Source: Burkholderia metallica
Lineage (GTDB): Bacteria > Pseudomonadota > Gammaproteobacteria > Burkholderiales > Burkholderiaceae
Reading direction: 5' to 3'
DNA: 64,000 bases
Assembly (NCBI RefSeq): GCF_902832845.1
Contig: NZ_CADFDB010000009.1
Span: 62,001-126,000, forward strand
Of the stretch, positions 1 to 64,000 are shown in pieces. The stretch's first letter is position 1, and every line of letters starts with the position of its first letter. The position numbers and the translations under genes were made by a program. The notes beneath the pieces are model-generated. The model was not told the DNA's origin. It saw only the letters and a program-made list of their open reading frames with translations, and did no database searches.

Positions 1-1658
1 TCGATTTCCGCGCGCAGCACGTCGCCGACCTTCAGCGTGCCCTGCTCCAGCGTGCCGTGGTGGCCGATCACGTCGGCCTGCACCTTCAGCGTGTCGGCCA
101 CCGCGAAGCGCGTCGCGGCGTTCGCGAGCACGCCCTGGTCGCCCACCTGGCCGCCCGATTCCGCGTAGAACGGCGTGTGGTCGAGCACGACGACCGCATC
201 CTGGCCGGTCTTCACTTCGTTGACCGACGAACCGTCGACGTACAGCGCGACGACCTTCGCGTCGTCGAACGCGATTTCTTCATAGCCGTGGAACGTGGTC
301 TTCGCGCCCGTGTATTCGAGGCCCTGTGCGGCCTTGAACTTGCCGGCCGCGCGCGCCTGTTCGCGCTGGCGCGCCATCGCGTCGTCGAATGCCGGCTCGT
401 CGACCGTCATCCCGCGCTCGCGGCACACGTCGGCCGTCAGGTCCAGCGGGAAGCCGTACGTGTCGTGCAGCTTGAACGCGAGTTCGCCGTCGAGCACCTT
501 GCCGCCCTTCGCTTCGACGTCGGCCAGCGCCGCTTCGAGGATCGACATGCCGTGCTCGATCGTCTCGAAGAAGCGCTCTTCTTCCTGGCGCAGCACGTCG
601 GTCACGCGCTGCTCGGCTTCCTTCAGCTCCGGATACGCGACGCCCATCTCGGCGACGAGGTCGGCCACCAGCTTGTGGAAGAACGAGCCCTTGCGGCCGA
701 GCTTGTAGCCGTGGCGGATCGCGCGGCGCACGATCCGGCGCAGCACGTAGCCGCGGCCTTCGTTGCCGGGAATCACGCCGTCGACGATCAGGAACGAGCA
801 CGCGCGGATGTGATCGGCGATCACCTTCAGCGAGTTGTTCGTGAGGTCGGTGATTTCGGTCACGCGCGCGGCGGCCTTGATCAGATTCTGGAACAGGTCG
901 ATCTCGTAGTTGCTGTGCACGTGCTGCAGCACTGCGGCCAGACGCTCGAGGCCCATGCCGGTGTCGACCGACTGCTTCGGCAGGCGCGTCATGTTGCCCT
1001 GCGCGTCGCGGTTGAACTGCATGAACACGAGGTTCCAGATCTCGATGTAGCGGTCGCCGTCTTCCTCAGGCGACCCCGGCGGGCCGCCCCACACGTCCGG
1101 GCCGTGGTCGTAGAAGATTTCGGTACACGGGCCGCACGGGCCGGTGTCGCCCATCGTCCAGAAGTTGTCGGACGCGTAGCGCGCGCCCTTGTTGTCGCCG
1201 ATGCGGATGATCCGCTCGGTCGGCACGCCGACCTCCTTCGCCCAGATGTCGTACGCCTCGTCGTCTTCCTGGTAGACCGTGACCCACAGCTTTTCCTTCG
1301 GCAACTGGTAGACCGTGGTCAGCAGCTCCCACGCGAACTTGATCGCGTCGTGCTTGAAGTAGTCGCCGAACGAGAAGTTGCCGAGCATCTCGAAAAACGT
1401 GTGGTGGCGCGCCGTGTAGCCGACGTTCTCGAGGTCGTTGTGCTTGCCGCCCGCGCGCACGCTGCGCTGCGCCGTGGTGGCGCGCGAGTACGGACGCGGG
1501 TCCGTGCCGAGGAACACGTCCTTGAACTGGACCATGCCCGAGTTCGTGAACATCAGCGTGGGGTCGTTACCGGGCACGAGGCTCGACGAGCGGACGATCG
1601 TGTGGCCCTTCGATTCGAAGAATTTGAGGAATTTCTCGCGGATTTCGGCAGCTTTCAT
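1..1658 (-). CDS. alaS: Alanine--tRNA ligase, 3' end cut by window
   Basis: Class II aminoacyl-tRNA synthetase that charges tRNA-Ala in the cytoplasm. The first 552 codons are in the window; the gene runs off the left edge, so the C-terminal end of the editing domain and the C-Ala domain are not seen. The N-terminus [19 protein letters not shown], the [18 protein letters not shown] block and the [12 protein letters not shown] stretch are typical of AlaRS. The start of the editing domain is visible near the left edge ([15 protein letters not shown]). The start codon at 1658 matches the conserved AlaRS N-terminus. The gene is divergent from the CoA-transferase gene. Usual family length is about 870-880 residues. 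Confidence 0.97.
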
Positions 1659-1743
1659 GGCGTGCGGGGACAGTCTGGCAAAGACGGCTTCAAACGCCGG
1701 CGCCCCAGGCAGGGCGCGCGACGGCAGGTTTCTTAAACGATCG

Positions 1744-1749
1744 ATTATA
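1744..1749 (-). promoter_or_regulatory. Candidate -10 box for alaS
   Basis: A perfect TATAAT reads on the minus strand here, 86 bases upstream of the alaS start codon, in an otherwise GC-rich spacer. I find no convincing -35 hexamer at the normal distance, so this is a candidate only. Confidence 0.4.
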
Positions 1750-1839
1750 CGGGATAGATCCGGATGCGCGGCCGGCGGGGCCGGCCGGCGCCGGGTCGGT
1801 CGGGTTCCGACCGGCGTTGGGGGCGTATTTGGCTCGGAT

Positions 1840-1866
1840 CTGGCTCGTCTCTGGCTCGTCTCTGGC
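1840..1866. repeat. 11-base tandem repeat
   Basis: The unit CTGGCTCGTCT occurs twice in exact tandem (1840-1850 and 1851-1861), followed by a partial third copy (CTGGC). It lies in the alaS/CoA-transferase spacer. It could be slippage-prone DNA; no function is evident. Confidence 0.7.
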
Positions 1867-1989
1867 CCAGGTCCGGGCCATCGTGCCCGCCCGGCTACGC
1901 CACCGCCGCGACCGATTCGCCTTAAGATACGCGGCATGCCGCGCGGCTTCGCCGGGCGACGCCAAGCCATGAAAGGAGACGATTCGACG

Positions 1990-3210
1990 ATGGGTGCCCT
2001 GAGCCATATCCGCGTGCTGGACCTGACCCGCGTGCTCGCGGGCCCGTGGTGCGCGCAGACCCTTGCCGATTTCGGCGCGGACGTGATCAAGGTCGAGCGC
2101 CCCGGCGCCGGCGACGACACGCGCCACTGGGGGCCGCCGTACCTGAAGGACGCGGACGGCGCGGATACCGCCGAGGCCGCATACTACCTCGCGGCGAACC
2201 GCAACAAGCGCTCGGTAACGATCGACCTCGCGACGCCCGAGGGGCAGCAGATCGTGCGCGAACTCGCCGCGCAAAGCGACGTCGTGCTCGAGAACTACAA
2301 GGTCGGCCAGTTGAAGAAGTACGGGCTCGACTACGACTCGCTGCGCGCGGTGAAGCCCGACCTCGTCTACTGCTCGGTCACCGGCTTCGGCCAGACCGGC
2401 CCGTACGCGCACCGCGCGGGCTACGACTTCATCATCCAGGGGATCGGCGGCTTCATGAGCATCACCGGCGAGCGCGACGGCGAGCCGGGCGGCGGCCCGC
2501 AGAAGGCCGGCGTCGCGATCGCCGACCTCGCGACCGGCCTCTATTCGACGATCGCGGTGCTCGCCGCGCTCGCGCACCGCGACCGGACGGGCGAAGGCCA
2601 GTACATCGACATGGCGCTGCTCGACGTGCAGGTCGCGCTGCTCGCGAACATGAACACCAACTTCCTCGCGAGCGGCAAGCCGCCGGTGCGCTGGGGCAAC
2701 GCGCATCCGAACATCGTGCCGTACCAGACGTTCCAGACGCGCGACGGGTGGATCATCGTCGCGGTCGGCAACGACGGGCAGTTTCGCAAGTTCGTCGAGG
2801 CGGGCGGCCGGCCCGCGCTGGCCGACGACGAGCGTTTCGCGACGAATCCGGCGCGCGTGCGCCACCGCGACACGCTGGTGCCGATCCTCGCGGAGATGGT
2901 GAAGACGCGCGACAAGGCCGACTGGATCGCCGCGCTCGAAGCGGCCGGCGTGCCGTGCGGGCCGATCAACGATCTCGACGAGGTGTTCGACAACGAGCAG
3001 GTCGTCGCGCGCGGAATGCAGGTGTCGCTGCCGCACCCGTGCGGCGCCGATGCGAAACTCGTGCGCAACCCGATCCGGATGAGCGCGACGCCGCCCGACG
3101 CGCGCACGGCCCCGCCGCTGCTCGGCGCGCAGACCGACGACGTGCTGCGCGACATGCTCGGCTACGACGACGCGAAGATCGCCATGCTGCGGGCGAAACA
3201 GGCCATCTGA
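1990..3210 (+). CDS. CaiB/BaiF family (class III) CoA-transferase
   Basis: A 406-residue protein of the family III CoA-transferases, which move CoA between acyl-CoA and a free carboxylic acid through an enzyme aspartyl-CoA intermediate. The N-terminus [19 protein letters not shown], the FGADVIKVE stretch and the [10 protein letters not shown] block are family hallmarks. The likely nucleophile is Asp212 in IDMALLDVQ. The start at 1990 is chosen because AAGGAG lies 11 bases upstream; an in-frame ATG at 1969 overlaps that ribosome site. It stands alone and divergent from alaS. The acyl substrate cannot be read from sequence; formyl-, glutaryl- and succinyl-CoA transferases all look like this. 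Confidence 0.9.
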
Positions 3211-3251
3211 GCCGGGCGGCGGCGGGCCGGAGTGCAGCGCCCGCCGTTCGG

Positions 3252-3706
3252 TCAGCGCCGGGCCAGCGTATCGCAGCCTCCGGCCAGCGTCGCAAGCGCC
3301 GCGCGCGATGGCGAACGCACGAGTGCCGCGTAACCACCGTGCCCGGCCGACAGACTGTCGACGGTAACGGCGACCGCGTCCGAATCCGCCGCGGCCAGGA
3401 AGACGAGCGACGGCGGCATCGGCCCGTGGTACGGGTGAAACGCTTTGCCGTCTCCTGTGAAGAACATCGCGTAATCCATTTGCACGTTACAGGCACGACT
3501 GCGATAGGACGGGTATTTCCGCATGATTCGGAAGGCACCACGATCGGTCGGATGCTCGCTGTCTCCGGTCACGCAATCGAAGCGGAACACCGTCTCCGCC
3601 CGTCAAACGCCTGCACGCTTTGACCCGAAAGGTCGACGACGGTGCTTTTCGCCGCCGACGATTTTTTCCCGCCGACCTGCTGATTCCGCGTTGAGCCGCT
3701 CGACAT
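3252..3706 (-). pseudogene. Frameshifted YkuD-type L,D-transpeptidase remnant
   Basis: Two minus-strand frames join into one protein. Frame one starts at ATG 3706 behind a strong GGAAGGAGGG ribosome site and gives 36 residues ending VVDLSGQSVQAFDG, then runs into a stop. A one-base shift at the G run 3599-3601 continues with ETVFRFDCVTGDSEHPTDRG and NVQMDYAMFFTGDGKAFHPYHG, the N-terminal half of a YkuD domain. One extra G would give a single frame of about 151 residues. The expected catalytic SHGCVR motif is absent; the aligned spot reads GHGGYAAL, without the cysteine. YkuD enzymes make 3-3 or lipoprotein crosslinks in peptidoglycan. I infer a decayed, inactive gene. A sequencing error at the G run would explain the shift but not the missing cysteine. 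Confidence 0.6.
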
Positions 3707-3917
3707 GGCTCCCTCCTTCCGATCGAATTGAATAGACCGTCACCTTATCGGCCCGGTCGATCGGAAAGTCATGGGGTTCGTCACAAAACGCAGTCGGTTG
3801 CGCGTCGCGTCCAAGCCAATCGTACGGGCAGCAACGCGCACGTCGGGCCGCGAGACATCGCATGAAATTCGCACATGGTTACAAAAGGTGTCCGATTCGA
3901 TGAACCACGACCGGCAG

Positions 3918-4472
3918 TCAGTCCGCCGTCCCCATCGCATCGAGCCAGCCGCGCGCATCGGGCCAGTCGCCGAGCCCGCTGTCCGCGTTGATGTGCCCGC
4001 GCGGGCCGATATCGTGGAATGCGCTGCCCCATGCGTTCGCGCAGCCGCGCGCGAACGCGAGCGAGCCGTACGGATCGTCGCTGCTGGCGACGACGCAGGT
4101 CGGAAACGGAAGCCGTTCGAGCGGCACGGGGCCGAAGCCGTGCGCATCGGCCGGAAAGGCGGGGCCTTGCGGATCGGGCAGCGCGACGAGCAGCGCGCCG
4201 CGCACTTTCGCGAGCGCGGCCGGCCGCGCATAGCGCGTCGCCCACCACGCGGTGGTCAGCGTACCGAGGCTGTGGCCGGCGATCAGCACCGGCCCGCGCG
4301 CGGCTTCGACCGCGCGATCCAGCGCGAGACACCAGCCGTTGCGGAACGCGCGGTCCCAGTCGGGCATCGCGATGCGCGAGAAGCGTGCATCGGCACGCTC
4401 CCAGCGGCTCTGCCAGTGAAGCGGGCCCGAATTGGCGTAGCCCGGCAGGACGAAAACGGGAAATCGGCTCAT
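3918..4472 (-). CDS. RBBP9/YdeN family alpha/beta hydrolase
   Basis: A small 184-residue serine hydrolase. The fold signature is clear: VFVLPGYANSGPLHWQ at the N-terminus, nucleophile Ser68 in IAGHSLG, acid around Asp132-133 (SSDDPYG) and His160 in PRGHIN. Length and order of these elements match the RBBP9/YdeN family, whose members act on small esters or peptides with mostly unknown natural substrates. There is no signal peptide, so it is cytoplasmic. The gene is monocistronic, about 180 bases downstream of a lipoprotein gene on the same strand. Confidence 0.88.
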   Translation of the reverse strand: MSRFPVFVLPGYANSGPLHWQSRWERADARFSRIAMPDWDRAFRNGWCLALDRAVEAARGPVLIAGHSLGTLTTAWWATRYARPAALAKVRGALLVALPDPQGPAFPADAHGFGPVPLERLPFPTCVVASSDDPYGSLAFARGCANAWGSAFHDIGPRGHINADSGLGDWPDARGWLDAMGTAD

Positions 4473-4612
4473 GGCGTGTGCGTCGACGAGTGGAATCGTT
4501 ATGGAGCGTCGACGCAGTGTCGCACACCCGTTCCTCCCTGATGGTGCCTGTCTGAAACCGGAAGGATGTGCGTGGGGCCGGGCGCGAAAGAGGCCGCGCC
4601 GCGACCGGACGA

Positions 4613-4635
4613 CGAGCCGCCTGGTCGGCGGCTCG
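4613..4635 (-). terminator. Hairpin after glycine-zipper gene
   Basis: A perfect 9-base-pair stem (CGAGCCGCC / GGCGGCTCG) with a 5-base loop lies 14 bases after the stop of the upstream lipoprotein gene. No U-tract follows, so termination is only suggested. Confidence 0.35.
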
Positions 4636-4648
4636 CGTCATCGGGCGG

Positions 4649-4858
4649 TCAGCGCACGTTCGCGCCGACGATGCCGCCTGCCGCGGCGCCCGCGACCGTG
4701 CCGAGCGGGCCGCCCGTCACCAGATAGCCGAGCGCGCCGCCCGCGGCCGCGCCGATGCCGGCATTGCGCTGCGTATGCGTCATCGCGCATGCGCCGAGTT
4801 GCGACAGGGCCGCCACGATCACGGCGGTACGAACGATAAACGTGGTCTTCTTCATCAT
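4649..4858 (-). CDS. Glycine-zipper 2TM lipoprotein
   Basis: A 69-residue protein with a short basic N-terminus, a hydrophobic segment and a lipobox LGAC near residue 24, followed by a run of glycine-rich helix (GIGAAAGGALGYLVTG, GTVAGAAAGGIVGANV) typical of glycine-zipper 2TM proteins such as OsmB. It should be an outer-membrane lipoprotein of stress or envelope type. The start at 4858 is chosen because GGGAGG precedes it; a second ATG follows at once at 4855. It is divergent from glnS. Function is unknown in this family. Confidence 0.8.
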   Translation of the reverse strand: MMKKTTFIVRTAVIVAALSQLGACAMTHTQRNAGIGAAAGGALGYLVTGGPLGTVAGAAAGGIVGANVR

Positions 4859-5057
4859 GATTTTTGGTTTCCTCCCGCCACGCGGCAAGCCGGGCGGCGG
4901 CATTGAATCGGTGACGCAATCATAGGCAACGCCAAACGGCCCGGGCAATCCGATTTACGTCGTGTTACAGCCGACACAATATCGAGATAATCCGCCCGAA
5001 CCCGCCGGAACCCGCCCCTGCCGTACCGCAAGCCGCGCGGGACGGACCCCGGTCAGG

Positions 5058-5063
5058 TAGAAT
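5058..5063 (+). promoter_or_regulatory. Candidate -10 box for glnS
   Basis: TAGAAT sits 49 bases upstream of the glnS start codon in a GC-rich spacer. The corresponding -35 position is poor, so the call is tentative. Confidence 0.3.
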
Positions 5064-5112
5064 CACGGGATTAAACCGGCGCGACGCGCCGACACAACCT
5101 GACGCCATCCGC

Positions 5113-6822
5113 ATGAGCACCGAACGTAACGACGCCCCCGCGGCTTCCAATTTCATCCGCAACATCATCGACGAAGACAACCGCTCCGGCAAATGGGGCG
5201 GCCGCGTCGAGACGCGCTTTCCGCCCGAGCCGAACGGCTATCTGCACATCGGCCATGCGAAGAGCATCTGCCTGAACTTCAGCGTCGCGCGCGACTACGG
5301 CGGCGTGTGCCACCTGCGCTTCGACGACACGAACCCGGAAAAGGAAAGCGTCGAGTACGTCGACTCGATCGTCGACGCGGTGCGCTGGCTCGGCTTCGAC
5401 TGGCGCAAGGATGCGGTCGATCACCAATACTTCGCGAGCGACTACTACGACAAGCTGTACGAGTTCGCCGAGCTGCTGATCAAGCGCGGCAAGGCGTACG
5501 TCGACAGCCAGAGCGCCGAAGAAATGCGCGCGAACCGCGGCTCGCTGACCGAAGGCGGCAAGCCGTCGCCGTTCCGCGAGCGCACGCCGGAAGAGAACCT
5601 CGACCTGTTCCGCCGCATGAAGGCCGGCGAGTTCAAGGAAGGCGAGCACGTGCTGCGCGCGAAGATCGACATGGCTTCGCCGAACATGAACATGCGCGAC
5701 CCGGTGATCTACCGGATCCGCTACGCCCATCACTACCGCACCGGCGACGCGTGGTGCGTGTACCCGATGTACGACTACACGCACTGCATCTCGGATGCGC
5801 TCGAAGGCATCACGCATTCGCTGTGCACGCTCGAATTCGAGGATCACCGCCCGCTGTACGACTGGGTGCTGAACGAACTCGCGGAAGCCGGCATGTTCAC
5901 GCGCCCGCTGCCGCAACAGATCGAATTCTCGCGGCTGAACCTCACGTACGCGATCACCAGCAAGCGCAAGCTGCTGCAGCTCGTCACCGAAGGCCACGTC
6001 GACGGCTGGGACGACCCGCGGATGCCGACGATCGTCGGCGTGCGCCGCCGCGGCTTCACGCCGGAGAGCATCCACCTGTTCTGCGAACGGATCGGCGTGA
6101 CGAAGATCGATTCGTGGATCGACATGAGCATCTTCGAAGGCGCGCTGCGCGACGATCTCGACGACAAGGCCGCGCGCACGGTCGCCGTGCTCGATCCGCT
6201 GAAGCTCGTGATCGACAACTATCCGGAAGACCTCGAGGAAGCCTGCACGGCGCCCGTGCATCCGCACCACCCGGACCGCGGCGTGCGCACGTTCCCGATC
6301 TCGCGCAAGCTGTGGATCGAGCGCGACGATTTCGTCGAGAACCCGCCGAAGGGCTATTTCCGCCTGTTCCCGGGCAACAAGGTGCGCCTGCGCTACGGCT
6401 ACGTGATCGAATGCACGGGCTTCGACAAGGACGCCGACGGCAACGTGACCGCCGTGCACTGCAACTACTTCCCGGACAGCAAGTCGGGCACCGAAGGCGC
6501 GAACAACTACAAGGTCAAGGGCAACATCCACTGGGTCAGCGCGAAGCATGCGCTGCCGGCCGAAGTGCGGATCTACGACCGTCTGTTCAAGGAGCCGCAT
6601 CCGGACGCGGGCGGCGCGAATTTCCTCGAGGCGCTGAATCCCGATTCGAAGAAGGTCGTACAGGCCTACCTCGAGCCGGGCAACGACGACATCGCACCGG
6701 AAACGCGCGTGCAGTTCGAGCGCCACGGCTATTTCGTGGCCGACCGGGTCGATTCGAAGCCGGGCCAGCCCGTGTTCAACCGGATCGTCGGGCTGCGCGA
6801 CAGCTGGGGCAAACCTGCCTGA
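5113..6822 (+). CDS. glnS: Glutamine--tRNA ligase
   Basis: A 569-residue class I aminoacyl-tRNA synthetase that charges tRNA-Gln. The HIGH signature is in [15 protein letters not shown] near residue 43, and the KMSKS-equivalent loop is TSKRKL around residue 285. The FPPEPNG lead-in and the DDTNPEKE block separate it from GluRS. The C-terminal anticodon-binding barrels are present and the length is normal for GlnRS. It stands alone, ends at a strong terminator, and converges on the Nudix gene. Confidence 0.97.
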
Positions 6823-6876
6823 CGGCATGCTTCGCGCGCGGTGTGCGGCGTCGACAGCCGCCATCGCGCGACCATG

Positions 6877-6904
6877 AAAAAACCGGCCTGCGGGCCGGTT
6901 TTTT
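6877..6904 (+). terminator. Bidirectional intrinsic terminator after glnS
   Basis: A 12-base-pair stem, AAAAAACCGGCC with GGCCGGTTTTTT, closes a TGCG tetraloop. The A-run and T-run flank the GC core on both sides, so it can work in both directions, for glnS and for the convergent Nudix gene. Confidence 0.92.
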
Positions 6905-6939
6905 ATTGCGCGCTTCGACGCGACAGCCGCCGCGCTCGC

Positions 6940-7410
6940 TCACCCGCCCATCAAACGCCGATGCAGATCCGCCAGCGACAGCTTCGTGCGAAACAGCCGC
7001 GCGAGGCTGCGGCTCGCATAGGTGTCGACGTCGCTTGGCGCGGTCCAGCGATACGCATCCATCTCGGGAATCATCGAGCCGTCGCGACGGCTCGGAAACA
7101 GCGACGTGCACGTGCACTGCGCGGGATCGATCTCGCCTTCGGCCACCCGCACCGCGAACAGGTGCAGGTCCTTGTCGTGCCGGTACGCGAAGCGGCCGAG
7201 ATCGAGCAGCCGGGCCGGCGCGAGTGCGATGCCGGTTTCCTCGAGCAGCTCGCGCAGCGCCGCATCCGACGGCGATTCGCCCGGCTCGCCCTGCCCTTTC
7301 GGGATATCCCAGTGCGTGGTGTCCGTCGCGTGCGCGAGGAACACGCGGCCGGCCGCATCGAGGATCACGACGCCGCACGACACCGTGCGCCGCGTGCCGT
7401 CGCGCTTCAT
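6940..7410 (-). CDS. Nudix hydrolase
   Basis: A 156-residue Nudix enzyme that cleaves nucleoside diphosphates linked to another group. The full Nudix box is present: a Gly, five residues, Glu, seven residues, then RELLEETGI, starting in WDIPKGQGEPGE. The start at 7410 (MKRDGTRRTVSCGVV) is preferred over an upstream ATG at 7464, because the latter would run into the neighbouring coding sequence. It follows the surface-antigen gene by 11 bases on the same strand and could be cotranscribed. The substrate is not predictable from the sequence. Confidence 0.9.
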   Translation of the reverse strand: MKRDGTRRTVSCGVVILDAAGRVFLAHATDTTHWDIPKGQGEPGESPSDAALRELLEETGIALAPARLLDLGRFAYRHDKDLHLFAVRVAEGEIDPAQCTCTSLFPSRRDGSMIPEMDAYRWTAPSDVDTYASRSLARLFRTKLSLADLHRRLMGG

Positions 7411-7421
7411 CGCGCGCGTGC

Positions 7422-7808
7422 TCAGCGCTTCTGCAATTGCCACTTGCCCGCGCCGGTCTTGCAATAGACGGGCTTGAGCGTCATCGTCTGGCCCTTCGCG
7501 GTGATGTCGGTCGCGACTTCACGGCAGATCTTGCCGTCGGTCTCGGTCGTGGTCGGCGTGAGCTTCGCATCGATCTGCGTGCCGCGGCCGCTGCTCTGCC
7601 ACGTCGTGGTCTCGCCGTCCTTGCCTTCGTCGCGCACCTGCGCCACGGCCTTCGACAGCGACGCGCGGTCGGTCTTGGTGAAATAGCTGATCGGCGTGTC
7701 GTTCAGGAAGTTCAGGTTGTTCTGCGCATGGGCGGGCAGCATCGCGGCTGCACACGCGGCGCCGGCCAGCACACGCGTGACGACGGAAAGGGATGCGCGC
7801 ATCGACAT
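7422..7808 (-). CDS. Small secreted RT0821/Lpp0805-type surface protein
   Basis: A 128-residue exported protein. The N-terminal signal peptide ends near AHAQ, giving a mature protein that begins NNLNFLNDTPISYF. The body has the DGETTTWQ and ICREV...PVYCKTGAGKWQLQ blocks, with two cysteines, that I associate with the RT0821/Lpp0805 surface-antigen group. The family name is from memory of the pattern. The start at 7808 has AAGGAG just upstream. It lies ahead of the Nudix gene. Function is unknown. Confidence 0.7.
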   Translation of the reverse strand: MSMRASLSVVTRVLAGAACAAAMLPAHAQNNLNFLNDTPISYFTKTDRASLSKAVAQVRDEGKDGETTTWQSSGRGTQIDAKLTPTTTETDGKICREVATDITAKGQTMTLKPVYCKTGAGKWQLQKR

Positions 7809-7917
7809 GTTTTTCTCCTTGGATGTTCGATCGAACGGCGCGGTGCAGGCCGGCGAACCGGCCCGCACCGCGCCCGTCAGCGAGCGAGCATAGCATGCGT
7901 GCCGCGTTGAACGCCTG

Positions 7918-9327
7918 CTAGTGCCCCGCCGGCGCGGCCGTTTGCTGATATCCGTCAGTCAGCGTGCCGAGGAACGCGATCACGTCCTTGATCTCGGCCG
8001 CGTTCAGCGCGGGCTGCTCGCCGCGCTTGCGGTCGAACGGCGCCTCGCGGTTGATGTTCGGCCAGTAGCGCCGGGGCAGATCGTCGTAGATCTGCACCTT
8101 GCCGTGCACGACCGGATAGAACTTCTCCGGATGGATGTCGCGCTCGACGTAGAAGCGCATCACGTCTTCCAGCGTGTGATACACGCCGTTGTGGAAGAAC
8201 GTCTTGCGCAGCGCGACGTTGCGCAGCGACGGCGTGCGGAACAGACCGCAGAATTCGTCGCGGCCCTTCAGGTCGGTACGCTCGGGGCCGCATGCGCCGA
8301 GATCGTAAAAGCGCGGGTCGCGATTGACGGGCAGCGCGCGGTTGCGCGGCACCGCGATCGCGATCAGCCCGAAATCGCTGAACTGCGGCGGCGTGCCGTC
8401 GAGCGCGCGCTGGCTGATGTGGCAGCTCGCGCAATTGCCCTTCTTCTCGTCGTTGAACAACTGCAGACCGCGCTGTTCGGCCGGCGTGAGCTGCGCATGG
8501 CCCGCGAGGTACGCGTCGTACTTGCTCGTGTACGGCGAGAACAGCTCGGGCGTCTGCTCGAACGTTTCGAGCGCGCGCAGCACGGCCTTGAACGCGGCCG
8601 CGTCGTCGTCGAGCACCTTCGCGCCGAACACCGCGCGGAACTCGTCCGCGTAAGGCGCCGCCTTCACGGCCTGCACGACCTTCGCCGGCGTGCTGTTCAT
8701 CTCGAACGGCGACGTGAGCGGAATGCGCGCCTGCTCGGCGCCCGTGTCGACCCGGCCGTCCCACGTGAGGCCGCCCGTCGGGCCCGCATCGACGCTCTCG
8801 TCGCCTTCGTCGTCGGAATCGTGGAAGTGCTCGGTGAACTGCGGCACGCCCTGCAAATACTTCAGCGACGGCACCGCACGAAAGCCCGGACGCTTCATGT
8901 CGTCGCCGCCGAACTGCACGGCCAGCGCGTTGGGCGGGCCGAACGCGTGATCGGGGCTGTGGCACGACGCGCACGCGAGCTTGCCGGAACCTGACAGCGT
9001 AGGGTCGAAGAAAAGTTGCTTGCCGAGCGCCGTCATCCGGCGCACGCCTTCGTAAACTTGTGCCCGCGTCTGCGGCCGGTTCGTCTCGACCACCGCGCCG
9101 CTGGCGGCAACCGTTGCGGACGCAACCACGTTCGCGGCGCCCGGCGCGCTCGCCGCGCTCGCGGCCTGCACGGACGGCGTACCCGCGCCCGGCTGGCCGT
9201 CACAGCCGGCAACGGTTGCAAGCGAAGTGGCCAGCGCGAGCGCGCCGGTCAGGTGCAGCCACGCACGCGCGAACGCGCCGGCTGTCGATTGGCGAGGCTT
9301 CATCGATTCGTCGGAATGTGGGTTCAT
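7918..9327 (-). CDS. Di-heme cytochrome c peroxidase family lipoprotein
   Basis: A protein of up to 469 residues related to bacterial cytochrome c peroxidase/MauG. Two c-type heme sites are visible: CASCHSPDHAFG near residue 119 and CASCHISQ in the second half. The N-terminus is a lipoprotein signal with lipobox VAGC (Cys42), so the protein should be anchored in the periplasm. An internal ATG at 9303 gives a more usual signal length; neither start has a clear ribosome site. These enzymes reduce hydrogen peroxide with electrons from small cytochromes, or oxidise a protein partner. It is divergent from a phosphatase lipoprotein gene. Confidence 0.87.
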   Translation of the reverse strand: MNPHSDESMKPRQSTAGAFARAWLHLTGALALATSLATVAGCDGQPGAGTPSVQAASAASAPGAANVVASATVAASGAVVETNRPQTRAQVYEGVRRMTALGKQLFFDPTLSGSGKLACASCHSPDHAFGPPNALAVQFGGDDMKRPGFRAVPSLKYLQGVPQFTEHFHDSDDEGDESVDAGPTGGLTWDGRVDTGAEQARIPLTSPFEMNSTPAKVVQAVKAAPYADEFRAVFGAKVLDDDAAAFKAVLRALETFEQTPELFSPYTSKYDAYLAGHAQLTPAEQRGLQLFNDEKKGNCASCHISQRALDGTPPQFSDFGLIAIAVPRNRALPVNRDPRFYDLGACGPERTDLKGRDEFCGLFRTPSLRNVALRKTFFHNGVYHTLEDVMRFYVERDIHPEKFYPVVHGKVQIYDDLPRRYWPNINREAPFDRKRGEQPALNAAEIKDVIAFLGTLTDGYQQTAAPAGH

Positions 9328-9525
9328 GAGCGGCCGGAGTTTATGTCAGCCGCATGACCGTTACATGACGCGTCGCCGACAGCCAATCGAAAGGACGCCT
9401 ACACCCGGCTGTCAAATCGCCCCCTCAAAATGCGTGCAGCCGGACATGCCACGGTCACCTCGCGAACCGGTCGTACACGCATGCGCCGGTTCCCCACGCG
9501 ACAAGAGAGATAGAGAGTACAACGG

Positions 9526-11112
9526 ATGAAAAACCACGCCTGGATTCGCTTTACACCGATCGCCGTTGCGGCGGCCGCCGCCCTCACCGCCTGCGGCGGC
9601 GACGACGTGCAGCAGCAGGGCCTGTCGACGGTGAAGAACGTCGTCGTGATCTACGCGGAAAACCGCAGCTTCGACAACCTGTACGGCAACTTCCCGGGCG
9701 CGAACGGCCTGCAGAACGTGACCGCGGCCAGCGCGCAGCAGAAGGACCGCAACGGCCAGCCGCTCGCGACGCTGCCGAAGGCCTGGGGCGGCCTGACCGC
9801 GAAGGGCGTGACGCCGGCCGTGACCGAAGCGATGACGGCGAACCTGCCGAACGCACCGTTCGCGATCGACGACCCGAACGGGTTCAACACGCCGATGAGC
9901 GTGACGACGCGCGACCTGTATCACCGCTTCTACGAGAACCAGATGCAGATCAACGGCGGCAAGAACGACATGTTCGCCGCATGGGCCGACTCGGGCGGCC
10001 TCGTGATGGGCCACTACACGCCGGACGCGACGAAGCTGCCGCTGTGGAAGATCGCGCAGCAGTTCACACTCGCCGACAACTTCTTCATGGGCGCGTTCGG
10101 CGGTTCGTTCCTGAACCACCAGTACCTGATCTGCGCGTGCGCGCCGTTCTACGCGAACGCGGACAAGAGCCCGGCCGCCGGCTCGATCTCGGCCGTCGCG
10201 GCCGACGGCAAGTCGCTGCAGCTCGCGAGCAACTCGCCGGCTTCCGCGCTCGACGGCATTCCGAAGTTCGTGAACTCGGGCAACCTGACGCCGGACTTCT
10301 ACGCGATCAACACGATGCAGCCGCCATACCAGCCGAGCGGCAACAAGGCCGCAGCGGGCGGCGACCCGAACCTCGCCGATCCGTCGGCCGCGACGACGCT
10401 GCCGCCGCAGTCGCAACAGAACATCGGTGACCTGCTGAGCAACGCGGGCGTGTCGTGGGCATGGTACGGCGGCGCGTGGAACCAGGCGCTGCAAGCGGCG
10501 CAGAGCGGCACCGCGAACGTGATCTACGGCCCGAACATGACGGCGCCGAACTTCCAGCCGCACCACCAGCCGTTCAACTACTACGCGAACCAGGCGCCGG
10601 GCAGCGCGAACCGTGCGCAGCATCTGCTCGACGGCGGCACCGACGGCAGCGAGTTCATCAAGGCGATCGACGCGGGCACGCTGCCGCAGGTCGCGTTCTA
10701 CAAGCCGCAGGGCAACCTGAACGAGCACCCGGGCTACACGGACGTCGCAAGCGGCGACCAGCACATCGCGAACGTGCTCGCCCATCTGCAGGCGAGCCCG
10801 CAGTGGAAGAACATGGTCGTGGTCGTCACCTACGACGAAAACGGCGGCTTCTGGGATCACGTGTCGCCGCCGAAGGGCGATCGCTGGGGCCCGGGCACGC
10901 GGATTCCGGCGCTCATCGTGTCGCCGTTCGCGAAGAAGGGTTTCGTCGATCACACGCAGTACGACACCGCGTCGATCCTGCGCTTCATCACGCGCCGCTT
11001 CTCGCTGCCGCGCCTCGCGGGCCTGCAGCAGCGCGACGACGCGCTGAAGGCCAACGGCGGCCAGCCGATGGGCGACCTGACGAACGCGCTGCAACTGTCG
11101 CCGAACCTGTAA
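9526..11112 (+). CDS. AcpA-like phosphatase / phospholipase C superfamily lipoprotein
   Basis: A 528-residue exported phosphoesterase of the phospholipase C/acid phosphatase AcpA superfamily. The signature VVVIYAENRSFDNLYG lies just after the leader. The lipobox LTAC puts it on the periplasmic side as a lipoprotein. Further family blocks are the FMGAFGGSFLNHQYL region, HPGYTDVASGDQHIANVL, and VVVTYDENGGFWDHVSPP, which carries metal and phosphate ligands. The AGAGAGA-rich leader before the ATG is a weak ribosome site. It probably removes phosphate from organic esters outside the cytoplasm. Hydrolysis of phospholipid versus phosphomonoester cannot be decided from sequence. Confidence 0.85.
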   Translation: MKNHAWIRFTPIAVAAAAALTACGGDDVQQQGLSTVKNVVVIYAENRSFDNLYGNFPGANGLQNVTAASAQQKDRNGQPLATLPKAWGGLTAKGVTPAVTEAMTANLPNAPFAIDDPNGFNTPMSVTTRDLYHRFYENQMQINGGKNDMFAAWADSGGLVMGHYTPDATKLPLWKIAQQFTLADNFFMGAFGGSFLNHQYLICACAPFYANADKSPAAGSISAVAADGKSLQLASNSPASALDGIPKFVNSGNLTPDFYAINTMQPPYQPSGNKAAAGGDPNLADPSAATTLPPQSQQNIGDLLSNAGVSWAWYGGAWNQALQAAQSGTANVIYGPNMTAPNFQPHHQPFNYYANQAPGSANRAQHLLDGGTDGSEFIKAIDAGTLPQVAFYKPQGNLNEHPGYTDVASGDQHIANVLAHLQASPQWKNMVVVVTYDENGGFWDHVSPPKGDRWGPGTRIPALIVSPFAKKGFVDHTQYDTASILRFITRRFSLPRLAGLQQRDDALKANGGQPMGDLTNALQLSPNL

Positions 11113-11163
11113 CGGCACGGCGGCACCGCGATGCAGCGGCCGGCGCGATGCCGGCCGCAACGC

Positions 11164-11193
11164 GACGAAGGGCGGCTCCGGCCGCCCTTCGTC
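11164..11193 (+). terminator. Strong hairpin after AcpA-like gene
   Basis: A perfect 13-base-pair stem (GACGAAGGGCGGC / GCCGCCCTTCGTC) with a TCCG loop sits 51 bases past the stop, between convergent genes. The following bases are only partly T-rich (ATTGTCAT). It may serve both strands. Confidence 0.65.
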
Positions 11194-11236
11194 ATTGTCA
11201 TCGCGTGAATGCAAACGCCGGTCGAAGCGCTGCGTG

Positions 11237-11737
11237 TCACCCGCCGTGATTCGGCTCCGCGCCATCCAGCGCGACGGCCAGAATCATCGCGCGCGCATTC
11301 GGCGGCGTCGGCCGCCCGCTCGGACGGAACACGTCGTCGCCGCACGCGATCCGCGCGCCCGACAGCACGCAGACGCCGGCCTGCCGCGCGCGCCCCGGTT
11401 TCCAGTACTGCTCGCCGAAGTGCGCACGGCCCGGCTCGACCCAGCGCACGATCAGCAGCTGCGCCGAGCGCTCGAGCACCTGGACGTGCGGGCGCACCGG
11501 CGACGCGCTCGGACGGCCGAGCGCCGCGACGAGGATCATCGCATCCGGTTCGAACGGCGGCCGCCCGCGCGGACTGAAGACGGCGTCGCCGCACACGATC
11601 TTCTCGCCGGACAACGCGCAGCGGCCCGAGCGAAGCGCGCGCCCCGGCGTCCAGCGCTGGCCCGCGCCGCCAGCCCCAAGCCGGCGCACGACCAGCATCG
11701 CGTCCGAATAGGCAAGCACCTGCACACGCGCATTCAT
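11237..11737 (-). CDS. Tandem DUF3331 domain protein
   Basis: A 166-residue protein made of two copies of the same unit. Each copy runs: hydrophobic strand, a W/R-rich segment, W(T/K)PGRA, (G/C)xCxLSGxxIxCGDxVFxPxGRPxxxxxAMIL. Copy one spans about residues 1-75 and copy two about 80-160; the AMIL and CGD motifs repeat 74-85 residues apart. This matches DUF3331, a small family that I know mainly from Burkholderia and relatives. There is no signal peptide. It follows the alginate-export porin gene by 42 bases and may be the last gene of that operon. Function is unknown. Confidence 0.75.
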   Translation of the reverse strand: MNARVQVLAYSDAMLVVRRLGAGGAGQRWTPGRALRSGRCALSGEKIVCGDAVFSPRGRPPFEPDAMILVAALGRPSASPVRPHVQVLERSAQLLIVRWVEPGRAHFGEQYWKPGRARQAGVCVLSGARIACGDDVFRPSGRPTPPNARAMILAVALDGAEPNHGG

Positions 11738-11779
11738 TCAACGCCCCGCAGCGTGCCGCCAGCCGCCAGCAAGCAACGG

Positions 11780-13261
11780 CTACCACCCATACTTCAGCTC
11801 GACCCCGACATAGTCGGCGTTGTGTCCGCCCGCCTGCCGGATCGCGTCGCCGACCTGGAAATGCACGGCTTCGATCGCGCCGATCAGGTTCGCGGCGATC
11901 GTCCAGTCCGCTCGCAACTGCACGTACATCCCCGTCCACAACCCGCCTTTTCCTGCGGTGCCCGGTACCACCGCGTTGCCCTGCTGGTAGACCGCGTCGC
12001 CGGTCGTCTCGCGCCACTGGAAGCCGAGCGCGCCGAGCAGCGACAGGGTTGGCGACGGCTTCAGCGTCACCGACGGCTTCACGTGGATCAGGTTCGAATA
12101 GCCGGTGAAGCCGGCCAGCGTGAAGTAATAGCCGTTCGGAAACAGCGGGTTGAAGGTGCCGATGCGGCCGTCGTGCGGATGCCGGTCGCCCGACGCCGCG
12201 TCGACCTGCAGCGCGATGCGCGGCGACCACGGTGCGTCGGGCCGGTAGCCGGCGATCGTGCCGACCGCCCATGCGCGGATCGTGCTGCTTCCGACGGTGC
12301 CCGTCTGCAGCATCGTTTCGAGATCCCAGTCGAAGCGGCCTTGCGTGCCGCTGTAGCGCAGGTCCCACACGTCGCGACGCTCCGCGCCGCCCGCATCGAG
12401 AAAACGCGCGTTGCTGCGGTTGTAGCGCGACCAGTAGCCCGACAGGTCGCCGGGCCCCGCCGACTGCCGCTCGAAGCGTACGCCGCTGAACGTGAGGTCG
12501 CGGTTCGACACGTCGTCGAACGTGGACACGCTGCGGTTCTGCACCGGCTGCGTCGCATACGCGATGAAACGCCACTTGCGGTATTCGTAGTCGGCCCATA
12601 CCGCATCGAACGCCTGCCGCACGTTCGGGCCGTCGCGCGCGGCGATGAAGCGCTGCAGGTCGAACGCCATCTCCTGCCGGCCGACGCGGAACTTGAACGT
12701 GCCGCCGCCGAGCGCGCCCGTGTAGGTCGCGAACGCCTGCTCGAGATCGAGCGGGTTCCTGTCCACCGGCGAGATCGTGTTCTTGCCGAACGCGCGATCG
12801 TCCTGCAACTGCACGAAGAACTGCCAGTGCGGGCCGAGATGCGCATCGGCATGCACTTCGACGCGCTGGATCAGGTACGTGTCCGATTGCGCGGAGCCGA
12901 TGCCGAACAGCGGCGCGTCGTTGGTCTCGAGACGCTCGCGCAGGTTCACGCCGAGCGACAGATAGGTCGCCGGATCGTTGCCGAGCGGCATGTATTTCAG
13001 GCCGTCGAGCGGTGCGCGCGGCACGCACGGATTCGCGAGCACCGACCAGTCTTCCTGCCAGCGGTTGAACAACACGGTCGGCCGTTTGGCCGTGCACGTC
13101 GACGCGGCGCCGCCCGGCGCCGATGCCGGCGCCTGTGCCGTTTCCGCGAACGCCTCGCCACGCGCGGCGAGCAACAGCCCCGCGACGACGGACACGCGCG
13201 CGGCGCGGCGCGCCGCACGATCGAAGCGGCGGCGATGTATTCGTTCCCGCTGCCGGCTCAT
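11780..13261 (-). CDS. Alginate-export (AlgE-like) outer-membrane porin
   Basis: A 493-residue outer-membrane beta-barrel. A signal peptide ends near AFAETAQA; the rest is rich in alternating aromatic and polar strands (LGVNLRERLETNDAP, FKFRVGRQEMAFDLQR, SGYWSRYNRSNARF) and ends in Tyr-Gly-Trp like other outer-membrane proteins. The pattern is that of the alginate-export domain, used broadly for passage of anionic or small organic substrates. Its start overlaps the stop of the YoaK-type gene in ATGA, so translation is coupled. No alginate genes are nearby, so a different substrate from the operon's catabolic enzyme is likely. Confidence 0.82.
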   Translation of the reverse strand: MSRQRERIHRRRFDRAARRAARVSVVAGLLLAARGEAFAETAQAPASAPGGAASTCTAKRPTVLFNRWQEDWSVLANPCVPRAPLDGLKYMPLGNDPATYLSLGVNLRERLETNDAPLFGIGSAQSDTYLIQRVEVHADAHLGPHWQFFVQLQDDRAFGKNTISPVDRNPLDLEQAFATYTGALGGGTFKFRVGRQEMAFDLQRFIAARDGPNVRQAFDAVWADYEYRKWRFIAYATQPVQNRSVSTFDDVSNRDLTFSGVRFERQSAGPGDLSGYWSRYNRSNARFLDAGGAERRDVWDLRYSGTQGRFDWDLETMLQTGTVGSSTIRAWAVGTIAGYRPDAPWSPRIALQVDAASGDRHPHDGRIGTFNPLFPNGYYFTLAGFTGYSNLIHVKPSVTLKPSPTLSLLGALGFQWRETTGDAVYQQGNAVVPGTAGKGGLWTGMYVQLRADWTIAANLIGAIEAVHFQVGDAIRQAGGHNADYVGVELKYGW

Positions 13262-13953
13262 GCACGCTCCTGCTTCACCGCATCCACGGATTGCGCCGCG
13301 CCCAGCGCGAGCACCGCAAGCGCGCCGACGGGTGCGAGCAACGCGAGGAAGCCGACGTAGCGGAACCCGAGCGCGCCGCACGCGGCGCCGAGCGCGAACG
13401 CGACGATCGCCGGCAGCATCTTCGCGAAACGCGCGCGTGCCGCCGCGCGCACGCTGTCGGCCGTGCCGGCGGACAGCATGTCGACGACGTCGAGGATCGC
13501 CTGCGTGACGTTGCCGGTCATCACCGTGTTCGGCACGCCGGCGCGCGGGATCACGCGCGGATGCGCGTTCTGCACGCCCATCGCGAACGTGCCGACGATG
13601 CCGGCGACCAGCGCCGGCAGGCTGTCGGGCTGCGTGACGGGCGTCGCCCACAGGCCGGCCGCGCAGAAGCCGAGCAACAGCACGCCCTGCACCGTGTGCA
13701 GCACGCGCGTCCCCTGCCACGCGGGCCGTGCCGACATCGACCGCGCGATCAGGCTGCTCGCGATCACGCCGCACACGAATGCCGGAAACACGCTGAGCTT
13801 CAGCACGACACCCTGGCCGAAGCCCGCGATGCCCGCGCCGATCAGCACGAAGTTGCCCGTCACGTGCGCGGTGAACAGCCCGAACAGCGCGACGAAGCTC
13901 AGCGTATCGACGAAGCCGGCCACCGCGGCAAGGATCGTATCCTCGTGCTTCAT
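13258..13953 (-). CDS. YoaK/DUF1275 family membrane protein
   Basis: A 231-residue inner-membrane protein with about six hydrophobic helices. Family signatures are AGFVDTLSFVALFGLFTAHVTGN at the N-terminus, MGVQNAHPR and PNTVMTGNVTQ in the middle. These define the YoaK/DUF1275 group, thought to be transporters or permeases. It overlaps both neighbours by four bases (ATGA at each end), so it belongs to the same operon as the VOC protein and the porin. A role in uptake of the operon's substrate is inference. Confidence 0.85.
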   Translation of the reverse strand: MKHEDTILAAVAGFVDTLSFVALFGLFTAHVTGNFVLIGAGIAGFGQGVVLKLSVFPAFVCGVIASSLIARSMSARPAWQGTRVLHTVQGVLLLGFCAAGLWATPVTQPDSLPALVAGIVGTFAMGVQNAHPRVIPRAGVPNTVMTGNVTQAILDVVDMLSAGTADSVRAAARARFAKMLPAIVAFALGAACGALGFRYVGFLALLAPVGALAVLALGAAQSVDAVKQERA

Positions 13954-14867
13954 CGCGCCGCGCCCGCGTGGATCTCGGCGACGTAGCCGCCCGGGAACTG
14001 CACGAGCGCCGCGTCGCGGCCGTCCGACGCGAACGCCGGCACGAGCACGGTCACCCCGGCGGCCTGCGCCTTCTTCAGCGTCGCGGCGAGATCCGGCACC
14101 TCGTAGCCGGTCATCTCGCGGCCGAACGGGTAAGGCAGGTGGCCGTCGGTGGCGAGCACGGTCATCTTGCCGAAGCCCGATTCGATGCGGATGCGGCGAT
14201 ACGTATCGTTCGGCCGGCCGATCTCGACGCCCGGCGCGCGGCGCACGTCGGACACGACCTTGCCGTGCGAGAACGCGACGAAGTTGCGCACGAGCGTGTC
14301 GGCGCTTTCCGGCGACACGTACACGCGGTTCTCGGGCACCGTTTCCAGCGCATCGTAGTGCGGCGCCTCGGTGTGCCAGTACAGCTGCATGTTCACGCCG
14401 CCCGGCCAGCGGATGATCGCGTCGCGGCCGATCGGATCGGGAAACGTGTCGACGACCACGTCCGCGCCGTGCGCGCGCGCCGACTTCATCGCGACGTCGA
14501 GATCGGTGACGAGATAGCCGGTACGCTCCGCGCAGAACGGATACGGAATCGGGGTCTTGAAGCCGAACACCGACACCGTGCCGACCGGCGTGAGCACGAG
14601 CTGCGACATCGTCTGGCTCGGCGTGGGCGTGACCTGGAACACGCCCTGCTTCGACTTCTTGCCGCCGAACGTCGCGACGAAGCTGTCGGTGAAGCGGTCG
14701 AAATCGTCGGGCGACACGCAGACGTGCGTCGTGTCGTACTGCGGGCCGACCGCGACGGCCGGCGTCGCGACGGCCTTCGTGGCCGTCGTCTTCGCGAACG
14801 CGGCCGGTGCGACGGCGAGACCGCCCGCGATCATCGCGGCGAGCAGCACGGAACGAATGGTTTTCAT
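13950..14867 (-). CDS. Exported double-VOC (glyoxalase-like) protein
   Basis: A 305-residue protein with a signal peptide ending near AAFA. The mature part holds two related halves: the first contains GYLVTDLDVAMKSARAHGADV and WPGGVNMQLYWH, the second GYEVPDLAATLKKAQAAGVTV and FPGGYVAEIH. Each half also begins with a THVCVSPDD or NRVYVSPES strand. This is a paired vicinal-oxygen-chelate architecture; the His/Glu ends of each half could hold a metal. Periplasmic VOC proteins are uncommon. It overlaps the YoaK-type gene by four bases and follows the DoxX gene by 26. Confidence 0.75.
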   Translation of the reverse strand: MKTIRSVLLAAMIAGGLAVAPAAFAKTTATKAVATPAVAVGPQYDTTHVCVSPDDFDRFTDSFVATFGGKKSKQGVFQVTPTPSQTMSQLVLTPVGTVSVFGFKTPIPYPFCAERTGYLVTDLDVAMKSARAHGADVVVDTFPDPIGRDAIIRWPGGVNMQLYWHTEAPHYDALETVPENRVYVSPESADTLVRNFVAFSHGKVVSDVRRAPGVEIGRPNDTYRRIRIESGFGKMTVLATDGHLPYPFGREMTGYEVPDLAATLKKAQAAGVTVLVPAFASDGRDAALVQFPGGYVAEIHAGAAR

Positions 14868-14893
14868 GACAGGGTTTCCTGGTTGTTTCATCG

Positions 14894-15355
14894 TCATCGA
14901 ATGGTGCGGCCGTCGCCGGCCGGGTGCTTCGCATCGGCGAGCAGCGTCGCGAGCACGAGTGCGGCGATCAGCCCGAGATGCTCGAAAAAGCTGTTGAGCG
15001 CCATGAAGCGCGCGGCGCCCGTGTGGTTCCAGAAATCGTTGGCCACCGCCATCGCGACCAGCGTCAGCATGCCGAGGCTGCCGGCGCCGAGCCACGTGAA
15101 GCGGTTGAACACCACGCACAGCGAGCCGGCGAGCTCGACCGCGATCGCCAGCGCCGCCCACAGCGCGGCCGGCTGCAGCCCGAAATGCGCCTGCTCGGCG
15201 ACCGCGCCGGCGAAATCCAGCGCCTTCGCGACGCCGCCGATCAGGTACGCGGACACCAGCGCCATACGCACGAGCGGCAGCACCCAGGGCCGCGCCAGCA
15301 GCGCGCGCACCCATGCGGGATTGCCGATGCCGTCGAAGTGGGTCGGTGTCGCCAT
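14894..15355 (-). CDS. DoxX family membrane protein
   Basis: A 153-residue inner-membrane protein with four hydrophobic segments. LVRMALVSAYLIGGVAKALDF near the N-terminus and the FNRFTWLGAGSLGMLTLVAM segment are typical of DoxX. DoxX proteins have been linked to quinone oxidoreductases and redox stress, but most are uncharacterised. Its start codon lies one base after the amidohydrolase stop, so the two are translationally coupled. It belongs to the XapX-to-porin operon. Confidence 0.85.
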   Translation of the reverse strand: MATPTHFDGIGNPAWVRALLARPWVLPLVRMALVSAYLIGGVAKALDFAGAVAEQAHFGLQPAALWAALAIAVELAGSLCVVFNRFTWLGAGSLGMLTLVAMAVANDFWNHTGAARFMALNSFFEHLGLIAALVLATLLADAKHPAGDGRTIR

Positions 15356-15356
15356 G

Positions 15357-17246
15357 TCAGACCGCCCAGCACGAACAGCCGAACGCGCCCCAGAAGCCCT
15401 TCGCATCCGACGTCGGCAACGCGCGGCCCCACGCGCTCGCATGCGCATGGCCGTGCACGTTGCACGCGCTCGAACAGCCGCATGCGGCGGCGGCCGCCGC
15501 CCGCTGCAACGGCGCGCCCTCGCGCTGCGTCGCGCCCCAGCCGCCGTAGCCGCCGTACTCGCGCACGGGCGACCAGTCGGGCATCGCGGGCGGAATCGGC
15601 GCATCGTGCGACGCGAACGGCCCCGCGCCCCACACGATCTTGCCGCCGACCACCGTCAGCAATGCGGACGTGGCGACGATATCGTCCTCCGCGCACGTGA
15701 AGAAATCGCGATCCGGGACCATCAGGTCGGCAAGCTGGCCGACCGCGATGCGCCCTTTCTTGCCCACCTCGTTCGAGAACCACGTCACGTACTCGGTCCA
15801 CATGCGCAGCGCGGTTTCGCGATCGAGCAGATTGCGCTGCGGATACATCCGCAGGCCGCCGACCGTCTTGCCCGTCACCAGCCACGCGAGCGACACCCAC
15901 GGGTTGTACGACGCCACGCGCGTCGCGTCGGTGCCGGCCGACACCTTGATCCCCTTGTCGAGCATCTTCGCGACGGGCGGCGTGGCCTCGGCCGCCTGCG
16001 CGCCGTAGCGCTCGACGAAGTATTCGCCCTGGTACGCCATCCGGTGCTGCACCGCGATGCCGCCGCCGAGCGCGGCGATCCGGTCCATCGATCGTTCCGA
16101 CACCGTCTCCGCATGATCGAAGAACCAGTTCAGCCCGTCCAGCGGAATGTCGCGGTTCACCTTCTCGAACACGTCGAGCGCGCGGCTGATCGTCTCGTCG
16201 TAGGTCGCATGCATGCGCCACGGCCAGCGGTTCTGCGCGAGCACGCGCACGACGCCTTCGAGGTCGTCCTCCATCTGCGCGGGAAGATCCGGGCGCGCGA
16301 CGCGGAAATCCTCGAAGTCGGCCGCCGAAAACACCAGCATCTCGCCCGCGCCGTTGTGGCGGAAATAGTCGGTGCCGTCGTGATACCGGACGCTCTTCGT
16401 CCAGTTCACGAAGTCTTCCTTCTCCGCATTCGGCTTCTGCGTGAACAGGTTGTACGCGATCCGCACCGTCATCTCGCCAGCGTCGTGCAGCTTGCGGATT
16501 ACCTCGTAATCGTCGGGATAGTTCTGCGAACCGCCGCCCGCATCGATCACGCCCGTCACGCCGAGCCGGTTGAGTTCGCGCATGAAGTGGCGCGTCGAGT
16601 TGTACTGGTAGTCGAACGGCAGCTTCGGGCCTTTCGCGAGCGTCGCGTAGAGGATCGTCGCGTTCGGGTTCGCGAGCAGCAGGCCGGTCGGGTTGCCCGC
16701 GGCATCGCGCAGGATCGTGCCGCCCGGCGGCTCGGGCGTGTCCTTCGTGTAGCCGACCACCCGCAGCGCGGCCGCGTTCAGCAGCGCGCGGTCGTACAGG
16801 TGCAGGATGAACACCGGCGTATCGGGCGCGGCCGCATTGAGTTCGTCGATCGTCGGCAGGCGTTTCTCCGCGAACTGGTGCTCGGTGAAGCCGCCGACCA
16901 CGCGCACCCATTGCGGCGCGGGCGTGATCGCGACCTGGCGCCTCAGCATCTCCATCGCGACCGCGAGCGAACGCACGCCGTCCCAGCGCAGCTCCAGGTT
17001 GTAGTTCAGGCCGCCGCGAATCACGTGCGTGTGGTTGTCGATCAGGCCCGGCAGCACGGGGCGCCCGGCGAGATCGACGACCTTCGTCGCGCGGCCCGCG
17101 AGCGGCACGACGTCCGCGTCGGCGCCGACCGCGACGAAGCGGCCGTCCTTGATCGCCACCGCGGTGGCGACGGGGTTCGCACGATCGAGCGTCGTGATGC
17201 GCCCGTTGTGCAGGATGAGATCGGGTTGAGTAGCGGTTGCGCTCAT
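15357..17246 (-). CDS. Amidohydrolase family 3 (YtcJ-like) with Cys-rich tail
   Basis: A 629-residue metal-dependent hydrolase. Metal ligands appear in GLIDNHTHVIRGG near residue 70 and in later His/Asp blocks (RMHATYDETISR, FFDHAETVSE, GTDATRVASYNPW). The layout matches the YtcJ-like amidohydrolase 3 group, which cleaves C-N bonds in cyclic or acyl-amide compounds. After the normal end of the fold come about 60 extra residues with five cysteines and two histidines (ACGCSSACNVHGHAHAS ... GAFGCSCWAV). No signal peptide is present. GAGGAC precedes the start. It is the main enzyme of its operon and faces a LysR gene. Confidence 0.87.
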   Translation of the reverse strand: MSATATQPDLILHNGRITTLDRANPVATAVAIKDGRFVAVGADADVVPLAGRATKVVDLAGRPVLPGLIDNHTHVIRGGLNYNLELRWDGVRSLAVAMEMLRRQVAITPAPQWVRVVGGFTEHQFAEKRLPTIDELNAAAPDTPVFILHLYDRALLNAAALRVVGYTKDTPEPPGGTILRDAAGNPTGLLLANPNATILYATLAKGPKLPFDYQYNSTRHFMRELNRLGVTGVIDAGGGSQNYPDDYEVIRKLHDAGEMTVRIAYNLFTQKPNAEKEDFVNWTKSVRYHDGTDYFRHNGAGEMLVFSAADFEDFRVARPDLPAQMEDDLEGVVRVLAQNRWPWRMHATYDETISRALDVFEKVNRDIPLDGLNWFFDHAETVSERSMDRIAALGGGIAVQHRMAYQGEYFVERYGAQAAEATPPVAKMLDKGIKVSAGTDATRVASYNPWVSLAWLVTGKTVGGLRMYPQRNLLDRETALRMWTEYVTWFSNEVGKKGRIAVGQLADLMVPDRDFFTCAEDDIVATSALLTVVGGKIVWGAGPFASHDAPIPPAMPDWSPVREYGGYGGWGATQREGAPLQRAAAAAACGCSSACNVHGHAHASAWGRALPTSDAKGFWGAFGCSCWAV

Positions 17247-17264
17247 GAAGTGTCCTCGATGCGG

Positions 17265-17432
17265 TCAGAAGCCGAGCCAGTGACGGACCGGCGCGATGGC
17301 CTGGGCGCCGACCAGCATGCCGGCCAGACCCACAAGAGCAATCAGCGGCGGTGCGGGTGAACGCACCTTGATCACGCTGTACACGATGCCGATCAGCACG
17401 CCGGCACCCAACGAAAGTAGATAAGATTCCAT
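17265..17432 (-). CDS. XapX domain membrane protein (first copy)
   Basis: A 55-residue protein of two short membrane helices. YLLSLGAGVLIGIVYS and VRSPAPPLIALVGLAGML match the XapX domain, with the invariant SPAPP turn. It is the first gene of the operon, 18 bases ahead of the amidohydrolase, and is divergent from the LysR gene. GGGAGAA precedes its start. It resembles the second XapX gene at 19.5 kb over the whole domain. XapX proteins have no proven function; association with permeases is the basis of the name. Confidence 0.85.
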   Translation of the reverse strand: MESYLLSLGAGVLIGIVYSVIKVRSPAPPLIALVGLAGMLVGAQAIAPVRHWLGF

Positions 17433-17533
17433 AACGATTTTTCTCCCGGCCGGATTAGAATCACCTGCATCGCACGCCCGCGCCTCGCGGTGCGCCGCAT
17501 CCGTTCCCCGCTTCCCTGCCATCCGCCCCGACC

Positions 17534-18457
17534 ATGCAACACCTTCCTGATCTCGAAGCCTGGGCCATCTTTGCGCGCGTCGCGGAGACGGGCTCGTTCG
17601 CGAAAGCCGCCGATCTGCTCGGCATCTCGCAACCGACCGTGTCGAAAGCCATCGCGCGACTCGAAAAGCGCCTCGGCGCGATGCTGCTGTACCGCACGTC
17701 GCGCAAGCTGTCGCTCACGCCGACCGGCGAACTGCTGCGCGACCGCGCGATGCGCCTGCTCGCCGACGCGGAGCTGATCGAGAGCGAAGCGTCCGCGCAG
17801 GCGCTCGAACCGCACGGCCTCGTGCGCGTGAATGCGCCGATGTCGTTCGGGCTGCGCCATCTGGCGCCGGTGCTGCCCACGTTTCTCGAACGCTATCCGC
17901 GCGTCGACATCGACCTCGTGCTCACCGATCACATCGTCGACATCGTGTCCGGCGGCTTCGACGTCGCGATCCGCATCGCCGAGCTGAGCGATTCGTCGCT
18001 GCGCTCGCGCCGGCTCTGCGCGGTGCGCCGGCCGCTCGTCGCATCGCCGGCCTACCTCGACCGGCGCGGCCGCCCCACGCATCCGCGCGACATCGAACAG
18101 CACGTGTGCCTCACCTACACAAACCTGCCGACGCCCGAATACTGGCGCTTCCGCCACCCGGCATCGGGCGACGAGGCCGGCGTGTCCGTGCAGGGCCGCA
18201 TCCGTACCAACAACGCGGACGTGATCCTCCCCGCGCTCGTCGGCGGTCACGGCCTCGCGCTGCAGCCCGAGTTCCTGGTGTGGGACGCGATGCAGCGCGG
18301 CGAGCTCGAGGAAGTGATGTCCGACTGGAAGATCGCCGACATCAACGTGAACCTCGTCACGCCGCCCGGCATGCTGCGCGCCGCGCGCGTGACGGTGCTG
18401 CTCGACTTCCTCGTGGAACATTTCTCGCACGCGCCGTGGGCGCTGCCCGGCGCCTGA
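17534..18457 (+). CDS. LysR family transcriptional regulator
   Basis: A 307-residue LysR protein. The winged helix-turn-helix is in residues 5-65 ([49 protein letters not shown]), followed by a periplasmic-binding-like effector domain. It is transcribed away from the XapX-amidohydrolase operon across 101 bases, the normal arrangement for a LysR gene that controls its neighbour. The effector is probably the operon's substrate or a product. This is inference from position. Confidence 0.92.
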
Positions 18458-18478
18458 ACGCACGACGGGCCCTGGCAG

Positions 18479-18507
18479 GCGATCGTCGCGTCCGTCGCGA
18501 CGATCGC
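18479..18507. terminator. Hairpin between convergent LysR and isochorismatase genes
   Basis: A perfect 12-base-pair inverted repeat (GCGATCGTCGCG / CGCGACGATCGC) with a 5-base loop fills the gap between two convergent genes. It has no T-run. The position suggests a shared terminator; a protein-binding palindrome is possible. Confidence 0.5.
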
Positions 18508-18520
18508 GGCCGGCGGCCCG

Positions 18521-19207
18521 TTACTTCGCCGGGACGGCCGCGAGCGACGCGTGCGGCGTCGCGGTGCGCGGCGCCGCCTTGTGGACCATCGTGTACGCGT
18601 AGTCGACCCCCATCCCGTAGGCGCCCGAGTGCTCCTTCGCGATCGCCATCACCGCGTCGTAGCTGTCGCGGCGCGCCCAGTCGCGCTGCCATTCGAGCAG
18701 AACCTGCTGCCACGTGACGGGCACGACACCGGCCTGCACCATCCGCTGCATCGCGAAGTCGTGCGCGGCCTGCGACGTGCCGCCCGATGCGTCGGCCACC
18801 ATGTAGATCTCGTAGCCGCCTTCGAGCATCGCGCACAGTGCGAACGTGGTATTGCAGACTTCGGTCCAGAGACCCGACACGACCACCTTCTTGCGGCCGT
18901 TCGCGGCGAGCGCGTCGCGCACCTTCTGGTCGTCCCACGAATTCATCGACGTGCGTTCGAGCGTCTGCTGGTTCGGGAACACGTCGAGCAGCTCGGGGAA
19001 GGTATGGCCGGAGAACGCCTCGGTCTCGACCGTCGTGATCGTGGTCGGGATGTTGAACGCCTTCGCGGCCTTCGCGAGCCCCACGACGTTGTTCTTGAGC
19101 GTCTGGCGATCGATCGACTGCACGCCGAACGCCATCTGCGGCTGCTGGTCGATGAAGATCAGCTGGCTGTTCTGCGGCGTCAGTACTTCAAGTTTCGGAT
19201 TGCTCAT
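18521..19207 (-). CDS. Isochorismatase-family (YcaC-like) cysteine hydrolase
   Basis: A 228-residue hydrolase of the isochorismatase superfamily. Catalytic Asp20 is in LIFIDQQPQM and the nucleophile Cys118 is in VVVSGLWTEVCNTTFA, in the usual cis-peptide context. Length and motif order match the YcaC-like branch, whose members are amidases or of unknown substrate. AGGACACC lies before the start. It is divergent from the second XapX gene across 275 bases. A role together with XapX is suggested by position only. Confidence 0.88.
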   Translation of the reverse strand: MSNPKLEVLTPQNSQLIFIDQQPQMAFGVQSIDRQTLKNNVVGLAKAAKAFNIPTTITTVETEAFSGHTFPELLDVFPNQQTLERTSMNSWDDQKVRDALAANGRKKVVVSGLWTEVCNTTFALCAMLEGGYEIYMVADASGGTSQAAHDFAMQRMVQAGVVPVTWQQVLLEWQRDWARRDSYDAVMAIAKEHSGAYGMGVDYAYTMVHKAAPRTATPHASLAAVPAK

Positions 19208-19482
19208 GGCGCAAGGTGTCCTGTGAACGGAAAAAGGGGGGCCTGCCTCGACCGTGAAAACGGGAGGAGCCTGGGGAGGTCGGCGCCGGATCGTCATCCG
19301 GCTCGAAATATTTAATCCGCAAACACGCGGCGCGAACACCCAAGAAATGGAATCGATCCGATTCGTGCATCGATGCCCGTTCGGAGCGATTCGTGCTTTT
19401 TTTCTTCACGCAAACCCGATACGCTTTCGCAATCCTGACGGCGCGCCCCGCGCCGCTCGTCTGCCCTCACCGGACGCCCGCC

Positions 19483-19743
19483 ATGAAACCGTATCTCCTG
19501 TCGTTGTTCGCCGGCATCCTCGCCGGCGTGATCTACGGCGCGCTCGGCGTGAATTCGCCGGCCCCGCCGATCATCGCGCTCACTGGCCTGCTCGGCATGC
19601 TGGCCGGCGAACAGATCCTGCCCGTCGCACGCCGGATGCTCGCGGGTCATCGCCTGAACACCGCGTGGCGCGACGCGCAATGCAGCCAGCACATGTTCGG
19701 TGCGCTCCCGGGCGGCGGCGCGAACGACCGCAAGCCGTCGTGA
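19483..19743 (+). CDS. XapX domain membrane protein (second copy)
   Basis: An 86-residue protein. Its first 50 residues repeat the XapX pattern seen 2 kb away (YLLSLFAGILAGVIYG, VNSPAPPIIALTGLLGML, GEQ), and about 35 further residues form a polar tail with one cysteine. Two short membrane helices are predicted. It is divergent from the isochorismatase-family gene and ends 25 bases before the antiporter start, so it could lead that transcript. Confidence 0.82.
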   Translation: MKPYLLSLFAGILAGVIYGALGVNSPAPPIIALTGLLGMLAGEQILPVARRMLAGHRLNTAWRDAQCSQHMFGALPGGGANDRKPS

Positions 19744-19768
19744 TGCAACCGTTCGCCGCCGGCCGCGC

Positions 19769-21349
19769 ATGACCAACGTCGAGCTGTTTCATTACCTCCT
19801 GCTGTTGATCTGCGGCGCGGGCGCGCTCACGTGGCTCGCCGAACGCCTGTCGATTCCGCCGGCCGTCGTGCTGCTGCTCGGCGGCTGCGTGGTCGCGGTC
19901 GCCGGCAGGCGCGTGCCCGACATGGACCCGGCGCTGCTGCTCGCGGCCGTGCTGCCGCCGCTGCTGATGTCGAGCGGGTTCTACACCGCCTGGAAGGAAT
20001 TCCGGCAGGCGCTGGCGTCGATCGCGTCGCTCGCGCTCGGCGCGGTGGTATTTACGACCGTCGCGGTCGCGCTCGCCGTGCATGCGGTGAACCCGGCGCT
20101 GCCCTGGGCTGCCTGCTTCACGCTCGGCGCGATCGTGTCGCCGCCCGACGCCGTCGCCGCGAAGGCGATCCTGCAGCGCCACCCGCTGCCCGCGCGGCTC
20201 GTCGCGGTGCTCGAAGGCGAAAGCCTCGTCAACGATGCGTCGGGCCTGCTGCTGTACCAGATGGCCGTATCGGCCGCGCTCGCCGTGTCGATCACGCCCG
20301 CGAGCGCCACCGGCCTGTTCTTCTCGCTCACGCTGATCGGCATCGCGGTCGGCCTCGCGTGCGGCCATGCGATGAGCTGGGTGCTGCCGCGCCTGCGCGA
20401 CCCGATGCTCGGCATCGTCGTGACGTTCGCGATGGCATGGGGCAGCTACGGGATCGCGGAAGCGGTCGACGGCTCGGGCGTGCTGTCGGTCGTCACCTGC
20501 GGGCTCGTGCTCGGCGTGCGCCAGCATCGCGTGTTCGATGCCGACATGCGGATCAAGGCGAAGGCGACGTGGGAAGCGATCGTGTTCGTGCTCGACGCGC
20601 TCGTGTTCATCCTGATCGGGCTCGCGCTGCACGCGATCCTCGCGCGCGTGAACCACGAGGGCGCGGTGCTGCTGGCCGGGCTGCGCGTCGCGCTGCCCGC
20701 CACCGCGGCCGCGATCGTCGCGCGCATCGTGTGGGTGTTCGCCGCAATGTGGCTGCCGGGCCGCCTGCGCGCGCCGCGCGCGGGCCACGCGCCGTGGTCG
20801 TGGCGCGAGGCCGTCGTGCTCGGCTGGTCGGGCATGCGCGGCGTCGTGAGCCTCGCGGCCGCGATCGCGCTGCCGGCCAACTTCCCCGGCCGCGACCTGA
20901 TCCTGTTCAGCACGTTCCTGCTGATCATCGCGACGCTCGTCGTGCAGGGCGGCACGCTCGCGCCGCTGATCCGCGTGCTGAAGCTGCACCCGGCCACGCG
21001 CCACACGATGTCCGAGCACGCGGTGCGCGCGCATGCGTTCGGCGCGGCGCTCGCCGAACTCGCTGCGCTCGAACAGCGCGGCTCGACGCTCGAGCGGCCG
21101 TCGCTCGACCGGCTGCTCGCCGAATACCGGAACCGCGTCAGCTTCAACGAGCGCGCGCATCGCCACGGCGCCGAGACGGCCAACGTGCGCGCGCGCATGC
21201 TGCGCGTCGAACTCGAGCTCGTCGGCGTGTCGCGCCGCGTGCTGCTCGACCTGCATCGCGACGGCAAGGTCGACGATGCCGTGCTGCACCGGATCGAGTC
21301 CGAACTCGATTTCGAGGAACTGCGGCTGCAGCGGCTGCTCGAACCGTAA
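19769..21349 (+). CDS. CPA1 family Na+/H+ (cation:proton) antiporter
   Basis: A 526-residue inner-membrane antiporter with about 12 helices in the first 410 residues and a soluble helical tail. The transport core is marked by LGAIVSPPDAVAAKAIL, EGESLVNDASGLLLY with the paired acidic residues, and WSGMRGVVSLAAAIALP. These are standard CPA1/NhaP features. It exchanges sodium or potassium for protons and helps pH and salt balance. It is followed at 48 bases by osmC, with pirin next, as a plausible stress group. Confidence 0.88.
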   Translation: MTNVELFHYLLLLICGAGALTWLAERLSIPPAVVLLLGGCVVAVAGRRVPDMDPALLLAAVLPPLLMSSGFYTAWKEFRQALASIASLALGAVVFTTVAVALAVHAVNPALPWAACFTLGAIVSPPDAVAAKAILQRHPLPARLVAVLEGESLVNDASGLLLYQMAVSAALAVSITPASATGLFFSLTLIGIAVGLACGHAMSWVLPRLRDPMLGIVVTFAMAWGSYGIAEAVDGSGVLSVVTCGLVLGVRQHRVFDADMRIKAKATWEAIVFVLDALVFILIGLALHAILARVNHEGAVLLAGLRVALPATAAAIVARIVWVFAAMWLPGRLRAPRAGHAPWSWREAVVLGWSGMRGVVSLAAAIALPANFPGRDLILFSTFLLIIATLVVQGGTLAPLIRVLKLHPATRHTMSEHAVRAHAFGAALAELAALEQRGSTLERPSLDRLLAEYRNRVSFNERAHRHGAETANVRARMLRVELELVGVSRRVLLDLHRDGKVDDAVLHRIESELDFEELRLQRLLEP

Positions 21350-21397
21350 CGCGCAGCCCGGCCGCAGGCCTCCCCCTCTTCTCTTCATGGAACTGCA

Positions 21398-21790
21398 ATG
21401 AGCGAACTGTCCGTCGAAGCGAGCATCGGCTCCGTCGATTACCTTGTCCACTTCAGCGACGGCGTCCACCAGTGGCGCGCCGACGAACCGGCGTCGCTCG
21501 GCGGCGGCGATGCGGCGCCCACCCCGGTCGCGCTGCTGCTGTCGAGCCTCGGCGCGTGCACCGCGATCACGCTGAAAATGTACGCGCAACGCAAGGGCTG
21601 GCCGCTCGCCGAAGTGCACGTGAAGCTCGCGCACGAGCCGGGCACCGAGGGCAGCACGATCGTGCGGCGCATCACGCTCGAAGGCGACCTGTCCGGCGAA
21701 CAGCGCGAGCGCCTGCTGCAGATCGCGAACGCGTGCCCCGTGCACAAGATCCTCACGCATCCGATCGCCATCGACACCGCGATCGCCTGA
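21398..21790 (+). CDS. OsmC family peroxiredoxin-like protein
   Basis: A 130-residue OsmC-fold protein. The two redox cysteines are Cys54 in [15 protein letters not shown] and Cys113 in NACPVHKIL, the arrangement used for thiol-dependent reduction of organic hydroperoxides. The [10 protein letters not shown] helix is a family hallmark. It is cytoplasmic. It lies between the antiporter and pirin genes on the same strand with short gaps, consistent with a small stress-linked operon. Confidence 0.88.
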
Positions 21791-21821
21791 CGCGCTCCGC
21801 ATCGACCACGGGAATCCCGCC

Positions 21822-22706
21822 ATGTCCGACTCGATCAAGACCCTGCTCACGCCGCGCGAAAGCGACATCGGCAACCTCGTCGTGCGCCGCGTGCTGCCCG
21901 CGCGCGCCGCGCGCCTCGTCGGCCCGTTCATCTTCTTCGACGAGATGGGGCCGGCCGTGCTGCCGGCCGGCAGCGGCATCGACGTGCTGCCGCATCCGCA
22001 CATCGGCCTCGCGACCGTGACCTACCTGTTCGACGGCTCGCTGATGCATCACGACAGCCTCGGCTTCCGGCAGAAGATCGTGCCGGGCGACGTGAACTGG
22101 ATGACGGCCGGCCGCGGCATCGTGCATTCGGAGCGCTCGCCCGACGAGGATCGGCCGCGCGAGCAGCCGGTGCATGGCATCCAGACCTGGGTCGCGCTGC
22201 CGGTCGAGCACGAGGACACCGCGCCCGCGTTCGTCCACCATGCGGCCGACACGCTGCCGTCGTTCACGCGCGACGGCGTGAACGTGCGTGTGATCGCGGG
22301 CACCGCGTTCGGGCTCGCGTCGCCGGTCGCGGTGTTCTCGCCGACGCTCTATGCGTATGCGGCGTTCGCCGAAGGCGGCACGCTCGCGCTCGATGCGGAG
22401 CACGACGAACGCGGCGTGTACCTCGTCGACGGCGATCTCGCGATCGACGGCACGCCGCTCGCCCCCGCGACGATGGCCGTGCTCGAACCGGGCGCGACCG
22501 TCGAGCTCGCGAGCGCGAACGGCGCGCGCGTGATGCTGCTCGGCGGCGCACACCTGCCGGGCGAGCGGTTCATCGAATGGAATTTCGTGTCGAGCGCGCG
22601 CGAGAAGATCGATGCGGCACGCGCGGCATGGGCCGACCAGACCTTCGGCAAGGTGCCCGGCGAAGAAAACGAATGGACGCGCCAACCGGTGCGCCACGCG
22701 CAGTAG
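21822..22706 (+). CDS. Pirin family protein
   Basis: A 294-residue bicupin of the pirin family. Metal ligands are in DVLPHPHIGLATVTYLFDG and GIVHSERSP, the conserved N-terminal cupin. The C-terminal cupin includes LGGAHLPGERFIEWNFVSS. Some bacterial pirins are quercetin dioxygenases; others act as redox sensors or regulators. The gene ends a three-gene plus-strand group with osmC and converges on the cellulose operon. Confidence 0.9.
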   Translation: MSDSIKTLLTPRESDIGNLVVRRVLPARAARLVGPFIFFDEMGPAVLPAGSGIDVLPHPHIGLATVTYLFDGSLMHHDSLGFRQKIVPGDVNWMTAGRGIVHSERSPDEDRPREQPVHGIQTWVALPVEHEDTAPAFVHHAADTLPSFTRDGVNVRVIAGTAFGLASPVAVFSPTLYAYAAFAEGGTLALDAEHDERGVYLVDGDLAIDGTPLAPATMAVLEPGATVELASANGARVMLLGGAHLPGERFIEWNFVSSAREKIDAARAAWADQTFGKVPGEENEWTRQPVRHAQ

Positions 22707-22876
22707 CGCGAAGGAAGGGGCCGGCCGTGCTCACGTGCGCTGCCGGCAGTCGCATCGGCCGGTCGGCGGCGCGGCCTCGGCACGGCACCCGGCCGCCGAC
22801 GACGCCCGACTGTGTGCACCACCGCTGCGCGCCTTGTTGTCGCTGCTGCTGCGACGACGTCGCGCCCGGCCCCGTT

Positions 22877-23059
22877 TCAGCCCTTCAGCCCCATCAGCTT
22901 CGCGAGCGTCGGCCAGCGCTCGAGCGATTCGATGAACGCGCGGCGCGCCTGCTCGTCGACGTAACGCTCGGGATCGAGCGCGGGCAGGTGCCGCGCGAGA
23001 CCGAGCACGTCGTTCGGTTGCGACAGCCGATCGTCGTCGGCGTCGCCGGGAGGTATCAC
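22877..23059 (-). CDS. bcsR: BcsR-like small cellulose-synthesis protein
   Basis: A 60-residue protein that I place with BcsR/YhjR. It shares the order NDVLGLARHLPALD ... ERYVDEQARRAFIESLERWPTLAKL, which parallels the E. coli BcsR segment with its closing RWP motif. The GTG start at 23059 overlaps the bcsG stop in GTGA, which decides the start over an ATG at 23074. BcsR partners BcsQ in the E. coli secretion complex. Here it is the last gene of the operon, far from bcsQ, which is unusual. The short length makes this less certain than the other bcs genes. Confidence 0.65.
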   Translation of the reverse strand: MIPPGDADDDRLSQPNDVLGLARHLPALDPERYVDEQARRAFIESLERWPTLAKLMGLKG

Positions 23060-24612
23060 TGTTCGTCGATCCATACGCCATCCGGAGTCTTGACCGCGTA
23101 GCCCGTGCCCGTCTGCATCGTCACGGTGCCTTCGTTTTCGCCGACCATCCGCGTACGCGGCAGGTCGGCCGCGTATTGCGCGAGCGTCGCGCCCGGCTTG
23201 AACGGGCTGTTCGACACGAGGTTCGACAGCAGTTGCGCGAGCGCGAGGAAGCTGGTCGGCTGATCGATCACGGTGGTCGCGCCGTGGTTGCCGGCAAAGC
23301 CGACGAGCCGCACGCCCACCGGCCCGTGCACGATGCGCGGCGTCGGGATCTCGCGCAGGCCCGCGACCTGGTACTTGTCGCCGCGCAGCGCGGCGCCGTG
23401 CTCGGGCACGAACACGATCACCGCGCGGCGGCCCGACTGGGCGATCAGGTCGGCCAGGCGATCGAAATCGTCCATCAGCCTGGTCGCGCGCTGCGGATAC
23501 GAATCGATGCTCGTCAGCGTGCTGCCGACGACGCGATTGCCGTCGTGCAGGCTGATCGTGTTGTAGTACAGCGCGACCGGCCCGGGCACCGACGCGCGCT
23601 GCGCATACCAGTTCGCGAGCGTCGCGTAGTCGCTCTTGATCTCGGAGCCGTCGAACGCATGCATCGCGACGGGCGCGGCCGCGTTCGACACCGGCGGCGC
23701 GTCGGGCACCCCGATGTTGTCGTGGACCACCTGCAGGAAGTTGTCGAAATGGCCGTCGTGGTTCAGCAGCGACTGCACCTTGTAGCCCGCGCTCGCCAGT
23801 TGCGAGAACAGGTAGCACTGCTGCGGCGCCGGCTTGTACAGGTCGGCGTGCGCTTCCTGCCCGCAGCTCGCGCGCAGCACGCGGATCGCCGCCGGGCCGC
23901 TGTAGCTCGCGGCCGTGCTGAAGTTGGTGAACAGGTAGTCGAAGTGGCTCAGCATCGGATGGTTGCGCACCTTCGCGGCATCGAGGTCGTCCCACGACAG
24001 CGAGCAGATATGCAGCACGATCACGTCGAACTGCGTGGCCGGATCGTTGCCGAGATGGCCGAACGCGACCTGCCGCTGCGATTCCTGCGTGCGGAACGTC
24101 GCGAGCGCGGCGTTGTGGTCCTCGGGCTGGCCGGCGAGCGTCGTGCCCGCCACGTTCGCCTGCTGCGGCAGCGGTGCGACGACGCGCGCCATCAGTCCGC
24201 TGCCGGCCTGCCACAGCGGCATCACGACCAGCGCGGCCAGCACGAACGTCGCGACGCGCAGCCAGCGGTTGACGATGAAGTAGACGATCAGCGCACCGGC
24301 CATCGTCAGCAGCAGCACCGGCGGCAACAGGCGCGGCAGCAGTTCCATCCAGTAATCGACGCGGAACGTGCTCACTTCGCGCGCGGCCTCGGCGAGCCGC
24401 GCGAGCGGCGGCGCATGCAGCTCGCGGGCGAGCAGCGGCACTGCGATCGCGATCGCGACGAGTTGCCGGACGATGCGCCACGCGCGCCGGCGGATCGGCG
24501 CGCTCGCCGCGAGCGCCACCGCGAACGCAAGGTTCGCGAGCCAGAACGGCTGCAGGTGCCCGGTCGCGAACAGCGCGAACTTCAGGATGAAATACAGATT
24601 CCAGAACGTCAT
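23056..24612 (-). CDS. bcsG: Cellulose phosphoethanolamine transferase BcsG
   Basis: A 518-residue inner-membrane enzyme that adds phosphoethanolamine to cellulose in the periplasm. About four membrane helices fill residues 1-135, followed by an alkaline-phosphatase-like domain. Residues matching the E. coli site are Cys203 (LHICSLSWDDL), nucleophile Ser238 (ASYSGPAA) and Glu404-His405 (FVPEHGAAL), spaced as in E. coli where they sit about 40 positions later. It follows bcsA by 26 bases and overlaps bcsR. Its presence predicts modified cellulose. Confidence 0.93.
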   Translation of the reverse strand: MTFWNLYFILKFALFATGHLQPFWLANLAFAVALAASAPIRRRAWRIVRQLVAIAIAVPLLARELHAPPLARLAEAAREVSTFRVDYWMELLPRLLPPVLLLTMAGALIVYFIVNRWLRVATFVLAALVVMPLWQAGSGLMARVVAPLPQQANVAGTTLAGQPEDHNAALATFRTQESQRQVAFGHLGNDPATQFDVIVLHICSLSWDDLDAAKVRNHPMLSHFDYLFTNFSTAASYSGPAAIRVLRASCGQEAHADLYKPAPQQCYLFSQLASAGYKVQSLLNHDGHFDNFLQVVHDNIGVPDAPPVSNAAAPVAMHAFDGSEIKSDYATLANWYAQRASVPGPVALYYNTISLHDGNRVVGSTLTSIDSYPQRATRLMDDFDRLADLIAQSGRRAVIVFVPEHGAALRGDKYQVAGLREIPTPRIVHGPVGVRLVGFAGNHGATTVIDQPTSFLALAQLLSNLVSNSPFKPGATLAQYAADLPRTRMVGENEGTVTMQTGTGYAVKTPDGVWIDEQ

Positions 24613-24638
24613 CTAACCACTCCGTGATGAGCGCCGCG

Positions 24639-27176
24639 TCAGTCGCGCGCCCGATCGAGTTTCGGCGCCAGCATGGCCTGCAGGCCGCGCGCCGCACCCT
24701 TCCACATCCGTACGTACCCGTCCAGGCCGATACGCAACACTTCCTTCAGCCCGCGCAGCGGCGTGTCGGGACGCTCGCCTTCGTGCCAGTCGAGCCACGC
24801 ATCCGCGCGGCCGAACGTGCATTGCACGAGCTGGCGCTCCTGTTCGAGCGTCAGTGCGTCGAAGCTCACGCCGACGTGGGTCGGCGTCACGCGGCTCACG
24901 CGCACCGGAAACGGGAACGGCCGGTCGCCGCGCGTCACGCACACGGTGAGCGTGTCGCCGACGGCGACCGGCAGCCCCGGCACCGCTTCGAGGCCGAGGC
25001 CGCCGGTCGAGTAGTCGCTCGTGAAGCAGGCGGCGGTCGTTCCGTCGGCGAGCAGCAGCGTGGCCGGCACGCGCATCGCGATCCGGTGCGTAACACGCAC
25101 CTGCTTGGTCTCGCGCGCCACCGCCAACGCCGCGCCGAGCATCGCGAGGTTGTACACGGTCCAGCCGAGCGTGATCAGGATCGTCGACGCCTCGTCGCCC
25201 TGGTCGGCCACGAGCCGCCAGACGCCGGCGACGATCGCGAGCACGTTCAGCCCGAACAGCACGAGATACGGCTTCGACGTCGACCAGTCGACGTAGCCTT
25301 CGTCGATCTTGCCGCCCTTGTCCGTCACGTTGAACTTGCCGTGCTTCGGGCTGAAGAACGCGACGGTGGTCGGCAGCGCGATGTACCACGCGAGCACCGA
25401 TTCGTAGACCTCGGCCCAGAACGAATGGCGGTAGCGCCCCTGCATCCGCGAGTTCGCGACGTTGGCGAGCACCAGATACGGGATCACGTAGCTCGCGAGC
25501 GCCATCGCGGACGCGCTGATGAAATACAGGTGGAAGAACAGGTACGCGAGCGGGATCGTCAGGAACACGAGCCGCGGAATCCCGTAGAAGAAGTGCAGCA
25601 TCGCGTTGCCGTAGCAGATCCGCTGGATCAGGCCGAGCCCGCGCCCGAGGAACGGGTTGTCGATGCGGAAGATCTGCGCCATCCCGCGCGCCCAGCGCGT
25701 GCGCTGCTTCACGTGGCCGGCGAGGCTTTCGGTCGCGAGGCCGGCGGCCTGCACGGTCGGCAGGTAGGCCGACGTATAGCCGCGCCGGTGCAGCTTCAGC
25801 GCGGTGTGCGCATCCTCGGTCACGGTCTCGACCGCGACGCCGCCCACCTCTTCCAGCGCACTGCGCTTGAGCACCGCGCACGAGCCGCAGAAGAACGTCG
25901 CGTTCCACAGGTCGTTGCCCGACTGCACGAGCCCGTAGAACAGGTTGCCCTCGTTCGGAATCTCGCGGAACGTGCCGAGGTTGCGCTCGAACGGATCGGG
26001 CGAGAAGAAATGGTGCGGCGTCTGCACCAGCGCGCACTTCGGATCGCGCAGGAACACGCCCATCGTCGTCTGCAGGAACGAGCGCGTCGGCACGTGATCG
26101 CAGTCGAAGATCGCGATGTACTCGCCGTGCGTCTTCGGCAGCGCGCGGTTGATGTTGCCGGCCTTCGCATGGCGGTTGTCGTCGCGCGTCACGTAGTCGA
26201 TGCCGGCCTCGCGCGCGAACGCCTCGAATTCGGGCCGCTTGCCGTCGTCGAGCAGGTACACGCGCAGCTTCGCGCTCGGCCAGTCGATGCTCTGCGCGGC
26301 GAACACCGTCGGCTTCACGACCGACAGCGGCTCGTTGTAGGTCGGGATGTACACGTCGACGGTCGGCCACGTGTCGGGATCGTCGGGCAGCGGCACGATC
26401 GGCCGGTCGAGCGGCCACGCGGTCTGCACGAAGCCGAGCAGCAGGATCATCCACGTATAGGCTTCCGCGCCGTACAGCAGGTAGCCGGCGACGGCCTCGA
26501 CCGGGCCGCGGAAATCGAGCGTCTGCGTGGTGCGCCACCACACGTAGCGCACCGTCGCGAGCAGCGCGAGCGAGGCGAGCGCGAGCGTCGGCAGATGGCC
26601 CGGCAGGCGGCGCAGCGCGAGCGCCAGCACCGCGACGATCGCGAAGAACGCGAACTGCGCGCCGGGCATCAGCGGCGACATCCCGGCCGCGGCCCACAGC
26701 AGCGCGCCGGCCACGAGCAGCAGCGGCGCGAGCCAGCGGCGCCGGCCGATGCCGTTCGCGCGCGCATCGAGCCAGCCGCCCCAGCGCACCCACGGCAGGC
26801 GCTCGAGCAGTGCGCCGATGCGCCGGCCGACCGCGCGCCCGGCCACGTAGACGGGCACGACGTACCGGTCGAACCACGCGAGCGGATCGCGCGCGGGCCG
26901 GCCGTCGGCCGCGCGCGGCGCCCGCACGATCGTCCGCCACAGCCATTCGCGCGCGCTGAGCGGCTGCAGCACGCCCCACTCGTGCGCCAGCCGCAGGAAC
27001 GCGACGCGCACCCAGCGGCGCACGTAGTCGGGCCGGCCCGGCGGCGGTGCGTGGAAGAACAGCCGCACGAGCCAGTCGACGCGCGAGCGTTGCGCCGGCA
27101 AACCCATGCCGCGTGCGAACCAGTCGGCCGCGCGGCGGCCGGCTGCACGCAGGCGCGGCGCGAAGCCCGCGCTCAT
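24639..27176 (-). CDS. bcsA: Cellulose synthase catalytic subunit BcsA
   Basis: An 845-residue inner-membrane glycosyltransferase 2 that polymerises UDP-glucose and extrudes the chain. All processive GT2 motifs are present: DDGKR, FDCDH (DxD), VTED and QRTRW, flanked by membrane helices. The C-terminal PilZ domain has RVTHR (694-698) and DYSTGG (721-726), the paired c-di-GMP binding motifs, so activity should respond to that second messenger. The start overlaps the bcsQ stop in ATGA. The N-terminal 100-residue extension with aromatic residues resembles the E. coli form. Confidence 0.97.
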   Translation of the reverse strand: MSAGFAPRLRAAGRRAADWFARGMGLPAQRSRVDWLVRLFFHAPPPGRPDYVRRWVRVAFLRLAHEWGVLQPLSAREWLWRTIVRAPRAADGRPARDPLAWFDRYVVPVYVAGRAVGRRIGALLERLPWVRWGGWLDARANGIGRRRWLAPLLLVAGALLWAAAGMSPLMPGAQFAFFAIVAVLALALRRLPGHLPTLALASLALLATVRYVWWRTTQTLDFRGPVEAVAGYLLYGAEAYTWMILLLGFVQTAWPLDRPIVPLPDDPDTWPTVDVYIPTYNEPLSVVKPTVFAAQSIDWPSAKLRVYLLDDGKRPEFEAFAREAGIDYVTRDDNRHAKAGNINRALPKTHGEYIAIFDCDHVPTRSFLQTTMGVFLRDPKCALVQTPHHFFSPDPFERNLGTFREIPNEGNLFYGLVQSGNDLWNATFFCGSCAVLKRSALEEVGGVAVETVTEDAHTALKLHRRGYTSAYLPTVQAAGLATESLAGHVKQRTRWARGMAQIFRIDNPFLGRGLGLIQRICYGNAMLHFFYGIPRLVFLTIPLAYLFFHLYFISASAMALASYVIPYLVLANVANSRMQGRYRHSFWAEVYESVLAWYIALPTTVAFFSPKHGKFNVTDKGGKIDEGYVDWSTSKPYLVLFGLNVLAIVAGVWRLVADQGDEASTILITLGWTVYNLAMLGAALAVARETKQVRVTHRIAMRVPATLLLADGTTAACFTSDYSTGGLGLEAVPGLPVAVGDTLTVCVTRGDRPFPFPVRVSRVTPTHVGVSFDALTLEQERQLVQCTFGRADAWLDWHEGERPDTPLRGLKEVLRIGLDGYVRMWKGAARGLQAMLAPKLDRARD

Positions 27177-27952
27177 CGCGCCGCTCCGCGCCGGCCGGCG
27201 GCACCCGCCGCCAGCCATGCATCGACCCAGTTCGCGACGCCGTTCAGGTCGTGCGACGCCTGCGAATACGGCGCATCGTCGAAGATCCAGCTGCCGCGCG
27301 CGAGCGCTTCGGGCACGGCCGCATCGACGTGGATGCGTTGTTCGAGCATCGACGCGGGCCCCGCGACCGCGCGCAGCATGCCGAGCGCGTCGCGCTGCAT
27401 GTCGCGCGCCGGATTCATCCGGTTCACGACGATCTGCAGTTCGCCGCCGCCGCTGCGCAGCGCTCCGAGCCGCGCGGCCGTCGTCGCGCACGCGGCGGGC
27501 TCCGGCGGCACGACGACGAGCGTCAGGTCCGCGCGGCGAACCGCCTGCTCGGCCTGCGTCGACGGATAGCGGGCGGTGTCGATCAGCACGACGCCGTCGG
27601 CCGGCAGCGCGATCTCGTCGAGCGAGCGCGCGAGCCACGCGGGATCGGCCGCGAGCCGCGCATCGCATGCGGCCGCGCCCGTCGCGTCGACCTGCCCGTA
27701 CGGCACGAACAGCACGCCGTCGGCATTGCGCCACGTATGCGCATGCCACGGCTCGGCGCCGCCGAGCACGCTCTGCGCGAGGCCGTGCTCGGCGAGCGTG
27801 TCGAGGCCGAGCGTCGCGCCCATCAGGTTCTGCGCATCGAATTCGACGGCGACGACCGGCCGGCCGCGGCGCGCGAGCAGCACCGCGAGCGCGGCCGTGA
27901 GCGTCGTGCGGCCCGCGCCGCCCGTCGTCGACGTAATGGCGATCGTCTTCAT
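27173..27952 (-). CDS. bcsQ: Cellulose biosynthesis ParA/MinD-like protein BcsQ
   Basis: A 259-residue SIMIBI-class ATPase homologue, equivalent to YhjQ, which positions and stabilises the cellulose secretion complex at the pole in E. coli. The P-loop reads TGGAGRTT in place of KGGxGKT, so both the signature lysine and the catalytic-loop lysine are missing; a departure at the second lysine also occurs in E. coli BcsQ as I recall it. Other blocks are VVAVEFDAQN and GVVLIDTARYPS. It overlaps bcsF and bcsA by four bases each. Confidence 0.9.
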   Translation of the reverse strand: MKTIAITSTTGGAGRTTLTAALAVLLARRGRPVVAVEFDAQNLMGATLGLDTLAEHGLAQSVLGGAEPWHAHTWRNADGVLFVPYGQVDATGAAACDARLAADPAWLARSLDEIALPADGVVLIDTARYPSTQAEQAVRRADLTLVVVPPEPAACATTAARLGALRSGGGELQIVVNRMNPARDMQRDALGMLRAVAGPASMLEQRIHVDAAVPEALARGSWIFDDAPYSQASHDLNGVANWVDAWLAAGAAGRRGAAR

Positions 27953-28167
27953 CGGGGCGCTCCGTCACGCGGCTCGCCGCGCCCCGCATCGGGGAGCAGC
28001 CGCCCGCGCAGCGCGACCGGCACGAGTTCGCACGGCACCGCATCGCGCCGGTCGATCCCGCGCGGCGCCTGAAAGCCGCGGCCGATGCCGAGGTGCTGCG
28101 CGACGATCCACACCGGCACCGCGATCACGATGCCGACGATGAAGCCGATGACGATTGCGGCAATCAT
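27949..28167 (-). CDS. bcsF: Small membrane protein BcsF
   Basis: A 72-residue protein with one N-terminal membrane helix (MIAAIVIGFIVGIVIAVPVW) and a basic, Arg/Pro-rich tail. It shares little sequence with E. coli BcsF, but the size, the single helix and the place directly after bcsE fit. In E. coli BcsF recruits BcsE to the membrane. It overlaps bcsE and bcsQ by four bases at each end, so it is translated as part of the block. Confidence 0.75.
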   Translation of the reverse strand: MIAAIVIGFIVGIVIAVPVWIVAQHLGIGRGFQAPRGIDRRDAVPCELVPVALRGRLLPDAGRGEPRDGAPR

Positions 28168-30125
28168 GCGACCCCCTGCTTGCGCAGCGGCATCGCGCTG
28201 CGGATGGCGCCGCGCTTGTGTGCGGCGGTAACGACGGATTCCGGCGACGATGCGTCGCCGGCCGCGGCCGGCGGCGTCGCGCCGGGCGCCTTCATCGCCT
28301 CGAGCGCGACGACCGTATCGATCGCGTCGATCGCATCGCTCACTTCGCCCGCTTCAGGCAACGCGTCGCCGGGACCGGCGCGCGTCGCGCCCGCCGGCTG
28401 CGTGGCCGCGAACAGATCGCTGTAGTCGGCGATCGGCGCACGCCGGTTCTCGGCCTTCAGCGCATCGAGCTCGGTGTCGATGCTGCCGCGCCCGAGGCAC
28501 ACGACACGATCGGACAGCGTATCGACCGGCACGTCGAAGATGCGTGCGAGCGCGTCCTCGGCATCCGCCGGCTCGCACGCGAACAGGAACACGTACAGGT
28601 GCGCGGCGTCGGCCGTCACGATGTCGCCCGCGCGGCGCGGCCGGCAATGCCGCAGCGCGTCGACGTGCGCGACGCCCGGCAGCAGCGCGATCTTCGCGAG
28701 CGTATGCGGCAACGCGAGCACGGCGCCGCGATCGAGCACCGCGCGAATGCGCAGGCAAAACGCGCCGACCGGCAGGTAGCCGAGCACCGAATCGCCGAGC
28801 GCGGCCGCGAGCGCCGCGCGATAGTCGGCCGCGACGGGCCGCGCATAGAGCTGGCCGCGCAGCGCGTGCACGGCGGCCTGCATCCGCGACACCGGCAGGT
28901 CGCGTGCGACGACGCGGCTCGCGCCGACGCTCAGCACGAGCATCTCGAACTGCTGGCGCAGCACTTCGCCGCGCTCGACGACCGCGATCTTCAGCGCGCC
29001 GCCGCACCGCCGCCGCAGCGCGTGCACGTCCGCGCACAGCGCTTCGAGCTGCGCATGCGAGCGGAACACGAGCACCGCGGTCGCGGCCTGCGCATGCGCG
29101 CACGCGGCGACCACGGCCGCGTTGTCGTCGACGATTTCCCAGCCGTCCGGCACGCGGTTCGCGCCGTCGAGCACCGCGCGGCTGACGACCACGCGATCCT
29201 CGTCGCTCGCGAGTTTCGTCCGGCGCGCGGGCCCGGCCGCGCCGCCGTCGACGCTCGCCGTCAGCCGGCCGCCCGGCGCGAAGCGCAGCGGCCGTACTTC
29301 GCCGGCCGCGAGCGTGTCGCCGGCGCGCCAGAAATCGACGACCCACAGCAGTTCGCCGTGCGTGCGCTGCAACTGCGCGACACCCGAGCAGATACCGTGG
29401 AAACCGCTGCGCGGCGTGCGATTCGCGTCGCGCACGAACGGCGCATCGTCGGTGCGCGCTGCGTCGCCCGCCCGGGCCGTTTCGGGATCGAGCAGCAGCA
29501 CGAGCGCGATCCGGTGCGTGCGGCACCAGTCGGCGAGTGCGAGCGCCTCGTCGGCGAGCGCAATCGGGTCGTCCCAGCTGAACCAGCGCTGCGCGCCTTC
29601 GACGAAATACAGCGCGCGCGCGCGAAAACCGTAGCGCTTCATCGCGCGCAGGCCGCCGGTCAGCCGTGCGAACGGGCCCGGCGCCGCGCGGCGCGGTGCG
29701 TCGGCGGACAAGCCGGCGGCGGCGTTGTCGTCGTCGGCCGGTTCGGCCGCGGGCGGCATCGCGAGCACGTTCAGGTTGCGCGGCCATCCGGCCGGCTGCG
29801 CGCCGCCCGCGAAGCCGAGCGCCTCCATCTGTTCGGCGACGTGCGCCGCGTCGCGTGCGAGCACGACCGTCACGTCGCGCGTGCGCGCCTGACGCGCGCT
29901 CTCCCACACGAGCGCATCGCAGGCCGGCGTGCCGCCGGCCGCGTAGATCGCATACAGGCCGCCGGCTTCCAGTTGCGTCCACGCATCGGGCAAGCCGTCG
30001 ATCGCGATCCGGCTCACCGCGCCGACGCGGCCGCCGGCCGGCCCCACGCCGAGCAGCGCCCGCAGGCGGCCTCGCAGGCCGGTGGCGGCGAGCGCGGGGC
30101 GGGCGGCATCGATTTCCGTATTCAC
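28164..30125 (-). CDS. bcsE: c-di-GMP-binding regulator BcsE
   Basis: A 653-residue cytoplasmic protein of the BcsE family, which binds c-di-GMP through a degenerate GGDEF-like (GIL) domain and boosts cellulose synthesis. Recognisable parts are an N-terminal RecA-like region with SGLYAIYAAGG-type strands, FHGICSGVAQLQRTHGELLWVVDFWR in the middle and LPHTLAKIALLPGVAHVDALR toward the end. I could not place the c-di-GMP RxxD contact with confidence. The C-terminal 130 residues are low in structure. It lies 17 bases after bcsC. Confidence 0.85.
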   Translation of the reverse strand: MNTEIDAARPALAATGLRGRLRALLGVGPAGGRVGAVSRIAIDGLPDAWTQLEAGGLYAIYAAGGTPACDALVWESARQARTRDVTVVLARDAAHVAEQMEALGFAGGAQPAGWPRNLNVLAMPPAAEPADDDNAAAGLSADAPRRAAPGPFARLTGGLRAMKRYGFRARALYFVEGAQRWFSWDDPIALADEALALADWCRTHRIALVLLLDPETARAGDAARTDDAPFVRDANRTPRSGFHGICSGVAQLQRTHGELLWVVDFWRAGDTLAAGEVRPLRFAPGGRLTASVDGGAAGPARRTKLASDEDRVVVSRAVLDGANRVPDGWEIVDDNAAVVAACAHAQAATAVLVFRSHAQLEALCADVHALRRRCGGALKIAVVERGEVLRQQFEMLVLSVGASRVVARDLPVSRMQAAVHALRGQLYARPVAADYRAALAAALGDSVLGYLPVGAFCLRIRAVLDRGAVLALPHTLAKIALLPGVAHVDALRHCRPRRAGDIVTADAAHLYVFLFACEPADAEDALARIFDVPVDTLSDRVVCLGRGSIDTELDALKAENRRAPIADYSDLFAATQPAGATRAGPGDALPEAGEVSDAIDAIDTVVALEAMKAPGATPPAAAGDASSPESVVTAAHKRGAIRSAMPLRKQGVA

Positions 30126-30142
30126 GACGTTCCCCCAGTCAC

Positions 30143-33100
30143 CTAGTAATCCGAATAAAGCCGTACCGGCGTCGGCGTGACGAGCCAGCTGCGCTGCGCG
30201 CGCGCGTCGAACGCGTAGCGCAGATACACGAGCGCCGAACTCGGCGCGTAGTCGTGCGATCGGTCGACGTGCAGTTGCGCGCCGACGCTCAGGTGCGGGT
30301 TCACGCGGTATTCGACGATCCCGTTGACGCCGTACGAGAATGACACGCCGCGCGTCGAACTGCCCGCGTACACGAACCCGGCCGCCACCTGCGCGGCCCG
30401 CTGGTCGGCGGACATCGGGTAATACAGCGAATCCTTTTCATAGCTGTTCGAGATCCCGCCCGTGACGGTCAGGTCCCACGACAGCGCATCGTGCCGCCCC
30501 GCCCATTCGATCGGCACGCCGAGCGACAGGTAGCGCTGCGGGCTGTAGTAGCCGCCCTGCCCGTACGTGTAGTAGCGCAGGTTCTGCGCGTAATGCCACG
30601 CATTGCCGACGAGCCCGGTGCTGACCTTCATCGCCGCGCGCTCGTACACCGGCACCGTGAAGCCCGTGCGCAGCGTGACTTCCGCGTTGCGCTCGACGTT
30701 GCGCCCGGACAGCACGCCCGTGCCGAGTTCCGCGAACAGGTTCGTGCGGCCGACGTCGACCGATGCGCGCAGGTTCACGCCGTCGCGGCGCACGCCGCCC
30801 CAGACCTCGCCCGTCCACGGGTCGCGCATCCCCGCGTACGACAGCACGCTGCTCGTTTCCGGCCGCCGCGACACGTTCACCGAGAACCCGGCCGGGCCCG
30901 CGTCGAAGCGATAGCGCACGCCGCCGACGAGGTAGTGCACGGGAAAACCGAGCGGCGACGTGCCGAGATCGACGCGCCAGGCGTCCGACAGATAGCCGGC
31001 GCCGAGCGCGACGCCCGTCGCCGACTGGTGCAGCGAGCCCGGCGGGTTCGCGATCGACGCGGGCGTCAGCGCGTTCTGCGCGTTCAGCGCCGCGTAGCGG
31101 CCAAACGTATTGAGCACATACGCGTTCGGATTGCTCGTATCGAGCGTGCCCGGGTCGAGATGCACGGTGTCGATCTGCGCGAACACGTGCCCGTCGTAGC
31201 GCACGGGCATCTGCACGTAGATCGGCACCTGCTGCGCGCGATACGACGAGACGCCTTCGTCGCCCGACTTGTACGCGGGCGTCCAGCCGGTCTCGATCTC
31301 GGGATTGCGCCGCTGCGCGAGATCCGCGAACGCGGCCTGCGCGGGCGTCAGGCCGTCGCGGCCGGGGCTCACGCCGCTCGCGCGTTCCTGCGACAGCGAC
31401 AGCCGGTACAGCGACGCCGCGTCGTCGTAGCGGCCCTGGGTCTCGGCCACGCGCCCGGCGGCCACCGTCACGTCGGCGCGCGCCGGATACGCGGCCTGCA
31501 GCCGGTCGGTCACCTGCGCGGCGTCGTCCGGGCGGCGCAGCGCGTTCAGGCGGCGCACGGCCGACAGTTGCGTGTCGACGTCGTCGTCGGGCGTGCGGGC
31601 GAGCACCGCCTGCACGCGCGCGAGCGCGGCCGCACGGTTGCCGCTGTCTTCGTCGATGCGGGCGAGCGCGAGCTGCGTATCGGCGTCTTCCGGCATGCGC
31701 GCGACGACCGGCGCGAGGGCATCGCGCGCGGCGTCGTAACGGCCCTGCGCGCGTTCGAGATCGGCCAGCTCGAGCGCATAGCGCTTGTCCGCGCGGCCGG
31801 CCGGGCTCGCGCCAGCAAGCAGCGTGCGTGCCCGCGCGTAGTCGCGCTGCGCGATCGCGTCGTCCGTCTGCCGCAGCACGAGCCGCAGCGACTGGTCCTC
31901 GATCCTCGCCGTCTGCGCAGGAGTCAGCGACGGTTCGCGGCGCAGCGTGTCGAGCCATGCGACGAGTGCGTCGTCTCGCCCCGCGCTGCCGAGCAGGTCG
32001 CCGTAGCGCAGCCGCACATCGGTATCGGCTTCGCGCGGATGCGCGGCGATCCAGTCGCGCAACGGCGCGAGGCCGCTGTCCGGTTCGCCCGCGTCGATCC
32101 ACTGCGCGCCGATCGCGGCGAGCATGTCGGGATCGTCCGGCGCACTCGCCTGCGCGTGCGCGAGCGACGCGGCAAAGGCCGCGCGATCGCCGCGCGCGAG
32201 CGTGCCGCGTGCATCGGCCAGCGCGTGTTCGGCATCGAGCTTGCGCGCGAGCGCGCGCATCCCGTCCGAGCGGTGCGCGTCGTCGACGGGCGCGAGCGCG
32301 GCCTGCGCGCCCGCGACGTCGTCGATCGAATTGCGGTACAACGCGGTCGCGTAGCGCATTTCGGGCGTATCGCCTTGCGCAAGCCCGTCGTCCATCACCG
32401 TGCGGCCGAGTTGGCGCAGCCCCATGTCGCGATAGAGGCGCGCGAGCGCGAAGCGCGTCCACGGTGCGTCGGGCGCCGCCCGCACGGCGGCTTCGTAGCG
32501 CTGCGCGGCCGCGCCACGGGCGCCCTGGTCCGCAAGCGCGCGCGCCTGGTCCGCGAGCACGCCGGCGCGCAGGCCGTCGAGCGCGCGCCGATCGTCGCGG
32601 CCCGTCACGCGGCCTTGCAGCGCGTCGAGCAGCGGGCCGATCTTGTCCGCGCGGCCGGTGCGCTCATACAGGGTGGCCGTGTCGCGCACGGCCGCGAGGT
32701 CCGGCGAACGCCGGGCCAGCAGTTCGCGCAGTAACGGCTCCGCGCGCGCCCAGTCGCGCTGCGCGAGCAACGCATCGGCCAGCTGAAGTTTCGCGTCCGG
32801 GCTGTCCGGCTGCAGCGCGAGCGCCGCGCGGGCCGCGCGTTCCTCGTCCTGCGCACGGCCCGCCGCGGCGGCCGCGCGGCCTTGCGCGAGCAGCCCCCAG
32901 AACTGCGCGGTGCGCGCGAGGCCCTGCCATTTGCCGCGCTGGTCGGCCGACAGCGTCGCGGCGCGCGCGAACAGCGCGCGCGCCTCGTCGTGCCGGCCTT
33001 CGCGCAGCCGCAGCAGGCCGAGCCCGCCGACCGCGTCGGCGTCGTCCGCCCGCGCCCGAGCGGCGCGCGCAAGCAGCGGATCGGCGCCGGCCAGGTCGCC

Positions 33101-34033
33101 GCGCGCAAGCGCCCGCAGGCCGCGCTGCTGCGCAATGTAGTCGGGATTGCGTTCGAGCTGGCGCTGTGCGTCGCGCTGGCGATCCAGTGCCGCGGCGCGG
33201 TCGACGAATTCGGTATCGTCCGGTACGAGCGCGAGATACGCATGCAGCGCATCGAGATACGCGGGATCGCTGCCGGCCGACTGCAGCACGCGCCGCCACA
33301 ACGCCATCGCGTCCGTATGGTCGGCGTCGGTGCGCTTCGCGAGCGCCCACGCGATCCGGTTCGCCTCCGGACGCGTGTCGGCGCGCTGGTTCAGCAGCCG
33401 CGCGAGCGCCATCGCCGCACTCGTGTCGCGCGGATCGGCCGCGACCGCGCGGCGCAGCGCGGCGACCGCCGGCTCGCGGCCGCCCGGCGCATTCGACACG
33501 ATCTGGTAATACTCGGCGCCGAGCGCGCCCGACGGCGCGCCGTTCGGAAACAGCGCGACGATCCGCCGGGCCGCCTCGTCGGCGCGGCCGCTGCGCGCGA
33601 GCAGGCGGATCTGCGCCATCTCGCCGCGCCCGCTCGTCGCGACGCGGTATTCGTCCGCCACCCGGCGCGTGGCGGGCGCCGTGGGCGACTGCGCCTGCAG
33701 ACGCGCGAGCGACGCCTGCGCGCCTTGCGCGTCGCCGAGCCGCAACAGCACACGCACCTGCTCGGCCAGCAGCCCGGGGTCTCCCGGCGCGATCAGCAGC
33801 CCCTTGCGCAGCGCATCGCGCGCGAGGTCGTCGCGATGCTTGACGCCCCACATCCGCGCGGTGTCGAGCAGGCGCTGCGCGTCGGCGGACGCGGCGGTCG
33901 CGGGCGTCGCCGACGTCGCGGGGTTCGCCTTCGCCGCCTCCGGCACGGTGCCCGGCGCCGCCGCGCACACCGACGACGCGAGCCACGCGAATCCCGCGAC
34001 GTGCGGCGCGGCGCGCTTCAGCGGGCGGCGCAT
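30143..34033 (-). CDS. bcsC: Cellulose export outer-membrane protein BcsC
   Basis: A 1296-residue exported protein. A signal peptide (to about residue 25) is followed by TPR-type helical repeats over roughly residues 45-900, visible as many A-rich repeats with LARxLxxQGD-like units, and a C-terminal beta-barrel of about 330 residues. It forms the periplasmic scaffold and outer-membrane pore for the cellulose chain. The start at 34033 lies 16 bases inside the end of bcsZ and gives a proper signal peptide. Length is somewhat above the E. coli protein. Confidence 0.94.
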   Translation of the reverse strand: MRRPLKRAAPHVAGFAWLASSVCAAAPGTVPEAAKANPATSATPATAASADAQRLLDTARMWGVKHRDDLARDALRKGLLIAPGDPGLLAEQVRVLLRLGDAQGAQASLARLQAQSPTAPATRRVADEYRVATSGRGEMAQIRLLARSGRADEAARRIVALFPNGAPSGALGAEYYQIVSNAPGGREPAVAALRRAVAADPRDTSAAMALARLLNQRADTRPEANRIAWALAKRTDADHTDAMALWRRVLQSAGSDPAYLDALHAYLALVPDDTEFVDRAAALDRQRDAQRQLERNPDYIAQQRGLRALARGDLAGADPLLARAARARADDADAVGGLGLLRLREGRHDEARALFARAATLSADQRGKWQGLARTAQFWGLLAQGRAAAAAGRAQDEERAARAALALQPDSPDAKLQLADALLAQRDWARAEPLLRELLARRSPDLAAVRDTATLYERTGRADKIGPLLDALQGRVTGRDDRRALDGLRAGVLADQARALADQGARGAAAQRYEAAVRAAPDAPWTRFALARLYRDMGLRQLGRTVMDDGLAQGDTPEMRYATALYRNSIDDVAGAQAALAPVDDAHRSDGMRALARKLDAEHALADARGTLARGDRAAFAASLAHAQASAPDDPDMLAAIGAQWIDAGEPDSGLAPLRDWIAAHPREADTDVRLRYGDLLGSAGRDDALVAWLDTLRREPSLTPAQTARIEDQSLRLVLRQTDDAIAQRDYARARTLLAGASPAGRADKRYALELADLERAQGRYDAARDALAPVVARMPEDADTQLALARIDEDSGNRAAALARVQAVLARTPDDDVDTQLSAVRRLNALRRPDDAAQVTDRLQAAYPARADVTVAAGRVAETQGRYDDAASLYRLSLSQERASGVSPGRDGLTPAQAAFADLAQRRNPEIETGWTPAYKSGDEGVSSYRAQQVPIYVQMPVRYDGHVFAQIDTVHLDPGTLDTSNPNAYVLNTFGRYAALNAQNALTPASIANPPGSLHQSATGVALGAGYLSDAWRVDLGTSPLGFPVHYLVGGVRYRFDAGPAGFSVNVSRRPETSSVLSYAGMRDPWTGEVWGGVRRDGVNLRASVDVGRTNLFAELGTGVLSGRNVERNAEVTLRTGFTVPVYERAAMKVSTGLVGNAWHYAQNLRYYTYGQGGYYSPQRYLSLGVPIEWAGRHDALSWDLTVTGGISNSYEKDSLYYPMSADQRAAQVAAGFVYAGSSTRGVSFSYGVNGIVEYRVNPHLSVGAQLHVDRSHDYAPSSALVYLRYAFDARAQRSWLVTPTPVRLYSDY

Positions 34034-35247
34034 GCACGGCCTCCCCAGCGGGGGTCGAGCGTGCCGTCCGCGCCGAACCGGTAGCGGCCGTCGCGCCAGC
34101 CGAGCCCGAACAGCGTCAGCACGCTCGTGTAGTAACCGGGCGCCGACTGGCGCGCGAGCGTATCGACGCGCGCCGCCTGCGCGTCCGCGAGCGCGCGCTG
34201 CCCGCGTGCGTCGAGGAACGGCACGGCCGCCGCCGAGAACCCGCCGTTGCCGTCGTTCGGCCCGGCGACGCCCGTCGTCGTATCGACCTTTTCCGGCGGC
34301 GCGCCATGCTCGGCGATGTAATCGGCGAACGGCGCAAAACGGGCGAGCAGCGGCGCGGCGAGCGGATCGGCGCGATCGAGCATGCCGGCCCACAGATACA
34401 CGCGGATCGCGTTGTACGCGCTCTCCGCACGGGTGTCGCGATCGGGACCGAAACCCGTGCCCGCGCGATACAGCGCCCAGTCGGGCGAAAAGCCTTTCGG
34501 CGCGGTGTCGAGCAGCACGCGCCCGGTACTGGCGGCGAGCGCGGCCCAGCGCCGGTCGTCGGGCAGCCGCGCGCCGAGCGCGCGGATCACCTGCGGCGGC
34601 GAATAGCTCGGATTCACGCGCCACTGCCCGTCGGCGAGCTTGAAGCCCGTCGGCCCGGGCAGCAGCGTGAGGCCGAGGCCCGGCACGCTCGCCGTCTCGT
34701 CGTCGAGCACGCGCTTCGCGAGCAGCGCGCCGCGCGCCGTGTAGCTGCGCTCGTGCCACAGCCGCCCGGCCTCGACGAGCGCATAGGCGATCCACAGGTC
34801 GGCATCCGACGCCGCGTTCGCATCGAGCACGCGCCACGCGCCGTCGGGCGCGCGGCCCCACAGCCACGCCGGCAGATGCGCGCTCAGGTCGCCCTGTGCG
34901 AGATTGTTCTCGGTCCATGCGAGGATCGTGTCGAACGTGCGCCGGTCGTTCGCGACCAGCGCGAAGAAAAGTCCATACGCCTGCCCCTCCGAGACCGTGC
35001 GCGAATCGGCCGAGCCGACGTCGATCACGCGGCCGTCGGCCGAGATGAAATCGCGCTTGAACGCGTCCCAGCGCGGCCATGCCGCGCCGCATCCCGCGTC
35101 GGCCGCACCGGTCGCACCCGCTCCTGCAGCCTGCGCGCGCGCGGCCATGCCGGCCGCCGCGCACGTGAACGCCGCCGCCATCGCGAGTACCGCGCCGACG
35201 CGCCGCGCCGGCCGCATTGCCCGTCGCTTCGCCATTGCCCGCGCCAT
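34018..35247 (-). CDS. bcsZ: Periplasmic cellulase BcsZ (GH8)
   Basis: A 409-residue glycoside hydrolase family 8 endoglucanase with an Arg-rich N-terminus and a signal peptide to about residue 40. The catalytic acid is probably Glu87 in VSEGQAYGLFFAL. Other family blocks are LPAWLWGR, DADLWIAYAL, NPSYSPPQ and ESAYNAIRVYLWAG. BcsZ trims cellulose in the periplasm and tunes polymer amount. It starts four bases before the end region of bcsB and overlaps bcsC by 16 bases. Confidence 0.95.
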   Translation of the reverse strand: MARAMAKRRAMRPARRVGAVLAMAAAFTCAAAGMAARAQAAGAGATGAADAGCGAAWPRWDAFKRDFISADGRVIDVGSADSRTVSEGQAYGLFFALVANDRRTFDTILAWTENNLAQGDLSAHLPAWLWGRAPDGAWRVLDANAASDADLWIAYALVEAGRLWHERSYTARGALLAKRVLDDETASVPGLGLTLLPGPTGFKLADGQWRVNPSYSPPQVIRALGARLPDDRRWAALAASTGRVLLDTAPKGFSPDWALYRAGTGFGPDRDTRAESAYNAIRVYLWAGMLDRADPLAAPLLARFAPFADYIAEHGAPPEKVDTTTGVAGPNDGNGGFSAAAVPFLDARGQRALADAQAARVDTLARQSAPGYYTSVLTLFGLGWRDGRYRFGADGTLDPRWGGRACAAR

Positions 35248-35250
35248 CCG

Positions 35251-37590
35251 TTACATCCCCCGTCGGCGCGCGGCGATGCGCTGCAGCACGCTGAACACGC
35301 CGAGCGCGAGCAGCAGCCCCGCGACGACGCCGACCGCGCCGAGCACGACCGGATGCCGCGCCGCGTGCGTCCAGACGCGCGCATACCACGGCACGAAGCC
35401 GACCACGTAAGGCTCGCCGACGCGCAGGCTGTCGACCTGCCCCGGCCGCACCAGCGCGAGGTCGCCCTGCAGTTGCGACACGAGCCCCGCGTTCTCGAAC
35501 ACGTCGAGCAGATCGCCGAGGCGCGGCGGGTCGGTCGCAGTCAGCGCGACGACGCTGCGCCCGTGGCTACCCGGCAGCTCGAACCCGGCGAGCGCCGCGA
35601 GCGGGCCCGTCTGCTCGATGTGCGCGCCGCCGTCGGCCAGCCCGACGCCGTTGCGCCAGCGCTCCTTCACCGAGAACGCGACGCGCGCGGCGCCGGCACC
35701 GCCCGCGCTGCCCTGTTCGCCGATCACGAGCGGCAGCGCCGCGCGCCAGTGCGCGAGCAGCGGCGACGCGGGCGAGCCGTCGATCACGAGCAGATCCTTG
35801 CTGCCCGACAGCGCGGCGACGTCGCCGGGCCGCGCGACCTGCACACGCAGCGCCGGGAAGCCGGTCCATTCGCCCATGTGACCGAGCATCGTCAGATAGG
35901 CCTCGAGCTCCTGCCGCGACGGCCGCTCGGGCATCACGACAGCCGTCTGCGACAGGTCGGCGAAGCGCGTGAACGGGAAGCCGCTGTTCGCGAAGAACGC
36001 GAGGTTCGGCAGTTGGGCGTAATGGACGAAATGCGAGAAGTCGATGGTCGAATCGGGATCGATCGCCGCGCGCTGCGGCTCGGTCGCGGTGCTCGAACAG
36101 AGGCCCGTCTTCTGCGAGTCGAGCGTGAAGCGGAACTGCAGCTGGTTGCCGCTGCCGACCCGGAACGCCGGGATGTCGACGTCGCTCGTCACGCGCCCTT
36201 CGGGCACCGACAGCAGCGGCAGCTGCATGCGGCCTCGCGCGTCCTCGGCATGGGCCGGCCCGAGCCGGTACGACTTCACGAGCTGGTCGTTGATCTCGAC
36301 GGCGAGCGTCGAGTTGTCCTGCACCGTCGGCGCCGTGTAGCGGTAGCGCAGCGTGATCGGCACGCCCGCGCCGTTCCACGAATGCAGATCGGACGGGACG
36401 CGCAGGTTCAGGCGGATCGCGTCGGGCGACGTGCCGCGCACTTCCAGCTCGCGCGTATCGGACACGAGCTCGCGGAACGCGATCGGCCGGTTCACCGGCA
36501 GCCAGCGCGGCGCGTCGTACGGCTTGCGCGGCGCGCCGAGATCGACGTGCGCGACCGTCGCCGCCGGCCCCGACAGCGCCACGCGGCCCAGCACGAGCGT
36601 CGCGACCGCGTCGTCGACCTCGGCCGCCGTGCGGCCCGTGACGACGAGCAGCTTGCGCCCGGGCGCCGCGGGGTTGTCGGTCATCGCGAGCAGCGGGCCG
36701 TTGATCGACGGCAGCGCGAGGCCGGCCGGCAGGGTCGCCACCGTGCCGATCACCACCGCCTGGTCGTCGGCCGGCAGCCCGGACGACACCGGAAAGCGCG
36801 CGTGCCGGTAGTCGGCCAGTGCGCCGAACCACGACGCGAGCACGCCCGCACTGCGCAGCGTCGCCGAATCGGGCGACGCCGGCAGCACGAACGGCAGCCG
36901 CACGCGGCCGTTGTCGCGCCGGTCGAAGAACGGCGCGGGCAACAGCGCAAGATCGTTCGGCAGGCGCACCGGCGATTCGTCGAGGATCAGCTCGCTCTTC
37001 GGGCTCACGTCGGCCCACAGCGCGGAATTCGCCGGGTCCTCGCAATGGTCGAGCGTGTAGTGCGCGATCAGCCGCAGCCCGATCTGGTTGAAATCCGAGA
37101 AGTAGCGCGGATCGATCGGGATCTCCTGCGTGACCGTGCGGCCCGCCTGCGCGGCGTCGAACGGAACGGTCGCGATGACCTCCCCGTTCACCGACACCTT
37201 CAGGTGCGACATCGGGAACACCAGCGACGGCGAATACGCGTAGGTCAGGCGCAGCCGCGCGCCGGTGACCACCCGGTCGAGCCGCACGCCCGCGTTGATC
37301 GTGCGCGCGTCGTCGGCGCCGCGCAGGCGCAGCGGATCGAACGCGCCGAGCGACGCAAACGGCACGCGCACCGTCGTCGACGGCAGGCCGGCCGCGGCCG
37401 CGGCCGCGCTGGCCGCGGCAGGCGTGGCCGTGAGCACCGACGCCGAAGCCAATGTCGGCGCAGCGCCGGACGCGGCAGCAGCCGCACCGGTAGCCGGCAC
37501 GGCCGGGATCGGCGCGGCCGACAGCGCGGCCGCGTGAAACGCGCCGACCAGCGCGCCCGACAGGACGAGCAGCGAGACGGCCGGCTTCAT
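35251..37590 (-). CDS. bcsB: Cellulose synthase periplasmic subunit BcsB
   Basis: A 779-residue membrane-anchored periplasmic protein that guides cellulose from BcsA. A signal peptide is at the N-terminus and one membrane helix near residues 745-770 (VVLGAVGVVAGLLLALGVF) closes it; BcsB binds BcsA through this helix. The body has paired carbohydrate-binding and flavodoxin-like domains, including FPMSHLKVSVNGEVI and DLHSWNGAGVPITLRYR. It is the first gene of the operon, with a long AT-rich leader upstream. Confidence 0.95.
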   Translation of the reverse strand: MKPAVSLLVLSGALVGAFHAAALSAAPIPAVPATGAAAAASGAAPTLASASVLTATPAAASAAAAAAGLPSTTVRVPFASLGAFDPLRLRGADDARTINAGVRLDRVVTGARLRLTYAYSPSLVFPMSHLKVSVNGEVIATVPFDAAQAGRTVTQEIPIDPRYFSDFNQIGLRLIAHYTLDHCEDPANSALWADVSPKSELILDESPVRLPNDLALLPAPFFDRRDNGRVRLPFVLPASPDSATLRSAGVLASWFGALADYRHARFPVSSGLPADDQAVVIGTVATLPAGLALPSINGPLLAMTDNPAAPGRKLLVVTGRTAAEVDDAVATLVLGRVALSGPAATVAHVDLGAPRKPYDAPRWLPVNRPIAFRELVSDTRELEVRGTSPDAIRLNLRVPSDLHSWNGAGVPITLRYRYTAPTVQDNSTLAVEINDQLVKSYRLGPAHAEDARGRMQLPLLSVPEGRVTSDVDIPAFRVGSGNQLQFRFTLDSQKTGLCSSTATEPQRAAIDPDSTIDFSHFVHYAQLPNLAFFANSGFPFTRFADLSQTAVVMPERPSRQELEAYLTMLGHMGEWTGFPALRVQVARPGDVAALSGSKDLLVIDGSPASPLLAHWRAALPLVIGEQGSAGGAGAARVAFSVKERWRNGVGLADGGAHIEQTGPLAALAGFELPGSHGRSVVALTATDPPRLGDLLDVFENAGLVSQLQGDLALVRPGQVDSLRVGEPYVVGFVPWYARVWTHAARHPVVLGAVGVVAGLLLALGVFSVLQRIAARRRGM

Positions 37591-38162
37591 GCGCCGCTCC
37601 GTTTCGTCAGGATCGCCCCGTCATCCGTCGCATCGCAACCGATGCGCGCAAAGCAGCCATGCTCGTGAGTGAACATCCCCACTGCTTCCCCTCATATCTA
37701 ACTGGCCTGTTCGTTTATCGAAACGATGCGGCGAATTCTTTAATCGACCGTCTTCGCGTTGCGCGCGCCTGGCACCGGCGCTCGCCTATTCGTCACACTA
37801 TCTCAAAAATAGGACAAAACTTACCCCGATTCGCAACGGTGAGGCGAAAAAGCCTCGTTTCGGCACGAACTGCTGCATGAACGGGACGAATGGTAAGAAT
37901 TGCGCCGTTGTCGGCGGACAGGCCGAACGGCATGCCGCCGGCGCGGTGCGGCCGGCCGGCGGTCCGTTGCAGACCGCCCGGGAACGCGCTGCCGCGAGGC
38001 GGCGCGTATGCTACCGCAATCCCGCGCCGCCGGATCGGCTTTCTTTCACCGAAAACTGACCTGTATCAAATCGTCGACATCGCCACCCCGCTACCGACAC
38101 GCGGGCGCTCGTCAATCGCCCGGTGTCGCCTGCCGCCGCGCACGTACGGCGCGCAAGCACGG
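37591..38162. other. Leader / promoter region of the bcs operon
   Basis: A gene-free stretch of 572 bases ahead of bcsB. Its middle (about 37680-37870) is markedly AT-richer than the flanks, for example CTCAAAAATAGGACAAAAC, and should hold the bcs promoter and regulator sites. I found no convincing -35/-10 pair or known operator. No open frame in it looks like a protein. Confidence 0.6.
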
Positions 38163-38612
38163 CTAGCCGACCTGCGGCACCGCGATCGCGATCCCGACGA
38201 CCAGCCACTGCACGATCGCAACGAGCACCCCGGCGCGGCACAGCCCGACCGCCCCGCGCACGCGCGCGTCGAGCGCGCGTGCGGCCTTCGATGCGTCGAT
38301 CCAGCCGAGATCGGCGAGCGCGCGGTCGAGCGCCGCGAGCCCGTCGTCGACCGATGCGCCGCCTGCCGCCGTGCGCGCAAGCGCGGCGAACAGCCGGCGG
38401 TCGATCTCGATCCGCACCGCGTACCACAGCGCCGCGATCCCCGACCCGGTGCTGACGACGGCCAGCAGCACGCGCGCGATCGTCGGCGCCCAGCCCGACG
38501 CGATCCACCAGCCGGCACCGGCCGCCGCCAGCGCGGCCGCGATCGCCCACGCGCCCGCATCGAGCGCGCCGCGCGCGGCGGCAATCCGGAACGGCGCGGA
38601 CGGATCGCGCAT
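38163..38612 (-). CDS. Small integral membrane protein of the YnbD-linked group
   Basis: A 149-residue protein with three hydrophobic segments (about AGAWAIAAALAAAGAGWWIA, ARVLLAVVSTGSGIAALWYA, LVAIVQWLVVGIAIAV) and a soluble helical stretch between the second and third. I do not recognise a named family. Its ATG shares one base with the stop of the PAP2-phosphatase gene (TGATG), so it is translated with that operon and probably works in the same membrane pathway. Confidence 0.7.
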   Translation of the reverse strand: MRDPSAPFRIAAARGALDAGAWAIAAALAAAGAGWWIASGWAPTIARVLLAVVSTGSGIAALWYAVRIEIDRRLFAALARTAAGGASVDDGLAALDRALADLGWIDASKAARALDARVRGAVGLCRAGVLVAIVQWLVVGIAIAVPQVG

Positions 38613-40024
38613 CACACGCGTCCCACGCCGCCGCGGCGATCGATCCATTGCTGCAGCACGGCCACGCCGTCGTCCGACCACACCGCATGCGGCCGTACCG
38701 CGCGCACCGCGGCCAGCGCGTCGCGCGCATCGCCGAGCCCGCGCCGCATCGCCAGCCACGCGGCCGCGCACAGCACGCTGCGCCCGTAACCGAGTGCGCA
38801 GCAGACCAGCACGTCGCGCCCTTCTCCGTGCAGGCGTTCGAGCGCCGCGACGGCCTGCGCGAGCTGGGCGGCCGTCGGCGCGACGAGGTCGAGCTGCGGC
38901 ACGCCCGCATACGCGAGCGACGCCTCGGCCGCGGCCCAGCGAGGCATCTCGGCGGTCAGGTCGACCAGCGCGGTGAAGCCGTGGCGCCGGATCTCGCGCG
39001 TCGTCGGCGTACGGCCGATCGACACGCGTTCACCGATCCTTACGGGCGCCGGCTGCCGGAACGTCCACAGTCGCGAATTGACGAACGCGCCGGCGATCGT
39101 CGGCGCGAGCAGCCAGCGGATGAACACCGGAAACCGGCCCTGCGCATCCTTCTGGAATGCGCCGGGATTGCCACGCCGGTAGGCCCATGCGACGCACGCG
39201 AGCGCCAGCGCGATCCAGCCTGCCGCCAGCGCCCAGCCCTGCGCGCGCGGCACGCTCCACACGGCCGCCCACGCCATCAGCGCGGCGCCGAGCGCATAGC
39301 GGCGCGCGAGCGCGCGGCCGGCCGCGCCCGGCGACGCGTCGGCGCCCGGCAGCCGGCCCGCGGCGTCGCGCAGCGGAAACAGGAACAGCGCGAGACAGCC
39401 GACGGCCGCCCCGGTCGGCACGTCGATCGCGTGATGCTGATAGGTGGTCAGCACCGACACGCCGATGGCCGCGAACCACAGGTGCAGCACGACGCGCGCG
39501 AGCGTGCCGCGCACATGCTTCGCATAGACGGCCCACAGCACGACCAGCAACCCGATGTGCAGCGACGGCGCCTGGTTGAACGGCTTGTCGAAGCCCATCA
39601 GCAGCGTGAACAGCGCACCGGCCGCGCCGCCCGCGTCGGGCCGCTCGAACCCGAAGCGCAGCGGCCACGCGATGAAGCACGCGACCGATATCAGTTGCAC
39701 GGTCAACAGCCGCTTCACGTGATCGAGCAGGTCGGCACGGCGAGTCCAGAAGAAGAACGACAGCGCATACAGCAGGTCGATCGACCAGTACGGCACGATC
39801 GTCCACGGGACGAACGGAATCGCGTGCTCCCAGCCGAACGCGAAGGTCGGCACCGCCGCGCGGCGTGCCGCGAGCCAGTTCGCGAAGCCGTAGGTCGAGA
39901 AGAACACGGCGCCCATCACGGCGAGCCAGCCGACGCGCAGCGCGAACGACGCGTGGCGCGCGCCGGCGCCGGCCGCCGGGGCCGATTCGGCGAGGTCGCG
40001 CGCGCCGCCGCCGAGCGCGCTCAT
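38612..40024 (-). CDS. PAP2 phosphatase fused to dual-specificity phosphatase (YnbD-like)
   Basis: A 470-residue two-part enzyme. The first 300 residues hold about six to eight membrane helices with PAP2 motifs KPFNQAPSLHIG and TTYQHHAID. The last 150 residues are a dual-specificity/tyrosine phosphatase domain; its P-loop is VCCALGYGRSV, where the usual His before the catalytic Cys is Cys. The same fusion occurs in E. coli YnbD. PAP2 enzymes dephosphorylate lipid phosphates, and DUSP relatives include the mitochondrial phosphatidylglycerophosphate phosphatase PTPMT1, so two successive lipid dephosphorylations are plausible. It overlaps the upstream gene in ATGA. Confidence 0.88.
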   Translation of the reverse strand: MSALGGGARDLAESAPAAGAGARHASFALRVGWLAVMGAVFFSTYGFANWLAARRAAVPTFAFGWEHAIPFVPWTIVPYWSIDLLYALSFFFWTRRADLLDHVKRLLTVQLISVACFIAWPLRFGFERPDAGGAAGALFTLLMGFDKPFNQAPSLHIGLLVVLWAVYAKHVRGTLARVVLHLWFAAIGVSVLTTYQHHAIDVPTGAAVGCLALFLFPLRDAAGRLPGADASPGAAGRALARRYALGAALMAWAAVWSVPRAQGWALAAGWIALALACVAWAYRRGNPGAFQKDAQGRFPVFIRWLLAPTIAGAFVNSRLWTFRQPAPVRIGERVSIGRTPTTREIRRHGFTALVDLTAEMPRWAAAEASLAYAGVPQLDLVAPTAAQLAQAVAALERLHGEGRDVLVCCALGYGRSVLCAAAWLAMRRGLGDARDALAAVRAVRPHAVWSDDGVAVLQQWIDRRGGVGRV

Positions 40025-41790
40025 GACGCGTCGACCCGCTGCGCGAGGCTGACCGTGAAGATGCCCATGTCGTCGATCCGCTGGTCGAGCTTGCGAAAGC
40101 CCGCGCGCGCGACGAGCTCGTCCATCTCGGCCTGCGAGCGGCGGCGCATCACCCAGGTCGCCTCGCCGCGGTGGTTGTTCAGCGCACGCGCGATGAATTC
40201 GAGCTGCGGATGCCACGGCTGCCCCGTATAGACCAGATAGCCGCCCGGCGGCACCGCCTGCGCGAGCCCGCGCAGCGAGCGCTCGATCAGCGCGTTCTCG
40301 CCGAACAGCTCGTAGAGACCCGACACGATCGCGAGCGTCGGCCGCGGCTCGAGCGCCGCGAGCGACGCGTCGTCGAACGCGTCGCCGCGCTCGAAGCGCG
40401 CGATCGGTTCGAGCCCGCGCTGCGCGATCAGCACGCGTCCGGCCTCGACGTTCGGCGGGCTGTAGTCGCGCAGCACGATGTCGTCGGGCGCCGCGCCGTC
40501 GCGCTCGGCGGCCGATGCGATCGCGTCGAGCACGTAGCGCCCGTGGCCGGCCGCGATGTCGACGATCCGCACCGGCGCGCCGCTGCCGCGCAGGCGGCGG
40601 ATCGCCGCGCCGATCAGTTCCTGCAGATGCACCTTGCGCTGGCGGATGCCGACCCAGCCCGGCGAATCGAGATAGGTGCGGTCGATCAGCGCGCCGATAC
40701 CGAGCCGCCCCTGCGCGCGGTTGCGGTACACGTAGTCGAGCGTCGAGCCCGAATCGAAGCCGAGCCGCAGCCCGAGCGCGATGCCGTCCGACAGCGCGCC
40801 GCCCGCCTTCAGGCCGGCTCGCGTGAGCGCCCAGTACGCACGCGCGAACACGTTCGACGGCGGCCGGCCGAGCGCCGCGTACTCGTCGTGGAACGCGCCG
40901 CGCCGGTCGGCGTCGGCGAGCGACACGCGCGGGCCAGGCGCATCGAATTCGCGCAGCACGAACGCACGCAGCGGCGCGAGCGCCTGTGCGCGATCGCGTT
41001 CGCCGAGCGTGTCGTGATAGAAGCCCGGCAGCACGATGCGCTCCTTGCGCGCCGCGCCGAGCCGTTCGAAGAAGCGGTCCTGCGGGCCGCGATGCACGAC
41101 CCAGTCGGCACCCGAGATCAGCAGTTGCGTCGGCACCGTGATCGCGGCCGCATCGGCGACGATCCGCCGCGCGGTGTCGTGCAGGTCGAGCAGCATGTTG
41201 ACCGCGATCGGCCGCGTGATCAGCGGATCGGACGCGTAGCTCGCGATCCGCTCGGGATCGTGCGTGAGGAATTTCGGCTTCACGTAGCTGTTCACGTAGA
41301 ACAGCCCGCGCAGCTTGTGCATCAGCCGCAGGCCCGGCCGCGCGAACGGCACGTAGAGCTTGATGTGGAACGCGGGCGACGCGACGACGAGCGCGCGGAT
41401 CGGCGGCGCATAGTCGTGCGCCCAGGTGGCCGCGAGCACCGCGCCGACGCTCTGGCCGACCACGGCGATGTCCTCGATCGCGATGCCGTGCGTGTCGCGG
41501 ATATGCTCGACGAAGGTCTGCAGGTCGCGCACCGAAGCGGCCGCGCTCGGGCTGTAGCCGCGCGCGCCCGGCGAGCGGCCGTGACCGCGCGCGTCCCATG
41601 CGAAGAATGCGAAATCGGGCAGGTCGAGCTCGTCGACGAGATGCGCGACGCGCGCCGAATGTTCGTGGCCGCGATGCAGCAGCACGATGGCGCCGCGGCA
41701 GTGCGCGCCCGTTGCGGGCCAGTGGCGATAGAACAGCGTTTCGCCGTCGTGCGTGATGAAGTCGGCCTCGCGTGCCGTGCGTGCGCTCAT
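40021..41790 (-). CDS. Alpha/beta hydrolase-methyltransferase fusion (YnbC-like)
   Basis: A 589-residue protein with two catalytic parts. Residues 1-290 are a lysophospholipase-type hydrolase with nucleophile Ser114 in VVGQSVGAV and the FFAWDARGHGRSPG block. The second part, from about residue 380, is a class I SAM-dependent methyltransferase with glycine motif VRIVDIAAGHGRYVLDAI. E. coli YnbC has the same pairing. It could cut an acyl chain from, and methylate, a lipid intermediate. It sits between the CDP-alcohol transferase and the PAP2-DUSP gene, overlapping the latter by four bases. Confidence 0.88.
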   Translation of the reverse strand: MSARTAREADFITHDGETLFYRHWPATGAHCRGAIVLLHRGHEHSARVAHLVDELDLPDFAFFAWDARGHGRSPGARGYSPSAAASVRDLQTFVEHIRDTHGIAIEDIAVVGQSVGAVLAATWAHDYAPPIRALVVASPAFHIKLYVPFARPGLRLMHKLRGLFYVNSYVKPKFLTHDPERIASYASDPLITRPIAVNMLLDLHDTARRIVADAAAITVPTQLLISGADWVVHRGPQDRFFERLGAARKERIVLPGFYHDTLGERDRAQALAPLRAFVLREFDAPGPRVSLADADRRGAFHDEYAALGRPPSNVFARAYWALTRAGLKAGGALSDGIALGLRLGFDSGSTLDYVYRNRAQGRLGIGALIDRTYLDSPGWVGIRQRKVHLQELIGAAIRRLRGSGAPVRIVDIAAGHGRYVLDAIASAAERDGAAPDDIVLRDYSPPNVEAGRVLIAQRGLEPIARFERGDAFDDASLAALEPRPTLAIVSGLYELFGENALIERSLRGLAQAVPPGGYLVYTGQPWHPQLEFIARALNNHRGEATWVMRRRSQAEMDELVARAGFRKLDQRIDDMGIFTVSLAQRVDAS

Positions 41791-41870
41791 GCGATCTCTC
41801 TCGTTTCGTTATTCGAATCCCGGTGCGCCGCCCTCCGGCGCCCGCTACGCCACCGCGCCGAACGGCGTGT

Positions 41871-42476
41871 TCAACCGCCCTTTTCCGCGATGCCGGCCTG
41901 TACGCGCCGCACCACCGTCACGATCGACAGCACGATCAGCAGGCGCCACAGCCACGCGGCCACGTCGCCGACCGGCAACCCGAGCCCGATCCACAGCGCG
42001 AACGCGCCGAGGGCGAGCGCGCGATCGCTCTTGCCGAACGGGCCGTCGTAGCGGCGGCTCACGCCGACCAGCGGGCCGATCAGCCCCGCGCATTCGACGA
42101 TCACCGCCGTCAGCGCGAACAGCCAGACGTCCGCCGGCGCGAACGCCGGGACCGCGAGAAACGGCAGCACGAGCGCGATGTCGGACACGACGTCGCCGAG
42201 TTCGTTCAGGTAAGCGCCGAGCGTGCTCTTCTGGTCGTGCTCGCGCGCGAGCATCCCGTCGATCGCGTTGAGCGCCATCCGCGCGAACAGCCACAGCGGG
42301 ATCAGCAGGAACAGCGCGCGGGCAAATACGCCGAGGCCGGCGAGCGCGCCGACGACGATCGAGCCGCCGGCCGCGAACAGCGTGACCTGGTTGGCCGTGA
42401 CGCCGCGCTCGGCAAGCGCGTTCGCGAACGGGCGCAGACGGTTCTGGAATTTCGGTTTGAGTGCGTAGAGGCTCAT
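41871..42476 (-). CDS. CDP-alcohol phosphatidyltransferase, YnbA-like variant
   Basis: A 201-residue inner-membrane enzyme of the CDP-alcohol phosphatidyltransferase family, which joins CDP-diacylglycerol to a polar alcohol. The family motif is DxxDGxxAR...GxxxDxxxD. Here it reads N70AID73GMLAR ... G87AYLN91ELGD95: the first and third aspartates are asparagine. The codons (AAC both times) are unambiguous. About six membrane helices follow the pattern. Length and N-terminus (MSLYALKPKFQNRLRP) resemble E. coli YnbA. It leads the minus-strand half of a divergent cluster and lies 80 bases before the YnbC-like gene. Confidence 0.88.
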   Translation of the reverse strand: MSLYALKPKFQNRLRPFANALAERGVTANQVTLFAAGGSIVVGALAGLGVFARALFLLIPLWLFARMALNAIDGMLAREHDQKSTLGAYLNELGDVVSDIALVLPFLAVPAFAPADVWLFALTAVIVECAGLIGPLVGVSRRYDGPFGKSDRALALGAFALWIGLGLPVGDVAAWLWRLLIVLSIVTVVRRVQAGIAEKGG

Positions 42477-42932
42477 CGTTCTATTTGTACGGCACGGTCG
42501 GATACGTTTGCCGCCGCCATGCCCCGGGCGGCGAAACGGCCCTGGACGGCCTTCCAGGGACGGCCCTCATCGTCGCCGAGCGGCCCCGATGCGTCAAGCA
42601 CGCGCGCGGGCCGCCCGCGCGGCGCCAATCTGGCGTTTTTGACGGAAACTCGCGATAATCCGCTGGCCCGATCGCAGCGAGATCCATTCGAACTGCAAAC
42701 GGGCACTCGTGCAACAGCCGAATATCACGCCGCCGTCCGGCTCATTCGCCGCGACGCATCAGCGTGAGACGGCAAATCGTCCGATTATCGCGGACCTGCG
42801 ACAGGCAGCCACGAATTTGAAAAAATTTAAACAAGGGCCGTCCGGCGCGCATCCTGCCGCGCCGGCATTCCGGGGCTCCACCCGCCGCTCACGCGCAGCG
42901 GGCCATGCAGGCAGGCAGGAGGCGCAGCGCCG
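42477..42932. other. Divergent promoter region of the Ynb-like cluster
   Basis: A spacer of 456 bases between the YnbA-like gene and the acyltransferase gene. It includes AT-rich patches, such as TTTGAAAAAATTTAAACAA near 42820, that could carry a promoter for the plus-strand pair. No sure promoter boxes and no protein-like frame were seen. Confidence 0.55.
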
Positions 42933-43565
42933 ATGAACATCCTCAACATCTGGCAGCGCGATTTCCTGCTGTCCATCGTGCGGCTCGTCGCCGGCGCGTA
43001 TCCGGTCTGGCATCAGGCGCCGCCATCGCCGACGCAGAAGATCTACTTCTCGAACCATACGAGCCACATCGACACGCTCGCGATCCTCGCCGCGCTGCCG
43101 CGCAACGTGCGCGCGGTCGTGCGGCCGGTCGCCGCGCGCGACTACTGGGACAGCAGCGACATGAAGCGCCACATCGCGCAAAAGCTGCTAAACGTCGTGC
43201 TGATCGACCGTCACCGTGAATCGGGCGGCGATCCGCTCGACCCGGTGCGCGACGCGCTCAAGCAGGGCCATTCGATCATCATCTTCCCGGAAGGCACGCG
43301 CGGCGCGGAGATCCTGCCGCAGCCGTTCAAGAGCGGGCTGTTCCACCTCGCGACCGAGTTTCCGGACGTCGCACTCGCGCCCGTCTATCTCGAGAACCTG
43401 CAACGGATCATGCCGAAGGGCGCGATCTGGCCGGTGCCGCTGATCTGCAAGGTGCACTTCGGCGCGAACGAAGCGCTCGGCGCCCAGGAAGACAAGCCGA
43501 CCTTCCTCGCCCGCATGCGCGACGCAGTCGTCGCGCTCGCGCCGCCGCAGCGGCCGGCCGGCTGA
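42933..43565 (+). CDS. PlsC-like 1-acylglycerol-3-phosphate acyltransferase
   Basis: A 210-residue acyltransferase of the PlsC family. The HX4D catalytic motif is in NHTSHIDTL (His42, Asp47) and the substrate motif FPEGTRG lies about 70 residues later. There is only a weak N-terminal hydrophobic segment. PlsC enzymes make phosphatidic acid, the precursor of CDP-diacylglycerol. AGGAGG lies upstream of the start. It is followed by the CdsA-like gene after 37 bases and opposes the YnbA-like gene; E. coli ynbABCD has no acyltransferase inside it, so this is an added step. Confidence 0.88.
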   Translation: MNILNIWQRDFLLSIVRLVAGAYPVWHQAPPSPTQKIYFSNHTSHIDTLAILAALPRNVRAVVRPVAARDYWDSSDMKRHIAQKLLNVVLIDRHRESGGDPLDPVRDALKQGHSIIIFPEGTRGAEILPQPFKSGLFHLATEFPDVALAPVYLENLQRIMPKGAIWPVPLICKVHFGANEALGAQEDKPTFLARMRDAVVALAPPQRPAG

Positions 43566-43602
43566 ACGCGGCGCCCTCTTCTCCCTTTCCGGATATCAAG
43601 AA

Positions 43603-44532
43603 ATGCGAACAATTTTCTGGGAACTGGTCGCGGGCGTCACGGGCGTGCTCGTCGTCGCGACCGTGATCGGCGCGATCCTCGGCGCGCGCAGCGGCGGCAC
43701 GAGCGCGACCATCGTCAACCTGAACCAGCGCATCCGCGCATGGTGGGCGATGATCGCGATCATGGCCGTCGCGATCGGCCTCGGCAACAACGTCACGTAT
43801 CTGGTGTTCGCGCTGCTGTCGTACCTGACGCTGCGCGAATTCATCACGCTGACGCCCACCACCGCGAGCGACCATACGACGCTCTTCATCGCGTTCTTCA
43901 TCGCGATCCCCGTGCAGTACCTGCTGCTCGGGATCAACTGGTACGGGATGTATTCGATCTTCGTGCCCGTGCACCTGTTCTTCGCGATGTCGCTCGTGTC
44001 GGCGCTCACGCAGGACACGCGCGACTTCCTGAGCCGCAACGCGAAGATCAACTGGGCGTTGATGGTGTGCGTGTACGGGCTGAGCCATGCGCCGGCCGTG
44101 CTGATCCTCGACATTCCGCACTACACCGGGCAGAACGCGCTGCTGCTGTTCTTCTTCCTGGTCGTCGTGCAGATCAGCGACGTGCTGCAGTACGTGGTCG
44201 GCAAGCTGTTCGGCAAGCGCAAGATCGCGCCGCAGCTATCGCCATCGAAGACGATCGAGGGCTTCATCGGCGGCGGCCTGCTCGCCACGCTGTGCGGCGC
44301 ATCGCTTTATCGCGTGACGCCGTTCTCGTTCGGCGCCGCGTTCGGGATCTCGCTCGCGATCGTGATCGCGGGCTTCGTCGGCGGGCTCGTACTGTCGGCC
44401 GTCAAGCGTTCGCTCGGCACGAAGGACTGGGGCTCGATGATCGCGGGCCACGGCGGGATGCTCGATCGCGTCGACTCGATCTGCTTCGCCGCGCCGGTGT
44501 TCTTCCACCTCGTGCGGTATCTGTACGTGTGA
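43603..44532 (+). CDS. Phosphatidate cytidylyltransferase, CdsA/YnbB-like
   Basis: A 309-residue inner-membrane enzyme with about eight helices that makes CDP-diacylglycerol from CTP and phosphatidic acid. The signature near the C-terminus is SAVKRSLGTKDWGSMIAGHGG followed by MLDRVDS. The earlier block SDVLQYVVGKLFGKRKIAP carries the SDV nucleotide-site residues. It supplies the substrate for the adjacent CDP-alcohol transferase. E. coli YnbB is of similar size. It ends at a hairpin and converges on a secreted-protein gene. Confidence 0.9.
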   Translation: MRTIFWELVAGVTGVLVVATVIGAILGARSGGTSATIVNLNQRIRAWWAMIAIMAVAIGLGNNVTYLVFALLSYLTLREFITLTPTTASDHTTLFIAFFIAIPVQYLLLGINWYGMYSIFVPVHLFFAMSLVSALTQDTRDFLSRNAKINWALMVCVYGLSHAPAVLILDIPHYTGQNALLLFFFLVVVQISDVLQYVVGKLFGKRKIAPQLSPSKTIEGFIGGGLLATLCGASLYRVTPFSFGAAFGISLAIVIAGFVGGLVLSAVKRSLGTKDWGSMIAGHGGMLDRVDSICFAAPVFFHLVRYLYV

Positions 44533-44536
44533 TGTG

Positions 44537-44557
44537 CGGGCGGCGCAACGCCGCCCG
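44537..44557 (+). terminator. Hairpin after the CdsA-like gene
   Basis: A perfect 9-base-pair stem (CGGGCGGCG / CGCCGCCCG) with a CAA loop lies four bases after the stop codon and between convergent genes. The T-run is short (GTTC), so termination is probable but not proved. Confidence 0.5.
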
Positions 44558-44574
44558 TTCCCGCGCGCGAAGGA

Positions 44575-45381
44575 TCAGTACCCTTCGCGCAATGCCTTCG
44601 GCACGACGTAGCGGCCACGCGCCGCGTCGAACTTCACCGTATGGCGCGCGCGGATCGCCCTGTCGCCGCGCATGCCCGTTTCCGTGACCGTCAGCGGATA
44701 GACGTCGCCGGCGCCGGTCGTGTCGGGCGCGATCTCGAAGCGACGTTCCTCGCAGCGCGCCCGCGCGTTCGCACATTCGGTCGACTCAGCGTTGTCGAGC
44801 GCCTCGTCGATGCGCGCCGCCGCCAGCACCAGTGCATTGCCGACCGGCAGCCAGATCGCGCGGAAGCTTTGAGAATAGCCTTGCCGCGTGTCGCTTTCGC
44901 CGATGACGAAACCGAAAAGGTGCGGCCCGAGCCGCTCGATGCGCACGGTGCCAGGCTCGCCGCGCCCGCCCGACGCGATCTCCGTTTTCTTCATGACCGG
45001 CTCGAGCGTCTTGCCGTCGGCCGCCGGTTTCAGCACGTACAGGTCGATCGTGCCGGTCGTCGCGTCCGAATCCATGCCCGGCATCCCGTTCTGCACCGCT
45101 GCCGCGGTCTCGCCGCACATCGCGAGCAGGGTGCGCGGGCCGTCGGCCGTTGCCACGCGCAGCGAGCCGCAAGACGCATAGACAAAATCGTCCACATCCG
45201 CCTGCCAGCCCTTGCGGTCCGTGCGCCAATCGCCGTAAGTGTCGTGGATGAACGCACGCAGCACAGGGTCGGCGACAGCCGGTTGGATCGCGTGCGCCGC
45301 AGCCGGCAACACGAACGCAGGCACCGCGCACGTGACGGGCAGCACCAGGCGTCGCACCAGGGGATGAATGGATGAAATCAT
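44575..45381 (-). CDS. Hypothetical exported protein
   Basis: A 268-residue protein with a signal peptide (MISSIHPLVRRLVLPVTC ... AAAHA, cut near residue 32). The mature part holds several beta-rich stretches (VYASCGSLRVATADGP, TIDLYVLKPAADGK, HLFGFVIGESDTRQGYSQ) and five cysteines that could form disulfides in the periplasm. I do not recognise a family. The start at 45381 is chosen for the signal peptide; an upstream ATG gives a longer N-terminus without one. It follows the DUF1266 gene by 59 bases on the same strand. Confidence 0.7.
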   Translation of the reverse strand: MISSIHPLVRRLVLPVTCAVPAFVLPAAAHAIQPAVADPVLRAFIHDTYGDWRTDRKGWQADVDDFVYASCGSLRVATADGPRTLLAMCGETAAAVQNGMPGMDSDATTGTIDLYVLKPAADGKTLEPVMKKTEIASGGRGEPGTVRIERLGPHLFGFVIGESDTRQGYSQSFRAIWLPVGNALVLAAARIDEALDNAESTECANARARCEERRFEIAPDTTGAGDVYPLTVTETGMRGDRAIRARHTVKFDAARGRYVVPKALREGY

Positions 45382-45440
45382 GTCAGTGTCGATAGCGATA
45401 AAAAGCGATGCCCGGGAAAACGACCGGCGGTATCCACGCA

Positions 45441-46112
45441 TCAACGCGGTTGCGCGACCGGCTCGGGATCGAACGCCGCCAGCCCAGGCCACGGCGCCTG
45501 CCCCCACGCACCGTCACCCGGTGCGAGCCAGCGTTGCAGCGTCGCATCGTCGAACGCCTTGCCAAACGGATCGGCGCGAAATCCGGCCACCCACTGCTTG
45601 CGGCCCGCGACGTAGGCGTGGCCGAAATCCGCCCAGCTGTCGAAACAATCCTGGGCGCGCTGCGCGTTGAGCAACAACACGCGCCAAGCGGTGTCCCGTT
45701 CGGTCCAGCCCATCAGCATCGCCACGCGCGCGAGGAACGCCATCCGCGCACAGGCGAACGCAAGCGCCGCACGCGGGTCGTCGGTCGGTTGCAGCGCATG
45801 CAGGTCGGCGCGAAACCACTGCGTCTCGAGCACGCGCGCCAGATGTGCGCGCGCATCGTCGTCCGTCGCGTCGGTGCGCAACTCCATCTGGTGCAGCATC
45901 TGGGCACGCAAGAACTTGCGCGACGTCTCGTTCAGGTGGCTCGTGTCCGCATCGTCGAAACCCGAGAATTCCGTCGCGTCCACGTACGGATGCGCGAGCA
46001 GCAGCGCCCAATGCTTGCGGGCCGACAAGGCCGAATAGCGCCCACCGCGCCGGCGAAAGTAGCGCACGATGCGCCACAGCACGAACAGGGCAATGATCAC
46101 CTTGAATATCAT
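45441..46112 (-). CDS. DUF1266 family protein
   Basis: A 223-residue protein. It starts with a hydrophobic helix (MIFKVIIALFVLWRIVRYF) and a basic patch, then a helical domain with MLMGWTERDTAWRVLLLNAQRAQDCFDSWADFGHAYVAGRKQW split over two segments. This Trp- and Arg-rich pattern is that of DUF1266, found in E. coli YbeU/YbeR-type proteins, function unknown. It follows the PcfJ-like gene by 13 bases. Confidence 0.75.
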   Translation of the reverse strand: MIFKVIIALFVLWRIVRYFRRRGGRYSALSARKHWALLLAHPYVDATEFSGFDDADTSHLNETSRKFLRAQMLHQMELRTDATDDDARAHLARVLETQWFRADLHALQPTDDPRAALAFACARMAFLARVAMLMGWTERDTAWRVLLLNAQRAQDCFDSWADFGHAYVAGRKQWVAGFRADPFGKAFDDATLQRWLAPGDGAWGQAPWPGLAAFDPEPVAQPR

Positions 46113-46125
46113 GGTCGTCGCCCCG

Positions 46126-47346
46126 TCATTGCGCGACACCGACGCCACGCGGTGCGACGTAACCGGGCCAGTGCACGTCCTCGGTTGCAAAGGCCGGCGG
46201 CGCGGCGTCCTCAGGTGCGGACGGCACGGCCGGCGCCAGCGTCGCGCGCACCGCGTAACGCACCGAACCGGCACGCGGCGGCCACGCCTGCAGCAGTTCA
46301 GGCTGCCGCGCGGCGACCAGCCACTCGACGGTCGGCGTCGGCTCGGCGAGCCGGCCGAACAATTGCGGATGGCGCGCAACGAGCCGCGCTTGCGACGCGG
46401 CATCCGTCACGTCCTCGATCCTGCACCACCCCGATGGCGTATGGACGACACCGAGCGCGATGCAGTCGGGCGGCGTGCGATCCGTCGTCCCCAGCGCATT
46501 GAGGCAGGCCAGCACGTCGTCGACGTAGCGCTCGACCGGCGGCCGGTTCTGCTTGCCCTTGACCTGATCGACGTCGAGGCCGCCGTCCGCCCGCACCTCG
46601 ACGCTGATCGTAATGTGCGGCTGGCCGCCCGCATCCCGGAAGCTCAGCAACCGCAGCCGGCGCGCTTCGATCGCTTCCGCATAGCGCCCGCCGTAGCCGC
46701 CCGCCAGCGCTTGCCGGTCCGCGAACTGGCCGAGGCAATGGCGCATCACGTAACTCTCGAACGCCATTTCGGCGCGCAGCAGCGGGCTGTCGGGCAGGAA
46801 TTCGACAAAGCGTCCGTTGGCGGTTTCGCACCACGTGCGCAGCGCATCGGGCTGGCTCTCGCGCCAGCCGCGCGCGATCCGGGACGCCATCTCCGCATGC
46901 TCGCGTTCCCACATCGCGAGCGCCTGGGGGCAATTGACACGGTCGAGCTTGCCCTCGAGCCCGGTTCCCTTGCGCGACTCGAGAAACTCGACGAGCGTGG
47001 TTTCGAGTGCGAGGAGACGCGGATCGGACGGGTCGACCCAGACGACGGGTGCCTGCCTGCCCGCGTCGGCTTCGCCGATCGTCTTCGCGCCGGGCCCGAA
47101 GCGTCGCGCGACCCACGCCGGCGGCGCGGCCTGGCCGAGCGCCTGCCGCGCATCGTCGAGCGAGCCGATCGTGCGCGCGGGCTCGAAGTTCGCGACGACA
47201 TGCCGGTAGAAATGGTTGAGCAGCCACGCGCGCACTGCGTCGGCGTCGCCCCGCGCGGTGCTGCGGGCGGCAATCGCCGCTTTCAGCGCATCGGCGTTCA
47301 GCGCGTTGCGTGGCGCGTAGCCGGCCCGCCGATCTGCTGCCGTCAT
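46126..47346 (-). CDS. PcfJ-like domain protein
   Basis: A 406-residue protein. Its middle contains SYVMRHCLGQFADR, LRLLSFRDAGGQPHITISV and VDQVKGKQNRPP, the order seen in the PcfJ-like family (HCxG, SxRD, QxxGxxN). PcfJ proteins are best known from conjugative plasmids and phages, but their role is unclear. There is no signal peptide. The ATG at 47346 overlaps the TPR gene's stop in ATGA. No mobility genes are near, so this appears to be a chromosomal use of the domain. Confidence 0.65.
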   Translation of the reverse strand: MTAADRRAGYAPRNALNADALKAAIAARSTARGDADAVRAWLLNHFYRHVVANFEPARTIGSLDDARQALGQAAPPAWVARRFGPGAKTIGEADAGRQAPVVWVDPSDPRLLALETTLVEFLESRKGTGLEGKLDRVNCPQALAMWEREHAEMASRIARGWRESQPDALRTWCETANGRFVEFLPDSPLLRAEMAFESYVMRHCLGQFADRQALAGGYGGRYAEAIEARRLRLLSFRDAGGQPHITISVEVRADGGLDVDQVKGKQNRPPVERYVDDVLACLNALGTTDRTPPDCIALGVVHTPSGWCRIEDVTDAASQARLVARHPQLFGRLAEPTPTVEWLVAARQPELLQAWPPRAGSVRYAVRATLAPAVPSAPEDAAPPAFATEDVHWPGYVAPRGVGVAQ

Positions 47347-49694
47347 TGCCAGAACTTCCACCAGCGCTTGTTCGGCGTGGCGGTCGCTGAATCCGGCGAG
47401 GCCGGCGCATCGGCCTCCCGTATCCGTCGCTCGATCACGTCTTCCATCAGGTCGAGCGGCTCGGCGGCGTGCCGGTTGCCGGCAAGCACGCGCTCGTAGA
47501 AATACTTCACATCGGACCGGCGGCCTAGTTCGTATGCCGCATCGGCGGCCCGGATCAGCACGTCCAGATCGCTCGACGTATCGGCCTGCCCGCGCGCGGC
47601 GTCGTACAGCGCCGACGCCTGGTCCGGATGCGACGCCGCCATGTGGGACGCGAACACGAAGCGGGCGATCAGCGCCTCGTCGGGCAGGCTGCCGTCGACC
47701 TGGTCGTGTTCCCGCTGCCAGCCGACGAGGCGTTCGAGCCAGATCGGCAGTTCGTTGCAACGATCGAGGCGATACAGCGCGCGCACCACGTCGCGCACGT
47801 ACCAGTTCGGGTCATGCCGGCTGAAACCGTATTCGGCGGCGTAATGCCAGAGCTGCTCGGCGGCCTCGACCATCTCGTCGTCCTTGCCCTGGCAGGCGAG
47901 CACGTAGCGGACACCGGAGTAATGCTCGGCAAACGAGCTCGCCGCAATCCCGTTGCGATGCAGGACCAGCGCCTCGTCGTAACGGTCCTCGTCGCGGTAG
48001 AGAATCGCGAGGTTGTTGCAGAGCATCGAATACAGGTGCGCACACGCGTCGTACGGGTGCCCTTTGCCGGTTTCGAAGAAGCGTTCCATGCGCGCGCGGC
48101 CCTGCTCGTAGGCGGCGATCCGCAGGCGCTGAAGGTCGGCGCGCACCGGCGCCTGTTCTGCGGCCGGCAGCGCATCGATCGCCTCCTCGGCCAGGTCCTC
48201 GACCCGGGCCGAGAATACGTAGCTCCACAAGCCGCTGCGCAGCGACGGCGGCAGCGGCAGTTTCAGCGCGGCGGCGACGCCCAGCGCGCCAATGCGCGCC
48301 TGGGTCAGCATGATCGCAGTGCGGTTGTCGTGCATCTCGCCTTCCTGCGCGGCGGCGAGCAGGCGCGCGGCCTGGGTCGTCGCGTCGATGCGGCCGGTTT
48401 CGCCATCGTAGACCGCCGCGAGCCGCGCGATCCACGGATGACCGGGCGCGCGCCGCAGCGCGACCTCGCGCGCGGCGTCGGCCACCGCGTAACGCAACGC
48501 ATCGCCGTCGAGCGAGCCCAGCACGGCAAAAATCTCGGCATGCGTGGGCGAACGCGCGGCCAGCGCATCGCGCTCTTGCGCGCCGAGCTCGACGAGTCGC
48601 TCGAGCGTCGGCTCGAAACCGGCTGCGCGCATTGCGCACAGCGGCCACCAGACCGACGTATCGGTCGGCTCGGCAAGGCGTGCATGGATGATCCGCCCCA
48701 CCCGGTCGAGCATGCTGCTTTCGAGCTGGTACACGTGGAAGAACGCGCACCGCCCCGCGTCGTCGAAGCGGCCGGCCTCGAGCAACCACGGCAGCTCGTA
48801 TTCGATGAAATCATCCCCGCCGTCCGACTCGAGGCTGTAACGCGCCATCTCGCAACGCGCGAGCGCGCCATCGAGATCGCCTTGCGCGTATGCCGCTCGC
48901 GCGGCAAGCCGCGCGAGCCTCACCTCGGCCTCGCGGCGCGGCGGCAGTGCCGAGTCGGCTATGCGCGACTCGACGGCCTGGCGAATCGTGTCGAACTGCA
49001 GCGGCGCAATCTCGATCATCGCGTGGCCGATCCGCAGCCAGTCATCGGCATCGATGTCCTGGTCCGCCCCTGCCGACGCGACGGCCGCCACCGCGGCCTC
49101 GGCCGCCGCCCGCGCGTCGTCGTCCCGGCCGAGCCGCCGCAGCGCCCACGCACGCAGGCATTGCCGGTTCGCCTCGTCCCGCGCGCGAAACGCGGCCCGG
49201 TCGGCAAGCGCGCCATTCAACGCATGCCGCAGTTCGATCGCGTCGAGCGCGTGCTCCGCGTGATCGTATTCGAGCGTATCGAGAATGCGTGCGCGGACGA
49301 AACGATCGGCATCGAGTGTCGGCGACGTGCGCACGACGTCGTGCATCTCGCCGATCGCGTGCTTGACGGCGTCGTTCTCGCCCAGGTGCCGGGCGACCTG
49401 CAGCCGGTACAGCGCGAGCTGCATGCGGATATCGGGCCGCGCGTCGGGTGGCGCCGCGTCATGCACGGCCGCGCCGTCGTCATCGAGCACGGCGCGCGCA
49501 GCGGCCGGATCGCCGGCGTGCATCCAGAGTGTGTGCAGGCGTGCGATCGCGTCGAGCGAATCGGCACGCAACGGCTGGGCCCGCAGTCTTGCCGCAAGGT
49601 CACTCGCGCGACTCGAGTCGCTTTCTTCAAGATCGGCTTCGAGCCGATTCATCAACGTGTCGAGCGGCTGGCCCATCAAAGGCATCGTTGTCAT
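47343..49694 (-). CDS. Large TPR-like repeat protein
   Basis: A protein of about 783 residues built almost entirely from helix-turn-helix pairs, such as ALRYAVADAAREVALRRAP and LCNNLAILYRDEDRYDEALVLH, which fit tetratricopeptide-type repeats. The end carries a Trp-rich tail, KRWWKFWQ. There is no signal peptide or membrane segment. An in-frame ATG at 49835 would add 47 residues; neither start has a strong ribosome site. It opens a four-gene operon and faces a LuxR-type regulator gene. Repeat proteins of this kind are protein-binding scaffolds; the partner is unknown. Confidence 0.75.
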   Translation of the reverse strand: MTTMPLMGQPLDTLMNRLEADLEESDSSRASDLAARLRAQPLRADSLDAIARLHTLWMHAGDPAAARAVLDDDGAAVHDAAPPDARPDIRMQLALYRLQVARHLGENDAVKHAIGEMHDVVRTSPTLDADRFVRARILDTLEYDHAEHALDAIELRHALNGALADRAAFRARDEANRQCLRAWALRRLGRDDDARAAAEAAVAAVASAGADQDIDADDWLRIGHAMIEIAPLQFDTIRQAVESRIADSALPPRREAEVRLARLAARAAYAQGDLDGALARCEMARYSLESDGGDDFIEYELPWLLEAGRFDDAGRCAFFHVYQLESSMLDRVGRIIHARLAEPTDTSVWWPLCAMRAAGFEPTLERLVELGAQERDALAARSPTHAEIFAVLGSLDGDALRYAVADAAREVALRRAPGHPWIARLAAVYDGETGRIDATTQAARLLAAAQEGEMHDNRTAIMLTQARIGALGVAAALKLPLPPSLRSGLWSYVFSARVEDLAEEAIDALPAAEQAPVRADLQRLRIAAYEQGRARMERFFETGKGHPYDACAHLYSMLCNNLAILYRDEDRYDEALVLHRNGIAASSFAEHYSGVRYVLACQGKDDEMVEAAEQLWHYAAEYGFSRHDPNWYVRDVVRALYRLDRCNELPIWLERLVGWQREHDQVDGSLPDEALIARFVFASHMAASHPDQASALYDAARGQADTSSDLDVLIRAADAAYELGRRSDVKYFYERVLAGNRHAAEPLDLMEDVIERRIREADAPASPDSATATPNKRWWKFWQ

Positions 49695-49909
49695 ATCGCT
49701 ATCGGTCTTGGAATTGGTCTTGGCACTGGGAGTCGACGACTGCTCCCTCTCGGAATCGCGATAGCTTATCAGGAGACGGAGACGGTGCGCGGCCTCGCCA
49801 TCCGCGTCGTCCGGCGTTACGATCTCGTACTTCATTCCAGGGTCCGGTCGATGCGTACGGCACGACGGCACGATGCGCCCCGACCGGTCCCGCCCGACCC
49901 GGAACACGC

Positions 49910-50707
49910 ATGAACCTCACCTTGCAGGATGTCGCATGGCACCGGTCGGTCGGGCGGCTCATCGAGTCGCTCGATCAGCCGGGCTTCTGGCTGGCACTGA
50001 TCCGGCTGATCGAGGAATACGTCGCGGTGGACAGTTGGGTCGCGCTGATCTTCGGCGACGGCCGCCCGCAGGTGCTCGCCGAATGTCCGTACGAAGGCGG
50101 CGGCCCCGACCCGCTGTTCCGCGACTACGTGCAGGGGCTGTACCTGCTCGATCCGTTCTACATCGCGAACCGCGATGCGCCGGCGAGCGGCCTGTTCCGG
50201 CTGTCCGACGTCGCGCCCGAGTGCTTTCGCGACACCGAGTACTACACGCGCTATTTCACGCACAACGTCGTCGAGGACGAGGTGCAGTTCAACGTCGTGC
50301 TCGACGATGCGCGCACGCTGTGCCTGTCGCTCGGCAGCAAGCGGCGCTTCGGCCCCGAGCAGGTGGCGCTGCTCGACCTGATCCGGCCGTGGGTAGCCGG
50401 GCTGATGCGGCAGCGGCTCGCGTTCGAGCCGGCCGCCGCCGAAGCCGCGGTGCCGCCGCGGGCCGGCGCCCGTGCGCAGGACCGCTTCGAGCACGCGATG
50501 GCGCGGCTCGGCACGCCGCTCACCGCACGCGAGCTCGACGTGATCCGGCTGATCCTCAGCGGCCGCTCGAACAAGGAAGTCGCGAACAAGCTGTCGATTT
50601 CCGCCGAGACGGTCAAGGTGCATCGCCGCAACATCTACGGGAAGCTCGCGATCAACTCGCAATCGGAACTGTTCTCGCTGTTCCTGAACGCGCAGACCGG
50701 CGCCTGA
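49910..50707 (+). CDS. LuxR family transcriptional regulator
   Basis: A 265-residue regulator. The C-terminal GerE-type DNA-binding domain spans about residues 200-262 (PLTARELDVIRLILSGRSNKEVANKL, ISAETVKVHRRNIYGKL). The N-terminal 190 residues have no response-regulator aspartate pocket and do not match an AHL-binding domain I can recognise. It is divergent from the TPR operon and 176 bases ahead of the nitrilase gene, so it could control either. The ligand is unknown. Confidence 0.88.
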   Translation: MNLTLQDVAWHRSVGRLIESLDQPGFWLALIRLIEEYVAVDSWVALIFGDGRPQVLAECPYEGGGPDPLFRDYVQGLYLLDPFYIANRDAPASGLFRLSDVAPECFRDTEYYTRYFTHNVVEDEVQFNVVLDDARTLCLSLGSKRRFGPEQVALLDLIRPWVAGLMRQRLAFEPAAAEAAVPPRAGARAQDRFEHAMARLGTPLTARELDVIRLILSGRSNKEVANKLSISAETVKVHRRNIYGKLAINSQSELFSLFLNAQTGA

Positions 50708-50883
50708 CACGCGTCGCGAATCACGCGGGCCGGCGCACGCCGCCACCGGTAGCGTCGCAGATCAATACCCCCGAAGGGTTAACGCGCCGGCGGGATGGGA
50801 AATCCGCCGCTTCGGCGCATACTGGGGCCTCTTACCGACCCTTCCGGCGCCATCGGCGACGGGCCTCTGCCACCGACATCGCC

Positions 50884-51705
50884 ATGAAACTCAAGCTCGA
50901 CATCGTTCAGCTCGCCGGCCGCGACGGCGACACGCACTACAACCTGCAGCGCACGCTCGAAGCGATCGCCTCCTGCGCGCCCGGCACCGACATCGTGATG
51001 TTTCCGGAAGCGCAGCTCACCGGCTTCCTCGATCCGTCGAATCTCGCCGAATGCGCGGAGCCGCTCGACGGCCCGAGCGTCAGCGCGGTCATCGCGGCCG
51101 CGCGGGCGCGTGACGTGGCCGTCGTGGTCGGGCTGATCGAGAACGACGGCGGCCGCTTCTACAACACCACCGTGTTCGTCACGCCGGACGGCATCGCGCT
51201 GCGCTATCGCAAGACGCATCTGTGGGTGAGCGAGCGCGGCGTCGTGCTGCCCGGCGACCGTTATGCGACGATCGAATGGCGCGGCGTGCGGATCGGCCTG
51301 CTGATCTGCTACGACAACGAATTCCCCGAAACCGGCCGCGCGCTCGCCGCGCTCGGCGCCGAGCTGATCCTGATCACCGACGGCAACATGGAGCCGTACC
51401 GCGCCGTCCACCGCACATCGGCCACCGCGCGGGCGATGGAGAACCAGGTGTTCGCGGTGGTCGCCAACCGCGTCGGCGACAGCGCGCACGACGTCGTGTT
51501 CGCAGGCGGCAGCCTCGCCGCCGATCCGTTCGGCAACCTGATCTTCGAGGCCGGCAATACCGAATCGCGCCACGCGGTCGAACTCGACTTCGACCAGCTC
51601 GCCGCGTCGCGCGCGGTCTACGACTATCGTCGCGATCAGCGGCTGCACGTTGCCGGCGAGCGCATCGAGCACGCCAGCGGCCTTCGCGAGCTGCTGATTC
51701 CGTAA
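50884..51705 (+). CDS. Nitrilase superfamily C-N hydrolase
   Basis: A 273-residue enzyme of the nitrilase superfamily. The catalytic triad is visible: Glu42 (MFPEAQL), Lys110 (YRKTHLW) and Cys142 (LICYDNEFPE). The length and the DNEFPE motif place it with amidases of the aliphatic or omega-amidase type more than with true nitrilases. There is no signal peptide. It lies downstream of the LuxR gene on the same strand with a 176-base gap, and converges on the AtuA genes. Confidence 0.9.
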   Translation: MKLKLDIVQLAGRDGDTHYNLQRTLEAIASCAPGTDIVMFPEAQLTGFLDPSNLAECAEPLDGPSVSAVIAAARARDVAVVVGLIENDGGRFYNTTVFVTPDGIALRYRKTHLWVSERGVVLPGDRYATIEWRGVRIGLLICYDNEFPETGRALAALGAELILITDGNMEPYRAVHRTSATARAMENQVFAVVANRVGDSAHDVVFAGGSLAADPFGNLIFEAGNTESRHAVELDFDQLAASRAVYDYRRDQRLHVAGERIEHASGLRELLIP

Positions 51706-51733
51706 GCGCGCCCCGCTCCGGCGGCGACCTCCG

Positions 51734-52045
51734 TCACGCCGGGGCCGGCACCTCGATCGCCAGCAGCGCGGAACTGACCGACTTGCCGTGGGCATCGAGC
51801 GCGAGCGAGCGCGTGACGCCGCCGCCGAGCGCATCGCGCAGCACGAAGTTGAATGCGCCGAGCGCGGGCAGCTCGTAACGCACGACGTCTCCATGCACGA
51901 TGCCCGCGAGCCACGCCTTCACGGTGTCGGCGTCCAGATGCGTGCGCAGATGATCGTAATGACGCGGGTCGCGGCAGATGACCGACACGTTCAGCGTGTT
52001 GCCCTTGTCGCCGGTGCGCGCATGCGCGAGTTCACGCAGTTGCAT
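51734..52045 (-). CDS. AtuA C-terminal ferredoxin-fold-like protein
   Basis: A 103-residue protein. LRELAHARTGDKGNTLNVSVI at the N-terminus matches the small C-terminal domain normally fused to AtuA. The start at 52045 has GGAGG four to five bases upstream and shares a base with the AtuA stop (TGATG). An ATG three bases earlier is also possible. Together with the 452-residue AtuA partner it rebuilds the usual full-length protein. Its role is probably to complete that enzyme. Confidence 0.75.
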   Translation of the reverse strand: MQLRELAHARTGDKGNTLNVSVICRDPRHYDHLRTHLDADTVKAWLAGIVHGDVVRYELPALGAFNFVLRDALGGGVTRSLALDAHGKSVSSALLAIEVPAPA

Positions 52046-53403
52046 CATGCCTCCACGAATGAAAACGACGGCGTCACGGCCGCGCGCGGCAGCAGCACCG
52101 ACTGCACGGCGATCACCTCGCGCGTCGACTTGAACGCGCCGCCGCCGCCGGCCGGCCCGTTCGTATAGAGCGTCTCGACTTCGTTGCCGATGCGCGCCGC
52201 TTCGGCGGCGCTCGCCGCGCGGCCGGCCACCCGCACGCGCACCTCGGCCGGCTCGCCGCGGCGGTCGGGCGTCGCGTCGCCGTACAGCGCATCGACGCCG
52301 ATCAGGTCGAAGCGCAACTCGGTCGCGGCGACACCGGTCAATGCCAGCCGCTCGCGGACGATGTCGAGCGCGAGCCGCGCGCGTTCGAGCGCGCCCGGGC
52401 CGCCGTACGAAATCTGCCCTTCGCCGATCCAGCCGTCGACGTAGGCGACCGACACCTTCAGCGTGTCGGGCCGCGCGGTGCCGCGCCCGCCCGTCACGCG
52501 CACGCGGTCGTGCGCCTCCTCGACGACGGCCACCTGCGTGAAATCCGCGACGACGTCGGGCTGCAGATAGCGTGCCGGATCGTGAATCTCGTAGAGCAGC
52601 TGTTCCTTGCAGGTCGCCGCGCTCACGCGGCCGCCCGCGTGCGGCACCTTCGTGATCACGACCGTGCCGTCGGCCGCGACTTCGCCGATCGGGAACCCGA
52701 GCCGCGCGAGGTTCGGCACGTCCTTGTAGCCGGGGTCGGCGAAATAGCCGCCCGTCACCTGCCCCGCGCATTCGAGCAGATGGCCGACGACGGTCGCCGC
52801 GCCAAGCGTGTCCCAGTCGTCCATCCGCCAGCCGAACGCGTGTATCAGCGGCGCGGCGAACAGCGACGGATCGGCGACGCGCCCGGTCAGCACGACGTCC
52901 GCGCCGGCCGCGAGCGCGTCGACGATCGGCGCGGCGCCGAGGTACGCGTTCGCGGACACGATGCGGTCGCGATACGCGGCGACGTCGTCGCCCGATTCCT
53001 CGAAGCGGAACGTGCCGCGCAGCACGACGTCGAGCACGTCGTCGCCTTCGACCGCCGCGACCTTCAGGTGCGCAAAGCCGAGCGATCGCGCGATCTGCGA
53101 GGTGCGCCGCGCGGCCGCGCGCGGGTTCGCCGCGCCCATGTTCGACACGATGCGCACGCCCTTCGGCGCGGCGACCGGCAGCACCGCGCGCATCCGCGCA
53201 TCGAGCAGCGGGTCGTAGCCGAGTGCCGGGTCCGCGCGGCGCGCCTGCTGCGCGATCGCGATCGTGCGCTCGGCCAGGCATTCGAAGACGAGATAGTCGA
53301 GCTGCCCGTGTTCGGCCAGCTCGACCGCGGGCTCGATCCGGTCGCCCGAGTAGCCGGCGCCCGCGCCGATGCGCACGCGCCGTTCAGGTTGCTTTGCTGT
53401 CAT
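52045..53403 (-). CDS. AtuA family (acyclic terpene utilisation-like) protein
   Basis: A 452-residue protein of the AtuA family. Signatures include the Gly-rich N-terminus VRIGAGAGYSGDRIEPAVELAEHG, DYLVFECLAERTIA and VRIVSNMGAANPRAA. AtuA is needed for growth on acyclic terpenes in Pseudomonas, though many homologues serve other pathways and no reaction is established. No other atu genes (carboxylase, citronellyl-CoA dehydrogenase) are near. The CitMHS transporter lies directly upstream in the same direction (40 bases), so a carboxylate substrate is more likely here. Confidence 0.85.
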   Translation of the reverse strand: MTAKQPERRVRIGAGAGYSGDRIEPAVELAEHGQLDYLVFECLAERTIAIAQQARRADPALGYDPLLDARMRAVLPVAAPKGVRIVSNMGAANPRAAARRTSQIARSLGFAHLKVAAVEGDDVLDVVLRGTFRFEESGDDVAAYRDRIVSANAYLGAAPIVDALAAGADVVLTGRVADPSLFAAPLIHAFGWRMDDWDTLGAATVVGHLLECAGQVTGGYFADPGYKDVPNLARLGFPIGEVAADGTVVITKVPHAGGRVSAATCKEQLLYEIHDPARYLQPDVVADFTQVAVVEEAHDRVRVTGGRGTARPDTLKVSVAYVDGWIGEGQISYGGPGALERARLALDIVRERLALTGVAATELRFDLIGVDALYGDATPDRRGEPAEVRVRVAGRAASAAEAARIGNEVETLYTNGPAGGGGAFKSTREVIAVQSVLLPRAAVTPSFSFVEA

Positions 53404-53443
53404 GTCGGTACCGTCGTGCGGCGGATCGCCCCGCCGCGAATGA

Positions 53444-54742
53444 TCAAAAGATGCCCAGCACGACGCATGCGATCGTCATCACGATCGACGCGCCGAACAG
53501 CAGCGGAAACGTGAATTTCTGGTGCTCGGCCAGTTCGATCCCGCACAGGCCGACGACGAGAAACGTCGCGGGCGTCAGCGGGCTGACCGGGAACCCGGTC
53601 GTCATCTGGCCGAGCAACGCGGCCTGCCCGACCTGCACGGCCGGCACGCCGAGCTGGCCGGCCACCTCCGCGATCACGGGCAGCACGCCGAAGTAGAACG
53701 AATCGGGATCGAACAGCATGCTGAGCGGCATCGACGCGAGGCCGAGCGCCACCGGGATGTGGCCGGCCATCGACGGCGGCACGAAGCCGACCGCCGCCTG
53801 CGCCATCGCCTTCAGCATCCCGCTGCCCTGCATGATCCCCGTGAACACGCCGGCCGCGAGCAGGATGCCGGCCATCATCAGCGCGGCACGCGCATGCGCG
53901 TCGATGCGCTTTCGCTGCATATCGACGTTCGGGTAGTTCACCATCAGCGCGATGCACAGCCCGACCATGAACATGATCGCGGGTGGAATCTTCTCGCCCA
54001 TCACGACCATCGTGCCGAGCACGACGAGCGTCAGCACGAGGTTGAACCAGAACAGGTGCGGCCGGCGCAGCGCCTGCTCGTCGGGCGTCAGTTCGCGCTT
54101 GGGCAGCGGGATCGACGCATCGTCGCGCGACAGACCGAGCCGCTTCTCCTCGCGCCGCCCGAGCCAGTACGCGACGCCGAACACGAACACGAGCCCGATC
54201 GCCTGCACCGGGATCAGCGGATTGAACAGCGCCGACACCGGCAGGTGCAGCGACGCGGACGCGCGGATCATCGGCCCCGTCCACGGCAGGAAGTTGATGC
54301 CCGCGGCCATCGACACGGCGGCGGCCAGTACGCGCCGGTCCATGTTCAGCCGGTCGTACAGCGGCAGCACGGCCGGAATCGTCACGAGAAAGCAGACGGC
54401 GCCCGAGCCGTCGAGGTGAATCAGCAGCGCGAGCAGCGTCGTGCCCATCACGATGCGCGTCGGCCGCGTGCCGACCGCGCGCAGGATGCGGTCGATGATC
54501 GGGTCGAGCGTGCCGGCGTCGGTGATCGTCCCGAAATACAGGATCGCGAACACGAACATCCCGACCACGGGCGCGAGCCCCTTCAGCCCGTCGATGACGA
54601 ACTTGCTGGTGTGCAGCCCGAAGCCGCCGATCAGCGACGCGGCGATCGGCACGAGGATCAGCGCGACGAGCGGCGACATCCGCTTCGACAGAATCGCGGC
54701 CAGCAGCACGACGATCGTGCCAAGCCCGAGTAACGGCAGCAT
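53444..54742 (-). CDS. CitMHS family metal-citrate/proton symporter
   Basis: A 432-residue inner-membrane transporter with about 12 helices. Blocks such as ALLIHLDGSGAVCFLVTIPAVLPLYDRL (split), LPWTGPMIRASASL and LFDPDSFYFGVLPVIAEVA are typical of the CitMHS family, which imports citrate or related carboxylates complexed with Mg2+ or Ca2+. It leads the operon with the AtuA genes and is divergent from a LysR gene. The true substrate may differ from citrate. Confidence 0.9.
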   Translation of the reverse strand: MLPLLGLGTIVVLLAAILSKRMSPLVALILVPIAASLIGGFGLHTSKFVIDGLKGLAPVVGMFVFAILYFGTITDAGTLDPIIDRILRAVGTRPTRIVMGTTLLALLIHLDGSGAVCFLVTIPAVLPLYDRLNMDRRVLAAAVSMAAGINFLPWTGPMIRASASLHLPVSALFNPLIPVQAIGLVFVFGVAYWLGRREEKRLGLSRDDASIPLPKRELTPDEQALRRPHLFWFNLVLTLVVLGTMVVMGEKIPPAIMFMVGLCIALMVNYPNVDMQRKRIDAHARAALMMAGILLAAGVFTGIMQGSGMLKAMAQAAVGFVPPSMAGHIPVALGLASMPLSMLFDPDSFYFGVLPVIAEVAGQLGVPAVQVGQAALLGQMTTGFPVSPLTPATFLVVGLCGIELAEHQKFTFPLLFGASIVMTIACVVLGIF

Positions 54743-54810
54743 CCGTGTCTCCTACCTTGTCTTTTATTGGAGACGAGCGTAAGGTCGGCGCAGCGATAGC
54801 ACAATTGAAA

Positions 54811-54830
54811 TGATTTGATCGCAGCAATCA
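54811..54830. promoter_or_regulatory. Candidate LysR-type operator
   Basis: TGATT, ten bases, AATCA: a perfect inverted repeat with a T-N11-A core, ten bases upstream of the LysR start and within the divergent spacer before the CitMHS gene. The geometry fits a LysR binding site for autoregulation and control of the operon. Confidence 0.5.
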
Positions 54831-54839
54831 CGAGCCGTT

Positions 54840-55736
54840 ATGGATCTGAATCTTCGCGACATTCGCGCGTTCGTCACCGTCGCGCAGGCCGGCAACTTCA
54901 CGCGCGCGGCCGCGCGGCTGCACCTGTCGCAGCCGGCGCTGACCGTGCAGATCCGCCGGCTCGAAGAAATCGTCGGCGCGCGCCTGTTCGACCGCAACAG
55001 CCGCAGCGTCGCGCTCACGCAGACCGGGCGCGAGCTGCTGCCGCTGTTGCAGCGCTCGCTCGACGACATGGAGCGCGTGCTGCGCGATGCGCGCGCGCTC
55101 GGTGAAGGCACGAGCGGCACGGTGCGGTTCGCGTGCCTGCCGACCTTCGCGTCGAGCCTGCTGCCCGAGCTGATCCAGTCGTTCCGGCGCGACGTGCCGC
55201 GCGCGGGCTTCGAGATCCGCGACGGCGTCGCGAGCCTCGTCACCGCGCTCGTGCGTAACGAGGAAGCCGATCTCGGGCTGACCGGCGGCGACACGTTCGA
55301 TGCGTCGCTGGAGGTGCTGTACGCGGGCGCCGACCGGCTCGTCGCCGTGTGCCCGAAGGATCATCCGCTCGCGCGCAAGCGCCGCGTGAGCACCGCCGAC
55401 GTCGCGGCCGTGCCGCTCGTGCTCACCGCGCAGGGCACGAGCGTGCGCAGCGTCGTCGATGCCGCGCTGGGCGCGGCGGGCTGCACGCCCGACATCGCGT
55501 GCGAACCGACCTACATGATGACGGCCGTCGCGATGGTGCGCGGCGGCCTCGGCGTGACGATCCTGCCGGCGACCGCGCGCGAGGTGCGTGCCGAGCCCGA
55601 GCTGGTCATGAAGCCGATCGACGACCCCGCGTTCGTGCGGCCGATCGCGCTCGTCGCGAAGCGTGGGCGCACGCTGCCGCGCGTCGCGCAGGCGTTCGCC
55701 GAAACGATGCTGACGGAATTGAAAAAGCGCGCGTGA
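54840..55736 (+). CDS. LysR family transcriptional regulator
   Basis: A 298-residue LysR protein. The DNA-binding domain is in residues 3-60 (FVTVAQAGNFTRAAARLHLS, LTVQIRRLEEIVGARLFDR, LTQTGRELLP); the effector domain follows. It is divergent from the CitMHS-AtuA operon across a 97-base spacer that contains an inverted repeat matching a LysR box, so it probably controls that operon. Effector unknown. Confidence 0.92.
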   Translation: MDLNLRDIRAFVTVAQAGNFTRAAARLHLSQPALTVQIRRLEEIVGARLFDRNSRSVALTQTGRELLPLLQRSLDDMERVLRDARALGEGTSGTVRFACLPTFASSLLPELIQSFRRDVPRAGFEIRDGVASLVTALVRNEEADLGLTGGDTFDASLEVLYAGADRLVAVCPKDHPLARKRRVSTADVAAVPLVLTAQGTSVRSVVDAALGAAGCTPDIACEPTYMMTAVAMVRGGLGVTILPATAREVRAEPELVMKPIDDPAFVRPIALVAKRGRTLPRVAQAFAETMLTELKKRA

Positions 55737-55778
55737 CCCGCGCGCCCGGATCGGCGGGACCGGTCGCCCGCCCGGCGC

Positions 55779-56363
55779 TTACTGTGCGTCCGGGTCGACG
55801 TGCAGCGATTCGCCGATCGCATAGAAATTGCCGCCCGCGATGTAGTGCAGGCTGCGCAGCGCCGGATCGGCCGATTCGAAATACCAGTGGCCGTCGCGGA
55901 ACACGCGCGTGTCGGACCACGCGGCGACCACCTCGCCGATGAACAGGTCGTACGCCTGCTGGTTGTGCGGCTCCGGAATCAGCTTGCACGCGAGCCAGCC
56001 CGAGCAGCCGGCGACGAACGGCAGGTCGTGCCCTGCGACGTCGAACAGCGTGACGCCCGCTTCGCGCAGCTTGTCGGGCCGCTCCGTGAGACTGTGGCTG
56101 CCGACCGCGTGCGTGAGCTGCAATTGCGCGGCCGTCGGCACCTGGATCACGAACGTGCCGCTGCGCTCGACGAGCTCGCGCGTCTTCGCGGATTTGTCGA
56201 GCACGACCGTCAGTTTCGGCGGCAGGAAGTCCAGCGCGCACGCCCACGCGGCGGCCATCACGTTGTCGACGCCGTCATGGCGGGCCGACACGAGCACGGT
56301 CGGGCCGTGATTGAGGAGACGGTAGGCTTTCTTCAGCTCGACCGGAGCGATGTGACTGTCCAT
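55779..56363 (-). CDS. Flavin reductase family protein
   Basis: A 194-residue flavoprotein of the flavin-reductase-like FMN-binding split-barrel group. NHGPTVLVSARHDGVDNVMAAAWACALDF, in two pieces, is the typical N-terminal FMN-contact block, followed by KTRELVERSGTFVIQVP. Members supply reduced flavin to a partner monooxygenase or act alone on small molecules. AAGGAA precedes the start. It is downstream of the VOC gene by 137 bases and converges on the LysR gene at 54.8 kb. Confidence 0.85.
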   Translation of the reverse strand: MDSHIAPVELKKAYRLLNHGPTVLVSARHDGVDNVMAAAWACALDFLPPKLTVVLDKSAKTRELVERSGTFVIQVPTAAQLQLTHAVGSHSLTERPDKLREAGVTLFDVAGHDLPFVAGCSGWLACKLIPEPHNQQAYDLFIGEVVAAWSDTRVFRDGHWYFESADPALRSLHYIAGGNFYAIGESLHVDPDAQ

Positions 56364-56500
56364 ACGGGTTCCTTGGAGAACGGCACGCACGAACGGATGC
56401 CGTACGGCGCGGCGCGGCGCCGGACGGCGCACCTGCGCGCAACCGGGCCGCAGCCCGCATTCTCGCACCCAATTTCAATCGGCGCCGACCGCGCCGCCGG

Positions 56501-56926
56501 TCACTTCGCGAACAACTGGCCGATGTCGCGGAACGCCTTGAATTCGAGCGCATTGCCGCACGGATCGAACAGGAACATCGTCGCCTGTTCGCCCACCTGC
56601 CCCTGGAACCGCACGTACGGCTCGATCACGAACGTCACGCCGAACGAACGCAGCCGCTCGGCCAGCGCTTCCCAGCTCGGCCAGTCGAGCACGATCCCGA
56701 AATGCGGCACCGGCACGTCGTGACCGTCCACCGCATTCGTATGCGCGGCTTCCTGCGATGCGGTTTTCGGATGTTCGTGGATCACGAGCTGATGCCCGTA
56801 AAAGTTGAAATCGACCCACTGCGCACTCGAGCGCCCTTCTTCGAGCCCGAACACGCGGCCGTAGAAATCGCGCGCGGCCGGCAGGTCGTGGACCGGAATC
56901 GCCAGGTGAAACGGGGAAAGACTCAT
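56501..56926 (-). CDS. VOC family (glyoxalase/dioxygenase-like) protein
   Basis: A 141-residue vicinal-oxygen-chelate protein. Likely metal ligands are His8 (FHLAIPVHD) and Glu near the end ([10 protein letters not shown]), with another His in [26 protein letters not shown] is the usual betaalphabetabetabeta start. GAGGC precedes the ATG. It is divergent from the third LysR gene and may form a unit with the flavin reductase. The chemistry (isomerase, dioxygenase or resistance) cannot be told from sequence. Confidence 0.85.
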
Positions 56927-57015
56927 GATTGCCTCGGATGGGAACGCTCGCGTGGCGCGAGGACCGCACCATGGTAGTCAAGGTCTATCAAAAATTAAAT
57001 CAATATATAGTTGCG

Positions 57016-57035
57016 TCATTCACAAACGGAAATGA
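57016..57035. promoter_or_regulatory. Candidate LysR-type operator
   Basis: TCATT, ten bases, AATGA: a perfect inverted repeat with T-N11-A spacing, ending three bases before the LysR start codon. The spacer between this gene and the VOC gene is AT-rich (AAAATTAAATCAATATATAG) and likely holds both promoters. Confidence 0.5.
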
Positions 57036-57038
57036 TGA

Positions 57039-57929
57039 ATGATCCGCGAACTGAAAACCCTCGTCGCCGTCGCCCGGGAAGGCACCTTCGCCGCCGCGGG
57101 CAATCGCATCGGGCTCACGCAGGCGGCAGTGAGCGCGCAGATGCAGCGCCTCGAAGCCGAGCTCGGCTTCGCGCTGTTCGACCGGCAGGGCCGATCGGCG
57201 CGGCTCAACGAAAGGGGTCATCACGTGCTCGATCAGGCGCAGGCGCTGATCGGCCTGTACGAGAACCTGAGTTCGACCGCGCCGGGCTCGCCGGCCGCCG
57301 TGCGCGTGACGATCGGCGCGATCGCGTCGGTGCAGAGCGCGCTGCTGCCGGCCGCGCTCGCCGATTTCCATCGCGTGCATCCCGCATGCCGCACGCGCGT
57401 GATTCCGGGGCTGTCGATCGAGCTGGTGAACCGGGTCGACGCGGGCGAGATCGACATGGCCGCGATCATCCGGCCGCCGTTTGCATTGCAGAGCGACCTG
57501 CACTGGACGACGCTCGCACAGGAACCGTTCCGGTTGATCGTGCCGCGCGGCGTGAAGGGCAAGGACTGGGCCGCCCTGCTCGCGAGCGAGCCGTTCGTGC
57601 GCTACGACCGCGCGTCGTTCGGCGGGCGCCAGGTCGACCGCTTCCTGCGCAAGATGCACATCGCGGTGCGCGACACCTGCGAACTCGACGAGCTCGATGC
57701 GATCGTCAAGCTGGTCGAGAACGGCGTCGGCGTCGCGATCGTCCCGCAGACCGCCGTGTATCGCCGCTGGCCGGCCGGCGTGCGCGCGATCGATCTCGGG
57801 CATCACACGTTCCACCGCGACATCGGGCTCGTGCATCGCGCGCGGCGCACGATGTCGGAGCCCGCGCAAACGCTGGCGCAGCTGATCGAGGCAGCATCGC
57901 GGCGGCGTTCGCCGTCGCCGGCCGCGTAA
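57039..57929 (+). CDS. LysR family transcriptional regulator
   Basis: A 296-residue LysR protein. Its DNA-binding region is REGTFAAAGNRIGLTQAAVS and MQRLEAELGFALFDRQG near the N-terminus. The remainder is a LysR substrate-binding domain. It is divergent from the VOC gene over 112 bases with an inverted repeat just before its own start, and it probably controls the VOC and flavin reductase genes. It converges closely (15 bases) on the iron-locus secreted-protein gene. Confidence 0.9.
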   Translation: MIRELKTLVAVAREGTFAAAGNRIGLTQAAVSAQMQRLEAELGFALFDRQGRSARLNERGHHVLDQAQALIGLYENLSSTAPGSPAAVRVTIGAIASVQSALLPAALADFHRVHPACRTRVIPGLSIELVNRVDAGEIDMAAIIRPPFALQSDLHWTTLAQEPFRLIVPRGVKGKDWAALLASEPFVRYDRASFGGRQVDRFLRKMHIAVRDTCELDELDAIVKLVENGVGVAIVPQTAVYRRWPAGVRAIDLGHHTFHRDIGLVHRARRTMSEPAQTLAQLIEAASRRRSPSPAA

Positions 57930-57944
57930 TCGCCGCGTGGCAGC

Positions 57945-58718
57945 TCAGCGCCGCCCGGCCGCCCAGTCCACCGCCGCATCGAACAGCGCGACGCCGGCCG
58001 GCGACAGGTTCGTGAACGTGTCGTTGTCGAGGAAGAACATCACGCGGCGCGCGGGCGCGAGCGTTTCGTAGTCCATCGTCGCGCCCTTCTCGTACGCAAA
58101 GATCGCGGCCTTGTCGGGTTGCCCGTACACGGTCGCGATCGTGATCGCGCCGAGCCCCGGCTTGCCCCAGCTCATCGGCGCCTGCTTGCCGTACGCGTTC
58201 GTCGCGCCGGCCGGCAGCCCGGCCGCGATCGGATGCGGCGCATTGACGAGCCACAGGTAGCGCTCCTTGCCCGTCTCGCCGAAGTCGACGTCGTGCCGCT
58301 TGCCCGTCATCGCGAGATCGTCGAGCAGGTCGTTTTCCCATGTGACGAGCGGCTTGTCGAGCGTGCGCCAGCCGGGCCGCACGTTCTTCGACGACACCGT
58401 CGACGAGATCACGACCAGGTCGGCGTCGCGCGCCGCATCGGGCGTGGCCGACTCGTCGATCAGGCGCACCGCGTAGCCGCGTTCGCCGAGATGCCGGCCG
58501 ATGCGTTCGTCGACTTCCAGGTTCGGGCCGCGCAGCTGCACGAGCATCGCGACGCGCGTGACGGCCGGCGGCGCATCGGCCGCCACTGCGGGCGCGGCGA
58601 CCCCTGCGCCGAGGCCCGCGCCGATCGCGAACACCGCGCCTGCGATCGTGCGCAGCGCGCGACGTCGTGCATCGGCGGCAACGGCGCGCACGGCGCCGGT
58701 CTTCATGTTCCGGTTCAT
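57945..58718 (-). CDS. Hypothetical exported protein of the TonB-receptor operon
   Basis: A 257-residue protein with a long signal peptide ending near AVAADA. The mature part begins VTRVAMLVQLRGPNLEVDER and contains DADLVVISSTVSSKN and LVTWENDLLDDLAMTG, a Rossmann-like alternation that looks similar to ThuA or class I amidotransferase-type folds, but no catalytic motif can be named. It lies 55 bases after the TonB receptor gene on the same strand and is likely part of the same iron-regulated transcript. Confidence 0.7.
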   Translation of the reverse strand: MNRNMKTGAVRAVAADARRRALRTIAGAVFAIGAGLGAGVAAPAVAADAPPAVTRVAMLVQLRGPNLEVDERIGRHLGERGYAVRLIDESATPDAARDADLVVISSTVSSKNVRPGWRTLDKPLVTWENDLLDDLAMTGKRHDVDFGETGKERYLWLVNAPHPIAAGLPAGATNAYGKQAPMSWGKPGLGAITIATVYGQPDKAAIFAYEKGATMDYETLAPARRVMFFLDNDTFTNLSPAGVALFDAAVDWAAGRR

Positions 58719-58773
58719 CTGAATCGTCTCCGAAGCCGCGCGCCGCCGTGACGGCCGCGCGGCGATTGCGTGG

Positions 58774-61302
58774 TCAGAACTGCAGCGTGGTGAGCAGCGA
58801 CACCTGGCGCGCGTCGCCGATCGCGACGAAGTAGCGGTTCGCGCTCGACGGGTAGTAGGTGCGGTTGAACAGGTTCTTCACGTTGAGCTGGAACGACAGC
58901 TTCTGCTTGCCGATCCGCGTGTCGTACGTCGCGAACGCGTCGGCGAGCACGTACGACGGCAGCGTGAAGCTGTTCGCCGAATCGCCGGGCCGCGCGCCGA
59001 CGTAGCGCGCCGCCGCGCCGATGCGCAGGTCGTCGCCGCCCGCCACCGTGCCGAAGTCGTAGACGGCCGCGAGCGACGCGGTGTGGCGCGCGACGTTCCA
59101 CAGCCGGTTGCCCGCGTACAGCGGATCCTCGGTGGTCTTCGCGTCGATGTACGCGTAGCTCGCGATCACGTTCACGCGCTCGCCGAGCTTGCCCGATACG
59201 TCGAGTTCGACGCCGCGCGAGCGCGCCTTGCCCGACGTGCGCCAGTCGGTCAGCTTGGTTGCGTCGTTGTACTGCGACACGAGCACGTTCTTCTTGTCGA
59301 TGTTGAAGAGCGCAAGCGTGCCCGTCATCCCGCCCGGCAGGTCGAGCTTGCCGCCCACCTCCCATGCGGTCGCTTCCTCGGGCGGCGTCGCGCCGTCGAT
59401 GATGTAGCCCGTCATCGGCGCGATCGACGACGACGGCTTCAGCGACTGCGAATAGCTGCCGTACAGCGAGAACGTGTCGGTCCACTTGTACACGACGCCC
59501 GCGCGCGGCAGCCACTTCGAGCCGCTGAGATCGGTGTTCGCGACGAACGGCCGGCCGCGCCCCGCGACCTGGTTGTACGTGATGTAGCGCAGCCCGCCCG
59601 ACACGATCCACTTGTCGGTCAGGTGGATCGTGTCCTGCACGAACGCCGACGCGTCGTGCAGCGTGTCGGTCTGGTCGCTGTCGCTCGCGGACACCGTGCT
59701 CGACGGCGGCAGCAGGCCGTATACCGGATCGACATAGCTGAACGGCGTCTTCACCGCCTGACGCAGCATGTCCTTGCGGTAGATGCGACGGTATTCGGTG
59801 TCGAAGCCGACCTGCACGTCGTGCCGCATCCCGGCGAGCGTCAGCTTGCCGTTCACGTAGCCGATCCCGTAGCTGTCGGTGCTGAGCGACCCGTGCGTCG
59901 CATCGTTGCTGCGCGTCATCGTGCCCTTCACCGGATCGACGCCCGTCGTGCGCAACTGGTTCGCGTCGTAGGTCTCGCGATTGTAGCTGTAGCCGAAATG
60001 CGCGCTCCAGTCCGCGTTGAACTGGTGATCGACGCTCAGTTGCGCGAGGTGCGATTCGCCGTCCATGTTGTTGAACGGCTCGTCGATGCGCCGCCGCGCG
60101 GGAATGTCGAGCGGCGCGTTGGTGCGCGGGTCGAGCGCGGTGCCGCGATCGAACGGCGTATGGAATTTCCGGTACTGGTAGGACGCGACGACCTGCGTAT
60201 CGCGGCCGTACCACGCGAGCGACGGCGCGACGAAGGTCTGCCGGTATTCGCCGAAGTTGCGCCAGTACTGCTCGTTCGACTGGTCGACGATCAGCCGGTA
60301 CGCGAGCCGCGAATCGCCGATCGGCCCCGTCGAATCGAAGGTCGCGCTGCCGCCGTTCTTGCCATGCCCGAACGTCGACGCGCCGAGCGAGATCGCGTTG
60401 TAGCGTGCGAGCTGCGGCTGCTTGCTGACGACGTTGACGACGCCGCCCGGGTCCATCAACCCGTACAGCAGCGACGTCGGCCCCTTCAGCACCTCGACGC
60501 TGTCGGTCGCCGCGTTGAACGCGCGGCCCTGCACGAGCGGCATCCCGTTCTGCATGATCGAGCCGTCGCGGTTGCTGCCGAAGCCGCGTTTCATGATCGT
60601 GTCCTGCGTGCCCGCGAGCGTGTTGCCCTGCGTGATGCCGCTCACGTTGCCGAGCGCGTCGTCGAGATTGCGCGGACGCTGGTCGCGCAGCACCTGCGCG
60701 GGCACGATGTTGACGGCCTGCGCGGTGTCGAGCAGCGGGATGTCGGAACGCAGCACGCCCGCGTCCTTCGGCGCGCGATAGCTTTCGGCCCGCAATGCGC
60801 GGGTGCGCACATCGATCGCGGGCAACTCGGCGCCCGTCGCTATGCCGGCCGCCACGGGCGGCGCAACCGGACCGCTTGCGCGCTTGAGCGTGTAACCGCC
60901 GCCCGCCTGGCGCAACGCGACGAGCCCCGTGCCTGCCAGCAAGCGCTCGAGTGCGCCATCGACATCGAAGCGGCCCTGCACGCCGCCGCTCGTCAGGCCG
61001 GCCGTCAGCTCGGCCGGAAACGCGAGCAGGATTCCCGCGTCGCGGCCGAACCGGTTCAGCGCCGCTTCGAGCGGCCCGGCCGGAATGTCGAACGCGCGGC
61101 GCGACTCGCGCTGCGCGGACGGTGCGGCATCGGCGTCGGTGTCGGCCAACGCGGGCAGCGGCAGCAGCGCCGACACCAGGACGGCGCCGGCCAGCCGGCG
61201 CGCGAGGCGGCCCGGCGCGGCGGGTGCGGCCGGGCGCGATGCGCGCGGCACATGTCGGGCAGGCGCCGGACGGCGCCGATACGTGAGACGGATGGAAACC
61301 AT
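58774..61302 (-). CDS. TonB-dependent siderophore receptor with STN signalling domain
   Basis: An outer-membrane receptor of about 842 residues. After a signal peptide comes an STN domain (RAFDIPAGPLEAALNRFGRDAGI), which talks to FecR, then a plug (LDTAQAVNIVPAQVLRDQRP) and a 22-strand barrel ending in LLTTLQF. The plug type (DDALGNVSGITQGN, MKRGFGSN) is typical of ferri-siderophore receptors. The start at 61302 gives a basic N-region then a signal; an ATG at 61350 is an alternative, and neither has a clear ribosome site. The ligand is unknown; no siderophore synthesis genes lie nearby. Confidence 0.92.
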   Translation of the reverse strand: MVSIRLTYRRRPAPARHVPRASRPAAPAAPGRLARRLAGAVLVSALLPLPALADTDADAAPSAQRESRRAFDIPAGPLEAALNRFGRDAGILLAFPAELTAGLTSGGVQGRFDVDGALERLLAGTGLVALRQAGGGYTLKRASGPVAPPVAAGIATGAELPAIDVRTRALRAESYRAPKDAGVLRSDIPLLDTAQAVNIVPAQVLRDQRPRNLDDALGNVSGITQGNTLAGTQDTIMKRGFGSNRDGSIMQNGMPLVQGRAFNAATDSVEVLKGPTSLLYGLMDPGGVVNVVSKQPQLARYNAISLGASTFGHGKNGGSATFDSTGPIGDSRLAYRLIVDQSNEQYWRNFGEYRQTFVAPSLAWYGRDTQVVASYQYRKFHTPFDRGTALDPRTNAPLDIPARRRIDEPFNNMDGESHLAQLSVDHQFNADWSAHFGYSYNRETYDANQLRTTGVDPVKGTMTRSNDATHGSLSTDSYGIGYVNGKLTLAGMRHDVQVGFDTEYRRIYRKDMLRQAVKTPFSYVDPVYGLLPPSSTVSASDSDQTDTLHDASAFVQDTIHLTDKWIVSGGLRYITYNQVAGRGRPFVANTDLSGSKWLPRAGVVYKWTDTFSLYGSYSQSLKPSSSIAPMTGYIIDGATPPEEATAWEVGGKLDLPGGMTGTLALFNIDKKNVLVSQYNDATKLTDWRTSGKARSRGVELDVSGKLGERVNVIASYAYIDAKTTEDPLYAGNRLWNVARHTASLAAVYDFGTVAGGDDLRIGAAARYVGARPGDSANSFTLPSYVLADAFATYDTRIGKQKLSFQLNVKNLFNRTYYPSSANRYFVAIGDARQVSLLTTLQF

Positions 61303-61404
61303 GATCGGGATGTCGGTGGACGATGGGCCGGAGCTGCTTTCACTACCCATGTCACGCGAACGTCGGAAAACAGCTCAGGTCGGCGGAAATATTTTTCGGC
61401 GCGC

Positions 61405-62394
61405 TCATGACCGTGCCGGCACGACCGTCGCCCAGTAACGCGTCAGGTAACGAACGTCGATCGGCAACGTCGCCTTCAGCGTGTCGAGCACGCGCTGCGG
61501 ATCGTCGAGCGGATAGGTGCCCGACACGCGCAGGTCGGCCACGGCCGGATCGCAGCGCAGGCTGCCGCGGCGATAGCGGTCGAGTTCGGCGACGAGATCG
61601 GCCAGCCGCATGCGCGACGCGACGAGCATGCCGCCCGTCCACGCGGACGCAAACGCGTCGAGCGCGGCCGGCGCGCCGATCGCGTCGCGCGTGAAATCCG
61701 CGCCCGCTCCGGCTGCAATCACGCGCGCGTCGGCCGCCGCCGCGGCGCCGGGCTGCACGCGCACGGCGCCTTCGAACACCTCGACACGCGTGTCGCCGTC
61801 GCGCTGCCGTACCGCGAAGCGCGTGCCGAGCGGCCGCAGTTCTCCCTGTGCGGTCGTGATGACGAGCGCTCGCGCGGGCACGCGATCGTCGTGGCCGCTG
61901 GTGACCATGATCGTGCCGCGCAGCAGGTGCAGGTGGCGCGCCGCGTCGTTAAAGCGCACGTCGAGCGCCGTGTCGGTATCGAGGACGACGACCGTGCGAT
62001 CCGCAAGTGTCACCGTGCGCCGCTCGCCGACCGCCGTGCGCAGGTCGGCCGGCCAGATCGCCGCGCGCCGCGCGGGCTCGGCCATCCACGCGGCGCCGCC
62101 CGCGAACAGCAGCACGGCCAGCGCCTTCACGGCCGCGCGGCGGCGGCCCGCACGCGGCGGCAGCAGCGCCGCCTGCGCGACCTGCGGATCGAGCCCGGCC
62201 GCGAGCGCGCCGAACCGGCGCTGCATCGTTTCGATATGGCGCCACGCCGCGTCGTGCACCGGATCCTCCGCGCGCCAGCGCGCGAGCGCGGCGTCGAACG
62301 CTGCGCCGGTTCGGCCGGCCTGCCGCTCGACCCACCATTCGACCGCGCGACGCGCAACCTGCGGCGGCACCGCCGGTGTTCCCGGGGCGGCCAT
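61405..62394 (-). CDS. FecR family anti-sigma/sigma regulator
   Basis: A 329-residue inner-membrane regulator. A cytoplasmic part (residues 1-90, ARRAVEWWVERQAG ... VHDAAWRHI) is followed by one membrane helix (AVKALAVLLFAGGAAWMA) and a periplasmic FecR domain (RTVTLADRTVVVLDTDTALDV, GELRPLGTRFAVRQ). FecR-type proteins pass the signal of ligand-bound receptor to the sigma factor. It starts three bases after the sigma gene stop and leads into the receptor gene. Confidence 0.92.
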   Translation of the reverse strand: MAAPGTPAVPPQVARRAVEWWVERQAGRTGAAFDAALARWRAEDPVHDAAWRHIETMQRRFGALAAGLDPQVAQAALLPPRAGRRRAAVKALAVLLFAGGAAWMAEPARRAAIWPADLRTAVGERRTVTLADRTVVVLDTDTALDVRFNDAARHLHLLRGTIMVTSGHDDRVPARALVITTAQGELRPLGTRFAVRQRDGDTRVEVFEGAVRVQPGAAAAADARVIAAGAGADFTRDAIGAPAALDAFASAWTGGMLVASRMRLADLVAELDRYRRGSLRCDPAVADLRVSGTYPLDDPQRVLDTLKATLPIDVRYLTRYWATVVPARS

Positions 62395-62397
62395 CGG

Positions 62398-62907
62398 TCA
62401 GGCCGCCGTCGCGAAGAAGCACTGCGTGCCGGCCTTCACGAGATAGCGCTTCACCGTCGCGAGCGACACGCCGAGTTCGCGCGCGATCTCGGCCTGCGTG
62501 AGCCCGTCGAGCTGCGCGAGCAGGAACGCGCGCTTCGCCGCAGGCGGCAGCCCGTCGAGCAGCCGGTCGATCTCGAGCAGCGTCTCGATCACGACGGCCC
62601 GCTCCTCCGGCGACGGCGCAACCGCTTCGGGGCGCAGCGCGAGCGCATCGAGATACGCGCGCTCGATCTGCTCGCGCCGCCAGTGATTGCTCAGCACGCG
62701 CTGCGCGACCGTCGTCAGGAATGCGCGCGGCTCGTCGGCGCCGATGGGCTCGTCGCGCGCCAGCAGGCGCATGAACGTGTCGTGCGCGAGATCGGCCGCG
62801 CGATGCGCGCAACCGAGCTTCCGGCTCAGCCAGCCGCGCAGCCACGCGTGGTGGCCGGTGTAGAGGACGTCGATTTCTCGATGGAGAGACAGCTTGTCAG
62901 CAGACAT
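62398..62907 (-). CDS. ECF sigma factor, FecI type
   Basis: A 169-residue extracytoplasmic-function sigma factor. Region 2 (YTGHHAWLRGWLSRKLGC, AADLAHDTFMRLLA) and region 4 (LDGLTQAEIARELGVSLATVKRYL) are clear. It is the iron-starvation class that transcribes an adjacent receptor gene. The gene is first in a sigma-FecR-receptor order, 39 bases downstream of a Fur box, which explains iron control. Confidence 0.93.
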   Translation of the reverse strand: MSADKLSLHREIDVLYTGHHAWLRGWLSRKLGCAHRAADLAHDTFMRLLARDEPIGADEPRAFLTTVAQRVLSNHWRREQIERAYLDALALRPEAVAPSPEERAVVIETLLEIDRLLDGLPPAAKRAFLLAQLDGLTQAEIARELGVSLATVKRYLVKAGTQCFFATAA

Positions 62908-62946
62908 GGCCGGGTTCCGCAGTGCGCAGGCGTCAACGATTTTGTA

Positions 62947-62965
62947 AATGAGAATGATTATTATA
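62947..62965 (-). promoter_or_regulatory. Fur box upstream of the sigma gene
   Basis: The 19 bases AATGAGAATGATTATTATA closely match the Fur consensus with its repeated GATAAT-type hexamers. The site lies 39 bases before the sigma factor start, where a promoter should be, so Fur with iron probably blocks the whole FecI-FecR-receptor unit. Confidence 0.8.
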
Positions 62966-63316
62966 TACAAAAGTAAGGTGGCGGCTGCTGTCTTGGTGGG
63001 CGGGCGACATCGCTGCGGCGGCGGAGGGTCAAGCCGCGTCCCGTCCGCCGAATGCGCGCCGCACGCGAATATCACATCCACTCCGGGCCGGCCAATTCGA
63101 TTCGTTAAATAATGATTTGACGGATCGATAACAATATCGAGATTACGGCCATTCGCCCGAAAATCGCGCCGAATTATCACATCCCATGCAAAACGCGATG
63201 AAAAATCGCGAAAATGGCAACCCATTGATACGCATCGTTCAATAATTCAAATCCCTCAAAAATGAATTTCCCGGAACACGCCTGTCGGGATCAGGCCACA
63301 ACGGAGAATTTCATTT

Positions 63317-63344
63317 TTGCCGTTTTATAGCGACTCGGTAGTCT
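63317..63344 (+). promoter_or_regulatory. Candidate porin promoter
   Basis: TTGCCG, a 16-base spacer, then TAGTCT, 46 bases before the porin start. The boxes are moderate matches to the housekeeping consensus; tentative. Confidence 0.3.
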
Positions 63345-63389
63345 CCTGCCATTCCGGATCACGAACACACGAATGCGCAAGGAGATGAC

Positions 63390-64000
63390 ATGAAACGCAC
63401 GACCCTCTCGCTGATTTCGCTCGCGTCGTTCGCGGCGATACCCGTCGCGCATGCGCAGTCCAGCGTCACGCTGTACGGCGTGATCGACACGTCGATCACC
63501 TACGTGAACCACGCGCAGGGCAAGGACAACGCATGGATGCTCGGCAACAGCAGCGCGGGCAACCTCGCCGGCAGCCGCTGGGGCGTGAAAGGCACCGAGG
63601 ATCTCGGCGGCGGGCTGAAGGCGCTGTTCCAGCTGGAGAACGGCTTCGACCCGAGCAACGGCCGGCTCGGCCAGGGCAACCGCATGTTCGGCCGGCAGGC
63701 ATTCGTCGGCCTGACGAGCGACCGCTACGGCACGCTCACGTTCGGCCGCCAGTACGACCCGCTCGTCGATCTCGTGCAGGGCATCACCGCCGACAACTAT
63801 CTGGGCAGCGCGTTCGCGACGCCAGGCGACGTCGACAACTACGACAACAGCTTTCGCGTCGACAACGCGGTGAAGTACACGTCGGCCGTCTATGCGGGCC
63901 TGCAGTTCTCCGCGATGTATTCGTTCGGCGGCATCGCCGGCAGCACCGGCGCCGCGAATTCGTATTCGGCCGCCGTGTCGTACAACCGCGGGCCGTTCAG
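63390..64000 (+). CDS. Gram-negative porin, 3' end cut by window
   Basis: The first 203 residues of a general outer-membrane porin of the Burkholderia/Bordetella type. A signal peptide (MKRTTLSLISLASFAAIPVAHA) leads into QSSVTLYGVIDTSITYVNHA, the standard first strand. GSRWGVKGTEDLGGGLKALFQLENGF and NRMFGRQAFVGLTSDRYGTLTFGRQ follow as further strands. AAGGAG lies just before the ATG. These trimers form diffusion channels for small hydrophilic solutes. The gene leaves the window on the right. Confidence 0.95.
   Translation, partial: MKRTTLSLISLASFAAIPVAHAQSSVTLYGVIDTSITYVNHAQGKDNAWMLGNSSAGNLAGSRWGVKGTEDLGGGLKALFQLENGFDPSNGRLGQGNRMFGRQAFVGLTSDRYGTLTFGRQYDPLVDLVQGITADNYLGSAFATPGDVDNYDNSFRVDNAVKYTSAVYAGLQFSAMYSFGGIAGSTGAANSYSAAVSYNRGPF

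Follow-up and report, generated by a model that had tools for sequence, protein, structure and literature searches.

A conserved gene set related to Escherichia coli ynbABCD in Burkholderia metallica, with an altered motif in its CDP-alcohol phosphotransferase homologue

The closest described system is the ynbABCD operon of E. coli K-12 (b1408-b1411). Of 5426 complete E. coli genomes, 4242 have at least 80% of it in one place. E. coli YnbB is reported to make CDP-diacylglycerol in vitro, to support synthesis of the glycolipid MPIase when overproduced (PMC6362211, PMC7018664), and not to complement loss of cdsA (PMC6362211). A ynbB deletion strain exists, and the knockout is reported to grow like its parent (PMC6362211). 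When a dedicated lipid pathway was weighed, the failure to complement was counted in its favor, and the growth of the knockout and the 1184 of the 5426 genomes without 80% of the operon were counted against it. Other reports touch single genes. In the passages covered, a c-di-GMP screen has ynbA among its many transposon hits, which makes it a lead (PMC13031359), ynbA is reported as a single gene down-regulated after plutonium exposure (PMC10134817), ynbC occupies one row in a table of mutated and differently expressed genes in a persistence study (PMC13313352), and the Lipocone paper does not mention Ynb (PMC12419801); the last three were rejected as functional leads. A preliminary description of the locus, made from the sequence, held that the lipid product is not known for any species. 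This stands for the whole set, for which searches of an open-access library turned up no product (weak evidence of absence), and needs amending for YnbB, given the CDP-diacylglycerol and MPIase reports above.

The window, the whole 64-kb stretch of DNA analysed, contains the six open reading frames of that description at the coordinates in Table 1. The description had recognized homologs of all four YnbABCD proteins in one place, close in size to their E. coli counterparts and split into two divergent operons, and all of this was borne out. The YnbA, YnbB, YnbC, and YnbD proteins of the window and of E. coli K-12 are 201/201, 309/298, 589/585, and 470/430 residues long, respectively, and are homologous over nearly their full length, with 46, 37, 57, and 39% identity. 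A-C-D-TM3 lie on one strand, with overlaps of 4 bases between D and C and 1 base between TM3 and D and a gap of 80 bp between C and A, while PlsC-B lie on the other, separated by 37 bp. The 456 bp between the two units possibly form a shared control region and hold GCGATAATC as an inverted pair (42652-42660 on the plus strand and 42783-42791 on the minus strand). These are the only two copies in the window, a number reached anywhere in the window by 11 of 100 shuffles, and the pair was found in 23 of 37 Burkholderiaceae loci of the divergent arrangement. Scans of 42300-43000 for promoter (sigma-70) and terminator consensus sequences gave no match.

Table 1. Features of the ynb-like locus, in window positions.
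Feature	Coordinates	Strand	Remarks
TM3, 149-aa membrane protein	38163..38612	-	Last gene of the minus-strand unit
YnbD-like PAP2/dual-specificity phosphatase fusion	38612..40024	-	DSPc 47.5 bits (Pfam)
YnbC-like hydrolase/SAM methyltransferase fusion	40021..41790	-	Methyltransf_20 450 bits, Hydrolase_4 238 bits
YnbA-like CDP-alcohol phosphotransferase homolog	41871..42476	-	CDP-OH_P_transf 21.5 bits (cut-off 22)
Divergent intergenic region	42477..42932	.	Inverted pair GCGATAATC
PlsC-like acyltransferase	42933..43565	+	Acyltransferase PF01553, 57.6 bits
YnbB-like CDP-diacylglycerol synthase homolog	43603..44532	+	CTP_transf_1 PF01148, 210 bits

The gene set is widespread and not peculiar to the genome of the window. 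Counting TM3 matches above 25 bits and matches to the other genes above 50 bits, all six families occur together in 74 of 80 loci, which are the closest of 318 relatives and so over-represent Burkholderiaceae and Pseudomonas. In a second genome sample the count is 22 of 26 loci, and such clustering is far beyond chance. Among the 80, loci L008, L025, L057, L067, and L072 lack some genes because their contigs end there, and most of D is gone from L032. Scatter of the genes in relatives, named beforehand as speaking against a dedicated lipid pathway, was therefore not seen, and the idea of such a pathway is supported by genes that mostly stay together.

In a sample of 398 genomes from one phylum, which may share species with the 80 loci, 37 carry YnbA-like genes, linked to B in 33, to PlsC in 32, to C in 27, and to D in 25. 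A, B, and PlsC are the core of the set, and they persist without C, D, and TM3 in 8 of the 10 YnbA genomes that lack YnbC. The preliminary description, otherwise sound on YnbABCD homology, the divergent split, and a dedicated pathway, went astray in calling the acyltransferase an addition to ynbABCD: it accompanies YnbA more steadily than YnbC or YnbD does, and the E. coli operon is the form without PlsC. As to whether it always joins the set, it usually does, in the 32 of 37 genomes above, but not in all. B and PlsC are unlinked in 3 of the 26 sampled loci (L135, L136, and L141), which was counted against the pathway. No linked YnbD was found in the ten YnbC-less YnbA genomes or in L141 and L142, so that the set does not require a dedicated phosphatase in every genome, and this weakens the idea of a phosphorylated acceptor. 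Two Acetobacteraceae loci encode YnbA and YnbC as a single fused frame, a link between the transferase and the hydrolase-methyltransferase. A link to cellulose was considered and rejected: of 106 loci (the 80 and the 26, each with limited flank), 25 have bcsB/bcsZ homologs next to the cluster, and all 25 are from Burkholderia, so that lineage synteny rather than function accounts for them.

The YnbA-like protein departs from the signature of its family. Asn70 and Asn91 replace the first and third Asp, D73 and D95 are kept, and the four-Asp motif D-x2-DG-x2-AR-x8-G-x3-D-x3-D is consequently absent. Asn occupies the same two places in 115 of 116 YnbA-like proteins checked, E. coli YnbA included; the three other CDP-alcohol transferases of the window's own genome keep Asp as the first, third, and fourth of these residues. 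The PF01066 score is 21.5 bits against a cut-off of 22, or 22.4 bits when frame neighbors are included. Both the lack of two of the four motif Asp and the Pfam score just below the cut-off were counted against the pathway. The nearest solved relatives are the PIP synthase 6h53 and AF2299 (4o6m). These and phosphatidylserine synthase (PSS) share with YnbA similarity over profile residues 9-194 and the DG..AR core, but not the exchange of two motif Asp for Asn. In the archaeal phosphatidylserine synthase MjPSS, the third-Asp mutant D62N is reported to lose activity, with negligible or no restoration by added Mg, whereas activity of the first-Asp mutant D41S is partly restored (PMC8633023). With two of the four signature Asp missing from YnbA-like proteins, the plain transfer to an alcohol that had been proposed for YnbA is a tentative assignment.

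The same substitution could mean that YnbA is a pseudoenzyme or a CDP-diacylglycerol-binding regulator, and that the set serves to sense CDP-diacylglycerol and lysolipids or to turn them over, in repair and remodeling, with no new head group; the lipase and the acyltransferase do suggest a deacylation-reacylation cycle. We regard this as rather unlikely, because a CDP-diacylglycerol synthase dedicated to the set would make little sense if nothing consumed its product, and because the motif looks re-tuned rather than decayed: D73, G74, A77, R78, G87, and D95 are invariant in the alignment of 24 YnbA proteins, and the same holds for N70, N91, and E92 next to it. A somewhat better, still tentative possibility is that YnbA represents a separate branch of CDP-alcohol phosphotransferases with Asn for two metal Asp, and that the set makes an undescribed class of methylated phospholipid in many Pseudomonadota, E. 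coli included. Such a branch would perhaps work with a single metal, assisted by the invariant Glu92, and the Asn/Asn site would probe how far the two-metal mechanism of the family bends.

The curated models nearest to YnbA are archaetidylinositol-phosphate and phosphatidylinositol-phosphate synthase, both far under cut-off (71 bits for the window protein against 180). The acceptors of these enzymes are phosphorylated polyols, a point counted for the pathway. For all 24 aligned YnbA homologs, matches to the models of inositol-phosphate lipid synthases have the best E-values, which would fit synthesis resembling that of phosphatidylinositol or inositol-phosphorylceramide, with YnbA as PIP synthase, the DSP domain of YnbD as its phosphatase, and an Aur1-like PAP2_3 domain as phosphoinositol transferase. 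The PAP2_3 family, which covers Aur1, matches 17 of 24 YnbD homologs, though generic PAP2 matches an equal number, and the DSP domain has PTPMT1 with PI(5)P as its best structural match, in a tie with other DUSPs. The low score of YnbA and its Asn/Asn motif weigh against this reading. Moreover, the window's own genome lacks inositol-1-phosphate synthase (PF01658), as do 25 of 27 YnbC genomes and 33 of 37 YnbA genomes, and E. coli, one of 14 controls, has no PF01658 match. Inositol uptake would still be possible, but the lack of the synthase in the 25 YnbC genomes weakens the case, and we consider an inositol lipid very unlikely.

The YnbB-like protein carries SAVKR (265), KDWG (274), and GHGGMLDRVD (282), in agreement with S-x-x-KR-x4-KD...HGG-x-x-DR-x-D, which we take to be the CdsA-type C-terminal signature. 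WecF, which transfers Fuc4NAc in the making of the enterobacterial glycan, is needed for MPIase. YnbB, with or without YnbA, might make the GlcNAc-pyrophosphate-diacylglycerol anchor of MPIase, the rest of the set servicing this glycolipid. Overproduced E. coli YnbB is reported to raise MPIase (PMC6362211) and, as stated in a review, to restore it in cells depleted of CdsA (PMC7018664); ynbB is also reported among five envelope genes depleted of transposon insertions in a strain with only phosphoglyceride-linked ECA (PMC8609368), and the nearest relatives of YnbA use phosphorylated polyols. The window set shares a YnbB homolog with MPIase biosynthesis, but WecF (PF07429) is missing from its genome and from 25 of the 27 YnbC genomes, being carried by only 2 of these and by 3 of the 37 YnbA genomes, which weakens the MPIase reading. 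In trees, the A and B proteins of E. coli fall together with those of an A-B-PlsC genome (G370), and the window YnbB falls in a separate clade, with a long-branch warning on both the E. coli row and the split holding the window; the L056 branch of the YnbB tree is aberrant and its placement meaningless. A role confined to MPIase is doubtful for YnbB, whose usual neighbors are the other genes of the set in genomes mostly without WecF, and we judge the MPIase reading distinctly unlikely.

PlsC, CdsA, PgsA, and Pgp form the phosphatidylglycerol branch of phospholipid synthesis, and the enzyme classes of the set match them. A back-up of this housekeeping route is nevertheless very improbable indeed: YnbA is far from PgsA (17 bits), the distribution is patchy (37 of 398 genomes), the hydrolase-methyltransferase is left unexplained, and YnbB cannot, as reported, replace CdsA (PMC6362211). 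In favor of a dedicated pathway, the genome has a CdsA-like frame elsewhere (41% over residues 180-300) besides the three canonical CDP-alcohol transferases, so that bulk lipids need not depend on the set.

The hydrolase half of YnbC is of the monoacylglycerol-lipase type, with both the triad S114, D229, H259 and the MGL fold found. Its methyltransferase half belongs to Methyltransf_20, with a SAM motif around 411-418; the nearest solved relatives are weak (E 0.0035), and the structure-search matches are filled by the hydrolase half, so that they exclude no family for this one. YnbD joins an N-terminal PAP2-type membrane phosphatase/phosphotransferase domain (PSLH 153-156, HxxxD 197-201) to a dual-specificity phosphatase domain (C409-x5-R415); here the DSP half fills the matches, and no family is excluded for the PAP2 half. 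The fit of the DSP domain, despite the tie, to PTPMT1, a lipid-phosphate phosphatase that acts on phosphatidylglycerophosphate, was counted for the pathway. The PlsC-like protein has NHxxHxD (41-47) and FPEGTR (118-123), presumably the motifs of PlsC-type 1-acylglycerol-3-phosphate acyltransferases, whose residues are invariant in 13 aligned sequences except T122; its substrate class is putative, at 50 bits against a curated-subfamily cut-off of 103. The invariance of catalytic residues in the aligned C, D, and PlsC sets suggests selection for activity. TM3 matches nothing in Pfam or NCBIfam at E 0.01; a homolog was detected in 76 of the 80 closest loci, and invariant columns among 11 aligned sequences include R67, D71, D96, G103, R112, and R117. 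It is a membrane protein, as first described, but the third of its supposed three helices is not firm, since a simple hydropathy scan puts two segments (44-68 and 120-149) over its threshold but not a third.

The explanation that we prefer, and for which we see the balance as even, is that the six genes form a dedicated module for the synthesis and remodeling of a minor phospholipid, apart from bulk membrane lipid synthesis. The analysis establishes the identity and linkage of the genes, the conservation of catalytic residues, the core of A, B, and PlsC, and the Asn/Asn substitution; from these we infer all substrates, the order of steps, the side of the membrane, and the activity of YnbA itself as follows. 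The PlsC-like enzyme would make or re-make phosphatidic acid, which the YnbB-like enzyme would convert to CDP-diacylglycerol. As a divergent member of the CDP-alcohol phosphotransferase fold with an altered metal site, YnbA may transfer the phosphatidyl group to a small acceptor of the polyol or sugar-phosphate type, generally not inositol. In second-module genomes, the phosphatase domain of YnbD could then take a phosphate off the product, and its PAP2 domain might exchange or release the head group at the outer face. The lipase half of YnbC would trim an acyl chain and its methyltransferase half methylate the product, with PlsC re-acylating after trimming. Should such a pathway exist, even E. 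coli K-12 would contain a membrane lipid that has so far escaped notice.

Compared with the window, E. coli is an odd form of the gene set: its genes run A-B-C-D along a single strand, and neither PlsC nor TM3 is matched in the 12 kb examined. This single-operon order is not that of the window and was seen in E. coli alone among 108 loci, and is thus a trait of E. coli rather than of the wider set. The six genes of the window are found instead as an A-C-D-TM3-PlsC-B operon, for which we found no name in the open-access literature, in Cupriavidus, Pseudomonas, Lysobacteraceae, Reyranella, and others (61 of the 108 loci). The divergent split with all six genes accounts for 35 of the 108, the window included, and 3 more have it with a gene missing; among the loci examined it is confined to Burkholderia, Paraburkholderia, and Trinickia. 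Where the former is a single operon, the window has the PlsC-B pair in front, pointing the other way.

The six genes that the preliminary description had assigned to a Ynb-type phospholipid pathway in two divergent operons are all present, just as it stated. They comprise homologues of E. coli YnbA (A, CDP-alcohol phosphotransferase), YnbB (B, CdsA-like), YnbC (C, hydrolase-methyltransferase) and YnbD (D, PAP2-DSP), together with a PlsC-like acyltransferase and a small membrane protein, TM3.

Genes of the six-gene set in the window, with family assignments
Gene	Position	Strand	Remarks
YnbA-like	41871-42476	minus	first gene outward from intergenic region; CDP-OH_P_transf just under cut-off
YnbC-like	40021-41790	minus	Hydrolase_4 and Methyltransf_20
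YnbD-like	38612-40024	minus	DSPc and sub-threshold PAP2_3
TM3	38163-38612	minus	without family in family scan
PlsC-like	42933-43565	plus	Acyltransferase family
YnbB-like	43603-44532	plus	CTP_transf_1

Over nearly their full length, A, B, C and D share 46%, 37%, 57% and 39% identity, respectively, with the E. coli K-12 MG1655 proteins. The genome holding the window encodes a single full-length copy each of the YnbA- and YnbC-like proteins, the latter with two additional weak partial matches, and one partial paralogue of the YnbB-like protein, a CdsA-like frame at another site. Among named genomes, the closest by YnbC (97%) come from Burkholderia aenigmatica, lata, arboris and cenocepacia, members of the cepacia complex. 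The divergent intergenic region contains an inverted pair of GCGATAATC (42652-42660, plus strand; 42783-42791, minus strand), the sole two copies in the window. This pair is conserved in 23 of the 37 Burkholderiaceae loci with the divergent arrangement and possibly marks overlapping divergent promoters or an operator. Cellulose-synthesis-like genes, presumably BcsC-, BcsZ- and BcsB-like, adjoin the set (30143-37590), and homologues of the bcsB/bcsZ frames adjoin it in 25/106 loci.

Linkage was analyzed in two sets of loci: the best 80 of 318 YnbC relatives in named genomes, and loci from 398 evenly drawn Pseudomonadota genomes, where PF12147 was found in 27, counting the genome of the window, and the other 26 were taken with their flanks. 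With cleaned profiles, all six families occur together in 74/80 loci of the first set and 22/26 of the second. Five of the six incomplete first-set loci reach a contig end, and in the sixth, L032, D is largely lost. Of the second-set loci, L135 and L136 have an inverted A, with PlsC and B not found nearby; L141 has just A and C; and D and TM3 were not found in L142. The six-gene set is a real, conserved and uncharacterised lipid module. It is not limited to one phylum, as the first-set locus L085 is filed under Myxococcota. When the window and E. coli are included (108 loci), 61 show a single operon in the order A-C-D-TM3-PlsC-B, and 35, the window among them, have all six genes with PlsC-B in front and reversed. 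L008, L025 and L032 share the reversed arrangement, each minus a gene. The titles of the reversed loci name Burkholderia, Paraburkholderia or Trinickia, except for one further genome of the same genus as the window, and the window version is a Burkholderiaceae rearrangement of the common set.

The YnbA and YnbC homologues share one open frame in two Acetobacteraceae loci (L056 8843-11740 and L072 1260-4394), and a 720-aa frame with WG repeats separates C from D in a single genome of 2.1 Mb (L139 9199-11358). Single genes are split or mostly missing in L032 and L028 (D), L069 (C) and L147 (A and B), which may reflect either a dispensable set or errors of assembly.

The acyltransferase had been described as an addition to the E. 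coli set; the linkage data turn this round. A YnbA profile (alignment A3, E up to 1e-20) matched 37 of the 398 genomes, including 27/27 YnbC genomes. Summed over the loci opened, and with the genome of the window included, YnbA is linked to B in 33 of these 37 genomes, to PlsC in 32, to C in 27 and to D in 25. A, B and PlsC are adjacent in 8 of the 10 YnbA genomes without YnbC; the others are L147, with fragments of A and B and no PlsC seen, and L155, with a divergent A on its own. No linked D or TM3 was found in any of the ten. PlsC is therefore core, and E. coli has the form without it. In 3 of the 8 A-B-PlsC trio loci, a related membrane protein follows PlsC (L152 10192-10716, L153 861-1397, L154 6442-6963), the L153 protein giving a sub-threshold VTT-domain match (29 bits against a cut-off of 33.9); a lipid-moving partner is imaginable.

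The most surprising result is the metal site of YnbA. The CDP-alcohol phosphotransferase signature is given as D-x2-DG-x2-AR-x8-G-x3-D-x3-D (PMC8633023), and the window protein reads N70-x2-DG-x2-AR-x8-G-x3-N91-x3-D95, with Asn at the first and third Asp positions by alignment to AF2299 and PIP synthase. Both Asn are present in 80/80 first-set proteins (79 loci and E. coli; L057 is without A), in 26/26 second-set proteins and in 9/10 YnbC-less ones, the lone exception being that of L155, which does not fit the signature pattern at all. In three other CDP-alcohol transferases encoded by the genome of the window, the first, third and fourth positions are Asp. For the archaeal phosphatidylserine synthase MjPSS, one study reports that the signature residues coordinate two metal ions, that every motif mutation strongly reduces or abolishes activity, and that extra Mg partially rescues D41S (first Asp), D62S and D66N, with reactivation negligible or impossible for D62N (third Asp), among others (PMC8633023). 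N70, N91, the adjacent E92, D73 and D95 are invariant in 24 aligned proteins, which suggests a re-tuned site, not drift, in a putatively active YnbA.

The curated models nearest to YnbA by sequence are inositol-lipid synthases. A search for inositol-1-phosphate synthase found none in the genome of the window; the enzyme occurs in 2/27 YnbC genomes (G123, G274) and 4/37 YnbA genomes (also G103, G262). A role in making the glycolipid MPIase is a rival reading, for which WecF served as the test: it is found in 2/27 YnbC genomes (G296, G391) and 3/37 YnbA genomes (also G370). Overproduced E. coli YnbB is reported to raise MPIase, with no significant alteration in a ynbB knockout, and YnbB is described there as unable to substitute for CdsA (PMC6362211). 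YnbB makes CDP-diacylglycerol in vitro, according to a review (PMC7018664). A transposon screen in a strain with phosphoglyceride-linked ECA only flagged ynbB, which its authors state is not necessary for that ECA form (PMC8609368).

Judging from the families and the A-B-PlsC core, PlsC and YnbB would feed CDP-diacylglycerol to YnbA, which, as a PIP-synthase-like protein with an altered metal site, would form a phosphatidyl product whose acceptor is probably not generally inositol. In genomes that also carry the C-D-TM3 module, the DSP domain may take off a phosphate, YnbC may trim and methylate, PlsC may re-acylate, and the PAP2 domain may swap or free the head group. A linked phosphatase is not always required, as D is absent from the trio genomes. 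We place moderate confidence in the production of a dedicated lipid and low confidence in any particular head group.

In trees, E. coli YnbA (100/100) and YnbB (100/99) group with those of G370, an A-B-PlsC genome. The window YnbB falls in a clade of 47 (96/96; long-branch warning) that includes the six-gene loci as well as L142, L147, L148 and L149. Results for E. coli YnbB may therefore not carry over unchanged to the window, and tree placement together with the linkage counts makes E. coli ynbABCD an unusual form. It is also polymorphic across the E. coli collection (L004 3622-8202), with matches in 4579/5426 genomes and a transposase inside in one of five listed strains. Since K-12 carries ynbABCD, and 4242/5426 E. 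coli genomes have at least 80% of its length at one site, the question is testable in E. coli.
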